IMG/VR virus record: IMGVR_UViG_3300025889_000163
Span: 1-53,175 of that record
DNA from: a virus
Reading direction: 5' to 3' (one strand)
DNA: 53,175 bases
Position numbers and translations under genes: made by a program. Below, piece by piece: positions 1 through 53,175 of this stretch. How positions within the stretch are numbered: the first letter of the stretch is position 1; every line of letters starts with the position of its first letter. The notes under the pieces are model-generated. The model did no database searches, was not told the DNA's origin, and was given only the letters and a program-made list of their open reading frames with translations.

Positions 1-50
1 AAGTTCCAAAGAAATCAATCAACAAACTGAAAGGAACAGGACTTGTTTAA
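1..50 (+). CDS. C-terminal tail of an upstream gene (partial)
   Basis: From base 3 a frame reads VPKKSINKLKGTGLV and stops at TAA 48-50, which looks like the basic tail of a real protein. It would overlap the TTG start of the next gene by eight bases, the spacing seen throughout this genome. The other two frames are possible, one of them stopping at 28-30. The product cannot be named from 15 residues. Confidence 0.35.
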   Translation, partial: VPKKSINKLKGTGLV

Positions 51-726
51 ACATGATCCGATTGACCTTGGATATGATGATTTAGTATCAGAAACCAAGC
101 AAACAGGTAGAAAATACAACACGCCTGATGGCAATGCATATCCATCAATCACAACTGTTTTATCAATACTCAGCGAAGAAGGCATCGCTGAGTGGAGAGC
201 GAGAGTAGGAGATGAAGAAGCTAACAAAATATCTGTCCGTGCTAGTAGAAGAGGTACTGCGGTTCATAGTGTGGTCGAAAAGTATTTGGATAATGATCCC
301 AATTACATGGATGGTTATACACCTGATATCTTTGATTCTTTTCGGACGATTCGCGGAGTTTTAGATGAAAGCATTGGTACAATTTATGGGCAAGAACTTC
401 CGCTCTATTCTGACCATCTACGCGTTGCTGGGCGTGTCGATTGTGTTGCTGAATTTGACGGAAAGATATCAATCATTGACTTCAAAACCAGTCGAAAAGC
501 AAAACAGCCAAAGTACATCGAGTCCTACTACTGTCAAGAAGCAGCATATGCCATTATGTGGGAAGAGCGTACCGGAATGCCTATCACCCAACTGATAACG
601 ATTGTTGCTGTAGACGATATGCATTACTCAGGACCAGGATGTCAGGTATTTGTTGAAAAAAGAGACAAATGGGTACCAAAATTAAGAGACACCATCAATA
701 AATACTACACCAGATTGGAGGCATAA
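43..726 (+). CDS. PD-(D/E)XK (RecB/Cas4-like) nuclease
   Basis: This 227-residue protein carries the ordered motifs of the PD-(D/E)XK nuclease superfamily in its RecB/Cas4-like form: GTAVH at residues 71-75 with the metal-contacting His, Glu118 in a QELPLYS strand, GRVD with Asp133, IDFKTSRK with Asp146 and Lys148, and a final QxxxY-like YYCQEAAYA at 162-170. Such enzymes cut DNA with Mg2+ and occur in phage replication and recombination. The start is TTG at 43, chosen because AAGGA lies 7 bases upstream and no ATG occurs in this frame before residue 89. The next gene begins in its stop codon. Exonuclease versus endonuclease activity, and the partner, cannot be told from the sequence. Confidence 0.8.
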   Translation: MFKHDPIDLGYDDLVSETKQTGRKYNTPDGNAYPSITTVLSILSEEGIAEWRARVGDEEANKISVRASRRGTAVHSVVEKYLDNDPNYMDGYTPDIFDSFRTIRGVLDESIGTIYGQELPLYSDHLRVAGRVDCVAEFDGKISIIDFKTSRKAKQPKYIESYYCQEAAYAIMWEERTGMPITQLITIVAVDDMHYSGPGCQVFVEKRDKWVPKLRDTINKYYTRLEA

Positions 727-1304
727 TGTCCGAGATTATTCGAGCAGCAACAAAGAAATTACACGAAGATCTTGAACTTCAATCATTCAATCAGAAGATG
801 TTTCGCAGCGAGCAAACACGAGATGAGCGACAGGCATATCTCTCGGTACAATATGAAATATTCTCATGTCTTGACATACATGTACCTGCTGAGTTGCGTC
901 GTCTTCCATACATCTGTTATGATCTAGATCGATTGGGCGGCAGAATGAATGTACCACCTGCTGCTCTGGGATATGCAACTCATTTAGAGACTATTTGCGA
1001 GGACAAGCGTCCACACATTTATCTCAACTACATGGGACTGATGTTTGGTGGACAGATTATGAAGCGCAGATATCCAAACTTTCCGATGCAGATTTATGAG
1101 TTTGAAGACCTGCAAGCGGGAAAGCGATATATACGAGAAGAAGTCTGCGAGGATACAGATAATTTCATATTAGAGGTCAAATATGGATTCCGTTGGCAGA
1201 TTGAAATAGCAAAAGAATTAGGAATGTATTTTGAAGTTAAAGACAGAATTGAAGCATATCTCGATGAGAATGCACGAAATGATAAGGAACTTTCCGGAGT
1301 CTGA
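726..1304 (+). CDS. ho: Heme oxygenase (biliverdin-forming)
   Basis: Heme oxygenase opens heme to biliverdin, Fe2+ and CO using reduced ferredoxin or another reductase. The N-terminus AATKKLH places His13 as the likely proximal heme ligand, as in the ATKxxH opening of the family, and the distal helix appears as HIYLNYMGLMFGGQIMKRR (97-115) with the GGQ signature at 108-110. Length (192 residues) fits bacterial and phage enzymes. The family usually reads LGDLSGG here; this protein has MGLMFGG, so the distal Asp is Leu105. The start ATG overlaps the previous stop, and the bilin reductase gene overlaps its 3' end, so the two enzymes are almost certainly co-translated and act in sequence. Phage homologues next to bilin reductases are known from marine myoviruses. 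Confidence 0.85.
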   Translation: MSEIIRAATKKLHEDLELQSFNQKMFRSEQTRDERQAYLSVQYEIFSCLDIHVPAELRRLPYICYDLDRLGGRMNVPPAALGYATHLETICEDKRPHIYLNYMGLMFGGQIMKRRYPNFPMQIYEFEDLQAGKRYIREEVCEDTDNFILEVKYGFRWQIEIAKELGMYFEVKDRIEAYLDENARNDKELSGV

Positions 1305-1866
1305 GTTTATTCCGACCAGTGGTTACAACTGGGAGAATTATCGTTACACCTCACCAAAATTTAGACAAGCACACGTTGAGGTGTTCAATCATGACGCACT
1401 CACTGTACTGCATGTTGTTGTACTTCCACACGTAGAATATCCCACACCCATATTTGGATTTGATGTTGTAGGATCAACGAAAACGAACACTGTTTCTGGT
1501 CTATTTCTTGATTGGTCACCCACTCTGATTGATAAATCCTGGCATGACACATCACATCACGAGCAGAATAGAATACTTCCACCCTGGGCATACATATTTT
1601 CCAACTCGTTTATTGCGCAAAGACCAACAGAATATACTAATCTGCTCACCTTTGCACTCCTATCATTTGATCGATATTTGCGTGAATTAAGATCTGCAGT
1701 GCCTGTTACAAGCAAATTTGACCGACAATACATTATTGACAAGCAGGATAATTACTGCATTGAACAAGCAGCAAACCCACGAACACACGCTGCATTGACT
1801 GCTCATCTATCTTCAGCAGAGCATGCAACGCATTTTATGTCAAATATACTATTTCCGAGACCATGA
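1264..1866 (+). CDS. pcyX: Ferredoxin-dependent bilin reductase, PcyX/PcyA-like
   Basis: This is a ferredoxin-dependent bilin reductase, which reduces biliverdin to a phycobilin. Characteristic segments are YRYTSPKFRQAHVEVF, VLHVVVLPHVEYPTP, IFGFDVVG and LFLDWSP, and the C-terminal YCIEQAANPRTHAAL ending in an ILFP-type tail. Counting from ATG 1264, His50 and Asp67 sit where PcyA has its catalytic His and Asp (my alignment by eye). At about 200 residues it is shorter than PebS of cyanophages and fits the short PcyX type described from marine viral metagenomes beside a heme oxygenase. Possible starts are TTG 1231, ATG 1264, 1270 and 1279, none with a strong Shine-Dalgarno, suggesting translational coupling to ho. 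The exact bilin product needs an alignment. Confidence 0.8.
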   Translation: MRMHEMIRNFPESEFIPTSGYNWENYRYTSPKFRQAHVEVFNHDALTVLHVVVLPHVEYPTPIFGFDVVGSTKTNTVSGLFLDWSPTLIDKSWHDTSHHEQNRILPPWAYIFSNSFIAQRPTEYTNLLTFALLSFDRYLRELRSAVPVTSKFDRQYIIDKQDNYCIEQAANPRTHAALTAHLSSAEHATHFMSNILFPRP

Positions 1867-2471
1867 TATCACTAAATTCACCGAGACCATACGATAATCT
1901 CTACTTCAAACGTCTGACTGTAGATCCCACAATCCTCTCTGACGCGCAATCTTACTGGGAACCGTACTTACCTCTCCCCACACCTGCACTTATTCGATCA
2001 ACACGCATTGCTCCTATTCCTATTCCTTCACTCGTAAACTACCTAGAAACTCATTGCATTGAAATATCACACTATGGTCTATTCTCATTTGGTAATAACT
2101 GGACTACACATTCAGTTCCTCTCGCACACATAGACCACAAACTTGCTAATCTATCTCTTGTACTGCCAATTTCTAATTGTAATTCCTCAACACCAACGAA
2201 TCTGTATTCCTTCACTACAGAACACCAAGTCTCTGCACCATTAAATGCATCACTAAACAAAATAGCAGACAATCCCATTCTATTTGATGCATCTAAACTA
2301 ACACTACATTCTTCCTATATTCTAGACACAATGTATCTGCTTAATATATCCCAAATACATAGAGTGGAGAACTATACGAATGAACCTACAGTGAGAATGG
2401 TACTAAGACTAGCAACTAAGAATAATATAGAATGGTCTGAAGACTGGAGTGTATGGGATCGATTATCGTAA
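1863..2471 (+). CDS. Double-stranded beta-helix oxygenase-like protein
   Basis: A 202-residue protein with the outline of phage 2-oxoglutarate/Fe(II)-type cupins: an HxD motif at LAHIDHK (His89, Asp91), a strand reading LSLVLPISNC, then QIHRVEN (distal His166) and VRMVLRL with Arg178 or Arg182 that could bind a carboxylate. This order matches many marine phage proteins of the double-stranded beta-helix fold, but the match is by pattern only. It overlaps the bilin reductase by four bases, so it belongs to the bilin operon. Its substrate is unknown; a further step on the bilin, or protein hydroxylation, are both guesses. No membrane segment or signal peptide is seen. Confidence 0.45.
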   Translation: MISLNSPRPYDNLYFKRLTVDPTILSDAQSYWEPYLPLPTPALIRSTRIAPIPIPSLVNYLETHCIEISHYGLFSFGNNWTTHSVPLAHIDHKLANLSLVLPISNCNSSTPTNLYSFTTEHQVSAPLNASLNKIADNPILFDASKLTLHSSYILDTMYLLNISQIHRVENYTNEPTVRMVLRLATKNNIEWSEDWSVWDRLS

Positions 2472-2527
2472 AGCGATATATCGTACAGTAATTTACAGTA
2501 AAATTTTAAATAGGAGCGAGAGAGAGA

Positions 2528-2935
2528 ATGAAAAGATATGCATGGATGGCAGGTGGTTGGATTTGTCTCGTATTTGCGTGGATTGGCGTGGTGACACCTG
2601 GCATTCCCTTTAGTCATTTCGTACTCGGAGCAGCATTTTGTTTCGCTAAATCTTCACCTCGTATGCACAATTATCTGATGAATCACCGTGTGTTTGGTCC
2701 GTTTATCACCAATTGGAATCAGAAGCGTGTCTTTCCTACTAGGGCAAAGTATCTAATGGCAATCATGATGTTATCATCACTGATTATAATGTACTTCACT
2801 GTGCCTATTAAGGGAGTAATCTATACTGGAATCACCATGGTGCTCGTATGTATTTGGGGATGGAGATATCCTGGATCACCTGAGGAATATGATCGAAGAG
2901 TGGCCAATGGAGAGCGTATCGCATGGATCAAGTAA
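2528..2935 (+). CDS. DUF454 (YbaN-like) membrane protein
   Basis: A 135-residue DUF454-family inner-membrane protein. Visible are a first transmembrane helix at residues 7-24 ending in PGIP, the family signature AFCFAKSSPRMHNYLMNH (36-53) followed by RVFGPFI, and two further helices at about 74-91 and 97-111. The biochemical role of DUF454 is unknown; bacterial homologues include YbaN. The start ATG has a purine-rich GGAGCGAGAGAG leader. The next gene starts inside its last codons. It lies directly after the heme/bilin genes with a 56-base gap, which suggests but does not prove a functional link to heme or bilin handling at the membrane. Confidence 0.8.
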   Translation: MKRYAWMAGGWICLVFAWIGVVTPGIPFSHFVLGAAFCFAKSSPRMHNYLMNHRVFGPFITNWNQKRVFPTRAKYLMAIMMLSSLIIMYFTVPIKGVIYTGITMVLVCIWGWRYPGSPEEYDRRVANGERIAWIK

Positions 2936-3246
2936 CTCGACCAATTGTATCATTCGTCATGTTATTCATATTTGGATTAGCATGGTTCCCCGCACGATTG
3001 GTATCTAATAAGAACAACTGTTGGTTTTGGTCATTTGAGCAGCGTATTCGTCATGGTGGGCATTTGAAATTTTATCCCAGTAAGACATGGCATGGGTATC
3101 ATATAACCTGGGTGGATGATCATGGCACTGAGTGGGAGTATCGTTTGACAGCATTAGATGATCCCTCATGGAGATCCCCTTGGTGGTACATCCCACTGTT
3201 CTTTGATGGGCGAGTACAGAAAAAGGTAAGCAAATCAAAGACTTAG
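2923..3246 (+). CDS. Small membrane protein, unknown function
   Basis: A 107-residue protein that I do not recognise. An N-terminal hydrophobic stretch (about residues 8-25, IVSFVMLFIFGLAWFPA) is a likely membrane anchor, followed by an aromatic-rich domain with many Trp residues (WFWSFEQR, WHGYHITW, WWYIPLFF) and a short basic tail. The ATG lies inside the DUF454 gene with a 13-base overlap, so the two are probably made together as a membrane pair. Confidence 0.6.
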   Translation: MDQVTRPIVSFVMLFIFGLAWFPARLVSNKNNCWFWSFEQRIRHGGHLKFYPSKTWHGYHITWVDDHGTEWEYRLTALDDPSWRSPWWYIPLFFDGRVQKKVSKSKT

Positions 3247-3252
3247 CATAGA

Positions 3253-3281
3253 TTTTCTTTTCCCTCACTGTATGGTATAAT
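3253..3281 (+). promoter_or_regulatory. Sigma-70-like extended -10 promoter (copy 1)
   Basis: TATAAT at 3276-3281 is preceded by TGG (3273-3275), an extended -10 element, within CACTGTATGGTATAATA. A weak T-rich -35 (TTTTCT, 3253-3258) lies 17 bases upstream. Two almost identical copies occur at 3820 and 4045. It should drive the gene starting at 3309 using unmodified host RNA polymerase, so early expression is likely. Confidence 0.75.
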
Positions 3282-3308
3282 AGCATCATGATTAAGGAGA
3301 AAAGAGAT

Positions 3309-3587
3309 ATGTTAAGAAACGGTGATCTGATCAAAGCATATGAGTTCGAACCAATTCCTGGTCGTGACGATAAGTATGTCATAGGTGCCATTGATCGTAT
3401 CGAAGAATTTGCCTATGTCATCAAAGGCGAAACTATCATCAAGGATACGGCATTCGATACTGCTCGTATGAAAGAGGGTGTTGAGATTCGTGTTCCCTTC
3501 CGTACCATGTTTGATTACGAAGGTCGTGTGACTGCACTCAGTGAGGATCACGTGTTCACTGAAGCATATTATGAAGAGTTTGCATAA
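3309..3587 (+). CDS. Small conserved-looking protein, unknown function
   Basis: A 92-residue soluble protein starting MLRNGDLIKAYEFEPIPG; no family recognised. I choose ATG 3309 because AAGGAG at 3293-3298 is well spaced; an in-frame ATG at 3288 falls only seven bases after the -10 box of the promoter and would leave no leader. The protein is mostly predicted beta strand with charged turns. It is a one-gene unit, with its own promoter upstream and a strong terminator starting 19 bases after the stop. Confidence 0.65.
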   Translation: MLRNGDLIKAYEFEPIPGRDDKYVIGAIDRIEEFAYVIKGETIIKDTAFDTARMKEGVEIRVPFRTMFDYEGRVTALSEDHVFTEAYYEEFA

Positions 3588-3605
3588 CATAACATAACTC
3601 CTGTT

Positions 3606-3646
3606 GCCCCCATGACGCTTCCGTATGCGTCCTCTGGGGGTTTTTT
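3606..3646 (+). terminator. Rho-independent terminator
   Basis: CCCCC (3607-3611) and GGGGG (3636-3640) close a stem, with inner GACGC/GCGTC pairing around a TTCCGTAT loop, followed by six T residues at 3641-3646. It ends the transcript of the preceding small gene. Confidence 0.85.
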
Positions 3647-3649
3647 AAT

Positions 3650-3805
3650 GCTATGGTATGGTAATGGAGGGACCCGATTATAATTGAAGTAGGAGTCCCG
3701 TTTCCTCGAGCTTTACTTAGAGTCCCGTTCCCCCTTTTCTACAATCCCACACCATAATTCACTGGGGGGACCCGAATATAAAAATTTTTTTTCCTGCAAA
3801 AACAA
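3650..3805 (+). repeat. Non-coding spacer with alternating GGGACCCGA / GAGTCCCGTT motifs
   Basis: No gene is seen between the terminator and the next promoter. The spacer holds four related motifs: GGGACCCGATTATAA (from 3669), GGAGTCCCGTTTCC (from 3693), GAGTCCCGTTCCCC (from 3722) and GGGGGGACCCGAATATAA (ending near 3780). GGGAC in the outer two can pair with GTCCC in the inner two, giving two adjacent hairpins or one long one. TATGGTATGGTAAT at about 3654-3667 resembles a decayed copy of the nearby promoter. The function is unknown. Confidence 0.5.
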
Positions 3806-3819
3806 GCACTTGTACGAGA

Positions 3820-3848
3820 TTTTATTTGTCCCCACTGTATGGTATAAT
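3820..3848 (+). promoter_or_regulatory. Sigma-70-like extended -10 promoter (copy 2)
   Basis: TGGTATAAT with TATAAT at 3843-3848, inside CCACTGTATGGTATAATAT, and T-rich TTTTAT at 3820-3825 as a weak -35 after a 17-base spacer. It precedes the small gene at 3875. Confidence 0.75.
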
Positions 3849-3874
3849 ATCAGCACATGAATGGAGAGTATATA

Positions 3875-4033
3875 ATGGATTTCGAAAAAGGTTATAATGA
3901 TGCTAAGTTGGACCTATCTGAAGGTTGGGTTGAAACCACTGATCCTGTTAGGGTGCGTGCTATATTAATTGGAATGATGAACCCTTCTGAGTCCTATATT
4001 GAAGGTTATCTAAAAGGTCTGGAAAATCAATAA
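3875..4033 (+). CDS. 52-residue small protein, paralogue of the gene at 4286
   Basis: An open frame of 52 residues starting MDFEKGYNDAKLDLSEG and ending YIEGYLKGLENQ. TGGAGAG lies just upstream of the ATG and a strong promoter 27 bases upstream, so it is well supported despite its size. It shares a layout with the 59-residue protein at 4286: a GYxxAKxD opening, a tryptophan after a Gly turn, then a C-terminal S-x-x-[YF]-[IL]-E-x-Y-x-x-G helix. Both are acidic. The family is not recognised. Confidence 0.7.
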   Translation: MDFEKGYNDAKLDLSEGWVETTDPVRVRAILIGMMNPSESYIEGYLKGLENQ

Positions 4034-4044
4034 GTTAGGGTAGG

Positions 4045-4073
4045 TTTCTTTTTCAGTGTGTGTATGGTATAAT
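4045..4073 (+). promoter_or_regulatory. Sigma-70-like extended -10 promoter (copy 3)
   Basis: TATAAT at 4068-4073 with TGG directly before it, in GTGTATGGTATAATAAC, and T-rich TTTCTT at 4045-4050 seventeen bases upstream. It drives the small genes from 4102. Confidence 0.75.
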
Positions 4074-4101
4074 AACAGCATAAATCATAGAGAGTTAAAT
4101 A

Positions 4102-4284
4102 GTGAAAAAAGCAAGTACTGAGATTGAAAAGCAAGTGGCAGAATTCTTGGCAAAAGGTGGTAAGGTAACAGTGGTAGCACCCAAGAAGTTACGCAGAATT
4201 GGATTCACCGCACAGGGTGGTTCACCTAAGAGAAGAATCGAAGACCGCTGGAATCAGGGTTTTGATGGTAAAGCAATCAACTAA
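4102..4284 (+). CDS. Small basic protein, unknown function
   Basis: Sixty residues, GTG start at 4102 after a GAGAG leader and promoter copy 3. The sequence is basic, with an N-terminal amphipathic helix followed by FLAKGGKVTVVAPKKLRR. A helix ending in FLAxGGKV occurs in small phage proteins of several families, some annotated as transcription regulators, so nucleic-acid binding is possible but not shown. The next gene begins two bases after its stop. Confidence 0.6.
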   Translation: MKKASTEIEKQVAEFLAKGGKVTVVAPKKLRRIGFTAQGGSPKRRIEDRWNQGFDGKAIN

Positions 4285-4285
4285 T

Positions 4286-4465
4286 ATGGACGTTGGATAT
4301 TACCAAGCAAAGAAAGACTTTGATTCAGGCAAATGGGATCTATCCATGTCTAATGAAGAGATTCTGAGTTTGCTTGGTGGTAATGTCTCAGAAGAATTCT
4401 TGGAAGCATATCGTACTGGCATTGAGCGTGTGAGGAATTTGGATTATTATCTGGGAATTCAATAA
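4286..4465 (+). CDS. 59-residue small protein, paralogue of the gene at 3875
   Basis: Reads MDVGYYQAKKDFDSGKWDLS and ends with a helix containing EEFLEAYRTGIERV. ATG 4286 lies two bases after the previous stop with no good Shine-Dalgarno, so translation is probably coupled. The frame is open further upstream but that region encodes the preceding basic protein. The shared GYxxAKxD and FLExYxxG elements suggest duplication of a micro-gene. Unknown function. Confidence 0.65.
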   Translation: MDVGYYQAKKDFDSGKWDLSMSNEEILSLLGGNVSEEFLEAYRTGIERVRNLDYYLGIQ

Positions 4466-4476
4466 CTTACGATAGA

Positions 4477-4505
4477 TTGCTTTTTCGTTAGAATTCAGTT
4501 AGAAT
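4477..4505 (+). promoter_or_regulatory. Sigma-70-like promoter (different sequence)
   Basis: TTGCTT (4477-4482) and TAGAAT (4500-4505) with a 17-base spacer, upstream of the gene at 4535, which also has AAGGAG at 4521. It does not share the extended -10 of the three promoters before it. Confidence 0.5.
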
Positions 4506-4534
4506 AAAGGCATAGAAGTTAAGGAGAGTGATAT

Positions 4535-4696
4535 ATGCAGTATTCAAGGAATCAAGTTGGTGGGGTTTATAAGCGTCCGGCGACGCTGCGCGGCGAAAGC
4601 GATGAACTCATGGCAATCATTGGTGGTGCAGTGGGTTTGCTAGGAATCTTCTTGTTCATGGCAGCGTTGGCAATCTTACCATGGTGGGTACTATGA
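4535..4696 (+). CDS. 53-residue single-pass membrane protein
   Basis: Starts MQYSRNQVGGVYKRPATLRG with a strong AAGGAG Shine-Dalgarno nine bases upstream. Residues 26-50 form one hydrophobic helix (MAIIGGAVGLLGIFLFMAAL and onward) followed by PWWVL at the end. The positive N-terminal part predicts an N-in topology. It is too short and generic to name; a small phage envelope protein is the safest description. Its stop overlaps the next start (ATGA). Confidence 0.65.
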   Translation: MQYSRNQVGGVYKRPATLRGESDELMAIIGGAVGLLGIFLFMAALAILPWWVL

Positions 4697-4932
4697 AGGA
4701 GAAAGAACTTAGGAGGTTGATGATTCGTTATCTCGATTTTCTCCTATTGGAAGAGCATACTTTGATGAAAAGCACGCTTGATAAGTACAAGTTCAGATTA
4801 GAACTTGGCGAAAAATTAACGTCCAAAGAGTTCACAGTACTCGTCAAGTTTTTGGATCGTGATAGTCAAATGACCAAGCGTGAACTTCGCAAGTATTTTG
4901 ATCTCATTATCGAGAAGAAAGAGGTAGCATAA
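4693..4932 (+). CDS. Small helical protein, unknown function
   Basis: About 79 residues from ATG 4693, which overlaps the preceding TGA; an in-frame ATG at 4681 is possible but lies inside the previous gene. The sequence is almost entirely charged helix (KEKELRRLMIRYLDFLLLEE, then TSKEFTVLVKFLDRDSQMTK). No family recognised. The following gene starts in its stop codon. Confidence 0.6.
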   Translation: MKEKELRRLMIRYLDFLLLEEHTLMKSTLDKYKFRLELGEKLTSKEFTVLVKFLDRDSQMTKRELRKYFDLIIEKKEVA

Positions 4933-5369
4933 TGCAAATCACCAACGAAACTCACACGATGCACATCGTGAATCATCTTAAAGATACATGTGCGAATCAT
5001 GACTGGTACTTTCAGATGGCGAATGGCGATGCCTATTATGCAGGTCTTCGTGTTGCTAGCGAGATCAACTACCTCAAGAATGTATTAATTGCACGTGGGT
5101 ATAAGCAGCAAGTAGAGACTTTGATTGCTAACTATCGTCCTAAGATGCCTGTTCTTGAAGAGTTGTTGAAACCTGTTCCCAGAACGATGCCTAATCCTAA
5201 GTCTTATCCCCGAGCGGAACTGAACATTCTGTGTGATTGGAGACTGCATGATTATTCTGAGGATAGTTCTTTCGTGAATCGTTTAATGGAACTTGGATAT
5301 TCTGAAGAACGTGCTGTCGAATTGATGGCAGAGTATGAAGTTGATTACGAAGCATGGAGGAAAGGTTAA
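4932..5369 (+). CDS. Hypothetical protein
   Basis: A 145-residue soluble protein that I do not recognise. The first two thirds are helical with an aromatic patch (DWYFQMANGDAYYAG); the last part contains a UBA-like three-helix pattern (FVNRLMELGYSEERAVELMA, about residues 116-135), which is a weak resemblance only. Both ends overlap neighbouring genes by one base, placing it in one translational chain with 4693 and 5369. Confidence 0.6.
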   Translation: MQITNETHTMHIVNHLKDTCANHDWYFQMANGDAYYAGLRVASEINYLKNVLIARGYKQQVETLIANYRPKMPVLEELLKPVPRTMPNPKSYPRAELNILCDWRLHDYSEDSSFVNRLMELGYSEERAVELMAEYEVDYEAWRKG

Positions 5370-5533
5370 TGGAAGATATGTACTACGAAGAGATTCGTTT
5401 GTCTCGTTCGTTTGCTCGTGAGTTTGAGAAGTATCGATGGTCTTTTACCAGCGAAACTTATCGTGATCTCGTTGCTGCGTACAATGAATTGAAACGTCAT
5501 TACGAGATTGAAATCGAAGAAGGAGTTCAGTAA
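5369..5533 (+). CDS. 54-residue small acidic protein
   Basis: Begins MEDMYYEEIRLSRSFAREFE and ends EIEIEEGVQ. ATG overlaps the previous stop (TAATG) and a GGAGGAAAGG sequence lies upstream, a good ribosome binding site. A charged helical protein of unknown function, last in the small-gene cluster before the tRNAs. Confidence 0.6.
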   Translation: MEDMYYEEIRLSRSFAREFEKYRWSFTSETYRDLVAAYNELKRHYEIEIEEGVQ

Positions 5534-5546
5534 TTCAGTTTGGTAA

Positions 5547-5629
5547 GACGATCTATATACTCTCTCCTTAACAAATTAGGATCGTCAGATACAGCGCGGG
5601 GAGTTTCTAGTAGGTGGGGCGACTGTATC
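5547..5629 (+). other. Two consecutive hairpins upstream of the tRNAs
   Basis: GACGATC (5547-5553) pairs with GATCGTC (5580-5586), and immediately after, GATACAG (5588-5594) pairs with CTGTATC (5623-5629). Each stem is seven perfect base pairs, with loops of 26 and 28 bases. The second ends five bases before tRNA-Tyr. They may be processing signals or remnants of other tRNAs; neither folds as a tRNA by eye. Confidence 0.45.
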
Positions 5630-5634
5630 AACTT

Positions 5635-5720
5635 GGAGGTGTAGGAAAATTGGTAACCCCATCGGACTGTAAATCCGACGCCGAATGGCATTGTTAGTTC
5701 AAGTCTAACCGCCTCCACCA
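5635..5720 (+). tRNA. tRNA-Tyr (GTA)
   Basis: An 86-base class II tRNA with encoded CCA. The acceptor GGAGGTG pairs with CGCCTCC (one G-U), the anticodon stem TCGGA/TCCGA holds the loop CTGTAAA with GTA at 5669-5671, a long variable arm follows as expected for Tyr, and the T arm carries GTTCAAGTC. It decodes UAU/UAC, which are abundant in the giant Tyr-rich fibre gene of this window. Confidence 0.93.
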
Positions 5721-5724
5721 ATTT

Positions 5725-5801
5725 CGGGGCATAGCGCAGTCTGGTAGCGCATCTGCTTTGGGAGCAGAGGGTCGGGAGTTCGAATCTCTCTGCCCCGACC
5801 A
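5725..5801 (+). tRNA. tRNA-Pro (TGG)
   Basis: A 77-base tRNA with encoded CCA. The acceptor CGGGGCA pairs with TGCCCCG; the anticodon stem TCTGC/GCAGA closes the loop TTTGGGA with TGG at 5759-5761; the T loop reads GTTCGAATC. The C1-G72 type acceptor end is typical of bacterial tRNA-Pro. Four bases separate it from tRNA-Tyr. Confidence 0.93.
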
Positions 5802-5815
5802 ACTTCGGAGATTGT

Positions 5816-6481
5816 ATGAAAGTAGCAGTTTTATTAGCAGGACATCATTATCAAATTACCAAAGTCATTGGTAAGGGTCTGCGAGAAAAAAACATTCGAA
5901 TATCGTCTCGTAATGGAACGCATTTTGATACTGGAAATTTACACGATAAAATTCCTCACGACGCTGATATTTACCTTTCAACTCACCCTTCTCCCGTATT
6001 GCCTGAGTACATAAATCGATTTCATTCTGTTGTTGGAACAGTTGTGGTTCCTGATGACGTTAGTCAAAGAGGTACAATTGCTGCAGGATTGCGGCAAATA
6101 GACCCAGAAAAATATGATGTAATTGTTGTCACTCGTCCTGATCTATGGGTAGAGTGTGATTGGCCAGAAATAAACGAAACGGATGTCACATTCTTACATT
6201 GGGAACTTGCAGACGGCGTAAGAGAAATGTGGTTTAAGAAGAAAACTATACGTGGGGTTGCTGATATTTTTTGGTCTTTCCCAACTAAATATCATTCGAA
6301 GATCATGAAACATCTTGAGAAAACCTCTCCGGAAGAAATGCAACCACAATATTTGCATCATCTCCCTGTACAGTTACCAGATCTTCCATACAATGCTTAT
6401 TATGATGAGTTTGCTCCTTCGGGTACAAAATATATGATCATAATAAGACTCAAGGCAGTCAGCATATTACAGTGGTCATAA
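5816..6481 (+). CDS. Glycosyltransferase-like protein
   Basis: A 221-residue protein starting MKVAVLLAGHHYQITK. The segment PEKYDVIVVTRPDLWVE (97-113) resembles the YDxVIxxRPDL segment of phage and bacterial surface-sugar proteins, and it sits beside a sugar-type methyltransferase, so a glycosyltransferase-like role is inferred; no clear DxD is seen. The last 20 residues (KYMIIIRLKAVSILQWS) look unlike the rest: from about 6430 the -1 frame reads YDHNKTQGSQHITVV without a stop into the next gene, hinting at an indel or frameshift. The start is 11 bases after tRNA-Pro. Confidence 0.45.
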   Translation: MKVAVLLAGHHYQITKVIGKGLREKNIRISSRNGTHFDTGNLHDKIPHDADIYLSTHPSPVLPEYINRFHSVVGTVVVPDDVSQRGTIAAGLRQIDPEKYDVIVVTRPDLWVECDWPEINETDVTFLHWELADGVREMWFKKKTIRGVADIFWSFPTKYHSKIMKHLEKTSPEEMQPQYLHHLPVQLPDLPYNAYYDEFAPSGTKYMIIIRLKAVSILQWS

Positions 6482-6483
6482 CT

Positions 6484-7221
6484 ATGTCATTAGAAAAAAT
6501 CTATTTAAACGATGTTGTACTTGGTAAATCCAACAAATGGTCTCCCTATTTTTCGGCATACCAGAAACATCTGGAGAAATATCTTAATCGCGACTGGGTG
6601 ACTGTTTTAGAAATTGGAGTCCAAGGAGGTGGGAGTCTAGAACTTTGGAAAAAATATTTTGGTAAAAACAGTACAATAATTGGATTAGACATTTTTAAGC
6701 ATGAACTTGTAGATAAAGTAGAGCAGTTAGGTGGAATTGATTTTTTTATTGGTCGTCAACAAAATACAGAAGACCTGGACAAAATCCTTGACAAATATCC
6801 TGAAATTGATATTGTTATTGATGATGGATCCCATATATCATACCAACAAAAAATAACATTTGATTATTTGTTCCCAAAAATAAAAGATACCGCAACATAT
6901 ATTGTTGAAGATCTTCATACTTCTTTTTGGCCAGATCATAATGGACATACTGAGAAAGGAAACGAAGAACACAGTTTCTTTAATTATGCTTTAAGTTTAA
7001 CTAAAGAAATGCAAAGATTGAAAAACAAAAAATTGTGGAATTTTCACATGACTCGTCTTTCAGACAAACAATTGGAACAAGATTTCTACAATGATGCAAT
7101 AGAGAGACCAAATTATTGGCAAAGTAATCTTGACAGCATTTCTTTTTATGAAAGTATGATCGCCTTTGAAAAGAAACCAAGGTCTATGATTTTAAATATG
7201 ATGATAGGACACATGAGATGA
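6484..7221 (+). CDS. SAM-dependent O-methyltransferase (MycE/macrocin-like)
   Basis: Class I methyltransferase fold: motif I VLEIGVQGGGSLELW (41-55), an acidic strand end at IIGLDIF and the metal-site segment IDIVIDDGSHISYQQ (109-123). The GGGSLxLW and IDDGSH signatures are those of the MycE/TylF-like sugar O-methyltransferases, which methylate sugar hydroxyls using a divalent metal. ATG 6484 fits the family start; a GTG at 6472 is in frame. It lies in a cluster of sugar-active genes, so a capsule, LPS or virion glycan is the likely target. Confidence 0.75.
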   Translation: MSLEKIYLNDVVLGKSNKWSPYFSAYQKHLEKYLNRDWVTVLEIGVQGGGSLELWKKYFGKNSTIIGLDIFKHELVDKVEQLGGIDFFIGRQQNTEDLDKILDKYPEIDIVIDDGSHISYQQKITFDYLFPKIKDTATYIVEDLHTSFWPDHNGHTEKGNEEHSFFNYALSLTKEMQRLKNKKLWNFHMTRLSDKQLEQDFYNDAIERPNYWQSNLDSISFYESMIAFEKKPRSMILNMMIGHMR

Positions 7222-7343
7222 TAGAAATTCTAGGGGTTTCTTTCTTTCTACTTGTAGGCATCTGTGGTTGCATATATGGTCTAAATCCATCGGATAAATA
7301 TACGCTGTACAAACAGTCCGATGGAGAAAATGACGATGTATGA
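7218..7343 (+). CDS. 41-residue single-pass membrane protein
   Basis: Starts MIEILGVSFFLLVGICGCIY, one hydrophobic helix of about 18 residues, followed by an acidic tail ending SDGENDDV. The start overlaps the previous stop (ATGA), and its last codons overlap the start of the nuclease gene. It is short enough that it could be chance, but the overlap pattern matches its neighbours. Confidence 0.5.
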   Translation: MIEILGVSFFLLVGICGCIYGLNPSDKYTLYKQSDGENDDV

Positions 7344-7773
7344 ATATAGGTGCAAAATTAAAAAAGTTGTCGACGGAGATACTGTCGACGTTGACATTGA
7401 TCTTGGTTTTGATGTTGTTCTTACCGATCAGCGTATTCGCCTTTACGGTATTGATACTCCTGAGTCACGTACTAGAGATGAAGTGGAAAAGAAGTACGGA
7501 CTCATTGCAAAAGAATATCTCAAGTCCAAACTTGGAAAAGAAGGAACCCTAAAAACTCATAAAGATGCAACTGGTAAGTTTGGTCGCATCCTTGGTGAGT
7601 TTATCGTATATGACGAAGATAAAGATGCATGGCGTTCTGTGAACACTATGATGATTGAGAAACATATGGCAGTAGAATATTATGGGCAAAGCAAAGAAGA
7701 CATCCAAGAGCAGCACCTCAAAAACAGGGAACTCATCGACGAAAGATACCTCTCTGACATTGAAGTGCACTAA
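7336..7773 (+). CDS. Thermonuclease (staphylococcal nuclease-like)
   Basis: SNase-fold nuclease of 145 residues that cleaves DNA or RNA with Ca2+. From ATG 7336 the sequence opens MYEYRCKIKKVVDGDTVDVD and shows the active-site string RIRLYGIDTPESR with Arg35, Asp40, Thr41 and Glu43, and a second active-site Arg84 in GKFGRILGEF. This matches the Arg/Glu/Arg triad of the family. ATG 7336 is preferred over 7321 and 7330 because GGAG at 7323 is correctly spaced. No signal peptide, so it probably acts in the cell, perhaps on host DNA. Confidence 0.85.
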   Translation: MYEYRCKIKKVVDGDTVDVDIDLGFDVVLTDQRIRLYGIDTPESRTRDEVEKKYGLIAKEYLKSKLGKEGTLKTHKDATGKFGRILGEFIVYDEDKDAWRSVNTMMIEKHMAVEYYGQSKEDIQEQHLKNRELIDERYLSDIEVH

Positions 7774-7894
7774 AAAAGGAAACTTTGTTCTCGAGCATAA
7801 TGGGAATAAATGGCGATATCCTCGTGACAAATACCCAGAAGCATATAAACATATGATGTCTTTGTTTCGTCCAGCGTCAGGTGACCCTAAATGA
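7682..7894 (+). CDS. Small basic protein overlapping the nuclease gene
   Basis: The 70-residue reading has a Lys/Ser/Thr-rich first 27 residues lying inside the nuclease gene in another frame, then a folded-looking part, CTKKGNFVLEHNGNKWRYPR, ending FRPASGDPK. The overlap of 92 bases is far longer than elsewhere here. Either the N-terminal tail is genuinely dual-coded or translation starts later, for example at TTG 7760; neither start has a clear Shine-Dalgarno. The C-terminal 45 residues look real. Function unknown. Confidence 0.5.
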   Translation: MGKAKKTSKSSTSKTGNSSTKDTSLTLKCTKKGNFVLEHNGNKWRYPRDKYPEAYKHMMSLFRPASGDPK

Positions 7895-8733
7895 ACCTGG
7901 TATTTCAATATCAAATGAGCGATCCGTCAGTTGACGATCGTAGCAATCTTGATGGATTGCCTCGTCACGAATTTTATAATAAAGTAAAAGACATAAGTTC
8001 AAGATCATTCCAGCAATATGCTAAAGATATTGGAGCAGAGTATTATTTTACTGATCAAGATTATTTTCCAGAATCTTCTGTTAAACACTACTTGAAATTC
8101 TTTTACAATATTGCTGGTCTTTGGATGGATCCCTTCTTTGATTCTTATGAAAATGTTTTGTATGTCGACACTGATATTGTTTGCAATACAAAAGAAAATA
8201 TATTTGATCAACATACTGGAGAAATAAGTGGTGTGTTGGAAAGCGATATTAAAGATGACAGGGGAAAATATCCATATGCTGCATGGGATATTAAACAAAG
8301 TTCTTTTCAGACTTTAGTTTCTGCCTATGAAGCAAACGAAGTATCCATTGAGGATGCAATGGTTTTGCCGCCAAATAATCCATCTCGAGTTCTTTGTTAT
8401 AATACTGGTGTTCTCGTTTGGTCGAAAGATGCCAGAGTAAAAGCTAGAGAAAAATGGGATCACTGGGAACGATGGTTTAATAATGGGATTGAATTAAAGT
8501 TACCAGCCTGGGCAAACAATGATCAATTTTATATAAGCGCACAGTGCGTTAAACATGATATGGATATGAACTTCCTTGATCAAACATGGAATGACAGTCC
8601 ACATTATGCTAATCCAGAACAATTGCTAGAAAGTAATTTCTTACATTATTCTGGCGGAGAACTCAAAAAACAAATGTTAAGAAGGTATGAACAAGGATGG
8701 TTCCCAACAATTAAACCTGAGGATAAAACATGA
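7891..8733 (+). CDS. Glycosyltransferase, GT-A fold (family 8-like)
   Basis: A 280-residue protein with a DxD metal-binding motif at YVDTDIV (Asp93, Asp95), an upstream HYLKFFYN helix, and the later NTGVLVWSKD (from about residue 171) and FLHYSGG segments that close the active site in GT8-like enzymes. These enzymes transfer a sugar from a nucleotide-sugar to an acceptor in the cytoplasm. The start overlaps the preceding stop by four bases. The acceptor could be a host surface glycan, phage DNA or a virion protein. Confidence 0.75.
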   Translation: MNLVFQYQMSDPSVDDRSNLDGLPRHEFYNKVKDISSRSFQQYAKDIGAEYYFTDQDYFPESSVKHYLKFFYNIAGLWMDPFFDSYENVLYVDTDIVCNTKENIFDQHTGEISGVLESDIKDDRGKYPYAAWDIKQSSFQTLVSAYEANEVSIEDAMVLPPNNPSRVLCYNTGVLVWSKDARVKAREKWDHWERWFNNGIELKLPAWANNDQFYISAQCVKHDMDMNFLDQTWNDSPHYANPEQLLESNFLHYSGGELKKQMLRRYEQGWFPTIKPEDKT

Positions 8734-8921
8734 GCAATGTAGTTAGTTTTTGTGACTATCGTCAACGCAGATTAGAACAGATTCAAGAAAATGAGTGGGA
8801 TTTATTGGATGAAGTTTTGATGAACTTAGGCGACACTGCCACTGTAACCTTGACATTGTCCGACGAAAACGGTAACATAATCTGGTCTAGTAATGGAGAA
8901 TTTGATGATAACCCGAAGTGA
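8730..8921 (+). CDS. Small acidic protein, unknown function
   Basis: Sixty-three residues beginning MSNVVSFCDYRQRRLEQIQE. The start overlaps the preceding TGA (ATGA). A helix is followed by a beta-hairpin-like segment (TATVTLTLSDENGNIIW). No family recognised; the next gene overlaps its 3' end. Confidence 0.6.
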   Translation: MSNVVSFCDYRQRRLEQIQENEWDLLDEVLMNLGDTATVTLTLSDENGNIIWSSNGEFDDNPK

Positions 8922-9102
8922 TTTTAATGAAAATGCGTTCGATCTATTGATTCGCAACGCATTGATTGAACAACTGGAAGATTTCGTAGATACTATGAAC
9001 GTTGATAGTATTCGTGATACTACCTTGGTTGAAGCATTTAAACGTGTAATTGCATACAACAGTGTGCCCGGAACTTATGAGGATGGACAATATGACATGT
9101 GA
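8905..9102 (+). CDS. Small acidic helical protein, unknown function
   Basis: Sixty-five residues from ATG 8905 (MITRSDFNENAFDLLIRNAL), chosen over ATG 8893 because GGAG at 8895-8898 is six bases upstream. The protein is acidic and helical. It overlaps both neighbours, including the start of thyX, so it sits in the thyX transcript. No function can be read. Confidence 0.55.
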   Translation: MITRSDFNENAFDLLIRNALIEQLEDFVDTMNVDSIRDTTLVEAFKRVIAYNSVPGTYEDGQYDM

Positions 9103-9775
9103 AGTGAGTCTTGTAGGCATGACAATGCCCAGCGCAACCACTGGTTGTCATTCTGCTAACGAATTGATTGCCTATGCTGCTCGGGTGAGCAACCCCAGTA
9201 ACCAGAACAATGAGAAGACTGCACCAAAGTTGTTACGTTATCTTATTAAAGAAGGTCACTGGTCTCCATTCGAGATGGTTTCAGTCACAATGGAAATTAA
9301 AACAACCCGAGATATCTCTAGGCAAATCCTAAGGCATCGGTCGTTCTCATTCCAAGAGTTTTCTCAGCGTTATGCGGTAAGCGAAGGGTTTGTAACTACG
9401 CGAGAAGCACGTAAACAGCATCCTACGAATCGACAGTTGTCAATGGTAGATGAAGACCCAAGCAAGCAAAAGAAAGCACAAGAAGTCTTTAACGAAATGC
9501 AAGCAGAGGTTGCCAAGGTTGCTAAAGACTACTATGAGATGGCGCTGAATAATGGCATTGCTAAAGAACAAGCACGTGCACTGCTTCCTGAGGGTCTCAC
9601 TGAGACTACTTTGTATATGGCAGGGACGTTACGCTCCTGGGTGCATTATTGCGAACTGAGGCGAGCACACGGAACTCAGGCAGAGCATATTGAGGTTGCC
9701 GACAAGTGTTGGGAAATCCTTGGGGTTCATTTCCCTGATGTAGTTAAAGCAGTGGAGATGCTAAATGAACATTGA
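9092..9775 (+). CDS. thyX: Flavin-dependent thymidylate synthase ThyX
   Basis: ThyX makes dTMP from dUMP using methylene-tetrahydrofolate, FAD and NADPH, supplying thymine for phage DNA. The ThyX signature RHRSFSFQEFSQRY occupies residues 81-94 from ATG 9092, preceded by GHWSPFEM (55-62) that binds flavin and nucleotide, and followed by the C-terminal TLRSWVHYCELRRAHGTQAE with the nucleotide-binding residues. ATG 9092 is preferred because GAGG lies eight bases upstream; ATGs at 9050, 9077 and 9083 are also in frame. Length (227) is normal. Unlike T4, which carries a ThyA-type enzyme (td), this phage uses ThyX, as several marine phages do. Confidence 0.95.
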   Translation: MTCEVSLVGMTMPSATTGCHSANELIAYAARVSNPSNQNNEKTAPKLLRYLIKEGHWSPFEMVSVTMEIKTTRDISRQILRHRSFSFQEFSQRYAVSEGFVTTREARKQHPTNRQLSMVDEDPSKQKKAQEVFNEMQAEVAKVAKDYYEMALNNGIAKEQARALLPEGLTETTLYMAGTLRSWVHYCELRRAHGTQAEHIEVADKCWEILGVHFPDVVKAVEMLNEH

Positions 9776-10172
9776 GATTGGTAAGACCTATCGCATGATG
9801 AACGCTTATAAGAAAAGCGTCATTGAGATCGAGTACAAGAAAAAGGGAAAGAAGCAAGCAGTAATCGAAACCTGCTGGCGCAGTGGTTCCTGGAATGTAA
9901 CGCCGATGAATGAAGACGAAATTAAATATCTTCAGGATGGATTGAACGGCGAGTCGATCGAGATCTATGAATTCCAAGAACTAGAGTTCCTGGAGACTTG
10001 GGACGGTTGTTCTGAAGACTGGGAATTCTACAACATTGACGATGAATCAGAGCAGGAGGAAATTCAAGAAGGTTGGTGGGAAGATGGACACATGTGGTTT
10101 GACGATAACGGTTGGGAAGAATTAGATCCCGAAGTAATCATTCATAATGGTATTCTCTTAGAGGAAGTATAA
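9765..10172 (+). CDS. Very acidic hypothetical protein
   Basis: A 135-residue protein, MNIEIGKTYRMMNAYKKSVI at the start, then a long acidic, Trp-rich second half (ESEQEEIQEGWWEDGHMWFD). The charge and aromatic pattern suggest either a nucleic-acid mimic or an acidic adaptor, but this is inference from composition alone. It overlaps thyX by 11 bases and is followed by a start in its stop codon. Confidence 0.6.
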   Translation: MNIEIGKTYRMMNAYKKSVIEIEYKKKGKKQAVIETCWRSGSWNVTPMNEDEIKYLQDGLNGESIEIYEFQELEFLETWDGCSEDWEFYNIDDESEQEEIQEGWWEDGHMWFDDNGWEELDPEVIIHNGILLEEV

Positions 10173-10327
10173 TGAAAGTTGGTGATAAACTTAATGGTGG
10201 TACAATCGTAGAGGTTTTTGAAGACGAAAGCGGATATGCTGTTTCTCGTAAAAACAAAAAAGAGGAAAATTATCCTCACCACAAAACTGAATATGTAACT
10301 TTTGTAAGGAAAACTAATGAACGGTAA
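10172..10327 (+). CDS. 51-residue small protein, SH3-like pattern
   Basis: Starts MKVGDKLNGGTIVEVFEDES and ends YVTFVRKTNER. ATG sits in the preceding stop (TAATG) with GAGGAAG upstream as a good ribosome binding site. The pattern of a Gly-rich turn followed by alternating strands resembles small SH3-like barrels; this is only a resemblance. Overlaps the next gene by 11 bases. Confidence 0.6.
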   Translation: MKVGDKLNGGTIVEVFEDESGYAVSRKNKKEENYPHHKTEYVTFVRKTNER

Positions 10328-10577
10328 GAAAGCAAAACTTCTTCGGAAAGTAGGTAAGTTTGATAATATCTCTAAGAAATTGTATAATAGTCTTTCTTGG
10401 CACAATAAAACAATTCTTGGTATGCTGTACAATCATCTTATTGAGAAACACAAAGATTCGCCGGAAAATCTTCCAAAAAAACCTGATCCTCGTTATCGTG
10501 TGCAAAATGAAGATGGTTCTAATAGAAAGTACCGTAGAACTCAAATGTCTCTATTAAGAAGATCTAAGATCTCGTAA
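10317..10577 (+). CDS. Small basic protein, unknown function
   Basis: Eighty-six residues, strongly basic (MNGKKAKLLRKVGKFDNISK at the start, SNRKYRRTQMSLLRRSKIS at the end). AGGAAAAC lies before the ATG. The charge suggests nucleic-acid binding, but no motif is recognised. Last in the chain 9765-10172-10317. Confidence 0.6.
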   Translation: MNGKKAKLLRKVGKFDNISKKLYNSLSWHNKTILGMLYNHLIEKHKDSPENLPKKPDPRYRVQNEDGSNRKYRRTQMSLLRRSKIS

Positions 10578-10583
10578 GAAAAA

Positions 10584-11318
10584 ATGAAATTTAAAAACGG
10601 TTGGTATCTAATAGAAGAAGAAACCGATATGGGGTATGATCTTTGGAACACCACCCAACCCTGGCAAGATGGACTAATGTTTAAAACCATGTCATATTGC
10701 AATCATATGAGAACTGCAATAGACATTGGGTGCGCTTATGGTGCAACAACATTACCTCTTGCCAAAAATTTCAATCATGTTCATAGTTTTGATATGAACA
10801 AAACTCTCTCTGAATGTTTTGTAAAAAACACTTCTGGTTTTAATAACATAACGCATTATGTAACTGGTCTTACGGATAAAGATGAAAAACGAACAGCGTT
10901 TTTTGCTAAGTGGAGTGGATATTCCACCTTACGAGAAAACCAATTTGAAACATTAAAGACTAATCTAGGAGGATATAAAGAAGAAGTTTCATGTACTTTT
11001 CTAGATAAATTTCAAATTGAAGATGTAGATCTTTTAAAAATTGATGCTGAAGGCGAAGAACTCTCTATTCTGCGAGGGGCAAGATATACTATAGGCAAAT
11101 ACAAACCAGTTGTCGTCCTAGAAAATGGTAAAAACAAGAGAGAACAAGAGTTTATATCTGCATTACATGATATAATTGGATATATTCCTGTTGAGAATTG
11201 GAGATACGATACCATTTTTATTCATCCAAATCTTCTAAAAAAGAAACGAAAAAATAATTTGACATCCTTTTTATTAAACCGTAAACTATATACAGAAAAT
11301 TTGATGGAAATAAAATGA
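10584..11318 (+). CDS. FkbM-family methyltransferase
   Basis: SAM-dependent methyltransferase with AIDIGCAYGATT (45-56) as the SAM-binding motif I and the FkbM hallmark LLKIDAEGEELSILRGA (150-166) followed by a KPVVVLE strand. FkbM enzymes typically O-methylate sugars or polyketides, and phage copies often sit beside glycosyltransferases and sugar dehydrogenases, as here. Length 244 is typical. The last ten residues overlap the next start by four bases. The basic KKKRKNN tail is unusual but of unknown meaning. Confidence 0.8.
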   Translation: MKFKNGWYLIEEETDMGYDLWNTTQPWQDGLMFKTMSYCNHMRTAIDIGCAYGATTLPLAKNFNHVHSFDMNKTLSECFVKNTSGFNNITHYVTGLTDKDEKRTAFFAKWSGYSTLRENQFETLKTNLGGYKEEVSCTFLDKFQIEDVDLLKIDAEGEELSILRGARYTIGKYKPVVVLENGKNKREQEFISALHDIIGYIPVENWRYDTIFIHPNLLKKKRKNNLTSFLLNRKLYTENLMEIK

Positions 11319-11911
11319 ACGTATTTTTCTTATCAGAAGAACCAGAAAAATGTGCAATAGAACATGTTGACAAACATGTTGTTAAAATGAATGTCGAATA
11401 TGCTCAACTACTTTCTACCGCACATCGCGTTTTAGATGGAACCTATTGGGAAGGCAGATCTACTACAGGTAGAAAAGTCTCAAGATTCTTCCTTGAAGAA
11501 GGTGAACTAAATCAAAAGCTTTACTTAGCAGCTCATATAAACCATCCTTCTGCTAAATGGGTTAGAAAATCTAAAGCAAACTATGATTGGTTATACAAAC
11601 TTTGGATGTCGCTCGGTAGAGAATTCACATATAGATATGGGAAGATGCATAAATCAATACAAGATTTGCAAATATATCTAATTGATGCACCAGCGAATAT
11701 TTCTGATGGACCTTTTACAGAACCACCTCCAGCAATGACTCAATTCCCCGAATGCATTGTTCCAGGCGATTCTATCAAATCATACAGAAATTATTATTGG
11801 ACAGCAAAAAAAGATTTTGCTGTTTGGACAAAACGAGATAAACCTACATGGTGGCAAGATTATGAACGGAAAGGGCAGCAAGAGGCGTCCAATGGAAATA
11901 TCCCAGTCTGA
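11315..11911 (+). CDS. Conserved marine T4-like phage protein, unknown function
   Basis: A 198-residue protein beginning MNVFFLSEEPEKCAIEHVDK. The stretch AIEHVDKHVVKMNVEYAQLL, then STAHRV, NHPSAKWVR, a TEPPPAM segment and PGDSIKSYRNYY, are features I associate from memory with a protein common in marine T4-like phages. Several His and Asp residues in the first 40 positions could bind metal. I cannot give a supported function; some databases may use a DNA-repair label for it, which I cannot confirm. Confidence 0.6.
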   Translation: MNVFFLSEEPEKCAIEHVDKHVVKMNVEYAQLLSTAHRVLDGTYWEGRSTTGRKVSRFFLEEGELNQKLYLAAHINHPSAKWVRKSKANYDWLYKLWMSLGREFTYRYGKMHKSIQDLQIYLIDAPANISDGPFTEPPPAMTQFPECIVPGDSIKSYRNYYWTAKKDFAVWTKRDKPTWWQDYERKGQQEASNGNIPV

Positions 11912-12170
11912 ATTCGATATTCAATGGGATCTTATATTCGGAGGTAAAAATATGAAACACGAACATCAACGAGGAATTATCACAGAAGAACTTTCTCGAT
12001 ATTTTTCTGCTGACGGTAGACGTGAAGGCGTTGTAGTGAAAAGCGAAAAGGGGTTTATGGTAGAACTGTACGAAAATAAAAAATATATCAAAACAGTAGA
12101 TGTTACTAATCATAGTGAACAGTATGCAGAAGACACTGCAGAAAATTGGACGCTTGGAGTATTGAATTGA
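11862..12170 (+). CDS. Two-part small phage protein (MNGKGSKRRP family fused to a C-terminal domain)
   Basis: From ATG 11862 the frame gives 102 residues. The first 27 residues (MNGKGSKRRPMEISQSEF, then FDIQWDLIFG) match a short protein widespread in T4-like phages as I remember it. The remaining part starts at an internal ATG (11952) preceded by a near-perfect GGAGGT at 11940-11945 and contains the motif HSEQYAEDTAENW. So the second part can be made alone, and a fused form can be made from the upstream start. The frame is open upstream of 11862 but overlaps the previous gene. Function unknown. Confidence 0.6.
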   Translation: MNGKGSKRRPMEISQSEFDIQWDLIFGGKNMKHEHQRGIITEELSRYFSADGRREGVVVKSEKGFMVELYENKKYIKTVDVTNHSEQYAEDTAENWTLGVLN

Positions 12171-12943
12171 AAATTGTAGTTGCTGGTTATGGTCCAGTTG
12201 GACAGGCAGTTGTAGAGGCAACGATACAACATCCAGGCGAAATTGATTATTTTATTGATGATCATGCGAAAGGATATGAAGTTGATCCGGTACTTCTTGA
12301 CACACCAGATGGCGTAGTAGTTTGTGTTGCGACACCTATGAGAAAGGATGGTACATGTAATACCGATCATGTCAAAGAAGTCTTTCAAAAATACGGAGAT
12401 ACAAAGTATTTGATTAAATCGGCAGTAGATCCTGTTTGGTTGAGTCAATACGCCAAAGCATTCAAAGGCAGTTATACTTACTCACCCGAGTTTCTGCGAG
12501 GCAGTCATGCGCATGGTGATCCAACTCAAGAATTTCTTAACCAAACATTTGCTATTTACGGTGGTGATGATTGTCGTTGGTGGGACGAATTTTTTCGAGC
12601 GTGTTTGCCTAATTTGAAAGACGTTAAATACGGGACACTAGAACAAGCAGCGTTTGCTAAATACGTTGAGAATTGTTTTCTAGCGACCAAAGTTACTTTC
12701 TTTAACGAGATGTATAGAATATATCATAGTCTTGGGTTTGAAGGATTTGACCAGATGGTTGATCTTGCGTGTATGGATGCAAGGATTGGTAGGTCTCACA
12801 CTCAGGTTCCCGGACCAGATGGTAAGTTTGGATATGGCGGACATTGTCTTCCTAAAGACATTTCTGCGTTGAGAAATCTTGCGAAAGAAAGTCCTCTATT
12901 GGACGCAGTTGTAGATATCAACGACGAGTTAAGAAATGCCTAA
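12167..12943 (+). CDS. UDP-glucose/GDP-mannose dehydrogenase family protein (short form)
   Basis: NAD-dependent nucleotide-sugar dehydrogenase, which oxidises a sugar C6 alcohol to the uronate. From TTG 12167 the sequence opens MKIVVAGYGPVGQ (Rossmann glycine motif), has YSPEFLRGS with Glu108, AAFAKYVENCF with Lys165 and Asn169, and GYGGHCLPKD with the catalytic Cys227. At 258 residues it lacks the C-terminal nucleotide-sugar domain of full-length enzymes of about 400. TTG is chosen because GGAG at 12156 is well placed and the codon overlaps the previous stop (TTGA). Together with the glycosyltransferases and methyltransferases it suggests phage-directed glycan remodelling. Confidence 0.8.
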   Translation: MKIVVAGYGPVGQAVVEATIQHPGEIDYFIDDHAKGYEVDPVLLDTPDGVVVCVATPMRKDGTCNTDHVKEVFQKYGDTKYLIKSAVDPVWLSQYAKAFKGSYTYSPEFLRGSHAHGDPTQEFLNQTFAIYGGDDCRWWDEFFRACLPNLKDVKYGTLEQAAFAKYVENCFLATKVTFFNEMYRIYHSLGFEGFDQMVDLACMDARIGRSHTQVPGPDGKFGYGGHCLPKDISALRNLAKESPLLDAVVDINDELRNA

Positions 12944-13661
12944 AAAGAAAAAAGGCACTTTTATCCCTAAGAAAAAGAAGACCCTTGTCCCAGAACCTAA
13001 TTGGGACAAGTTGAAACTTGCTAATACCGAAGAAGAAAAACTTGCTGCTTTTGTTGCTTGTGAAGAATTTGTACACCACGAAATAACAGATAGAGAATAT
13101 CTTCATTGGTTAAAAAAATGGTTGCGAGAATATTCTGGTTGGGATGTACGTGAAGCAGTTGAGATAATACCAGACGTGTATCTAATTTCTTTTGGTAAAC
13201 ATGGTTGGAAAGCAGTTAGACTTGGTTTTATACCAGAAAAGATTTATAATAGTCTTAGAAAAAATCTCTTTCCTTTGTTGATGCGGGCAGAAGAATTAAA
13301 ACGTAAAAATACTCCTGACCCTGCAATACACGAATCAGTTTCAAATAGAGAACCGGACTATTTTCTACATCCAGATAAAGTCAAAGGTTGGATTGATACT
13401 TGGAAAGCATATCTTCAAAACTCTAAACATGATGCTGAGTCGAACGATATAAACATAAGAATTCGTTATCAAACTGCTTTAACATATGTCGCAAATATGC
13501 AAAACTATCTAAGAACTGGGATTTGGAATGATAGTCGTTTTGGCGAGAAACGAGAAAGTAAAATTATGTGGGTTGTTAAATCTCTTGCTTATGATAATGA
13601 AGGTAACGTAAAAAGAACAAAGGGATTTTACTATCCAGACATACAAGGAATATGGGAATGA
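12936..13661 (+). CDS. Hypothetical protein upstream of gp33/gp32
   Basis: A 241-residue protein with a very basic N-terminal tail (MPKKKKGTFIPKKKKTL), an aromatic-rich helical middle (YLHWLKKWLREYSGWDVREA) and a C-terminal part with YQTALTYVANMQNYLRTG and a closing YYPDIQGIWE. I do not recognise it. In T4 the helicase loader gp59 lies next to gp33 and gp32, but this protein does not resemble gp59 to the eye. The gene overlaps its neighbours by 8 and 4 bases, so it is in the same transcript as the gp33-like gene. Confidence 0.6.
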   Translation: MPKKKKGTFIPKKKKTLVPEPNWDKLKLANTEEEKLAAFVACEEFVHHEITDREYLHWLKKWLREYSGWDVREAVEIIPDVYLISFGKHGWKAVRLGFIPEKIYNSLRKNLFPLLMRAEELKRKNTPDPAIHESVSNREPDYFLHPDKVKGWIDTWKAYLQNSKHDAESNDINIRIRYQTALTYVANMQNYLRTGIWNDSRFGEKRESKIMWVVKSLAYDNEGNVKRTKGFYYPDIQGIWE

Positions 13662-13894
13662 ATTTAGACGGAATTATGATAACTAAAAAGAAATTTTCTA
13701 TGCTGGTAGAGAAAGAAGTTCTTACTAAAAAGCTCTCATATATTGATGCTATTGTTCACCTTTGCGAACAATTAAATCTTGAGATTGAAGACATCAAGAA
13801 ATTTATTTCTCAATCAATCGAACTACATTTGGAAGAAGAAGCAAAACAATTAAACTTTATTCCAAAGTCAAACAAATTACCACTTGACATCTAA
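13658..13894 (+). CDS. gp33: Late transcription coactivator, gp33-like
   Basis: About 78 residues from ATG 13658 (ATGA overlap, AAGGA upstream). The pattern of KKFSMLVEK, YIDAIVHLCEQLNLEIEDIK, and EEEAKQLNFIP followed by a short NKLPLDI tail fits the late-promoter accessory protein of T4-like marine phages, and its position directly before gp32 supports this. In T4, gp33 bridges RNA polymerase to the sliding clamp and activates late promoters; TATAAATA late promoters are present further down this window. The hydrophobic C-terminal tail is where clamp-binding peptides sit. The call rests on pattern and location. Confidence 0.6.
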   Translation: MNLDGIMITKKKFSMLVEKEVLTKKLSYIDAIVHLCEQLNLEIEDIKKFISQSIELHLEEEAKQLNFIPKSNKLPLDI

Positions 13895-13912
13895 AAAGAA
13901 TTTATGTACTAT
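13884..13912 (+). promoter_or_regulatory. Strong sigma-70-like promoter of gp32
   Basis: Consensus TTGACA (13884-13889), 17-base spacer, TACTAT (13907-13912). The -35 box lies inside the last codons of the gp33-like gene. It leaves an AT-rich leader of about 65 bases before the gp32 ATG, allowing high separate expression of gp32. Confidence 0.75.
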
Positions 13913-13983
13913 ATACTTCTATATGATGAATTTTGTGGATAATAAAACATACTAAACATACAATGTAATACGAGGTAATACTT

Positions 13984-14862
13984 ATGTCTTTTGCAACACT
14001 AAAGCGCGATCGCGCAAACTCAATCGCTAAACTTGTCGCAGCGGCAGGTGACGGCGAACAGAAAGTCCAAAAATCCTACGCAGATGAGCGTCAATGGAAA
14101 CCTACTGTCGACAAGGCAGGAAATGGTTATGCCGTACTACGTTTTCTTCCTGCGGCAGAAGGTAATGAACTCCCATGGGTTCGTTATTGGGATCATGGAT
14201 TTAAAGGACCAACTGGTCAATGGTACATCGAAAAGTCATTGACTTCTATTGGTCAACAGGATCCCGTTTCAGAATCAAACTCCAAACTTTGGAACTCTGG
14301 TAATGAACGTGATAAAGAAATTGCTCGTGAGCGCAAGCGTCGATTGCATTATGTAGCAAATGTTCTGGTTGAATCAGATCCTGCTAATCCCGAAAATGAA
14401 GGCAAAGTAATGCTATTCACTTTCGGTAAAAAAATCTTCGACAAAATTATGGATGTTATGCAACCACAATTTGCTGACGAAGATCCAATCAATCCTTTTG
14501 ACTTTTGGGAAGGTGCTTCATTTAAACTGAAGATCCGCAACGTAGAAGGATATCGTAATTACGATAAGTCCGAGTTCTCTTCTCCTTCTGTTTTATCAGA
14601 AGATGATTCTGAACTGGAAAGTATTTACGAATCTCTACATAACCTCAACGAGTTTACTGATCCAGAGAACTATAAGTCGTATGCTGAATTACAAGCACGA
14701 TTATTGATGGTTCTTGGCGAAGCAAATAATCAAGGTTATCATCCTGAACTTGAGCAGATGGAAGAACCTGTTGTTGCTAAAGCAGCACCAGCACCAGAAA
14801 TTTCTGGCGACGATGAAGACGATGCAATGTCGTATTTTGCTAAATTAGCAGAAGAGGACTAA
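13984..14862 (+). CDS. gp32: Single-stranded DNA-binding protein gp32
   Basis: Replication and recombination ssDNA-binding protein of T4 type, 292 residues. The N-terminus MSFATLKRDRANSIAKL carries the basic LKRxR-type motif used for cooperative self-contact; the OB-fold core includes GYAVLRFLP, WVRYWDHGFKGPTGQWY and KLKIRNVEGYRNYDKSEF; the C-terminus is acidic (GDDEDDAMSYFAKLAEED), the usual partner-binding tail. T4 gp32 holds Zn with His and three Cys; here a His is present (residue 71) but no Cys residues, so the zinc site is missing, as in other marine relatives. GAGG precedes ATG 13984. A strong own promoter and a long leader suggest abundant, possibly autoregulated synthesis. Confidence 0.92.
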   Translation: MSFATLKRDRANSIAKLVAAAGDGEQKVQKSYADERQWKPTVDKAGNGYAVLRFLPAAEGNELPWVRYWDHGFKGPTGQWYIEKSLTSIGQQDPVSESNSKLWNSGNERDKEIARERKRRLHYVANVLVESDPANPENEGKVMLFTFGKKIFDKIMDVMQPQFADEDPINPFDFWEGASFKLKIRNVEGYRNYDKSEFSSPSVLSEDDSELESIYESLHNLNEFTDPENYKSYAELQARLLMVLGEANNQGYHPELEQMEEPVVAKAAPAPEISGDDEDDAMSYFAKLAEED

Positions 14863-15081
14863 ATGGCTAAAACTGTATTGACCAACTTTAGGTTAGACGA
14901 AGAAACGCACCGAAAATTTAGAATTTGGTGCATAGAAAACGGAACAACTGCAGCAGATCATTTACGAAAGATGATTGACGATACTTTAGCAGGGAAAACC
15001 TATGCGAAAGCAGAAGAAAAACGTGCTATTGATAAAAAGAAAGCAGATCTAAATGCCTGGTTGGAAAATGAGTGGAATTAA
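14863..15081 (+). CDS. Ribbon-helix-helix-like small protein
   Basis: Seventy-two residues. The first 40 read as a ribbon-helix-helix unit: strand VLTNFRL, helix DEETHRKFRIWCIEN, a Gly turn, then helix TTAADHLRKMIDD. This fold binds DNA as a dimer. A charged helical tail rich in Lys and Ala follows. The ATG directly follows the gp32 stop, so it is co-transcribed with gp32 and ends at the terminator at 15171. A regulator or DNA-bound accessory role is inferred from the fold only. Confidence 0.6.
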   Translation: MAKTVLTNFRLDEETHRKFRIWCIENGTTAADHLRKMIDDTLAGKTYAKAEEKRAIDKKKADLNAWLENEWN

Positions 15082-15082
15082 A

Positions 15083-15148
15083 CGCGTGGGTTGATCACCT
15101 TGGGTATCCTGCTAGACAGGAGTGCTGTGGCGCGTTGTAACAAGCACT
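15083..15148 (+). other. Possible structured RNA in the gp32 operon tail
   Basis: Between the last gene and the terminator, ACGCG (from 15083) pairs with CGCGT (near 15131-15135) around two inner hairpins, GGT-TGATC-ACC and TCCTG-CTAGA-CAGGA. An alternative stem, AGTGCT (15121-15126) with AGCACT (15143-15148), would break the outer pairing. No ORF is seen. This is a by-eye fold without any known family. Confidence 0.35.
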
Positions 15149-15170
15149 TAAAATCACCAAAACAATTACT

Positions 15171-15194
15171 AAGGGGACTTCGGTCCCCTTTTTT
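15171..15194 (+). terminator. Rho-independent terminator of the gp32 operon
   Basis: GGGGAC (15173-15178), TTCG tetraloop, GTCCCC (15183-15188) and TTTTTT (15189-15194): a compact and very stable hairpin. It lies exactly where the plus-strand gp32 operon meets the minus-strand tail operon, whose last stop codon overlaps its T tract. Confidence 0.93.
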
Positions 15195-16497
15195 ATACTA
15201 GACTCGGAACAAGAGAACTGGATAAATCGTCTAATCCAGTTCCAACTTGTTGCCTTGTAGGATTAATTGATATCGGTGCTTCAGAAGTCCCTCCAGAACT
15301 AACTGTAGTCGGTGCAACGACGTTTACACCTCCTCCCCCAGACGCTGCTAACATAGCAGGAGCACCGACCGTTGTGTTGTACACCATATTGTCTGATGAG
15401 GATAATGCAGCGCTCGTCGCAGGAGCGGGAGTTGATCCCAGTCTTATTTGAGATGCATCACGAAGATTAGCACTAGAAGGAATGCCTTGTTTTAGACTTT
15501 TCATACTAGGAGTAGGAACTTGATTTTCGTCAGCAAATGTTAGTTTTTGTTGCATTTGTTTCCAGACTTCACCATAAATCCATTCCATTCGGTTTTGCAC
15601 TTCAGCGGGTCCAATAACTAATGAATCTCCTTCTGGTGTTGATCCAAAAACAGACATATAAGAATCTCTTGCTATAGTCGCAACAGTTGCAGGAATTGCT
15701 GTAGCAGCGCCACCAACTCCAGAAACAACTTCCAAGCCAGCACCTGTGAGATCGCCTTGTTTTAATTTTTCAAACGCAAAATAAAATCCTGCAGCAGCAC
15801 CTGCGACAGGAATTGATTTTGCGGCAACTTTAGCGAGAAGATCAGATGTTAATATTTGACCGATTGCCTTTGTTGCTTTTGTTGTCCATGCTGCTTCTTT
15901 TAATACTTCGGGAACTGCTGGTTTTGTAAATGCTGTTCCGCTTTTAGTAACGAGGCGAGATTTCTGTTCAGGAATCGCTTCTTGTACTACTTTCGGGGCA
16001 GTACTAATTTTCTCTGATGCTTTTTGAAGTGCGATTCGCCCTGCATTTACTCCTTTAGATCCAACAATTACTGCAGCTCTAACTGTACCAGCATTGATGG
16101 CAGCATCTGTCGCTCCGGGAAGAACTTTAGATTGCAGATCAGATATTTGTTGTGGAGTCATTGTGGACAAAGGGTCTGGTGTAGCAACTCCGGGTCTAAG
16201 CAGTTTTGCCAAAGTTAAAGCAGTCGCTAGACTTGCCGCTGCCCCTGCTAAAAGTTTAGCAAGTCCTCCGAGCATTTTAAACGCAGAAAAAGCATCATCT
16301 TCCTTCTTAGACTTGTTAAAAATATTAGTAATTGAAGGACGATCTTCTCTTTCGCGTTTTTTCTCGCGCATAGCTTCGAGCATTGCAAGTTTGTTTTCTT
16401 GCTCGTTTCGAAGAAACGCTTTGAAATCTTCTCTTAATTTTTTGATTTCTTGGGTAGTTTCGTCTTGCCCTTGATTTAGATCGTCTATAGTTGCCAT
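15193..16497 (-). CDS. Tail length/tape-measure-like structural protein
   Basis: A 434-residue protein with a coiled-coil N-terminus (about residues 12-52, rich in E/K/R), two long hydrophobic Ala/Gly segments (about 69-105 and 222-275), and a Ser/Thr/Pro/Gly-rich C-terminus. This composition, and the position directly after the gp26/gp51 tail chaperones, fits a tape-measure or gp29-like hub protein; in many phages the frameshifted chaperone pair sits just before the tape measure. It is shorter than T4 gp29 (590). The start overlaps the previous stop. No sequence signature proves the call, and a different hub component is possible. Confidence 0.45.
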   Translation of the reverse strand: MATIDDLNQGQDETTQEIKKLREDFKAFLRNEQENKLAMLEAMREKKREREDRPSITNIFNKSKKEDDAFSAFKMLGGLAKLLAGAAASLATALTLAKLLRPGVATPDPLSTMTPQQISDLQSKVLPGATDAAINAGTVRAAVIVGSKGVNAGRIALQKASEKISTAPKVVQEAIPEQKSRLVTKSGTAFTKPAVPEVLKEAAWTTKATKAIGQILTSDLLAKVAAKSIPVAGAAAGFYFAFEKLKQGDLTGAGLEVVSGVGGAATAIPATVATIARDSYMSVFGSTPEGDSLVIGPAEVQNRMEWIYGEVWKQMQQKLTFADENQVPTPSMKSLKQGIPSSANLRDASQIRLGSTPAPATSAALSSSDNMVYNTTVGAPAMLAASGGGGVNVVAPTTVSSGGTSEAPISINPTRQQVGTGLDDLSSSLVPSLV

Positions 16498-16682
16498 TAC
16501 TTACCTTGCATTTGTTCTAGTTTTTGTTTACGTTCTTCAACGTGTTGTATTAACAAAGAAATAAATGCCTCTCTCTCCCAAGGTAACATATTTTCAATTT
16601 CTGTTAGCGAATATTTGTGATTTTCCATCATTAAAAAATTCATTCGATAATATTCGACTAACGTATTATGAGAGAGGCACAC
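16497..16682 (-). CDS. gp51: gp51-like baseplate hub assembly protein, made as a -1 frameshift extension
   Basis: The frame encodes about 60 residues with the motif YSLTEIENMLPWEREAFISL followed by LIQHVEERKQKLEQ, the form of gp51-like baseplate assembly proteins in T4-like phages. Possible internal starts (ATG at residue 14 or 18) have no Shine-Dalgarno. Instead the preceding gp26 gene ends at a run of eight T residues directly before its UAG, and a -1 slip enters this frame, giving a gp26-gp51 fusion of about 292 residues. This resembles the G/GT tail chaperones of lambda, which load on the tape measure. Confidence 0.65.
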   Translation of the reverse strand: MCLSHNTLVEYYRMNFLMMENHKYSLTEIENMLPWEREAFISLLIQHVEERKQKLEQMQGK

Positions 16683-17374
16683 TAAAAAAAATTATGAACG
16701 CCTTCTAATATTTGGTTGTTTTCTTCTCCGCATTTTTGGCAAACAAAATGCATTTCGTGTTTTAATGTAGGAAGATCTTGAATTTCTTGTATGATTTTTC
16801 TGTATTGATCAGAAGTTAAACCGCCAACAAACCCTTCTATTTCTTCCCTCGGTTCATCTACCAATGTTGTCCTTTCTTCTTTACTACAAACTGCTTCAAT
16901 ACAAGCAGAAACCCAACTAATCGGATCAAGGGTTCCGTCTTCTTCATAATGCAAATCTACATAAGAAGGATATTTCAATTCTACGCTATACTCGTCTGTC
17001 AGTTTAACTTTCTTTTTAAACTTCGGAGCATCAATAGAAAGTTCGCTCAAATTAACAACATAGTCATTCATATCAGAGCAACTCGAACATGCTACCTGAA
17101 ACTCCGCAGTTTCTCCTACAGACTTAGATCGTATTTGAGTAAACATATAGTCCACATCAAACGTTGTTAGTTCTCTGGGGTTTATATTCTCCTCTAAACA
17201 AGTACAAACAAGATCTACGATAGAATCAATCCCATTTTTAATATCCTGGGACTCACTAAACATCATAAGCACTTTTTCTTCTCTAACAAGATACGGTCTA
17301 TATCTGACCTTCTTTTTAGAAGAAGGAATTGTCATTGTATATTTTGGTACATCATTTAATCGCGGCAACGCCAT
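16682..17374 (-). CDS. gp26: Baseplate hub assembly protein gp26
   Basis: A 230-residue protein of the T4 baseplate gp26 type: MALPRLNDVPKYTMTIPSSK at the start, then VRYRPYLVREEKVLMM, ENINPRELTTFDVDYMFTQI and a C-terminal LVGGLTSDQYRKI-like segment. Two CxxC pairs (CSSC near 96-99 and CQKC near 217-220) could form a zinc site. It probably acts as a chaperone in hub assembly rather than as a virion part. The gene ends with the slippery T run that can extend it into gp51. It follows the tail-tube-like gene with an 11-base gap. Confidence 0.75.
   Translation of the reverse strand: MALPRLNDVPKYTMTIPSSKKKVRYRPYLVREEKVLMMFSESQDIKNGIDSIVDLVCTCLEENINPRELTTFDVDYMFTQIRSKSVGETAEFQVACSSCSDMNDYVVNLSELSIDAPKFKKKVKLTDEYSVELKYPSYVDLHYEEDGTLDPISWVSACIEAVCSKEERTTLVDEPREEIEGFVGGLTSDQYRKIIQEIQDLPTLKHEMHFVCQKCGEENNQILEGVHNFF
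16684..16691 (-). promoter_or_regulatory. Probable programmed -1 ribosomal frameshift site (U_UUU_UUU)
   Basis: On the minus strand the gp26 end reads AAT TTT TTT TAG. The zero-frame heptamer T_TTT_TTT is a canonical X_XXY_YYZ slip site and is followed immediately by a stop codon. A -1 slip continues TTA GTG TGC CTC into the open gp51 frame. Confidence 0.65.
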
Positions 17375-17385
17375 AATTTACTCCA

Positions 17386-18207
17386 TTAAATTTTGTCTAA
17401 AAGTTTTCTCGCTTTTGATTTAATTGTATCTTCTACTTTATCTCTAAGTTGTCCGATGCCTCTTTCAATTTCGTTTCGTATTCTAGAAATAGGGTTATTG
17501 TCATCTAATGCTGCGCCTGACCAGTTTCTAAACGTGAATTGTACACTGTACATTTCTAATGTGTTGCCTTGATCGTCGCTTAATTGCTCTGCGTTTATCA
17601 TCGAAGGATATGCTTCATATAAAGTACACACATAAGAAGCATTGCCGTCTATACTAAATCCGGCATTAATCCCATCAACTCCAATATTTAAAGCAAACAA
17701 ATTATTACTGAAATTTAATCCACCAATATTTCGTAAAGAGTTCTTAACAAAATTTGGAAGAGGTAAGTCAAACTTTTTAGAATATAAAGATAATTCAAAA
17801 TTTTTCTTTAGCTGATGAATCTTTATAGTTTTTGCATAGTCATTGTAAAATCCAACAACTTGTTGTTCGTCGTAATTCCTACTACCGTCAGCACCAGGCA
17901 CAATTAAATTTTGCCATGTTTCAAAGTAACGTCTTACTGAAGCATTGTTTAAAACCAAGAATCGCATGCTTATCGAGTCGGTCAAATGACCATATGCAAC
18001 CTTTCTTTGTGCGCCCCAATGCAATCTATCTACTGTGGTAATTTGTCTTGAAGGTAATTCAACTTCTTTGCAAAGCAAACCCATTTCTTTAGTAGAAACG
18101 TCAGAGATTCCTCCTGGTAATTCTACATAGAATAAATTTGGTTGAGCGATACCACCGCCAGCGGAAATCTGTCCACTTAATTCTGTGATTGAGGCAGGTT
18201 TAAACGC
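17386..18207 (-). CDS. Tail-tube-like protein (gp54/tube-initiator-like)
   Basis: From ATG 18207 the protein has 273 residues, MAFKPASITELSGQISAGGG at the start. The segments NLFYVELPG, GLLCKEVELPSRQITTVD, SMRFLVLNNASVRRYFETWQ and YEAYPSMINAEQLS with MYSVQFTFRNW are typical of gp19-type tail-tube folds; the extra C-terminal helices (EIERGIGQLRDKVEDTIKSK) suggest the tube initiator gp54 rather than the tube itself. ATG 18207 is chosen because AGGAGA lies nine bases upstream; the open frame extends 41 codons further but inside the previous gene. It overlaps that gene by eight bases. Confidence 0.6.
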   Translation of the reverse strand, partial: AFKPASITELSGQISAGGGIAQPNLFYVELPGGISDVSTKEMGLLCKEVELPSRQITTVDRLHWGAQRKVAYGHLTDSISMRFLVLNNASVRRYFETWQNLIVPGADGSRNYDEQQVVGFYNDYAKTIKIHQLKKNFELSLYSKKFDLPLPNFVKNSLRNIGGLNFSNNLFALNIGVDGINAGFSIDGNASYVCTLYEAYPSMINAEQLSDDQGNTLEMYSVQFTFRNWSGAALDDNNPISRIRNEIERGIGQLRDKVEDTIKSKARKLLDKI

Positions 18208-18793
18208 CATTGATTGTTCTCCTAGAGTCTGCCCAGACTTCAGATTGATCAGCTTTTGACCATTGTGCCGTTGGAAGAAACGCAGCGATTTCCCATTCTG
18301 GTGCGGGGACTCTTGCCATATCTCCTTCAATATGTGCTGTAAGATAATGCTTAAAACAAGGTTTAAAGTATTTCATTTTAGCTGCTTTTTTCATATATTG
18401 ATATGAAACACCAAATTTGGTAGATTCGTCCCAACGGTTGTTGTTGGTTATGTCCATTAATCCGTCTAAAAATTTTGCTCTTAATGTCAAAGGGAGATAG
18501 TGTAGATTTAATCCATGAAAACCGCCAGGAGCAGGTTGTACTGCAATCACTAAAGGGAAATTATCCCAATATGGCAATTTGGATTTCAGTTTCGGGTCGT
18601 AGAAAAACATATACATTCCGCCGACAGCAGATTTGTTAGTTCTAGACAGTTCGCCTTCTCTCATTAATGCTCTTCTGTTTACAGATTGCATAGACTGCAA
18701 TTTTCTACGAAACCATTCGCGTGATTGTCTCGTACGCGGAGTTATCCCCGCGCGAAATGCTTCTTGCTCTATAGTTTGAAAAAGGTTGCTCAT
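18200..18793 (-). CDS. gp2-like DNA end protector (tentative)
   Basis: A 197-residue protein with the core GGMYMFFYDPKLKSKLPYWD, then NFPLVIAV and GGFHGLNLHYLPLTLRAKFL. I associate this segment, from memory, with proteins of large phages labelled gp2 or DNA end protector, and in T4 gene 2 lies next to gene 4, as it nearly does here. The N-terminal 60 residues are basic and helical, suiting DNA binding. The ATG has no Shine-Dalgarno, and a TATAAATA octamer ends six bases upstream on this strand. If the label is wrong it is still a conserved virion or packaging protein. Confidence 0.5.
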   Translation of the reverse strand: MSNLFQTIEQEAFRAGITPRTRQSREWFRRKLQSMQSVNRRALMREGELSRTNKSAVGGMYMFFYDPKLKSKLPYWDNFPLVIAVQPAPGGFHGLNLHYLPLTLRAKFLDGLMDITNNNRWDESTKFGVSYQYMKKAAKMKYFKPCFKHYLTAHIEGDMARVPAPEWEIAAFLPTAQWSKADQSEVWADSRRTINGV

Positions 18794-18798
18794 GAATG

Positions 18799-18806
18799 TA
18801 TTTATA
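18799..18806 (-). promoter_or_regulatory. Possible T4-type late promoter (TATAAATA, minus strand)
   Basis: The minus strand reads TATAAATACATTCATG, with the octamer at 18806-18799 and the start codon at 18793. If used like T4 late promoters, transcription would begin at or within a base or two of the ATG, giving a leaderless message. It also overlaps the stop of the previous gene, so chance is possible. Confidence 0.4.
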
Positions 18807-19416
18807 TTGTATGGGAAGAATCGACGAGATTTATTATTAAAGTGCTTCTTGCAGAGTTTCCGTCTGCTTTAAAGTCGTGCCAGGTGTTTTCGTTCCTAGA
18901 AAATATTAGACACCTGTTATGTTTCCAAACAACAGACTCGTCTGGGTTTTCGTTAGATCTATCGTTGTATAGATTAGTCCCGTTGTTTTTTTCTCCAAGA
19001 TAAGTTACTGTGCTCAATATTTTCCAAGGAATATCATTATGTTTTTCGTAATGAAATGTTTTTCCTATCTTAGACAATTGCAAAGAAATGCCGTCTACTG
19101 TTTTTATTTTTCCTGGATTTAAAATATGCAATAAATTTTTTAGTATCTCTGTTTTATCGTTCATAATCTCCGTAAACACGTGTGTTAAACCTAAAAAATC
19201 TTCTTTAGGTTCAAATTTTTTAATATCTGGTGTTTTTTTATTTTTATCAAACGAGAGTAATGTAAACCCCTTTGTTTCTTTTGTTTTTCTGTCGAAAACC
19301 ATCTTTTTGGTGTACATTTGTTGATCTGTAAGTTCAATTTGATCTAAAAATTGCAAACAATAATCTGCGTGTTCTTTTTTTAAAAAATCATCTAATACAG
19401 CGTAATTCCAACTCAT
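18802..19416 (-). CDS. 2OG-Fe(II) oxygenase (prolyl-4-hydroxylase-like)
   Basis: A 204-residue dioxygenase-type protein with all expected ligands: HxD at KHNDIPW (His126, Asp128), distal His180 in NTWHDF, and Arg190 in SARSTLIIN for the 2-oxoglutarate carboxylate. The opening MSWNYAVLDDFLKKEHADYC is the usual first strand and helix of phage prolyl-hydroxylase-like enzymes. It would hydroxylate an amino-acid side chain or another small target. It is oddly placed between gp4 and a gp2-like gene, within a structural operon, so a virion protein substrate is possible. Confidence 0.8.
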   Translation of the reverse strand: MSWNYAVLDDFLKKEHADYCLQFLDQIELTDQQMYTKKMVFDRKTKETKGFTLLSFDKNKKTPDIKKFEPKEDFLGLTHVFTEIMNDKTEILKNLLHILNPGKIKTVDGISLQLSKIGKTFHYEKHNDIPWKILSTVTYLGEKNNGTNLYNDRSNENPDESVVWKHNRCLIFSRNENTWHDFKADGNSARSTLIINLVDSSHTI

Positions 19417-19886
19417 GTTTTTTTCCTTGAATACGGTTTCAATGGTTTTGTTGATTTGGGTTTTATTCCGAATCGATCAAGTTCGTTTTCAGTCCAAATT
19501 TCAAAAGTCCAGTCCATTTTTTTGCAGTATTTTGACGCTGCATTCCATTTATTTTGATTTTTTACAAAAGTATATGCTTCATTTATAAATCTTTTAGTTC
19601 TTTTTCCCTGAGGAGGTTTAGTTTCTTTGAGAGGTTTAACTTCTATCAAAGAAGTTTTGCCCGAAGACCAAGTAACCTTAAAATCTGGAAAATATCGGTG
19701 ATACTTTTGGTCTGCTTCATAAAAATACGTTATTATGACTTCTTCACTAGACCATTGCTTAACTGATTCGTTTGTATCGAAAAACATCATACAATATTTT
19801 TCCCACAATGACCTATAGAAGACCCTTGTGTGATCCCCTTTGTATTTTGAAACATTTTTAATTCTGTATTTTCCAGAATATGCCAT
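19413..19886 (-). CDS. gp4: Head completion nuclease-like protein gp4 (gp50)
   Basis: A 157-residue protein with a TnsA-like PD-(D/E)XK core: YRSLWEKYCM with Glu29, HRYFPDFKV with Asp68 and SLIEVKPLK with Glu82 and Lys84. This is the pattern of T4 gp4, which is needed to finish packaged heads and may trim DNA ends. The start at 19886 has no clear Shine-Dalgarno. It is the first gene of the minus-strand operon and diverges from the gp48 gene across a 43-base region carrying late promoter elements on both strands. Confidence 0.85.
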   Translation of the reverse strand: MAYSGKYRIKNVSKYKGDHTRVFYRSLWEKYCMMFFDTNESVKQWSSEEVIITYFYEADQKYHRYFPDFKVTWSSGKTSLIEVKPLKETKPPQGKRTKRFINEAYTFVKNQNKWNAASKYCKKMDWTFEIWTENELDRFGIKPKSTKPLKPYSRKKT

Positions 19887-19893
19887 ATAAATA
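19886..19893 (+). promoter_or_regulatory. T4-type late promoter upstream of gp48
   Basis: Exact TATAAATA at 19886-19893, 36 bases before the gp48 start and followed by an AT-rich leader with AGGAAG as ribosome binding site. In T4 this octamer is read by gp55-loaded polymerase with gp33. Confidence 0.7.
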
Positions 19894-19911
19894 ACAAGTA
19901 CAATAAATTTT

Positions 19912-19919
19912 TATTTATT
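19912..19919 (-). promoter_or_regulatory. Late promoter variant for the minus-strand tail operon
   Basis: The minus strand reads AATAAATA at 19919-19912, one mismatch to TATAAATA, 26 bases upstream of the gp4 start. It would make the intergenic region a divergent late promoter pair. Confidence 0.45.
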
Positions 19920-19929
19920 AGGAAGAAAT

Positions 19930-21165
19930 ATGGCATTCGCAGACCCAGGTTCGGAAGAAAAAGTAGTTTCCAATCCAACTACTATTACAGAAGCGCCAAC
20001 TTTAGCAGAATACAAACAAATAACAAACACAAGGGATTTTGGATCTGAAAGGTATTATTATCCTCTCGAGTTAGGCGGCAATGAAATATCTTTTCCTGGA
20101 ATTATCCGTTTCTCCGCTAGAGAAATAGAACGTGTTGAATTAAGTAGTTTTTTTGGAGAAACTTTTGAGGCAGTAAGTCAAGCCACTACGGGTTATATGA
20201 ACTGGCTTGAAGGAAACTATGAAGGAACGGCTGAATCGATTACTGAATTCTTAAAAGTTCTCGGAATCGAGCTAACCGAAGACGAAAAAAAGAGAATAAA
20301 TCCTCCATCAGACGTTAGTGGTGAAAATCTCGAAGATAAAGTTGCAGCTGCTAGTGCTGCAGCAGAAATAGTGATGGAAAAAATAAAAGAAGCTGGATCT
20401 AAAGCAATTGACGATTTTCTTAACGGAGAACTTGATAAACGTTCGATAGTTATTGAAAATTTGTTGTCTGGAGGGAGGATAGTCGGAAGTGTTTCTTTGC
20501 CTCTTCCTCAAGATATTCGAATTTCAGATATTATGAATTATAGTGGTGCATCACTAGGAATGATTGGTGGATTTGCAGAATCTGGAATTACAAGTCCTGT
20601 TGGAGCGACAACAAACACTTTAAGAGCAATTGGTTCAGCGACAGGAGCAGTTTTTAGCGAAACAAAACAAAGTAAAGAAATATCTTCTCTAATTTTAAGC
20701 GGAATTAAGCAAATACCTCTACTTGGTGGACAACTAGGAGATGCAGCAAGTTCTGCCGCAAGAATAAGTACAAACCCCAACATCAGAAATTTATTTGACA
20801 ACGTACAATTACGAAATTTCACATTTACTTTTAAATTGGTACCAACTAGCGAAAGAGAAGCGAGAGAAATAGAAAATATTGTAAAATTCTTTCGAGTTAA
20901 CATGTATCCCGAGACAGTAAGCGTTGGCGACATTCCTGTTGGGTACATATATCCAAACGTCTTTGACATTTCTATGTTGTTTAGAAATAAAAATCTGCCG
21001 CACAAATTATTACCTTGTTATTTGAGATCATTTAACACTGCATACAATCCTACGGGTTACGGTATGCTAAGAGGCGGATATTTTTCTGAAACTGAAATTT
21101 CTCTAGATTTTCAAGAAGTAATCACGTTGGATCGTGCTAAAATTGCATTAGAAGGTGGATACTAA
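19930..21165 (+). CDS. gp48: Baseplate tail-tube cap gp48
   Basis: A 411-residue protein whose C-terminal third (LRNFTFTFKLVPTSEREARE, then IENIVKFFRVNMYP and YPNVFDISM) is the T4 tail-cap (gp48) region, which packs on the top of the baseplate hub and nucleates the tube. The middle (about 130-270) is an Ala/Gly-rich helical insertion not needed for the fold. Length is slightly above T4 gp48 (364). It begins the plus-strand baseplate operon behind a late promoter, with gp53 starting in its stop codon. Confidence 0.8.
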   Translation: MAFADPGSEEKVVSNPTTITEAPTLAEYKQITNTRDFGSERYYYPLELGGNEISFPGIIRFSAREIERVELSSFFGETFEAVSQATTGYMNWLEGNYEGTAESITEFLKVLGIELTEDEKKRINPPSDVSGENLEDKVAAASAAAEIVMEKIKEAGSKAIDDFLNGELDKRSIVIENLLSGGRIVGSVSLPLPQDIRISDIMNYSGASLGMIGGFAESGITSPVGATTNTLRAIGSATGAVFSETKQSKEISSLILSGIKQIPLLGGQLGDAASSAARISTNPNIRNLFDNVQLRNFTFTFKLVPTSEREAREIENIVKFFRVNMYPETVSVGDIPVGYIYPNVFDISMLFRNKNLPHKLLPCYLRSFNTAYNPTGYGMLRGGYFSETEISLDFQEVITLDRAKIALEGGY

Positions 21166-21929
21166 TGGCAAATTATTTTAAAAATTTTCCAGTCATAGGA
21201 TATCAGTTCGGAGACAGCTCTGAAGTAGCAATGTTTCACAAATTGTCTTCTTATGCTGATTTGATTGACAGAGTTCAAGATAATATTACAACATATTCCT
21301 ATTATGAAATACAAGATTTTGATCGCCCAGATAGTTTGTCTTACAAATTGTACGGGACCACAGAATACTATTGGACGTTCTTTTTGATGAATGATAATCT
21401 GAGAGAACAAGGTTGGCCAATGACAAGTCAAGATCTATACGAATTTTCTGATGTTGCATACCCATATTGGGCAGCAGATTTTATAGTGACAAACTTAGAT
21501 ACATTAGATTCTGCTGTTTCTCTTGTTTCAACTGTTTCTCAGTTATATCCTGCTGGAACAGAAATAAAAATTGTTGATAGTTTGGCTGCTGAAATAGATG
21601 GTACAATAATTAGTAAGAATTTAGAAACAGGCGAATTAATTGTTAATGCGCCAAATGCGACACTCGATAAAAATTATGACTTTATAAAATATGCAGATGG
21701 AAGCAATGAAATAAAAATTACTGATTTAGTCAAACAAAAAAATGGTACACATCATTTTATTGACACAGATGAAAACATAATAGGTGTTTGTGATTTTGGA
21801 ACTAAAATTCCAATAACTAATGAAGAAAATTTAATTAATGTCAATAATTCGTTAAAACAAATAAAGGTTATAAAACAAGATTTTGTATCAAAAATTTCTG
21901 CAGAATTTAATCGATTTATTAGAGGATAG
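21165..21929 (+). CDS. gp53: Baseplate wedge protein gp53
   Basis: A 254-residue gp53-type wedge protein: YFKNFPVIGYQFGD at the start, then YYEIQDFDRPDSLSYKLYGT and EYYWTFFLMNDNLREQGWPM, the LysM-like core that lets gp53 clip neighbouring wedges together. T4 gp53 is 196 residues; the extra C-terminal part (about 105-254) is a beta-rich extension with repeated NLETGELIVNAPN-like strands. The ATG overlaps the gp48 stop by one base. Confidence 0.85.
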   Translation: MANYFKNFPVIGYQFGDSSEVAMFHKLSSYADLIDRVQDNITTYSYYEIQDFDRPDSLSYKLYGTTEYYWTFFLMNDNLREQGWPMTSQDLYEFSDVAYPYWAADFIVTNLDTLDSAVSLVSTVSQLYPAGTEIKIVDSLAAEIDGTIISKNLETGELIVNAPNATLDKNYDFIKYADGSNEIKITDLVKQKNGTHHFIDTDENIIGVCDFGTKIPITNEENLINVNNSLKQIKVIKQDFVSKISAEFNRFIRG

Positions 21930-21931
21930 TC

Positions 21932-23269
21932 ATGCTAGCAAGTACATATGCGCTATCTGAAGTGCTGTTATTTTCTTCAGGGACAACTGAAAGTGCAGCA
22001 ATAAATGTTACGCCAAACATAATTGAAGCATCTTTTTATGAAGAAATAAACAAGCCGTATGTGCACGCATCATTAGTTCTTGTAGACGATTTTAATTTTA
22101 GGGGAATGGCTGCTGGTCAAGGAACTGAATTCTTTAAAATTTCAATTAGTGATCTAGAAAACAATAAGGTGATATCTGAAAAATATTATGCTGTTGCAAG
22201 CATAGATGCTAGTTTAGAGTTAACTGACAGATCAGACGCAATATTAATTAATCTTGTTGAAGAACATGTTTTTGTTAGTCAATCAAACAAAATTAGCAGA
22301 TCATATACAGGAACACTTGACACAATCGTTGAAAGAATTGTTTCATCAGAATTAGGACTTCAATTACATAGATATTTGTTTGAAGAAACTGCCCAAGGCA
22401 GTCGAAAAATTGTTGTTCCTTATATGACGCCTCTAGATGCAGCAAATTGGGTGAAACAAAGAGCAACTTCTAAATCAGGATTTCCATATCACTTATATTC
22501 TAGTTTGTTTGGTAAAAATGCATTAAGAATGACTAACTTAGAAGCAGTTATGAAATCGCAACCAATAAACGTAAATTTTCCTCTTAATTATACAAAAGCA
22601 TCGAGCGATTCGTTTAATGACCCATTAAAAAAGTCAAGAACCATCAAAAAATTTAAAGAAATGAAAACCGACCCAACATTGAGTCTTTTAGAAAGAGGCG
22701 GGTTTGGATCTTCATACACTGCGATAAATTTAGATAATGGAATAGCGGAAAAAACTCATTTTTCCGGAAGAAACATTTTAGATCAGTTTGTTGTAGATAA
22801 TTTGATACAATCTAAATATATGCTTGGGTCAATTGACCCTTATTTAACATTTAACGATAAATTAGCGGATCAGTACGAATCTCCTACAGTTTATCAGGTT
22901 AGTTTAGGAAAAACTTATTCTGAATCTTTGAATTATCACGAAGATAATGAAAAATTGAAAATGAAGGGCGAAATTGTTAAATTGATACTTAGCAGAAACC
23001 CAATGGACGTTCTAGTTGATTCTTTTATGTTTTTTATGACAAGAATGTCTGTTGCTAATAAAATCAGGATGATTTTCTTAAATAATGATCTTGGTCAACC
23101 AACTACAGACCTTTCTAGGATGATAGACAAAAGGAGATCAGGAGATTATCTGCTTACTGCTGTTAGACACGATATGAGTCAGACCGAAACAAATACTTCG
23201 TTTTCAGCAATAAAAATAGACGATCTTCCGGCAAATAAACCTATAATTCCTGAATCGGCAATAGAATGA
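21932..23269 (+). CDS. gp27: Baseplate hub protein, gp27-like
   Basis: A 445-residue protein that starts two bases after gp53. It has the layout of gp27-like hub rings: two tube-like beta domains (NIIEASFYEEINKPYVHASL, then ISDLENN and ITKYYAV-type strands) and a C-terminal half with HEDNEKLKMKGEIVK and GDYLLTAVRHDMSQ. In T4 the hub trimer holds the gp5 spike; here the next three genes encode the parts of gp5, which supports the call. Sequence similarity to gp27 is weak by eye. Confidence 0.65.
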   Translation: MLASTYALSEVLLFSSGTTESAAINVTPNIIEASFYEEINKPYVHASLVLVDDFNFRGMAAGQGTEFFKISISDLENNKVISEKYYAVASIDASLELTDRSDAILINLVEEHVFVSQSNKISRSYTGTLDTIVERIVSSELGLQLHRYLFEETAQGSRKIVVPYMTPLDAANWVKQRATSKSGFPYHLYSSLFGKNALRMTNLEAVMKSQPINVNFPLNYTKASSDSFNDPLKKSRTIKKFKEMKTDPTLSLLERGGFGSSYTAINLDNGIAEKTHFSGRNILDQFVVDNLIQSKYMLGSIDPYLTFNDKLADQYESPTVYQVSLGKTYSESLNYHEDNEKLKMKGEIVKLILSRNPMDVLVDSFMFFMTRMSVANKIRMIFLNNDLGQPTTDLSRMIDKRRSGDYLLTAVRHDMSQTETNTSFSAIKIDDLPANKPIIPESAIE

Positions 23270-24126
23270 AACAGATAAGAAGAAAAATTTTACAACAAGA
23301 ATTTTATGGCGATGATACTCGTTGGTTCGTTGGTGTCGTTGTTAATTCTGTTCCTCCTGACGGGTTGGAAGGTAAAGTTAAAGTTAGAATTTATGGTGTT
23401 CACAATGAACAAACAAATTTCGTTCCTGAATCCGATTTACCTTGGGCATCAGTGTTAATTCCTTCAACTGAAGGTGGTGTTTCTGGAATTGGAAAAATTC
23501 CGCAACTTTTACCTGGCGCTCAAGTTTTTGGTGTTTTTGTTGATGGAGTATCTTCTCAATCACCATTAATTTTAGGTTCAATTCCTAGGGACGAATACCC
23601 ATCGAATACTCAAAAAAATATTATATATTCTTCTGAGGAAAATTATTTTATTAACCAAACGACACTTACTAATGCTGTCTCATTTGAAATGAAAGATAAT
23701 TTTGAGATAAAATCTACAAATCAATTACGAAGACATCAAGGAATGAAATTTTTTATTGACAATGGATATTCTTTAGTACATGCAGCAGCGATTGTAGGGA
23801 ATTTAGAAAAAGCATCCAATTATTTGTTATATGAAGCAAATTCAGAAAAATGGGGAATTGCTAAATGGGATAAATTGCGAATTGCCAATTTGCAATTATT
23901 TTGTAATTCGTTACAACCACCAGAAAATTATATTTCGTATTCTGCCCAATTAAAATTTGTTCTGTATGAATTACGGAATGAATATTCAAAAGCAAATCGA
24001 AAAATGTTACAAAAAATTAAAGTCGATGATGCTGCTGATGTTATTTCAGAATATTATATTGGCAACATAAATCTTAACGCAAAATTAAATGCGCAAAATG
24101 CATATGATGAGGTTATCGCATTATGA
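23266..24126 (+). CDS. gp5: gp5-like N-terminal part: OB domain plus phage tail lysozyme-like domain
   Basis: A 286-residue protein. Residues 17-110 form the gp5/VgrG OB domain (RWFVGVVVNSVPPDGLEGKV through DGVSSQSPLILGSIPRDE). Residues 155-280 resemble the Phage_lysozyme2 tail lysozyme: QGMKFFIDNGYSLVHAAAIV, GNL at 178-180, then a tryptophan-rich W-x-K-L-R-I segment. In this family GNLxxES usually supplies the catalytic Glu; here it reads GNLEKAS, with Ala183 in its place, so the enzyme could be weakened or inactive (alignment by eye). It overlaps both neighbours by four bases and probably works with the amidase and spike that follow. Confidence 0.7.
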   Translation: MKQIRRKILQQEFYGDDTRWFVGVVVNSVPPDGLEGKVKVRIYGVHNEQTNFVPESDLPWASVLIPSTEGGVSGIGKIPQLLPGAQVFGVFVDGVSSQSPLILGSIPRDEYPSNTQKNIIYSSEENYFINQTTLTNAVSFEMKDNFEIKSTNQLRRHQGMKFFIDNGYSLVHAAAIVGNLEKASNYLLYEANSEKWGIAKWDKLRIANLQLFCNSLQPPENYISYSAQLKFVLYELRNEYSKANRKMLQKIKVDDAADVISEYYIGNINLNAKLNAQNAYDEVIAL

Positions 24127-25967
24127 GCACAGAAAAAGTAAAAAGCGAATTACAATCAACAGCTCAAAGTCAATATAATGCGGTAACAGATAAAGCAGAG
24201 CAAGTAGAGCAGCAAGCAAAAGATTTAGCAGAAACTGCTTTAGCAGCAACTCCAGCTGGACAAGTTCTTGGAGGAATAGAGTCTCTTACGTCTCAATTTG
24301 ATGATGTAAAAAACCTTATACAGAATACTGATGTTGCTGGTATGCTCAGCGGCGAAACTAGTGCTTTAGATAAAATTAAAAATGTTATTGCCTCAGTAAC
24401 TTTGCTTAATGCTTTGAGCACTAAAACCGATAATACTATAAAAATTACGTGGGGAACTGCTCCCAATGGAGAGACTAGTTTACCCGACTCAATTGGAATT
24501 GAACCTGATGATGGTGAGCAAAACTTAGAATCTATTCTTAATAGAATAACCGGAATGGGAGAAGAAGATCCGGCAGATCTTAAGAAATTTTTGTTAAAAG
24601 GATCTATTTCAGGATTAAAAGGTGCAGTAGATAAAATTCAAGGAACAATTAGTGCTAAAGGTTCTGCTTTAGACATTGCTAATGCTGCAAATAGTTTTAT
24701 AGACGATCAAATTTCAAATTTACAAGAAGCAAAAGCTAGTGCGACAAATTATACTAATGTGTTAGATCTCAATGGTGACGATATTTACGTTCAAGTATTA
24801 TCTACTGGACAAAACCTTGGAGCAGGCAACGAATCCAAGTCACCATCTGGTGATTATGATGCTAGAATTGCAGAATTAAATTCTTTAAAAACAGATGTAA
24901 CGACCGTTTTTAGTGAAGATCAACAAGCAACTATTAACCAAGAAGGATTTGAAAAAGAAATTCAGGAATTGTCTGATTTTAAAGAGTCGCAAGACCTTTT
25001 AAACTCATTACAAAATGCTTCTGCCAATCAGTCAGAACTTACAGCAAGAGCTGAAGAATATAGAAGAGTAATTTCGACAAAACTCGCAAATAATTCTCCT
25101 CGAGGTGTTTTGGAAGGACTTAACATTAAACTCGCCTCTGAAATTATAAACAACATTAAAAAAATTGCTCCGACAATTCCAGATACAGAATTAAATGAAG
25201 TAATAGATTTGTCTCAGGGAGACGTACAAGATTTTTCTAGGGCAGTTATTATTGTCTCGAAATATTCTGAAGAAAGTTATGATATAATATATTCTACATT
25301 AAAATCGGTAGATAGCAGTATAACAACTGCAAGCAAACCAGAAATATCTGAGATTGTATTTTCTGATCCATACATTGTTGGACAATCTAAAAAAGATTTT
25401 TCTTACATTTCTTCAGTCGAAGAACTTGAAGCAGAATTTAAAGTTATGGAGCGAGAAGTTTCTGAAATGGTTGTGCATTGGACAGAAACATATACTAATA
25501 AAAACATAGGTTCTGAAGAAATTGAAGAATACCATAAAAACCTTGGAATGAATCAAATAGGTTATCATTTAATCATTAGAAGAGACGGTTCAATTCAAAG
25601 AGGTAGACCTTTGGGCGAGGAGGGCGAACATACTGTGGGAAGAAATAAATACACCATAGGAGTAGTATTTGTTGGTGGATTAAACTGTTCTTCCGGAACT
25701 CTAAATCCAGAAAATTTTGTATCAGCAAAATCACTAACCAGAAGTCAATTAAACAGTTTTGATTATATTTGTTCTGCTTTTTACAAAAAAATACCAAATG
25801 GGCAAATTGTCGGACACAAAGATATTGATCCTATAGAAAAAGATCCTGGATTTGATGTTATTTCATACGTCGAAGCAAAATTCTTAAAGGGATCTGTCTA
25901 CAAAGATCCTTCAAAAGAAGGACCATATTCAATTTCTGAGTTGAATAAAAAGAGAAATTTACGATGA
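24123..25967 (+). CDS. Baseplate protein with C-terminal N-acetylmuramoyl-L-alanine amidase domain
   Basis: A 614-residue protein. The first 430 residues are mostly helical with coiled-coil stretches (KAEQVEQQAKDLAETALA) and a beta segment. The C-terminal 160 residues are an Amidase_2/T7-lysozyme-like domain: zinc ligand His452 in MVVHWTET, GYHLIIRRDGS at 480-490, His565 in VGHKDIDP and Asp574 in EKDPGFD as third ligand (Asp as in AmpD, where T7 lysozyme has Cys). It cleaves the bond between muramic acid and peptide. Lying between the OB/lysozyme-like protein and the beta-helix spike, it likely locally digests the cell wall during injection. Confidence 0.8.
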   Translation: MSTEKVKSELQSTAQSQYNAVTDKAEQVEQQAKDLAETALAATPAGQVLGGIESLTSQFDDVKNLIQNTDVAGMLSGETSALDKIKNVIASVTLLNALSTKTDNTIKITWGTAPNGETSLPDSIGIEPDDGEQNLESILNRITGMGEEDPADLKKFLLKGSISGLKGAVDKIQGTISAKGSALDIANAANSFIDDQISNLQEAKASATNYTNVLDLNGDDIYVQVLSTGQNLGAGNESKSPSGDYDARIAELNSLKTDVTTVFSEDQQATINQEGFEKEIQELSDFKESQDLLNSLQNASANQSELTARAEEYRRVISTKLANNSPRGVLEGLNIKLASEIINNIKKIAPTIPDTELNEVIDLSQGDVQDFSRAVIIVSKYSEESYDIIYSTLKSVDSSITTASKPEISEIVFSDPYIVGQSKKDFSYISSVEELEAEFKVMEREVSEMVVHWTETYTNKNIGSEEIEEYHKNLGMNQIGYHLIIRRDGSIQRGRPLGEEGEHTVGRNKYTIGVVFVGGLNCSSGTLNPENFVSAKSLTRSQLNSFDYICSAFYKKIPNGQIVGHKDIDPIEKDPGFDVISYVEAKFLKGSVYKDPSKEGPYSISELNKKRNLR

Positions 25968-27496
25968 CAAATAAAAAAGATTCGTTTAAACAAAGAACGC
26001 TGGATTTTTTTGGTTTAGAAGAAACTCGTGGTGTTCCTCAGGACGGGTTTTCAGATGCCTCCGGAGAATATCCTAAAAGAGATTATTTCTATGGACCAGG
26101 GATCTCTAAAACTGCCAGAGGAGAAAATATAAACGAACTTTGGCATTCTGGTGGAGATTTTGGGGTTGATGCTTCAGTTGCTGATCAAATTCCTTCTCAG
26201 TATCCATACAACCAGGTTCAAGAAACGCAATCTGGACATAGCATAGAAATAGACGATACACCTGGCGGAGAACGAATTTTAATTAAACACAGAACTGGTT
26301 CAGGCATAGAACTTCGTGCTGACGGCAGTTTAGTTTTCTCTACCAAAAATAAAAAAGTTTCTCTTACTGGTGGCGATGATGTTGTTATTGTTGAGGGACA
26401 AGCAGATCTTGTTTATAAAGGTAATTTAAACCTAAGAGTTGATGGCGATTTTAACTTAGACGTTGGCGGTAATTGGAACATAAATGTTGCTGGTGATAAA
26501 TTCGAAGAAGTAAAAGGAAGAAATAATTTTATTGTTGACAGAGACCAACAACAAACTATTCGCGGATCTCGAGATACTCGAATTGGATTTGTTGATAACA
26601 TGACTATTGGTGATCAACAAATTATTAACACTCTAAACGATGTTCGTTATTTTGTTAATGGTAAATTTGACATTGCTTCTTCTGATACAATGAGGATATC
26701 TTCTGAAAGAAAAATAACAGTAGCTACCGAAAAATTTGGAGTTACAGCAGAAAACTTGTCTATGATAGGAAAAAAAGGTTCTATCGGCGGTGATGATATT
26801 GAATATTATGGATCTATTTTTAAAGGAACTAAAGGTGGACATTTTGGAAGCAGTAATGCAAACTTTTATGGTAAGTTAATTGGAAGTGCGCAACAAGCAG
26901 ATTATGCTATCAAATCGGGTGCCTCTGGTCATGCAGTTAAAGCTGATTGGGCATCTGTTTCTACTTATAGTACATCCTCTGTAAATGCAGGAAATTCGGA
27001 TTTATCGGGAATTACTTCGGCGCTCATTGCAGCACAAATTGCTGCATTAGGATTTAATGGACTTCTTGGTCCAGTTGTACCAGAAATTAAAGTTCCATAT
27101 CCGACTCCAGTTCAACCCGAAAATCCTAAGTCTTATCCTCCATTAGGATTATTTGTTGATTTGGTATTACAAACAACTGGCGCAGGAATTTATAAACTAG
27201 ATTTTGCTGAAGATTATAACGATACCATTCGTTTGATTGACGATTATAAAGGAGCATTTATTAAAAATCCAAACATACATGAAGTCAGATCTAAACTTCG
27301 TGACGAACAGTGGAGAAACAATGGGGAATTGATTGATAAATTAATCTCTGAATCCAGACTGTCAAAAAGTTGGACAAGAACAAATCCGCCAAATATTGGT
27401 AGAACAGCAAATAAAAACGGAACTATAAGGTTCGGTGAAACTCTGATTGGAAATAATCCGTCAGATAATAGAAGCAAGAGGTTTAAGACTAAATGA
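25964..27496 (+). CDS. gp5 C-terminal beta-helix spike protein
   Basis: A 510-residue protein with the VgrG/gp5 beta-helix: residues about 92-290 repeat short strands such as GERILIKHRTGSGIELRADG, KKVSLTGGDDVVIVEG and LNLRVDGDFNLDVGGNWNIN, the hallmark of the trimeric triangular spike that pierces the outer membrane. The C-terminal 200 residues are a distinct Pro-rich and helical region (GLLGPVVPEIKVPYPTPVQP) that may cap or attach it. In T4, gp5 is one chain; here OB, hydrolase and spike are on three consecutive genes with four-base overlaps. Confidence 0.8.
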   Translation: MTNKKDSFKQRTLDFFGLEETRGVPQDGFSDASGEYPKRDYFYGPGISKTARGENINELWHSGGDFGVDASVADQIPSQYPYNQVQETQSGHSIEIDDTPGGERILIKHRTGSGIELRADGSLVFSTKNKKVSLTGGDDVVIVEGQADLVYKGNLNLRVDGDFNLDVGGNWNINVAGDKFEEVKGRNNFIVDRDQQQTIRGSRDTRIGFVDNMTIGDQQIINTLNDVRYFVNGKFDIASSDTMRISSERKITVATEKFGVTAENLSMIGKKGSIGGDDIEYYGSIFKGTKGGHFGSSNANFYGKLIGSAQQADYAIKSGASGHAVKADWASVSTYSTSSVNAGNSDLSGITSALIAAQIAALGFNGLLGPVVPEIKVPYPTPVQPENPKSYPPLGLFVDLVLQTTGAGIYKLDFAEDYNDTIRLIDDYKGAFIKNPNIHEVRSKLRDEQWRNNGELIDKLISESRLSKSWTRTNPPNIGRTANKNGTIRFGETLIGNNPSDNRSKRFKTK

Positions 27497-28281
27497 TTAT
27501 TCCCGTAGATCCAAATTATAATCCTAATCTTCAGATAGTTATTTCTTCAGCAACTAAATTAGCACCAGGAATTACTTGTGCTAAATTTTTAGGATCGAGA
27601 GGATCAGGCACTCAATTTGAAAAACTTTATAATGAAGATTTTACTGGAGAAGCAGATAGAAGGCAGATCGCTAGAAATTTATATGTTCATGCGCAAGCAA
27701 TGAGATCAATTGTTGATGTTCCTGCGTTTCGTTATCATAGATTGATTGTTTCTGAAGGTATTTATGAACCAACTCCACAATTTGAGTATTCCGTCGGCGA
27801 TACTACAAAAAAAGTCACCAGATCTTTATCATATGAAGAACAACAAGCACTAGCAGTACAACTTGCTGATCCTGAACAATATGACGCTGTAATTGCTCAA
27901 CTTGAGTCTGAAACCAAAACAATTGAAGTTAAAAACACTTTGATTGCTGAATATGTTGGTGAAAAACCAACAGGTATAAACGCATTAAAACGAACTGGAC
28001 AAGCAATCGTTTACCAATTAATAAATCGTGATGGTGTCACAGATGAAAGTAAAACTTTTGATCTTGCTGTGTATTGGAAAGATTACATTGATTATGATAA
28101 AATTATTTTAGATTATGATACCTATGACATAAGTGGTAGATTAACTTCTCAGATTGTATTACAAATTCCTGAAATTCCGCATTCATATGAAGTTTCGTTT
28201 GCGAGACAAGTTGAGACCAGGTTTAATGGTGAATTACAATCTAAAGCAGATTTAGTAGAAATCCTTCCTCGAGACGTATAA
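27493..28281 (+). CDS. Structural protein of unknown function next to gp25
   Basis: A 262-residue protein that I do not recognise, MIIPVDPNYNPNLQIVISSA at the start. The first 100 residues mix helix and strand (GSRGSGTQFEKLYNED, RQIARNLYVHAQAMRS); the last 100 read as beta sandwich (KTFDLAVYWKDYIDYDKIIL). It overlaps the spike gene by four bases and ends just where a late promoter for gp25 begins, so it is most likely a baseplate part. Confidence 0.6.
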   Translation: MIIPVDPNYNPNLQIVISSATKLAPGITCAKFLGSRGSGTQFEKLYNEDFTGEADRRQIARNLYVHAQAMRSIVDVPAFRYHRLIVSEGIYEPTPQFEYSVGDTTKKVTRSLSYEEQQALAVQLADPEQYDAVIAQLESETKTIEVKNTLIAEYVGEKPTGINALKRTGQAIVYQLINRDGVTDESKTFDLAVYWKDYIDYDKIILDYDTYDISGRLTSQIVLQIPEIPHSYEVSFARQVETRFNGELQSKADLVEILPRDV

Positions 28282-28284
28282 ATA
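28277..28284 (+). promoter_or_regulatory. T4-type late promoter upstream of gp25
   Basis: Exact TATAAATA overlapping the stop of the previous gene, 18 bases before the gp25 ATG, with GAGGATTT between them as ribosome binding site. Confidence 0.7.
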
Positions 28285-28302
28285 ACAAAAGAGGATTTCT
28301 AA

Positions 28303-28743
28303 ATGGCAAAAATATTATCTGCACAAGATGGAAACTTATCCAGTAGCATAAAAGTAGCTGTTGGAAACATCTATAAAGACATAGATCTTTCTATGGCAAT
28401 TTTTGAAGATACTGGTGATGTGTATAAAAAGAATGATGCTGCAGCTGTTAGGCAATCTGTCAGCAACATTCTTCAATGCGGAGCATTTGACAAACCGTTT
28501 GCTCCAGATTTTGGGGCAGGATTGCAGGCATTACTTTTTGATTTGACTGTAGGAAATTCCGATTTTGAAATAAGAGAAAGGATTACTCGAGTTTTGACCA
28601 AATATGAACCGAGAGCGATTCTTAAATCAGTAAAAGTTGAAACAAATGAAGATAATTATTCTGTTAATGTTCGAGTTGAATTTGGTGTTAGAAACTTTGC
28701 TAGAACCGAAGTAATAGATACAACCATTTCTGGACTAAGATAA
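28303..28743 (+). CDS. gp25: Baseplate wedge protein gp25
   Basis: A 146-residue gp25-family protein (lysozyme-like fold, non-enzymatic, conserved in all contractile systems). Visible signatures are DIDLSMAIFEDTGDVYKKND, AAVRQSVSNILQCGAFDKPF, a conserved PFAPDFGAGL turn and the DFEIRERITRVLTKYEPRA helix. With gp6 it forms the sheath-initiating wedge core. gp6 starts directly after its stop codon. Confidence 0.92.
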   Translation: MAKILSAQDGNLSSSIKVAVGNIYKDIDLSMAIFEDTGDVYKKNDAAAVRQSVSNILQCGAFDKPFAPDFGAGLQALLFDLTVGNSDFEIRERITRVLTKYEPRAILKSVKVETNEDNYSVNVRVEFGVRNFARTEVIDTTISGLR

Positions 28744-30552
28744 ATGGCAAAAACAATTATTAAATCGACTGGATTAGATTTTAATTCTATTAAAAATAAT
28801 CTAAAAATCGCATTAAATCAAACATCAGAATTTTCTGACTATAATTTTGAAGGTTCTGGTTTATCTTCTTTGCTTGATGTTCTTGCATACAATACACATT
28901 ATAACGGATTAATTGCTAATTATGCGTTAAACGAATCTTTTTTAAGTACAGCACAACTTAGGTCTTCTGTCGTTGGTTTGGCAGAAACTGTTGGATATAT
29001 TCCTGGTTCAAAAAAATCTTCTGTTGCTGTGGTAGAATTAAAAGTTACTGACGCAACCTCTCCTGTTGAAATAGTTATGCCTGCAGGATTTGGATTTTCT
29101 TGCTTAGTTGAAAACAAAGCATATACGTTTAAAACACGAGAAGTATTAACTGCTTCTTTGTCCGATGCTGTCGGAACTGTCTATACGTTTAAAGACACTT
29201 TGGGCAATACAAAAATTAAATTATATGAAGGATCAACAAGAACTAAAATTTTTATTGCAGGAAATTCTTCAGAAGAAGATACTTATGTAATTCAAGATTC
29301 TTCTTTAGATTTAGATTCAGTTACGATACGAGTGTATGATACTCCTTCTTCTTCGGAATATGTAACATACACTAGCATATACAACGCAACATCAATCAAT
29401 TCTACCTCTACTATTTATGTTCTAAAAGAAGCACCAAATGGCAATTTTGAACTCACTTTTGGTAATGGAACTAATTTGGGTAGAGCACCTTCCCCAGGAA
29501 GTAAAATAGAGGTTGAGTATTTTTCAACTTCAGGACCTTCTGCAAATGGCGGTAGGGTTTTTCTTCCTTCATCAACCCTTAACGGATTGACTGTCAACGT
29601 TACTACTCTGGCTCAGTCTGCCGGAGGATTAAACAAAGAAGGAATAGAGTCAATAAGAAAAAATGCTCCATTTCTTTATGCCGCGCAAAATCGTATGGTT
29701 ACTGCTGAAGATTATGCTGCTATTGCGCAAAGAAATTATTCAGGATATATTCAAGAGGTTAAAGCGTGGGGAGGGGAAGACAATATTCCTGCAAAATTTG
29801 GAACTGTCTATCTGTCAATAGATTTTTTTGATAACGTATCAAATGTTGAAAAAAATATAGTCAAAGAAGGAATTAAGACATTAGCAAAAGATATCTCAGT
29901 TGCTTCTTTTAATGTCGAATATACAGACCCGACATTAACATATATTCAAACTAATGTGTTTTTTCAATGGAATCCTAAATTAACTTCTTTACAAGAGTCC
30001 CAGGTTGAGACTAATGTTAAGAATTATCTTGTATCATATTTTAATGCTAATTTGGGCACGTTTGACAAATCGTTTAGAAGGTCAAAAATGCTTACGGGCA
30101 TAGATAATGTAGATCCTTCAATTTTGTCAAGTCAAGCAGCAATTTTAATTCACCAAAGATTTGTTCCTGACGTTTCAGTTATAAAAGATTATGTATTAGA
30201 ATTCCCAACCCAAATTAAAGAATCCCTTGTTGGCAGTGGAGATATAGTTACTTCAACAGTGTTTACTTATGACGGAGATGAATGTAAGATTGTTAATCGT
30301 GAAGGATATTCTACTCTTAATATTATTAGTAACAATACTGGAAAAATCGTAAAAGAAAACATGGGTAGTTATAACACACAAACAGGTGTTTTGACATTAG
30401 TTGGATTTCAACCGTCTTCTTTCCAAGGCGACTATATTGCAATAACAGTAGTTCCTTCTGATGAATCAGCAATTTCTCCTCAAAGAAGCAACATCTTGGT
30501 ATTTGATTCTGGAAGATCAACTTATCGAGCAGTAATCACAAATACGTTATAA
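28744..30552 (+). CDS. gp6: Baseplate wedge protein gp6
   Basis: A 602-residue protein of the gp6/baseplate-J-like family, which forms the ring joining the six wedges. Characteristic parts are the N-terminal FEGSGLSSLLDVLAYNTHYN with LIANYALNESFLSTAQLRSS and SVVGLAETVGYIPGS, the central beta region (NGNFELTFGNGTNLGRAPSP) and the AENRMVTAEDY-like segment AAQNRMVTAEDYAAIAQRNY. It directly follows gp25, as in other contractile tail operons. The stop is read through a TATAAATA octamer serving the gp8 gene. Confidence 0.9.
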   Translation: MAKTIIKSTGLDFNSIKNNLKIALNQTSEFSDYNFEGSGLSSLLDVLAYNTHYNGLIANYALNESFLSTAQLRSSVVGLAETVGYIPGSKKSSVAVVELKVTDATSPVEIVMPAGFGFSCLVENKAYTFKTREVLTASLSDAVGTVYTFKDTLGNTKIKLYEGSTRTKIFIAGNSSEEDTYVIQDSSLDLDSVTIRVYDTPSSSEYVTYTSIYNATSINSTSTIYVLKEAPNGNFELTFGNGTNLGRAPSPGSKIEVEYFSTSGPSANGGRVFLPSSTLNGLTVNVTTLAQSAGGLNKEGIESIRKNAPFLYAAQNRMVTAEDYAAIAQRNYSGYIQEVKAWGGEDNIPAKFGTVYLSIDFFDNVSNVEKNIVKEGIKTLAKDISVASFNVEYTDPTLTYIQTNVFFQWNPKLTSLQESQVETNVKNYLVSYFNANLGTFDKSFRRSKMLTGIDNVDPSILSSQAAILIHQRFVPDVSVIKDYVLEFPTQIKESLVGSGDIVTSTVFTYDGDECKIVNREGYSTLNIISNNTGKIVKENMGSYNTQTGVLTLVGFQPSSFQGDYIAITVVPSDESAISPQRSNILVFDSGRSTYRAVITNTL

Positions 30553-30555
30553 ATA
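30548..30555 (+). promoter_or_regulatory. T4-type late promoter upstream of gp8
   Basis: Exact TATAAATA overlapping the gp6 stop codon, 23 bases before the gp8 ATG, with GAGAGAAAA as purine-rich ribosome binding region. Confidence 0.7.
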
Positions 30556-30578
30556 GGTGAATATCTAAGAGAGAAAAT

Positions 30579-31958
30579 ATGAGCAATATATCCCGTCAGT
30601 TTTCGCAGCATATGTTTCGATACCTTGATAGCGACACTAGTGTCGTTGGTGGAAATCGTTACTTCATTGCGTTAGGAAAAAGCGAAGATTGGACGACAAC
30701 CTCTGTTCCAGAACCTGATAATTCTTTAAAAGGGCAAAAAGATTTTAGAAATAGAATGCAGTCCTTAAAAAGGGTTACAGATACTTCTTTTGTTGTGCCC
30801 AAAGTAGATTGGGTATATGGAACAAGATATAATCCCTGGAATGATACAGACGAAAATCTAGAAAATTTTTATGTTGTAAACCAATATGACGAGGTTTTTG
30901 TTTGCATTTATAACCTCGTAAGTCCGTTAGGAACCTATGCACAATCTATTGTTGAACCGACTGCTGCTGATCAAGCATTAGTTCATCCGCATAATCCTGC
31001 CAGATCATATAAAACTGCTGACGGTTATATCTGGAGATTCTTATATAAAATTAGTCCTTTAGCAAAAGCAAGATATCAAACTTCTGCTTGGATACCTGTA
31101 AAAACTATTAGATCAGATACGCCATTTGTTCCAGAAGAAATACAGCAAAAAGCATTGCAAGATAGTGCTATAAACGGAGAAATCATTGGCGTTCAAGTAT
31201 TGTCTAGAGGAGATGGTTATTCCTCTCCGCCAACGATTACACCGTCTCCTTTAAGTTCTCTATCTTCTTTTACGGGATTTATAACTTCTTCAGTTAATGG
31301 ACAAGTGTTTGACGTTACCCTTGATTCTAATGGATCTGGACTTATTCTTCATGATTCTTCTCAAGGTCAGTTTACCGTTAAATCTACAGGAAACTGCGTT
31401 CTGAGAGCAATTCAAGCACCCTTTGGTGGATTAAATGCTGATCCAGTTGTAACTTTAAAAAGTAAACATATGATGTTTCGCGCAGATATACAAGGAAACG
31501 AACCAAGCGGCGGTCAAGATGCAATTGAAACGTTAGCGAATTACAAACAGTTTGGTTTGTTGTTGAATCCTCTGAACTATAATAGTACAACAAGATTTTC
31601 TGGAAATGCGGGAACTGCTTCCAGGTCATTTACTCTTTCAAGTGTTGGCAGTATTCTTGAGGATGACAAGATAACTCAAGGTGCTACTGCAGAAGCATTA
31701 GTTTCTTATGTTGATGCTGGAGGGAAAATACACTATTATCAATCAGATTCAACTGGATATGAACCGTTTACTACCGGATCAATAACATATCAAACTAATT
31801 TATCTACTACAATTACAGCAATAAATAATCCTGATATTGATGTACAGAGCGGAAAATTGTTAAGCGTTCAAAACGTACAAAATTTACCAGGAAACACTAG
31901 AAGTACAAGTCAAACCGATGATGTAAGAATCATCATTAATATACAAGATTGCGAGTAA
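30579..31958 (+). CDS. gp8: Baseplate wedge protein gp8
   Basis: A 459-residue protein with the gp8 layout: RYFIALGKSEDWTTTSVPEP, SFVVPKVDWVYGTRYNPWND, FYVVNQYDEVFVCIYN and TADGYIWRFLYKISPLAKAR all match the T4 gp8 pattern of alternating strands around a PxxDW-x-x-GTRY turn. T4 gp8 is 334 residues; the insertion of about 120 residues lies in the second half (SPLSSLSSFTGFITS onward), a beta domain. It dimerises in the wedge of the T4 baseplate. Four bases separate it from the next gene. Confidence 0.8.
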   Translation: MSNISRQFSQHMFRYLDSDTSVVGGNRYFIALGKSEDWTTTSVPEPDNSLKGQKDFRNRMQSLKRVTDTSFVVPKVDWVYGTRYNPWNDTDENLENFYVVNQYDEVFVCIYNLVSPLGTYAQSIVEPTAADQALVHPHNPARSYKTADGYIWRFLYKISPLAKARYQTSAWIPVKTIRSDTPFVPEEIQQKALQDSAINGEIIGVQVLSRGDGYSSPPTITPSPLSSLSSFTGFITSSVNGQVFDVTLDSNGSGLILHDSSQGQFTVKSTGNCVLRAIQAPFGGLNADPVVTLKSKHMMFRADIQGNEPSGGQDAIETLANYKQFGLLLNPLNYNSTTRFSGNAGTASRSFTLSSVGSILEDDKITQGATAEALVSYVDAGGKIHYYQSDSTGYEPFTTGSITYQTNLSTTITAINNPDIDVQSGKLLSVQNVQNLPGNTRSTSQTDDVRIIINIQDCE

Positions 31959-31962
31959 ACAC

Positions 31963-34900
31963 ATGGCAACAGATCTAACCCAAGCAACACTGTCATCTAC
32001 TTACAAAGACGACTGGACAGAATCAGATAACTATCATCGAATTCTGTTTAATAGCGGACGTGCTTTGCAAGCAAGAGAATTAACGCAGGTTCAGACAATA
32101 ATCCAAGAAGAAATGGCAAGATTTGGAGGGCACGTATTTAAAGAAGGTGCTGCCGTTTCTCTTGGTGGCAATCACATTACAGCATTATATAATTTTGTTC
32201 GGGTTAATTCTGCTGATCTTTCTGGTGTTGCAGTTGGGGATGTTTATCAGGGGCAAACCAGCGGAGTTAAAGCAACTGTATTAGAAGTTCTTGATGCTGA
32301 TAATACTCTTTACATTGCATATATTGATGGCGATGGATCTTTAAATAAAACTTTTGATGTAAGCGAAAATATTATCGCTATTGTTGGAACTGGAGGAAAC
32401 TTTGTAACTGTAGGAACGAATGCTACAGGTTCTGGTGTTAAATTTACCGTCGGCGAAGGTGATTTTTTTGTTGCTGGTCATTTTGTACATGCGCAACAAC
32501 AATCATTAATCCTAGAGAAATATTCAAACACTGTTGATGCTGTTGTTGGATTTAAAGTTGAAGAGAAAATTATCACTGTAAACGATGACGAAGATTTATA
32601 TGATAATGCAGGAGATGTAGTCAATACTGCTAGTCCTGGCGCGGACCGACTTCAAATTAATCTAACTTTGATTGAGAAAAGTGATACTGTTTCTCAAGAT
32701 ATGTTTGTTTTTATTGCTAGGATCGAGAACGGCGAAATTGTAGAAGAAGTTAGTTTAGACAACTCTTATAACGAACTAGAAGAGCAATTAGCACAAAGAA
32801 CTAGAGAAGAATCCGGAAACTATATTGTTTCACCTTTTAATATCTCTTACCAAGAACATGATGCAGATGCATCAAAATTAGAATTACATGTTGATGGTGG
32901 ATTGGCATATGTTAATGGCCACCGAGCAAGCACTGCCACAACTGTTTTGTTAGTACCAAAACCGCAAGATGTTGAACCAGTAACTGATGAATCTATCGGT
33001 ATTGCATATGGTAACTATTTCCAAATACAATATGATGCAACATTGAATCTTACTGATGGCGAAACTATGTTTTTCAATGCTGGAAGTTATCAACATATTC
33101 CAGTAAACATTTATATTGGAAACGATCAAAGAGGAACATGTATTCTTAGAGCAATTCAGCGCGATCTTTCTGACAGTACTCTTGCTCGCGCGTATGTCTA
33201 CAAAGTTGAAATGGATGCAGATTATTCTGTTTCTGCAGCAACTTCTTTAAGAACCGGAAACATTAATATTGCTATTGCTGGAACTAGTGGATTACTTGAT
33301 ACACGAATAAACGGATCATTGTTTAAATTTCCTTTAACAAGACCAAAACTTGTTGATGGTGGAACAATTACTAGAACGTGTATTCGTTCGGTTAGAATTA
33401 ATTCTGACGGCACAGGAGTTGCACAATTAGCAAATATCACTCCCGACGATTATGTTGATTGGGGACAGTGGATTATTTGGAACGATACGTCTAATACACT
33501 TGAAACTGGGTGGAGTTATAATCCTGCCACATATGAAATTAGTGGATTGACTGTCAGCCAATCTCATGTACTTTTATATTTTGTTCAAGAATCAAGTACA
33601 AACACTAAGTCGCGTCCAAAATCGTTGACGCAAACAACTGTTACTAGCGGATTGACAACTGTAGGAGAATTTAAATATCTCCCGTTGGGTCAATATGACA
33701 TTTATGAGATAGATTCTGTCCGATTAGGTACGAGCGCTGGTGAACCAGCAGATGCTGTATTCAGATTAGATAACGGACAAAGGGATAATTATTACACCGA
33801 AGGAAGATTAATTCTAAATGACGGGTACACTTGGACTGGTAATGTTTATACCAAGTTTAAATATTTTGCTAGAAACAGTGTTACTTCAGACGATGCTTTC
33901 TATAGTGTTTCTTCTTACAGCGGTCAAATTGATTATAAAGATATTCCGACGCACAAACTTTCTGATGGAACATTAATCAATCTACGCGATTATTTAGATT
34001 TTCGTCCAGATGTTCCTTTGGCTAGCAATACGCCAACCAACGAATTTGGTCAACCAAGAATCGGTTCTAATGTAAGTTTTAATACAGAATATTATTTGCC
34101 AAGAGCAGATAAAATTTTAGTTGACGAAAATGGTGGTGTTTCAGTTCTGTTGGGTCAGCAAGCGCAAGATCCACAATACAAAAAGACTCCAGACAATTCT
34201 TTAGATTTGTATAATGTGTTAATGAATGCAAATACTTTAGATGCAACAGATCTTAAAATTTCTCCAGTTGAGCATAAAAGATATACGATGGCAGATATTG
34301 CCAAACTTGAAGCAAAACTAGACGCACTCGCAGAATCTACAAGTTTAAGTTTATTAGAGCTTGATGCTAAGATTGATTCGTTGCATGATTCTGATGGGAA
34401 TGTCAGAGAAGAAGTAGGTATTATTGTAGATGATGGATCAGATCAAAATTTATCTGATACAAACAGTTCAGATTATTGTGCTTCAGTTGACCCAGATTCT
34501 CAACTCTTTCGTCCGTGTTTTGATGAGAACAACATAAGATTGATTTATGTAGAGAATGACCTGACTGATGCATTTACTACTGCAAACTCTTCTAAGAATG
34601 TTGTGTTAAAGGGCGATAATGTTTATTTGGATTATGAAGAATCCTCTTGGATCACACAAACAGATGCGTCAGAAGCAGTTAAAGTAAATCCATATGGTAT
34701 GGTTGACAACGTTGGTTGTATGGAACTTTCTCCATCAAGCGACGAATGGAAAGCTGGATGGAATGGGTTAAGATTGCTAGGAAATTCAAATCGCCTTGAC
34801 GTTAAATGGGCTTGGTTGTGGAATAGCTGGCAATGGAACTGGATTGGAAGATTGCAGGATGGCGTATTCGTTGATCCTGATCTAGATCTTTATGAAAGGG

Positions 34901-37359
34901 GATACGGTGTTTATGGAAGGGGCGGATTGTTCTCAAACATAAAGTATCTTTCTGATATGGGGTTATATCCAAGAAAGATTAGAGGCGCATATGTCAACAG
35001 AATAATGGCATCAGCAACTTTACGCAGAATTATTGGTAATCGTGTTGTTGATGCTGCGCTTCTTCCCTGGATTCGCTCTAGAAAAATTTATTTTAAGATT
35101 ATGGGTTTAAAACCCAACACTCTTCACAAAGCATATTTTGATGGAGTTGACGTTACTAATTTCTGTAGGACAGAAACATTTTTGAGATATGCTGCCACAA
35201 CTAATGATGATGGCAATTTGTATACTAATGTTACTGTAACAGACGGACATCCTCAAGGCGCTCTTCCTCTTACATCAAACGATAAAGGGGAATTATCTGG
35301 TTCTTTCTTTATCCCAAGTACAAGACCAAGATACGTTGTTGGACCATATGGTGTTACGACAGGAGAAATTGTTGCTGATGGTTCATTAAGGTTCCGAGCA
35401 GGGATTAAAGAATTTAAAGTCTTGGATATAGCAGAAAATAACTGGAGTGCAGCAGGTAGTAAAGCAGCAGCATATTATTCTGTTCAAGGTGCCATGCCGA
35501 TTAAACAGCAAACAATTTTGTCGACAAGGTTGTTTTGGAAAGTCCATCCATATGATTATTCTAGGGGACCAAACGTTTGGAATTATCATCAAATTCGTGA
35601 TGAAGTTGATAATGTTCCAGCAGGATATGTGCAATATCTGGAACCTCATGAACAGGGACTTTGGGGAGCTGCTACTACAGCTGTTTCGCCAGGATCATAC
35701 AGCGGAGAAATGGGAAATATTATTTACGACTATGTGAATGTTAATCAATTATTGTATTCGGGTGTAAATGTATTACCTTCATATTATCCGCAAAAACCTC
35801 TTGCACAATCGTTTTTTGTAGATAATCCGTTCGGCGTTATACTAACAAATATTAAATTATATTTTAAAACAAGACCTGATCCTAACGAAAAACCACTTCC
35901 GGTCAGTGTGCAAATTCGACCAATGAAAGGAAATGTTCCAGACTCCTTAGAAATTGTTCCCGGATCTTGTTCTTTTGTTAATGCAGCAGATGTTAATGTT
36001 TCTAGCGATGCAAGTTTAGCAACTACATTTGAATTTGAAGAACCCGTATTTTTGAATCCATATACAAAATATGCAATATGTGTTCAGTCACAATCTACGG
36101 AATATGAAGTGTTTACTGCTACATTTAATCAATATATTGTTGGCGGCGGCGGTAGAAAAGTGACTAAGAGTCATTTAGGTGATATGTTCTTCCCGCAAAC
36201 GGGATATGCATACAAACCAGCAGTCGGCAGAGATTTGACATATCAAATTACCAGAGCAAAATTCTCGCCAAAAGATGCTAATGGAAATAGAAATTCTGGT
36301 GTTGCTGGCGGACATAATGGAAGTTTGATTCTAAGAAACGCAGAAATTCCTGATAGATTGCTCGGGCAAAATCCATTAAGCGTAACTCAAGGGTCTTCTA
36401 CAGTTTATGTTAAACATCCTTGTCATGGTTTGAATATTGGTGATTATGTTACTATATCTGGGGCAGTTGCTACTGGTGGGATCAATGCAGTAAATCTCAA
36501 TTTAACCAACACGCTTGTTACTAATGCAGACGTTCATGGATTTACTTACACTGCTGGAAGTTCAGCAACTTCAACTACTTTGGGCGGAGGTTCTTCTATA
36601 ATTACCTCTAGAAATATCCAATATGATGTTATAATGCCTTACATTGAAACTGCTGTCCCAGCATTAACTTCTGTAGATTTTAGTGCTAAATTAATCAAAG
36701 GGAAATCTTTTGGTAATACAGAATCTTACAGTAAGTATGACGAGGACCAAACGTTCACAAGAGTTAATCCGTTTGTAAATACTTCTTTTGACGAACCAAG
36801 ACTTCTGGCAAATAGATATCAAGAAACACAATCTATTTCTAGTCACAGATCAGCATACTTTAAAGTTGATTTGAAGAGTGCAAACAATTATGTTTCTCCA
36901 ATTGTTGACTTGCAGCGTTCTTCTTTAATTTTAGTCACAAACTGTATTGACGATTCAGATGGACGTTCTCTTGTAGGTAACAGCGAACTTTCACCATACG
37001 GTGGCGCTTCACCATCAAGGCATATAGTTACGCCTGTTTCAACAGCAATTCCTGCTGTAGGATTCTCGGCAAAAGTTAAATATATATGTCCAGCATATTC
37101 AGATTTTAGTGTTTATGGTAGGACATCGAATGCTGGTGAGAATATTGCTGACCAACCATGGTTTTTAATTGAACCGCAACAACCTTTGCAGAAAGGATAT
37201 TATGGTTCTGGTTGGAAAGAGGCTGAATTTTTAGCTGGTGGATTGGGCGGAACTTTAGATGCGTTTACTCAAGCGCAACTAAAATTTGTTATGCACACTT
37301 CAAACACGGTTTGGGTGCCTTTGATAAAAGATTTGAAATGGAAATTCCTAGCAACTTAA
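31963..37359 (+). CDS. Large baseplate structural protein (DUF4815-like N-terminus)
   Basis: A 1798-residue protein whose first part, YKDDWTESDNYHRILFNSGR and ALQARELTQVQTIIQEEMAR, matches the DUF4815 proteins of marine T4-like phages. The rest is mainly beta structure with a coiled-coil patch near 778-806 (DIAKLEAKLDALAESTSLSL) and a Trp-rich strand LDVKWAWLWNSWQWNWIGRL near 946-965. Its size and place after gp8 suggest that it covers the role of T4 gp7/gp9/gp10, the outer wedge where fibres attach. The C-terminus overlaps the next small gene. Confidence 0.7.
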   Translation: MATDLTQATLSSTYKDDWTESDNYHRILFNSGRALQARELTQVQTIIQEEMARFGGHVFKEGAAVSLGGNHITALYNFVRVNSADLSGVAVGDVYQGQTSGVKATVLEVLDADNTLYIAYIDGDGSLNKTFDVSENIIAIVGTGGNFVTVGTNATGSGVKFTVGEGDFFVAGHFVHAQQQSLILEKYSNTVDAVVGFKVEEKIITVNDDEDLYDNAGDVVNTASPGADRLQINLTLIEKSDTVSQDMFVFIARIENGEIVEEVSLDNSYNELEEQLAQRTREESGNYIVSPFNISYQEHDADASKLELHVDGGLAYVNGHRASTATTVLLVPKPQDVEPVTDESIGIAYGNYFQIQYDATLNLTDGETMFFNAGSYQHIPVNIYIGNDQRGTCILRAIQRDLSDSTLARAYVYKVEMDADYSVSAATSLRTGNINIAIAGTSGLLDTRINGSLFKFPLTRPKLVDGGTITRTCIRSVRINSDGTGVAQLANITPDDYVDWGQWIIWNDTSNTLETGWSYNPATYEISGLTVSQSHVLLYFVQESSTNTKSRPKSLTQTTVTSGLTTVGEFKYLPLGQYDIYEIDSVRLGTSAGEPADAVFRLDNGQRDNYYTEGRLILNDGYTWTGNVYTKFKYFARNSVTSDDAFYSVSSYSGQIDYKDIPTHKLSDGTLINLRDYLDFRPDVPLASNTPTNEFGQPRIGSNVSFNTEYYLPRADKILVDENGGVSVLLGQQAQDPQYKKTPDNSLDLYNVLMNANTLDATDLKISPVEHKRYTMADIAKLEAKLDALAESTSLSLLELDAKIDSLHDSDGNVREEVGIIVDDGSDQNLSDTNSSDYCASVDPDSQLFRPCFDENNIRLIYVENDLTDAFTTANSSKNVVLKGDNVYLDYEESSWITQTDASEAVKVNPYGMVDNVGCMELSPSSDEWKAGWNGLRLLGNSNRLDVKWAWLWNSWQWNWIGRLQDGVFVDPDLDLYERGYGVYGRGGLFSNIKYLSDMGLYPRKIRGAYVNRIMASATLRRIIGNRVVDAALLPWIRSRKIYFKIMGLKPNTLHKAYFDGVDVTNFCRTETFLRYAATTNDDGNLYTNVTVTDGHPQGALPLTSNDKGELSGSFFIPSTRPRYVVGPYGVTTGEIVADGSLRFRAGIKEFKVLDIAENNWSAAGSKAAAYYSVQGAMPIKQQTILSTRLFWKVHPYDYSRGPNVWNYHQIRDEVDNVPAGYVQYLEPHEQGLWGAATTAVSPGSYSGEMGNIIYDYVNVNQLLYSGVNVLPSYYPQKPLAQSFFVDNPFGVILTNIKLYFKTRPDPNEKPLPVSVQIRPMKGNVPDSLEIVPGSCSFVNAADVNVSSDASLATTFEFEEPVFLNPYTKYAICVQSQSTEYEVFTATFNQYIVGGGGRKVTKSHLGDMFFPQTGYAYKPAVGRDLTYQITRAKFSPKDANGNRNSGVAGGHNGSLILRNAEIPDRLLGQNPLSVTQGSSTVYVKHPCHGLNIGDYVTISGAVATGGINAVNLNLTNTLVTNADVHGFTYTAGSSATSTTLGGGSSIITSRNIQYDVIMPYIETAVPALTSVDFSAKLIKGKSFGNTESYSKYDEDQTFTRVNPFVNTSFDEPRLLANRYQETQSISSHRSAYFKVDLKSANNYVSPIVDLQRSSLILVTNCIDDSDGRSLVGNSELSPYGGASPSRHIVTPVSTAIPAVGFSAKVKYICPAYSDFSVYGRTSNAGENIADQPWFLIEPQQPLQKGYYGSGWKEAEFLAGGLGGTLDAFTQAQLKFVMHTSNTVWVPLIKDLKWKFLAT

Positions 37360-37562
37360 TTCCAGTAGAAGGGTATCCTAACCTCTATCGTGATAAAGAA
37401 ACTGGCATGTTAGTCAGTACTGATTATGCACGCATAGAACAAGCAAAAAGAAGAAAGGCGCAAAGAGCAAAAGAAAAAGAAAATTTTACTGCTCTTGAAA
37501 ATAAGGTAGATTCTTTAGAATCTAAACTTGATACTATTCTTAGACTGTTGGAGAATAAATGA
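37338..37562 (+). CDS. Small coiled-coil baseplate-associated protein
   Basis: About 74 residues from ATG 37338 (MEIPSNLIPVEGYPNLYRDK). The N-terminal half has a short aromatic strand motif; the C-terminal half (residues 30-74) is a strong coiled coil ending in ALENKVDSLESKLDTILRLL. It may trimerise and link large structural proteins. The frame is open further upstream inside the previous gene; ATG 37338 is the first good start. It overlaps the next start. Confidence 0.6.
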   Translation: MEIPSNLIPVEGYPNLYRDKETGMLVSTDYARIEQAKRRKAQRAKEKENFTALENKVDSLESKLDTILRLLENK

Positions 37563-38362
37563 TGTATAATGGTAATCTTTTTTCATATAGATTAACTAAT
37601 CCTGATGACACTGATCTTCTTGCTGCAACATTTACTAACAAAGATTTATATCCGGGTACGACTTCTACCTCAGCTGACGGTCTCACAATTATGTCTGAGG
37701 ATTATATTTCTCAGATAAAAAACTCTCTATTAAGACCAGATGCTATTCCTGTTACTGGAATAACATCTAGGATTTCTGATGGGACAAAACTCTGTGTATG
37801 CAACTATACTTACCTCAAAATAGCATTGCATAACTTTGAATACCTTGATATGACTCCAGAAAACATTGGAAATTATTTATTATGGCCAAACGAGTTTGCG
37901 GTTTTTCCTGATCAGAGAGGACAAAAATTAAGATGGGAATTAAACTTTTTCTTAGGAAATTTCTATAGATGGCATCTTCCTAAAGATATAGGCATAAATG
38001 TTATTGGAAGAATAAATTATGCTCCCCAAGGTATGCATGATGTAACTATGTCTTCTGCTACCGTAGAACAACATGCTTCTATGGGGCACATTGATGACGA
38101 TCTTTCTTATTTGCCTTCAACCGAAAATTTTAAAACTCTGTTTCGCGAAGAAGCAGGACCTAATGGACTTTTTCCTGCTAACTCAAAAATACAAATTGAA
38201 ACAGCACCAATGGTTCTAGATTGGCATAATGATGTTGGAATAAATGAAGATGGAAAGTATTACTACATTCCTGATCCAACAGTTTCTTTATATAATATGA
38301 TTGTAGCAGTTTCAAGTAAATCTCCGGGAACGTTATCACATCTACAGCAAAAATTTGTTTAA
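37559..38362 (+). CDS. Structural protein upstream of the giant fibre gene
   Basis: A 267-residue protein that I do not recognise, MMYNGNLFSYRLTNPDDTDL at the start. Beta-rich with conserved-looking aromatics (NYLLWPNEFAVFPDQRGQKL, RWELNFFLGNFYRWHLPKDI). ATG 37559 and 37562 are both possible. It sits between a coiled-coil protein and the giant gene, so an adaptor between baseplate and fibre is a reasonable guess from position alone. Confidence 0.6.
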   Translation: MMYNGNLFSYRLTNPDDTDLLAATFTNKDLYPGTTSTSADGLTIMSEDYISQIKNSLLRPDAIPVTGITSRISDGTKLCVCNYTYLKIALHNFEYLDMTPENIGNYLLWPNEFAVFPDQRGQKLRWELNFFLGNFYRWHLPKDIGINVIGRINYAPQGMHDVTMSSATVEQHASMGHIDDDLSYLPSTENFKTLFREEAGPNGLFPANSKIQIETAPMVLDWHNDVGINEDGKYYYIPDPTVSLYNMIVAVSSKSPGTLSHLQQKFV

Positions 38363-38370
38363 CAAAAACA

Positions 38371-38378
38371 TATAAATA
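38371..38378 (+). promoter_or_regulatory. T4-type late promoter of the giant gene
   Basis: Exact TATAAATA, 21 bases before ATG 38400, with AAGGTTGA as weak ribosome binding site. It gives the giant gene its own late promoter. Confidence 0.75.
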
Positions 38379-38399
38379 GTGAAGTACATTTAAGGTTGA

Positions 38400-41300
38400 A
38401 TGATGTCTTCACGTCCATTAAAACAATTCGGTTCTGGTAATTTACGAGAATTAACTCTCACAGACGAAGCATATCTTGCCTACAGAACAGGGATTCAACT
38501 TGGTCAATTTGCCACTGATGATGTGGGCGCTTTGTCCACAAATAATTCGTACACGTTGGTTGGCGAATATGTCGATACATATTATTCGTCCACAGGACCA
38601 ATTAATACCAGAACATATGCATTAACTGCTACAGCATATGCCCAATTAGATACAGGTTCAAGCGTTTGGACTCTTGATTGGGAAACTACCCCTGCTCAAA
38701 TACCAGCAACTTTGCAAGTTGGTGACATAATTGAACTTACAATGGGAATTGAGGCAACTGTTGATTTTCCGAATGACGAAATTGAGTCTGCTGATTTAAC
38801 ACCATCTTGGACTCTAGACGGGGTATCTCAATCGGGTTTAAGAGTTGTTGATATTACTGTTACTTCTGAAGCAGGACATAATCATTCTGTTACTGCTAGG
38901 TCTGTCTTTTGGAGTCTTAGTTTAGACACTGGGTTATACCAAGCAAAATGGACTTTAGAAGTACAACAGGAAGGAACTTTGGTATTGACTGGATTGGCAC
39001 GAGTCGCTGACCAAGGAAACAGTCCACCCCAACTCTTAGACACCGCTTCCTTTGGATCTTCAACTGTCGGCAATAATATTGGTGTTATTGAAGTCAGTGG
39101 TAATGCTACATTAAATGAATCAGTAGATTTGGGTAACGTTGAAGTTGGGTCTGTATTACATGTAATTGTAAATGGCGATCAACCAACTTACTATAATTCG
39201 CCTTTATCTGGCGGAAGTGGATATACAATAACCCCCGAAACCTGGATCGGACCAGAATTTTATGTTACTATAACTGCAACAGGGGCGAATTATATATTTT
39301 TTGCTGATTCTCAAGGAGACGATTTTTTCCAGCTTAGTTGGACAGGAATTTCTAGTACAAGCAGCGGTGCTACTCTAAACGCTAACCCAACTCGTTTGTA
39401 TCAAAATTTGTCAGGTGTTGCTTCTCAAAGATCTGAACCTAATTGGCGCGGATTTGTTAAATGGGATGGTTCAATACAAAATCCTGGCGTCAAGGAAATG
39501 AATGATACAGAACTTGATGTTCTTATTCTTCGCCTCCTTAAAGCAGTTATGAAAAATGAATATCCTGGCGTTTTTAGACTAGCAGCAACTTCGCCAGGTT
39601 CTGATTGGACTCCATTTTTATCCAACATATTTACTGATACCAGATCTGACGGATACAGTCAAAATTATTCAATTTACATAAGAACTGTAGGGACAGCGCC
39701 AACAAAAATAAATCCGATGATTGTTGAGCGCGATAATAACAATGTTTTTGCTGGATTAAAGGCTGCTAATGATAGTATAATGTCAGTAACCCTTGGTCAA
39801 AGGGCAAAAGAAGTGATCAAGAGTTCAGGAATTGGAACCTATCAGTTACGTTCTTCAATTCAAGGTCCGCCAACCGAAGATGGTGTTTGGGTTCCTAGAG
39901 GTGTTGCTATAGACACTAGAAACGAAGGCGAATATGGTGGGGAAGAAGCAGCATATATTAAAGAATACACTGGAGATTATTCTAAAGATTATAGTCATAT
40001 TTCAACTGAAGCATTTACTGGAGATTACAATAAAACTTTTACGGGTGATTATACTACCGATTATTCTTTTGACTATGCTAGAACTTCGCAACAAGATTTT
40101 ACTATAATTTCCGCTGAAGATTTTACTGGTGATTATCTTGGTGACTATTCTCGTTTAAGTGAAACTGATTACACCCATGTTTCTTTAGAAGATTTTAGTG
40201 GCGATTATCTGAACGAATTTACGGGTGATTATACTGCAGATTATTCCCAAGATTATGCTAGAACTTCACAAGAAGATTTTACTCATGTTTCTGCTGAAGG
40301 ATTTGCTGGTGAATATGTTAAAAATTATTTGAGACAATCTATAGCTGATTTTACTCATGTTTCATCAGAAGAATATACTGGCGATTATATTGGCGATTAC
40401 ACTCATATAAGCGATGTAAATTACCAGCGTGTTTCCCTTGAAAATTTTACTGGCGATTATACTGGCGACTATTCTAAAAACTTCCAGCGTGACAGCAGCA
40501 TCGATTATCAAAGAGTAAGTACAGAAACATTTACTGGGGACTACACTACAGAGTATTCATTTGACTACACCAGACAAAGCGATGTAGATTATACTCATAT
40601 TTCAGCAGAAGATTTTACTGGTGATTATACTAATAACTATACAAGAAATTATCTCAGACAAAGCGATATAAATTATTCTCACCTTTCTAATCAAGTATTT
40701 ACTGGCAATTATACTGGCGACTACACAGTCGATTATACTCATTTAAGTGATGTAATCTATAATCGCATTTCTGCCGAAAATTTTACTGGTGATTATACTG
40801 GCGATTATACAGTTAATTATGCTAGAGATACTCCAATAAATTATCAGCGAGTTTCTGCAGAAAATTTTACGGGCGATTATAGTGGTGATTATACAAAAAA
40901 TTATGCACGCCAAAGCGCAGTTGGATATTCTCGCACTTCTGCAGAATCATTTAGTGGTGATTATAGCAAAGAATATACTCTTGCATATTTAAGGCAAAGT
41001 GACATTGATTATACTCGTCAATCTACAGAAGCATTTACTGGCGATTACACTACAGATTATGTTTTTGATTATACCCATTTAAGTGATGTTGTATATACTC
41101 GCCAATCTACAGAAGCATTTACTGGTAATTATGTTGGAGATTATGTTTTTGATTTTACGCATTTAAGTGATGTTGATTACACTCGTCAATCAACAGCACA
41201 ATTTACTGGAGATTATACTGCGAATTATTCAAAAAATTATGTCAGGCAAAGCGATGTAAATTATACTCATCTTTCTACTCAAGATTTTGCAGGTGAATAT

Positions 41301-44300
41301 ACTGGCGACTACACAGTTAATTATGCTCGTACAAGTGCTGTCAATTATGCGAGACAAGAGACTGAAACATTTACTGGCGATTATACTCCTAATTACAGTA
41401 AAGATTTTAGTCATTTAAGTGATATAGAATATAGTAGAACTTCAACTGAACAATTTACTGGAGACTATACTCCTAATTACAGTAAAGATTTTAGTCATTT
41501 AAGTGATATAGAATATAGTAGAACTTCTGCACAGCAGTTTACTGGCGATTATACTCCTAATTATAGTAAAGATTTTAGTCATTTAAGTGATGTAGAATAT
41601 AGTAGAACTTCTGCACAGCAGTTTACTGGCGATTATACTCCTAATTATAGTAAAGATTTTAGTCATTTAAGCGCCATAGATTATAACAGAACTTCAACTG
41701 AACAATTTACTGGAGACTATACTCCTAATTACAGTAAAGATTTTAGTCATTTAAGCAACATAGATTATAGTAGAACTTCACTACAACAATTTACTGGTAA
41801 TTATACTCCTGATTATCTCAAAAATTATATACGTTCAAGCAATGTTGATTACACTCGCCAATCAACAGCAAATTTTACTGGAGATTATTCTCTTGAATAT
41901 CTTAAGAATTATGCTAGACTAAGCAATGTAAACTATGCTAGGGCGCCAGATGTAGAATATAGTAGAGATGTAACTCCAACAGAAATTGATATTTCTTTAA
42001 GCATCCCTGCGGGTAGTTTTGAAAGTTTAGGAAATCTAGCAAACGGAACTATAATAAATGTAGACGTAGACTCATTCTATGGAGGCATTTATCTTAATCA
42101 ACCGCTCACCAACCAGGGCAATTCTACAATTGATGCATATTATTTGAATCCATATACAATCACGGTAGGATCTGGTTACGCCCTATTCTATTGGAGCGAT
42201 AGTAATCCTGGCGATTTTGCTGCTATAGAATTTACTGGTGTTCAAGGTGGCGAACAATCGGCTTTTACTAGAACTTCTGCGCAGACATTTACTGGTAACT
42301 ATACTCGTACTTCTGGATTTAATTTTCTAGGAGATTTTACAGTTAATTATGCTAGAGATGATTTAAACAATTTTACTGGTAACTATACTGCTAATTATTC
42401 TAAAAACTTTCAAAGAGCGCCGTTGACCAACTATATTAGAGCCAGTGTAACCACATATACTGGTAACTATACTGCTAATTATTCTAAAAACTTTGCTAGA
42501 GCAAATGAAGTTAATTATGCTAGAGATGATTTAAACAACTTTACTGGTGAATATACTGCGAATTATTCTAAAAACTTTGCTAGAGCGACTCTAGTTAATT
42601 ATGCTAGAAACAATATAGTCATATATAGTGGTGAATATACTGCTAATTATACTAAAAACTTTGCTAGAGCGAATCAAGTTAATTATGCTAGAGATGATTT
42701 AAACAACTTTACTGGTGAATATACTGCTAATTATACTAAAAACTTTGCTAGAGCAAATCAAGTTAATTATATTAGAAATGATTTAAACCAATTTACTGGT
42801 AATTATACTCCGGATTATATTAAAAACTTTGGTAGAGCGACTCAAGTTAATTATGCCAGGACCAGCGGTGTTTATTATGCAGGAGATTTTACCAAGAACT
42901 ACAGCAGGGTAGATTCTTACATTGGGGTTGAAACTTTTAATGCGACAAGTTCTCCGTGGGCGGTGCTTGGGTCCGATACTACAACTACTATTGATGGCGC
43001 TGAACAAAGAGATATTATAAACGTAACTTTACCTGCTTTGTCTCCAGCAACTACATCTACGCAAGGAGCTCATACTGGAACGATCTCTGTTGTTAAAAAT
43101 GCTGGTGAGACTAGTTATAGGGTCACCATTGGAGCAGGTCACACAGGAACCTGGCGAGCATTGTTTTCGTGTTCTTATGCACAGGGCAAGTCGATTATAA
43201 CTCGATTATCGGCAGTTGGTGGGTCAGTTATTGCAGGTGACTATGCTGGCGATTTTTCTAGAACAACGTTGTTTTCGAAAAACTTTACCAGAAGCAATCT
43301 AGTCAATTTTGCTGGAGATTATACCAAAAACTTTGCTGGCGATTATACTAAAGAATTTACTCGTGTTCCTACATTTAATAGGATATCAGGAGTATTCTAT
43401 GCTGGAGATTTTACTAAGAACTTTGCTGGCGATTTTAGTAAAGATTACACTCGTGTTCCAACGTTCAATAGGGTTTCTGGTGTTCAATATGCTGGGGATT
43501 TTACTAAAAACTTTGCTGGCGATTTTAGTAAAGATTACACTCGTGTTCCTACATTTAATAGGATATCATTAATATTCTATGAAGGCAATTTTTCTAAGAA
43601 CTTTGCTGGTGATTTCACTATAGATTATACTCGTGTTCCAACGTTCAATAGGGTTTCTGGTGTTCAATATGCTGGTGATTTTACTAAAAACTTTGCTGGT
43701 GATTACACTATAGATTATACTCGTGTTCCTACATTTAATAGACAATCCAATATAGTCTATATTGGAAACTATTCTAAGAACTTTGCTGGTGATTACACTA
43801 TAGATTACACTCGTGTTCCAACGTTCAATAGGGTTTCTGGTGTTCAATATGCTGGTGATTATAGTAAGAATTTTCAACGTCAGGATACACCGCAATATAC
43901 TGGAAACTATTCAAGACAAATTACGCTTCAATATACTGGAGATTATGTAGTAGTTTATGTTGGCGCATACATTAAAAACTTTGCTGGTGATTATACTAAA
44001 GGATTTATAGGTGATTATACTGTAGATTATCTGCAAAATTATGCTAGAACAGATGCAGAGCAGTTTACTGGTAATTATCCTGATGGATTTACAGGTGATT
44101 ATACTAAAGAATATACTCGTGTTCCAACGTTCAATAGGGTTTCTGGGGAAAACTTTACTGGAACTTATCCGGATACTTTCACTGGCGATTATACTATAGA
44201 CTATACTCGCGCTACAAATTATGCTAGGATATCCGCAGAGCAGTTTACTGGAACTTATCCAGATCAGTTTACTGGCGATTATACTATAGACTATACTCGC

Positions 44301-46916
44301 GCTACAAATTATGCTAGAATTTCGACTGAACAGTTTACTGGAACTTATCCGGACACTTTCACTGGTGATTATACCATAGATTATACTCGCGCCACAAATT
44401 ATGCTAGAATTTCAACTGAACAGTTTACTGGAACTTATCCAGATACTTTCACTGGCGATTATACCATAGATTATACTCGCGCTACAAATTATGCTAGGAT
44501 ATCCGCAGAGCAGTTTACTGGAACTTATCCAGATACTTTCACTGGCGATTATACCATAGATTATACTCGCGCTACAAATTATTCTCATCTTTCTGATCAA
44601 GTATTTTCTGGAGATTATACTAAAAACTTTACTGGCAATTATACTAAAGACTATACTCGTACATATTCAAGAATAGACAACGAAGAATTTACTGGAGATT
44701 ATACAAAAACGTTTGCTGGTGATTACACTACAAATTATGAGTTTAATTATGCACGTGTTTCTGGACAGCAATTTACTGGTAATTATCCAGACACTTTTAC
44801 TGGTGATTATGCTAAAGAATATACTTTAGATTATACTCATCTTTCTAATCAAGTATTTACTGGTAATTATCCAGACACTTTTACTGGCGATTTTGCTGCA
44901 GAATATGCGTTTGATTATTCTCATCTTTCTAATCAAGTATTTACTGGTAATTACCCAGATACTTATTCCGGCGATTATATTGGTGATTATATTTTTAATT
45001 ATACTCGCTCTTCTGGCGAAAGTTTTACTGGTGTTTATCCAGACACATTTAGCGGAGATTATTCTACAGATTATGTTTTTAATTATGCTAGAACTTCAAC
45101 TGAGCAATTTTCTGGAGATTACACTAAGCAGTTTACTGGAGATTATACTAAAGATTACACTCGTGTTTATTCTAGAACTTCAACTCAGCAATTTTCTGGA
45201 GAGTACACTAAAACATTTACTGGCGATTATAACAAAGACTACACTCGTTCATATGTAAGAAACTCAACAGAAACGTTTACTGGAGATTACACTAAAACAT
45301 ACAGCGGTAATTATACTGGAGATTATAGTAAAGACTATTCTAACATTTCTACGCAAGATTTTACTGGTAATTATTTGAGAGCATATTCTGGCGATTATAC
45401 TGCAGATTATGCCCAAGATTACAGTCATCTTTCAGATCAGGTTTTTACTGGAGACTACAATAAGCAGTTTACTGGTGATTACACTACAAATTATGAGTTT
45501 GATTATGCACGTGTTTCGGGAGAAAATTTTAGCGGAGACTACACTAAAACATTTACTGGCGATTATCTTGGAGATTATACTCATCTTTCTGTTGTAGATT
45601 ATACGGGCGATTATTCTAATTTGTTTACTGGTGATTATGAGAGAGGATATACTCGAAATGTCACTGGAACTTTTACTGGAGATTACAGCAATCAGTTTAG
45701 TGGTGATTATACTACAAATTATGAGTTTGATTATGCACGTGTTTCGGAACAAGAATTTTCTAGAGTTTCAGGAGAGCAATTCACTGGTAATTATATTAAC
45801 GAATATTCTGGCGATTATACTGGCGATTATACACACATTTCTACAGAAGATTTTACTGGTGATTACACTAATTTGTTTACTGGTGATTACACTGCAGAAT
45901 ATTCCTATGATTACACTAGAGAGAGCGATGTAATTTATACTCATGTTTCAGATCAAGAATTTACTGGAGATTATTCCAAAGATTTTAGTAGAGTGGATCA
46001 AAATCTTTATATTTCTGAATATGTAAACTCAGGAGTTGGTACAGGAGTTGTTTACATAGAAACTTATACGCTCTATTGTAAAATTGATGATGCTCAAGAT
46101 AACGGAAACAACGTAGAGTTTAATGTGTGGGATTCTGCTCAACTGGCAATACAAAATGCTCCTCACGCTTATAGAGAAGATGGATATATAGAGTTTAGGG
46201 TAGGAACTACAACTCATTCGGTTGTTTATCTTGAAATTGATCATGTCACAACATCGAATGCAGATTTTACAACGAATGTTAGTAGCAGAATTCCTATAAC
46301 AGTAACGACTAACGAAGGATTTACTGGTCAAATACAGTTTAACGAAGATAATCTAACTGAAGGACCTGAAACTTTTTATGCAAGACTATACGATTCTTCT
46401 ACTGGCGGGACTGAGATAGCAACTGCTATTCTTGTAACTATACTAGATACTTCTTTAGATGCTCCAGATTATCCTGATGCAATTCTTACTGCGACGAATT
46501 TCGTAAAAGTTCTTGCAGATACGCCTTACACCGGAAACATACAATGCGGAATGAGATTTGAAACAAACGGCGATCTGGTTTGTGTTGGAGATGGAGATGC
46601 GTTGAGAATTTCCCCAACATCGTCAACTCCTGTAGACAACTGGTTACGAGAAATAGATAAAGCAAATGGAATTGGTGCAAATTATGAAATTAGCGTTACG
46701 CAAATTTCAGGAACTATTACTGGAACTACATCCGGATTCGTTACTTTAGGAACACAGAGAACAGTTTATGGACAAAGTATTCCTCACACCCAAGAAGATT
46801 TTGTAACTGACATATGCAATATTAAGATAAGAAAAGTTGGTGCTGGCGCAGTTTATGATGTTGATCAAAATGTTGAATTTGTTGTCAGTACTATTAGTGG
46901 AATTGGAAACGCTTGA
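38400..46916 (+). CDS. Giant tetrad-repeat fibre protein (2838 residues)
   Basis: A single uninterrupted frame. Residues 1-520: beta-rich N-terminal region (RPLKQFGSGNLRELTLTDEA at the start) with a domain at about 227-318. Residues about 521-2532: the repeat region, built of [FY]-x-[G/x]-[D/N/E] tetrads such as FTGD, YTKN and FAGD, octads such as YSRTSTEQ and YTHVSLED, and hexads such as YTRVPT. Two inserted domains interrupt it at about 1190-1287 (a paralogue of the 227-318 domain) and about 1500-1611. Residues 2533-2838: C-terminal beta region with a Calx-beta-like stretch (FNEDNLTEGPETFYARLYDS). Codon choice varies between copies (GGC, GGT and GGA for Gly), so the protein pattern is selected. 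A long receptor-binding or side fibre is likely; the fold of the repeat is unknown. Confidence 0.75.
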   Translation: MMSSRPLKQFGSGNLRELTLTDEAYLAYRTGIQLGQFATDDVGALSTNNSYTLVGEYVDTYYSSTGPINTRTYALTATAYAQLDTGSSVWTLDWETTPAQIPATLQVGDIIELTMGIEATVDFPNDEIESADLTPSWTLDGVSQSGLRVVDITVTSEAGHNHSVTARSVFWSLSLDTGLYQAKWTLEVQQEGTLVLTGLARVADQGNSPPQLLDTASFGSSTVGNNIGVIEVSGNATLNESVDLGNVEVGSVLHVIVNGDQPTYYNSPLSGGSGYTITPETWIGPEFYVTITATGANYIFFADSQGDDFFQLSWTGISSTSSGATLNANPTRLYQNLSGVASQRSEPNWRGFVKWDGSIQNPGVKEMNDTELDVLILRLLKAVMKNEYPGVFRLAATSPGSDWTPFLSNIFTDTRSDGYSQNYSIYIRTVGTAPTKINPMIVERDNNNVFAGLKAANDSIMSVTLGQRAKEVIKSSGIGTYQLRSSIQGPPTEDGVWVPRGVAIDTRNEGEYGGEEAAYIKEYTGDYSKDYSHISTEAFTGDYNKTFTGDYTTDYSFDYARTSQQDFTIISAEDFTGDYLGDYSRLSETDYTHVSLEDFSGDYLNEFTGDYTADYSQDYARTSQEDFTHVSAEGFAGEYVKNYLRQSIADFTHVSSEEYTGDYIGDYTHISDVNYQRVSLENFTGDYTGDYSKNFQRDSSIDYQRVSTETFTGDYTTEYSFDYTRQSDVDYTHISAEDFTGDYTNNYTRNYLRQSDINYSHLSNQVFTGNYTGDYTVDYTHLSDVIYNRISAENFTGDYTGDYTVNYARDTPINYQRVSAENFTGDYSGDYTKNYARQSAVGYSRTSAESFSGDYSKEYTLAYLRQSDIDYTRQSTEAFTGDYTTDYVFDYTHLSDVVYTRQSTEAFTGNYVGDYVFDFTHLSDVDYTRQSTAQFTGDYTANYSKNYVRQSDVNYTHLSTQDFAGEYTGDYTVNYARTSAVNYARQETETFTGDYTPNYSKDFSHLSDIEYSRTSTEQFTGDYTPNYSKDFSHLSDIEYSRTSAQQFTGDYTPNYSKDFSHLSDVEYSRTSAQQFTGDYTPNYSKDFSHLSAIDYNRTSTEQFTGDYTPNYSKDFSHLSNIDYSRTSLQQFTGNYTPDYLKNYIRSSNVDYTRQSTANFTGDYSLEYLKNYARLSNVNYARAPDVEYSRDVTPTEIDISLSIPAGSFESLGNLANGTIINVDVDSFYGGIYLNQPLTNQGNSTIDAYYLNPYTITVGSGYALFYWSDSNPGDFAAIEFTGVQGGEQSAFTRTSAQTFTGNYTRTSGFNFLGDFTVNYARDDLNNFTGNYTANYSKNFQRAPLTNYIRASVTTYTGNYTANYSKNFARANEVNYARDDLNNFTGEYTANYSKNFARATLVNYARNNIVIYSGEYTANYTKNFARANQVNYARDDLNNFTGEYTANYTKNFARANQVNYIRNDLNQFTGNYTPDYIKNFGRATQVNYARTSGVYYAGDFTKNYSRVDSYIGVETFNATSSPWAVLGSDTTTTIDGAEQRDIINVTLPALSPATTSTQGAHTGTISVVKNAGETSYRVTIGAGHTGTWRALFSCSYAQGKSIITRLSAVGGSVIAGDYAGDFSRTTLFSKNFTRSNLVNFAGDYTKNFAGDYTKEFTRVPTFNRISGVFYAGDFTKNFAGDFSKDYTRVPTFNRVSGVQYAGDFTKNFAGDFSKDYTRVPTFNRISLIFYEGNFSKNFAGDFTIDYTRVPTFNRVSGVQYAGDFTKNFAGDYTIDYTRVPTFNRQSNIVYIGNYSKNFAGDYTIDYTRVPTFNRVSGVQYAGDYSKNFQRQDTPQYTGNYSRQITLQYTGDYVVVYVGAYIKNFAGDYTKGFIGDYTVDYLQNYARTDAEQFTGNYPDGFTGDYTKEYTRVPTFNRVSGENFTGTYPDTFTGDYTIDYTRATNYARISAEQFTGTYPDQFTGDYTIDYTRATNYARISTEQFTGTYPDTFTGDYTIDYTRATNYARISTEQFTGTYPDTFTGDYTIDYTRATNYARISAEQFTGTYPDTFTGDYTIDYTRATNYSHLSDQVFSGDYTKNFTGNYTKDYTRTYSRIDNEEFTGDYTKTFAGDYTTNYEFNYARVSGQQFTGNYPDTFTGDYAKEYTLDYTHLSNQVFTGNYPDTFTGDFAAEYAFDYSHLSNQVFTGNYPDTYSGDYIGDYIFNYTRSSGESFTGVYPDTFSGDYSTDYVFNYARTSTEQFSGDYTKQFTGDYTKDYTRVYSRTSTQQFSGEYTKTFTGDYNKDYTRSYVRNSTETFTGDYTKTYSGNYTGDYSKDYSNISTQDFTGNYLRAYSGDYTADYAQDYSHLSDQVFTGDYNKQFTGDYTTNYEFDYARVSGENFSGDYTKTFTGDYLGDYTHLSVVDYTGDYSNLFTGDYERGYTRNVTGTFTGDYSNQFSGDYTTNYEFDYARVSEQEFSRVSGEQFTGNYINEYSGDYTGDYTHISTEDFTGDYTNLFTGDYTAEYSYDYTRESDVIYTHVSDQEFTGDYSKDFSRVDQNLYISEYVNSGVGTGVVYIETYTLYCKIDDAQDNGNNVEFNVWDSAQLAIQNAPHAYREDGYIEFRVGTTTHSVVYLEIDHVTTSNADFTTNVSSRIPITVTTNEGFTGQIQFNEDNLTEGPETFYARLYDSSTGGTEIATAILVTILDTSLDAPDYPDAILTATNFVKVLADTPYTGNIQCGMRFETNGDLVCVGDGDALRISPTSSTPVDNWLREIDKANGIGANYEISVTQISGTITGTTSGFVTLGTQRTVYGQSIPHTQEDFVTDICNIKIRKVGAGAVYDVDQNVEFVVSTISGIGNA
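41370..41873 (+). repeat. Tandem array of six 84-bp units
   Basis: Units start at 41370, 41454, 41538, 41622, 41706 and 41790, each 84 bases, coding FTGDYTPNYSKDFSHLSD followed by a Y-S-R-T-S octad. The first five are near-identical; the sixth has drifted to a YTPDYLKNYIRSSN version. Confidence 0.9.
42372..42875 (+). repeat. Second tandem array of six 84-bp units
   Basis: 28-residue units of the form FTGEYTANYSKNFARANEVN plus a Y-A-R-D-D-L-N-N octad, starting at 42372 and repeating every 84 bases. Alternate units vary in the last octad. It lies between the two inserted domains of the giant protein. Confidence 0.85.
43308..43847 (+). repeat. Array of six 90-bp units with 180-bp higher-order pairing
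   Basis: Units at 43308, 43398, 43488, 43578, 43668 and 43758 code YAGDFTKNFAGDFSKDYTRV followed by PTFNRVSGVQ-type ends. Every second unit is more alike (the GTTTCTGGTGTTCAATAT boundary at 43473, 43653 and 43833), so the array grew by doubling of a 180-bp block. Confidence 0.85.
44154..44603 (+). repeat. Tandem array of five 90-bp units
   Basis: Units at 44154, 44244, 44334, 44424 and 44514, each coding FTGTYPDTFTGDYTIDYTRA followed by TNYARISAEQ. The copies are nearly identical in DNA, differing mainly at third positions and in GATACT/GATCAG. Confidence 0.9.
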
Positions 46917-46941
46917 TATTTTAAACTACATAGAATATAAT
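46913..46941 (+). promoter_or_regulatory. Strong sigma-70-like promoter after the giant gene
   Basis: TTGATA (46913-46918) overlapping the giant gene stop, 17-base spacer, TATAAT (46936-46941); a second TATAAT overlaps at 46941. The gene at 46969 follows after 27 bases. Confidence 0.65.
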
Positions 46942-46968
46942 ATAATTTCTTAGTGAAGGTAAACCTAT

Positions 46969-47418
46969 ATGAAAAGCTATTATATGGACCACGCATTTTG
47001 GCGTTCTCCAGACAGAAAATCGGCAACCGCCATTCTTATAACTGAACATGATGATGGTAAAAAAACAAGTCGTCAAGTTGATCTTGATGAAATTCTTCCA
47101 AACGGAAACAGATGTCCAATGTTTCAAGATCTAGTCAATCAGTTAGGGATTGATTTAATCGACAAGAATACTGAAGAAAGAAGAATTAGAAAAGAAGCAG
47201 AGACTCAGAAAGATAAAATTATTTCGCAACAAAGAGAAAAATCTGCAAAATTTGAAGAATTATTCACTTTAAAGATAAAAGCATTTGACATTGAAGAAGT
47301 TAGAAACAGCAAAAACAAAACTTTAAGAGCAAAACTTCGTCGTGCTAAAAATGAAGTTGAGCTCAATGCATATGTAACGCTGTTGATTATGGAAGCATTA
47401 AATAATGGCGAAGAGTAA
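46969..47418 (+). CDS. Hypothetical protein, coiled-coil C-terminus
   Basis: A 149-residue protein. The first 65 residues are a small beta domain (MKSYYMDHAFWRSPDRKSAT, then LPNGNRCPMF); residues 68-120 are highly charged helix (RRIRKEAETQKDKIISQQRE). It has its own promoter. Placed directly after a giant fibre, it could be a fibre-assembly chaperone, but no motif shows this. ATG 46969 lies after GAAGGTAAACC. Confidence 0.55.
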   Translation: MKSYYMDHAFWRSPDRKSATAILITEHDDGKKTSRQVDLDEILPNGNRCPMFQDLVNQLGIDLIDKNTEERRIRKEAETQKDKIISQQREKSAKFEELFTLKIKAFDIEEVRNSKNKTLRAKLRRAKNEVELNAYVTLLIMEALNNGEE

Positions 47419-48145
47419 AGGATATCTTGTTGTAGCTTCAGGAACAAGGTTTTACTATGTTTCCGCATTAAATTGCATTTCTTCTATTAAAGATTTTTAT
47501 CCTGAAGCAAATTGTACGTTAGTAACCGAAGAGCGTTTTATTGATGATGGCGCTCACATTGCAGATAATATTATCTATTGTAATGATCACAGAAGAGCTA
47601 AAATATGGGGAATGACGCAAACACCATATGACCAAACGTTCTATATTGATGCTGATTGCGAAATAATGCATGAAGATATAGCAACAGTTTTTGATAAGTT
47701 TGACGGAAATGACGTTTTATACACTTATCTACCGGAAGAAAGATCATATTGTTATGCAGAATTACATTTTCCTGGCGGAAAATTTGAATACTGCGGAGGA
47801 ACTTGTCTATATGACACAACAAATCCTCTAGTTAAAGATTATATGAAAGATTGGTATGAACTAACAGTAGAGCAATATGCTGGACGTTGGTGGCCAACTA
47901 AAGAAAATGGTGAACCTGATTATTATAACTATCCAGAAACTTTGTCTAGATGGGATCAATTTTCTTTGTGGTGGTTAATAAACAAAGATGAAAAATACTG
48001 TAATGGAAAACTGAAAGTTGGACGTTTAGACGGAACCGAAGATGCTAGATGGAATAGATTTTCAAAATATGTTGAGAATCATTGCGAAGGCGAACCAGTA
48101 GTTTGGCATTTTTCTGCTGCTCCAATTAAAAAAACTGATTTCTGA
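47405..48145 (+). CDS. Glycosyltransferase, GT-A fold
   Basis: A 246-residue GT-A-type enzyme: an N-terminal strand YLVVASGTRFYYVSALNCIS, the metal-binding DxD at FYIDADCEI (Asp82, Asp84), an acceptor-side EYCGGTCLYD segment and the late VVWHFSAAP that usually carries a metal-contacting His. It would use a nucleotide-sugar in the cytoplasm. Its position between the giant fibre gene and further fibre genes suggests that a fibre protein could be its target. Overlaps its neighbours by 14 and 1 bases. Confidence 0.7.
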   Translation: MAKSKGYLVVASGTRFYYVSALNCISSIKDFYPEANCTLVTEERFIDDGAHIADNIIYCNDHRRAKIWGMTQTPYDQTFYIDADCEIMHEDIATVFDKFDGNDVLYTYLPEERSYCYAELHFPGGKFEYCGGTCLYDTTNPLVKDYMKDWYELTVEQYAGRWWPTKENGEPDYYNYPETLSRWDQFSLWWLINKDEKYCNGKLKVGRLDGTEDARWNRFSKYVENHCEGEPVVWHFSAAPIKKTDF

Positions 48146-48819
48146 TGCAAAATATAGAAATAAAAAACCCCGAATTTAAAAAACTTCTAAGCGAGTGCGA
48201 ATGGTTTGCTACAGATTCGTTTGCTAGAGATCATGTGCACATGGTTGGTAGTAATTTCTCAAGAGAACAAGCTCTTGATTATGTTAGTCATGATTATATG
48301 CAGAAAATCATTGATTATTCTGTAAGTCATGATGGTTATCCTGATACTATGAAAGGATATTCATTCAACACTTCTAGAGTTAAGTATAAAGGGAATGATT
48401 TAAGAGCGCACAATCATATAACAAAAAAACACGATTATCTAATAGATAAATTTAAAGAAAATTATTCTGTTAGAAACAACGCATTGTTTACTCTATATCC
48501 TCCTGGAGGGTTTATTTCCTGGCACAATAATGCTAATGCTTCAGCATATAATATAATTCTTACCTGGTCGGAAAATGGCAACGGATATTTTGAATATTTT
48601 GATATGAATACCAAAAAAGTTGTTAGACTACAAGATAAACCAGGATGGCAATGTAAATGTAGTTACTTTGGAGACTATTCTGATCCAAAAACAGAACTTG
48701 TATATCATGCAGCATACACTGATTGTTATCGAATGACTATCTCGTTTACCTTCGATCGAACAGTATCTTCTCAACTAATACAGTCAATGTTTATTGAAGA
48801 AATTCAGTCTGAAGAATAA
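48145..48819 (+). CDS. Double-stranded beta-helix (2OG oxygenase-like) protein
   Basis: A 224-residue protein with LYPPGGFISWHNNANASAYN (118-137), LTWSENGNGYFEYFD, and a distal YHAAYTDCYRMTISF with His188 and Arg196. This is the 2OG-Fe(II) oxygenase pattern common in marine phages, but the HxD pair reads HNN (His127, Asn129), so one iron ligand is not the usual Asp. It starts in the stop of the glycosyltransferase, so the two are co-translated. Hydroxylation of a fibre residue followed by glycosylation is an appealing but untested link. Confidence 0.65.
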   Translation: MQNIEIKNPEFKKLLSECEWFATDSFARDHVHMVGSNFSREQALDYVSHDYMQKIIDYSVSHDGYPDTMKGYSFNTSRVKYKGNDLRAHNHITKKHDYLIDKFKENYSVRNNALFTLYPPGGFISWHNNANASAYNIILTWSENGNGYFEYFDMNTKKVVRLQDKPGWQCKCSYFGDYSDPKTELVYHAAYTDCYRMTISFTFDRTVSSQLIQSMFIEEIQSEE

Positions 48820-48827
48820 TCATTTCT

Positions 48828-48835
48828 TATAAATA
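48828..48835 (+). promoter_or_regulatory. T4-type late promoter upstream of the fibre genes at 48867
   Basis: Exact TATAAATA, eight bases after the previous stop and 31 before the ATG at 48867. Confidence 0.7.
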
Positions 48836-48866
48836 AAGTCATAAGTATTTTTCATGGACAGTACTC

Positions 48867-49265
48867 ATGGCGCATTACGAAGATCTAACCATAGATCAGG
48901 GTTCAGACGTAGCAATAGAACTTCATCTAATCAATCAAGATAAAAGTAAGAAAAATTTAAACAATTATTCTGTTAATGCTTGGTTGAAACCTAATTATGC
49001 AGCAGATTCTACTGAATCAATTCGATTTACTTCTATCATTTCAGATCCTGATAGCGACGGAATTATCAATCTTTCGCTAACCAATTTACAAACTTCAGCA
49101 TTAAGCACCAAAAAACGTTATGTTTATGATGTCGAAATTTCTTACATCAGCGAATCTGATGGTTCGGGAAATTTGACACACATCGTGGAAAGAATACTTG
49201 AAGGAATGGTTAACGTCACTCCTTCCGTCACAAAACAAGTTTTACCACCGACGGTTACTCCATAA
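48867..49265 (+). CDS. BppU-like/Ig-like virion protein
   Basis: A 132-residue all-beta protein: MAHYEDLTIDQGSDVAIELH, VNAWLKPNYAADSTESIRFT and KRYVYDVEISYISESDG with alternating hydrophobics resemble the N-terminal domain of baseplate upper proteins (BppU-like), which anchor fibres. The last 20 residues are Pro/Thr/Val-rich. It has its own late promoter and starts the last fibre operon. Confidence 0.55.
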   Translation: MAHYEDLTIDQGSDVAIELHLINQDKSKKNLNNYSVNAWLKPNYAADSTESIRFTSIISDPDSDGIINLSLTNLQTSALSTKKRYVYDVEISYISESDGSGNLTHIVERILEGMVNVTPSVTKQVLPPTVTP

Positions 49266-49492
49266 TGGCATATAAAGTTAAAGTTGTTAATAACAAAACG
49301 ATAATCGATAAGATTGTTGTTGGCGTACCAATTGGAAGCATTATCGAGTCAAAGGGAGATATTACCGATTTGGCTGGGGTTGATGTTACGCAAAGAAAAC
49401 ATGGCAGTATATTGGTTTATGATGCAGACAGGCAAGTGTGGGCTGCACAAAGTTTAGCAGAAAGACAGATAGTTGATGGGGGTTGGTACTAA
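49265..49492 (+). CDS. Small fibre-associated protein
   Basis: Seventy-five residues, MAYKVKVVNNKTIIDKIVVG at the start, with a second half (GSILVYDADRQVWAAQSLAE) resembling the short capping repeat found in phage fibre proteins. Overlaps its neighbours by one base at each end. Function inferred only from context. Confidence 0.5.
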   Translation: MAYKVKVVNNKTIIDKIVVGVPIGSIIESKGDITDLAGVDVTQRKHGSILVYDADRQVWAAQSLAERQIVDGGWY

Positions 49493-50484
49493 TGGCACAT
49501 ACATCTCACGATTCTGCTCATAGTGAAATTCTTATACGTCGTTCTAATTTAACTGGAAGACCAGTTGAAGAAGGAACAGGTTATTCATTACTCCGTGTTG
49601 GAGAAATGGCATATTCAAACTTGCCCGACCCAGATGATGATGGGTTTGGTAATGGTGGTGATCGACTTTATATTGGAGTTGGTACTAACAATATATTAAC
49701 TAACCAAATTGATGGAAACGGTGATTCATACAATAGAATTTTTTCTTCTGTTATAGCAACTATCGGTGGTAAATATTTTACCGATATGATGAACCATCAG
49801 AGAGGAATAGTTAATCCTGCTTCTGCTCTTCTCGTTGACGATAATAAAAAACTAAACGAACTCCTTGTCGATTATCTTTATTTTGACAAGGATTCTGTAT
49901 CTACCGAAGAAACTAATGATCTTACGTTGCGAGGCGGAACTGGTCAAATTAATCTAATCGGCAGCATACTTGTTACTGGAAATTCGCAATTAGATTATAA
50001 TTTGAATGTTGATGGAATTACTAGTCTAGATTCAACTACGATTGATGGAACTCTTTATGTAACAGATTCGACTACCATTGACAGAAGATTAACAGTTGGC
50101 GAAAATTTAATTGTCAATAACAGATTAACTGTTGGAGATTCTGCTACAATAGGTAAAGATCTAGTCGTTAATGGAATATCTTACCTAGATTCAACTACCA
50201 TTGATGGCGACTTGTTTGTTACTGGTAATTTTACAGTCGACGGAACTCAGACTATTATCAATTCAACTATCCTAACTGTTGATGATAAAAGAATCGTTAT
50301 TGCTGATGGGGTCTTAGACTCAGCATCCGCAAACAATTCTGGTATTGGCGTTGGAGATTCAACAAACGAAATTGCATATATCAATTATAAGTATAATTCC
50401 GGAGATGCCAGGTGGGAGTTTAGACCTAAAATTTATGCACAGAATGTAGAGTTTGAAGTTATTGATTGTGGTGTATACGCCTAA
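49492..50484 (+). CDS. Tail fibre-like protein with beta-helix repeats
   Basis: A 330-residue protein from ATG 49492 (a TTG at 49483 is in frame). The N-terminus contains LRVGEMAYSNLPDPDDDGFG, a common attachment segment of phage fibres; residues 145-265 repeat LDSTTIDGTLYVT- and LTVGENLIVNN-like strands, a left- or right-handed beta-helix or triple-stranded fibre pattern; the C-terminus is a small domain (GDARWEFRPKIYAQN). It is probably a short tail fibre or whisker-like protein. Confidence 0.65.
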   Translation: MAHTSHDSAHSEILIRRSNLTGRPVEEGTGYSLLRVGEMAYSNLPDPDDDGFGNGGDRLYIGVGTNNILTNQIDGNGDSYNRIFSSVIATIGGKYFTDMMNHQRGIVNPASALLVDDNKKLNELLVDYLYFDKDSVSTEETNDLTLRGGTGQINLIGSILVTGNSQLDYNLNVDGITSLDSTTIDGTLYVTDSTTIDRRLTVGENLIVNNRLTVGDSATIGKDLVVNGISYLDSTTIDGDLFVTGNFTVDGTQTIINSTILTVDDKRIVIADGVLDSASANNSGIGVGDSTNEIAYINYKYNSGDARWEFRPKIYAQNVEFEVIDCGVYA

Positions 50485-50487
50485 ATA
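50480..50487 (+). promoter_or_regulatory. Possible weak late promoter variant
   Basis: CCTAAATA overlaps the previous stop and lies 27 bases before the last gene, the same spacing as the exact TATAAATA copies, but has two mismatches. Confidence 0.25.
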
Positions 50488-50514
50488 GAAACATAGCATA
50501 GAGTTATTTTAAAT

Positions 50515-53175
50515 ATGGCAACAAGAAAACAAATACTTTTACCTCGTAGCGATATTCCTGGACGTGCTCCTACGCTTAATGAGATAGAGTTTGGCGAAAT
50601 TGCCATCAACACTCATGATGGTAAAGCATACATCAAGAAAGAAGCGAACGGCGAAGTTACCATACAAGCGATCGGTGATGATGCTGTAGAAAATGTCTAT
50701 TATGTATCTAAGTCTGGGCAATATGGAAATGATGGACGTTCTCTTCTAAACTCTTTTAAAACCTTAGATTCTGCTGTTTCTGTTGTTTATGCTAAACAGT
50801 CTTTCAAATTTGATAAAACTCTTTGCGAACGTGATCTTAATGTTCTTATGGACGGAGTCCGTTTCGATATGGCGCTTGGTACAAACTGGAACCAGGTGTA
50901 TGGTGGTATTGCATATCGAAGAGGAAATTCCGCTAAAGTAACCAACGAACAGTTAGCAGCAACTCGTCAAGCAATCAATGAAGAAAGGATTGGCGTTATT
51001 TCTGTTCCCGAAGTTGGTTCTGATGTTACTGCAAAATCTAGGGCAAACAGATACTTTGAAGAAGTAGTTGACATTCTGGTCAACGGAGAGTCGGTAGCTG
51101 ATGAATTAGTTTTTCCAGCCCCAATTACTGTTGTTGGAACAGACCAAGAAACTGCAGCAAATCTTTTGCAAGCAAATAAGAGTTTTATTCAAGAAGAAAT
51201 TGTTAGGTACATTAATTCAACAGAACTAACATCCTTTGATGTACAAAAATGTCAACGTGATGTTGGTTTAATAATTGATGCGATAAAACGAGATTTGCTT
51301 GTAGGGACTAATTTTTGGTCAGTTACAGCAGCTAATGCGTATCTTCGTGAAGAATCTGCATACGTTTTAACTGGTCAAATGGATGCTACGATTGCAGCAG
51401 TTACCGAGCTTAGAAACAAAATAATTAATGATGTTGGTAATCCAGGAAATAAAATAACGGATTCATTCCAATATATTTTAGATGTTCTTGGAGGGATTGT
51501 CACATCTCCATTTATTAATGATCCTGCTGGAACAATAACGTATCCTGTTACAGCAGGAACTTATTCGGGGGAGACAAATCCGAATCGTGCCAACCAGAGA
51601 GATGCAATTGTATCAGCAAGAGCAACTTTAATAGCAGATACTTCATCTTTCGTTCAAACGAATTATCCTGGGTTATATGACGATTTAGTAAACAACAATA
51701 CATTATCTCTTTGCGAAAGAGATACTGGATTTATTATTGATGGGTTAATTGCTGATTTGACATATGGTGGTAATACTGCTTCAAGGCAATCTGCTTTAGC
51801 ATATTATTCTGGAGGAGTATTACAATTAGGTCTTGCAGAAGCAATCCCAACGGTTGCTGCATTTACAGACCTTGCTACCAGAATTAAGGCATTACCTGAC
51901 GTCACTGAAGATTCTAGAGTAGATGAGTTAATTCAATACATAACTGATTATATCACTAATCCCAGTGGGATTAACGAAGAAGAAATTAATAGTAATATTG
52001 GTACATATCCTAATTTAACAGAATATGACCTAATTCAAGGCAATAAGGTACAATTACAACTTTATACTGTAGATTTTGTAAAAGAAACTAATCCGGTTAC
52101 TAATTTCAATCAAGATAAATGTTATCGCGACACAGGTTATATCATTGATGCTATTCTTGTAGATTTGTATAACGGAACTGATTACAATTCAATCATTGCT
52201 GGTATTGCATATCAAAGGGGTAATGCATCAAGCAATAAAGTTCAAAATGATCAACTCACTTATACAATTCAAGCGATTGAATATCTTGGAAACTTAATTG
52301 GTAATGAGATTAGTGCTTCCGGCAGATCTTTTGTGCAACAAAGAATTACGCAAATCACTCAGTTAATTCAAGAGACCTCCATTTATGGTTATGAAGACGG
52401 AGATCCGATAGATTTTAGTGGAGAAGCAATTAATTTTAGTGCTAGAAATGCAGCAAATGCGCTTCAAGCAAATCGTAGAGCAATTCAACGCAGATTAATT
52501 ACGTGGATTCAAGAAAATTATGACACCCTTGAATATAATCAAGATAAATGCGAACGAGACGTTGGATTTTTAGTAGATGCTGTAACTCATGATATTCTAT
52601 ATGGTGGTGGATTTGCTATGAGAGTTGCTGCCAGATCATATTGGGTGGGAACAGATCTTCATGGTCCTGATGGAAATTTAGATGGCGACGCAGATGTTTG
52701 GGAATTCCAGTTAGGAAATGGAGAAAGAATAGCAACTATTGATGCATATAATGAATTAAAAAATATAATGAAATTATATGTAACAACTCCAACAGAACAA
52801 GGAAGAATTGATACTTTACTAGATGTATTGGTTGATCCGGTTTCTGGATCTCTCTCGCAAAACATTGCCGATACAACAAAGGGAGAAACTTTCCAATCTT
52901 CGGATTTTACGGATTATTTTTTCGTAGATGATACTGATGTAATTCAATCACGAAAAACATATTATCAGGAACTAACTGTCATATACTCTAATGACATTTT
53001 CCCAACCTATTCATACAATCAAACTAAGTGTAGAAGAGATGTAGGATATATCGTTGATGGGTTAACATATGATATGATGTATGGGGGAAATTCTGCAACT
53101 ACTATTAATGCTAATGCATATTTTTCTGTAAAAGGAAATGGATACCTTGACCTTGTAGGGCAAATGAAATCGAAG
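50515..53175 (+). CDS. Large virion protein with CxRDxGxxxD repeats (partial, runs off the window)
   Basis: An open frame of 887 codons with no stop before the window end. It begins MATRKQILLPRSDIPGRAPT followed by EIEFGEIAINTHDGKAYIKK, a fibre attachment segment. Then a module of about 100-150 residues recurs six times, each with a C-x-RD-x-(G/N)-(x)-(I/L)-(I/V/M)-D-(A/G) start: CERDLNVLMDG, CQRDVGLIIDA, CERDTGFIIDG, CYRDTGYIIDA, CERDVGFLVDA and CRRDVGYIVDG. Each is followed by a D-x3-G-G/T segment and an A-x-AY helix. This module is known from large structural proteins of marine T4-like phages (my recollection). It is likely a long fibre or baseplate-attached protein. Confidence 0.7.
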   Translation, partial: MATRKQILLPRSDIPGRAPTLNEIEFGEIAINTHDGKAYIKKEANGEVTIQAIGDDAVENVYYVSKSGQYGNDGRSLLNSFKTLDSAVSVVYAKQSFKFDKTLCERDLNVLMDGVRFDMALGTNWNQVYGGIAYRRGNSAKVTNEQLAATRQAINEERIGVISVPEVGSDVTAKSRANRYFEEVVDILVNGESVADELVFPAPITVVGTDQETAANLLQANKSFIQEEIVRYINSTELTSFDVQKCQRDVGLIIDAIKRDLLVGTNFWSVTAANAYLREESAYVLTGQMDATIAAVTELRNKIINDVGNPGNKITDSFQYILDVLGGIVTSPFINDPAGTITYPVTAGTYSGETNPNRANQRDAIVSARATLIADTSSFVQTNYPGLYDDLVNNNTLSLCERDTGFIIDGLIADLTYGGNTASRQSALAYYSGGVLQLGLAEAIPTVAAFTDLATRIKALPDVTEDSRVDELIQYITDYITNPSGINEEEINSNIGTYPNLTEYDLIQGNKVQLQLYTVDFVKETNPVTNFNQDKCYRDTGYIIDAILVDLYNGTDYNSIIAGIAYQRGNASSNKVQNDQLTYTIQAIEYLGNLIGNEISASGRSFVQQRITQITQLIQETSIYGYEDGDPIDFSGEAINFSARNAANALQANRRAIQRRLITWIQENYDTLEYNQDKCERDVGFLVDAVTHDILYGGGFAMRVAARSYWVGTDLHGPDGNLDGDADVWEFQLGNGERIATIDAYNELKNIMKLYVTTPTEQGRIDTLLDVLVDPVSGSLSQNIADTTKGETFQSSDFTDYFFVDDTDVIQSRKTYYQELTVIYSNDIFPTYSYNQTKCRRDVGYIVDGLTYDMMYGGNSATTINANAYFSVKGNGYLDLVGQMKSK

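Follow-up and report, generated by a model that had tools for sequence, protein, structure and literature searches.

The window, by which we mean the whole stretch of 53,175 bases analysed here, is a linear IMG/VR virus record and a partial contig. It is part of a T4-like (Kyanoviridae-related) virus of bacteria, with T4-like baseplate, tail and late-transcription genes, and its gp6 has its closest homologues in Phage C48C1, pelagiphage HTVC008M and Methylophilales phage Melnitz. At the left end of the window four genes form an overlapping series on the plus strand (Table 1). A sequence-only reading had described a unit of three overlapping genes starting with the heme oxygenase (HO). All three ORFs lie where that reading placed them and their overlaps are real, but the unit consists of four genes and includes the exonuclease-like gene upstream.

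Table 1. Genes of the overlapping series at the left end of the window.
Gene	Position	Strand	Basis
Exonuclease-like gene, PD-(D/E)XK	43..726	+	PHROG exonuclease, E 7.9e-67
Heme oxygenase (HO)	726..1304	+	Pfam PF01126, E 9.6e-10
Ferredoxin-dependent bilin reductase (FDBR)	1231..1866	+	PF05996, E 2.5e-22
Third gene, 2OG-Fe(II)-oxygenase-like, predicted double-stranded beta-helix	1863..2471	+	Family profile, AlphaFold2, Foldseek

The exonuclease-like gene ends on the base at which HO starts (TAATG), HO and FDBR share 74 nt when the latter is started at TTG 1231, and FDBR and the third gene share 4 nt (ATGA). The exonuclease-like gene, which may be truncated at its 5′ side by the contig boundary, has syntenic homologues at loci L009-L011 (E 1e-87 to 1e-90) and is outside the bilin pathway itself. 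No T4 late promoter (TATAAATA) was found near the cassette; all six sites in the window lie at ≥18.8 kb, and their number is not above chance. Ferredoxin, alaS and GAF/phytochrome genes were not found in the window, a partial contig of the phage genome, and there was no match to the Aminotran_1_2 domain within this incomplete contig. Just 3′ of the third gene lies a DUF454 membrane protein gene (2528-2935) with its own Shine-Dalgarno. Homologues of it occur on the contigs of only two HO-FDBR loci (L042 and L046), where they are encoded on the opposite strand, and the DUF454 literature that we found mentions no more than increased expression when iron is restricted, in a single bacterium. A link of this gene to heme was considered and dropped on these two grounds.

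An FDBR alignment scanned against IMG/VR matched at least 594 related sites, and HO adjoins FDBR in 72 of the best 80, which were the ones analysed. Pairs of this kind are frequent and have been reported before, as phage hemO-pcyX and as hemO-pcyA/X with alaS (PMC11480375); the sequence-only reading, too, had noted ho plus bilin reductase pairs as known from marine viruses. This recurrent pairing, taken together with the membership of the third ORF in a protein family, argues against the locus being a product of chance. L009-L013 come closest to the window pair, with FDBR identities of 45-47%. Moreover, the window shares its exonuclease with L009-L011 and a ThyX gene with L010 and L011, indicating one phage lineage.

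The surroundings of the pair at other loci showed several conserved arrangements. A DnaK - Hsp20 - ClpS stress cassette is conserved directly upstream of HO-PcyX in IMG/VR phages (L035, L038, L046, L048, L050, L056, L057, L064, L067, L069, L073, L075, L081, L082, L084 and others); ClpS lies less than 100 bp from HO in 25/67 non-redundant loci, and all three genes are upstream in 22. No report of ClpS with a phage heme oxygenase was found in the literature searched. At L012, GroES-GroEL lies just 3′ of the pair, in place of the upstream stress cassette. Two loci (L042:9902-11243 and L045:9189-10570) carry tandem FDBRs beside one HO, the first of the Asp76 (PcyX) type and the second of the Glu76 (PcyA) type. 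In a sister clade (L014, L015, L017, L018, L021 and L022) a conserved protein of ~187-191 aa is encoded immediately 5′ of HO, possibly the source of the RyR-domain matches in our Pfam tally. Similarly, a conserved 313-315-aa gene, probably that behind the TET-associated glycosyltransferase (TAGT) matches of the tally, lies just 5′ of HO in L009 (8501-9448), L010 (3722-4663) and L011 (8484-9425); the window is without it there. Lastly, PcyX-type HO-FDBR pairs were seen in bins named Neomarinimicrobiota, Pirellulales, Halobacteroidaceae and Rickettsiales (L096-L099). They fall within the phage PcyX clade and are probably virus contigs binned with bacteria.

The bilin reductase of the window matches Fe_bilin_red with 80.1 bits and, with the Pfam assignment of its neighbour as a heme oxygenase, bears out the earlier identification of both genes. 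TTG 1231 would be the more likely start, with ATG 1264 as the alternative; we prefer the former because the protein then begins in register with its counterparts in L009, L010 and L012 and because AGGA lies 7 nt upstream. The sequence-only reading had called the enzyme PcyX-like, and our analysis does not support this. A check over 89 FDBRs showed that the window enzyme matches Synechocystis PcyA at Glu76, His88 and Asp105 (E39, H50 and D67 in P0002 numbering), so that the PcyA set is complete. Counting along the 5OWG PcyX sequence puts the PcyX-specific Asp55 in exactly the Glu76 column, where the window has Glu39 and PcyX-type relatives have Asp. Glu76 is reported to be specific to PcyA, absent from PcyX and required for 18-vinyl reduction (Rockwell et al., PMC10151467), and a freshwater phage FDBR without the PcyX-specific Asp55 has been shown to be a true PcyA that makes phycocyanobilin (Wegner et al. 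2024, PMC11480375).

Phylogeny, which the sequence-only reading had proposed as a check, placed the window in a phage clade of its own with L009-L012 (99/98 in a tree of 77 rows). This group lies next to L014-L022, at 88/74 and thus with weak deeper placement, and outside both the PcyX clade that holds phage Mosig (100/99) and the cyanophage PcyA clade (100/99). The window FDBR has a long branch (1.13), and deep branching in the tree is weak; the tree was built without a confirmed phycocyanobilin-making phage enzyme such as that of CB_2. It is conceivable that the reductase is a divergent PcyX and that the cassette makes phycoerythrobilin, given that PcyX (5OWG) is among its PDB matches. However, PcyA is the better PDB match (E 1.9e-16 versus 8.5e-10), the Asp55 position holds Glu, and the Asp-bearing PcyX-type sequences form their separate clade, so that we regard a PcyX as unlikely. 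By its residues and its position outside the PcyX clade the enzyme appears to be PcyA-type, with phycocyanobilin a better predicted product than that of PcyX.

According to its published description, the hemO-pcyA pair of freshwater phage CB_2 (PcyA-star group, Wegner et al. 2024, PMC11480375) resembles that of the window in combining an HO with an FDBR without Asp55. The CB_2 enzyme has been shown to make phycocyanobilin, whereas that of the window is only predicted to, and CB_2 also has alaS as a broken cassette, none being found in the partial window contig. Pelagibacter phage Mosig is likewise T4-like, with adjacent and overlapping HO and FDBR genes and 2OG oxygenases nearby. In contrast to the window, its FDBR is of the PcyX type with Asp at 76, its HO keeps HMGDLSGG where the window has YMGLMFGG, and identity between the two is 26% for HO and 28% for FDBR. 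Cyanophage PcyA shares the enzyme family and the Glu/His/Asp set with the window FDBR, but forms a clade apart, comes from phages with cyanobacterial hosts and had no adjoining HO in any of the five records examined.

The heme oxygenase scored 39 bits against PF01126, for which the curated cut-off is 23. Its proximal heme-ligand histidine is kept (His13), as it is in 74/74 phage HOs. The distal helix, however, reads YMGLMFGG compared with the canonical YLGDLSGG, with Leu at the position of human Asp140 and Asn at that of Arg136. What is new here, and was not noted in the sequence-only reading, is that the distal aspartate is missing from the window HO; it is missing from 15 of 74 aligned phage HOs, a count that includes near-copies, and the remaining 59 have Asp. 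The 15 carry five Trp, three Tyr, three Met, two Ile, one Pro and one Leu. In the HO tree the non-Asp forms group in one clade (SH-aLRT 95), where Asp occurs only in L019 and L022, and in the partner reductases of this clade position 76 is occupied by Glu or Gln.

In human HO-1, Asp140 and Arg136 are part of a network to which oxygen activation is ascribed, and the D140A mutant is reported to be a peroxidase (PMC5623701). The window HO might, therefore, not make biliverdin in the normal way. It could instead be peroxidase-like or heme-binding, or cleave heme at another position, leaving the reductase to act on a different or host-made bilin; the loss of both Asp140 and Arg136 in the window, and of Asp across most of one HO clade, would fit this. 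We nevertheless consider such a departure rather unlikely. The neighbouring FDBR retains the full PcyA residue set. Between the closely related L010 and L011, dN/dS is about 0.20 for HO and about 0.24 for FDBR, so that both genes appear to be under purifying selection and kept functional there despite this HO type lacking Asp. Moreover, alphaproteobacterial hemO-pcyA pairs (Roseomonas/Falsiroseomonas, and in the literature the Bradyrhizobium ORS278 island) also place an HO beside a PcyA-type FDBR, and the Roseomonas-type HOs have no Asp at the distal site either (YVLEGSTLGGQ). These are of a different HO subtype (EGSTLGG), and their FDBRs are only 29-32% identical to that of the window. The distal Asp is common but not universal in HOs. 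Given the selection in L010/L011 and the Asp-less Roseomonas enzymes beside PcyA, we think that the pocket of the window HO, though modified, would still yield biliverdin. More broadly, we tentatively suggest, at somewhat short of an even chance, that throughout this HO clade the distal Asp/Arg network has been replaced by hydrophobic or aromatic residues in enzymes that are still selected, are coupled to PcyA-type reductases and cleave heme by a modified mechanism, perhaps with a different regiochemistry or different reductant needs.

The third gene had no relatives in the phage database, IMG/VR, GTDB genomes or related phage records by single-sequence searches, and no meaningful Pfam, PHROG or PDB sequence match. 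Relatives were found by scanning IMG/VR with a back-translated motif (HID, a gap, then P-I/V-x-N-C), which gave a family of phage proteins of about 170-205 residues. A profile of 13 members, with the window protein left out, recovered the third gene at 44.2 bits (E 4.9e-12, ~5,650 ORFs). Since the family had been chosen by motif, we ran shuffle controls. When only the flanks were shuffled and the motif was left intact, 0/2,000 sequences reached 44.2 bits, the largest score being 34.7; with the motif masked, the third gene scored 13.7 bits against 9.6 for the largest shuffled sequence. The iron ligands H89, D91 and H166 are invariant in 42 family members and R176 (2OG) is present in at least 90%. 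AlphaFold2 modelled the protein with a pLDDT of 78.1 and a pTM of 0.78 using the family alignment, and a pLDDT of 31 without an alignment. In Foldseek the best PDB matches of the model were mostly 2OG-Fe(II) hydroxylases (best E 2.4e-4), and uncharacterised phage proteins were matched too. Proline cis-4-hydroxylase, ColD and Asp/Asn hydroxylases were matched with a Foldseek probability of 1.0 and share the HxD...H...R ligands, but TM-scores are only ~0.4-0.5 and identity ~10%. Of the family members tested, none had a Pfam match above cut-off or a strong PHROG match, and in lying outside Pfam and PHROGs the family also differs from these hydroxylases. The double-stranded beta-helix ligands noted in the sequence-only reading are therefore in place, and alignment and model together suggest a member of an undescribed phage double-stranded beta-helix, 2OG-Fe(II)-oxygenase-like family. 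The family is often found in arrays, with 3-9 paralogues per phage contig on both strands, often overlapping (L196:3269-12923, which has nine, L102:775-3523, L110:1245-4700, L149, L228 and L275).

The same reading had made the third gene part of the pathway, acting on heme, the bilin or a bilin-binding protein. Its 4-nt overlap with FDBR and its predicted oxygenase-like fold are in keeping with this, as are three 2OG oxygenases just upstream of HO-PcyX in Mosig and one overlapping pcyA in Synechococcus phage Sf-CH3. However, the three Mosig neighbours have no significant match to the third gene; the three distant relatives that Mosig does have lie about 15 kb from its HO-PcyX. A single-sequence search found no homologue beside HO-FDBR at the best 80 IMG/VR loci, and a profile search of the complete records that contain L009-L022, the 14 nearest relatives of the cassette, found no family member. 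The alignment behind this profile (A8) contains the window protein and is circular for the window, and was thus used for other records only. Moreover, 2OG families are rare among flanking genes (1/69 downstream; two families upstream, 2/74 each), and the family of the third gene is mostly found in arrays distant from heme genes. The proposed co-occurrence with ho and the reductase is therefore not conserved at the loci searched, an outcome that the sequence-only reading itself had named as refuting its proposal, and for lack of this co-occurrence we reject the third gene as a heme or bilin enzyme; a role in the pathway seems to us highly improbable. We read the ATGA overlap as a sign that translation is coupled rather than that the genes share a function, although it leaves room for a lineage-specific functional link.

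Taken together, we favour, as the fairly probable reading, a phage hemO-pcyA pair that makes phycocyanobilin, followed by a separately acquired, translationally coupled 2OG-Fe(II)-oxygenase-like gene. The sequence itself shows the gene identities, the ligand and catalytic residues, the clade placement and the non-conservation of the third gene; what the enzymes do, what the cassette makes and what it is for we infer. HO would open heme to give biliverdin, iron and CO, with an oxygen-activating pocket that does without the usual network of distal Asp and Arg. The PcyA-type reductase encoded next to it would then take electrons from host ferredoxin and convert biliverdin to phycocyanobilin. The third enzyme, from a family often held in multi-copy phage arrays, would most likely hydroxylate an unrelated substrate (a peptide, sugar or small molecule) and share only the transcript.

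To the phage heme-to-bilin genes, a puzzle in hosts without phycobilisomes, the window locus contributes a PcyA-type pair from a T4-like phage. It also removes a false lead, as the third gene appears to belong to a hitherto undescribed oxygenase-like family of phage proteins and not to form a conserved new step of the pathway. Moreover, a phage clade appears to use HOs without a residue that is critical in the best-studied canonical enzyme. With such Asp-less natural variants, oxygen activation in HO becomes testable.
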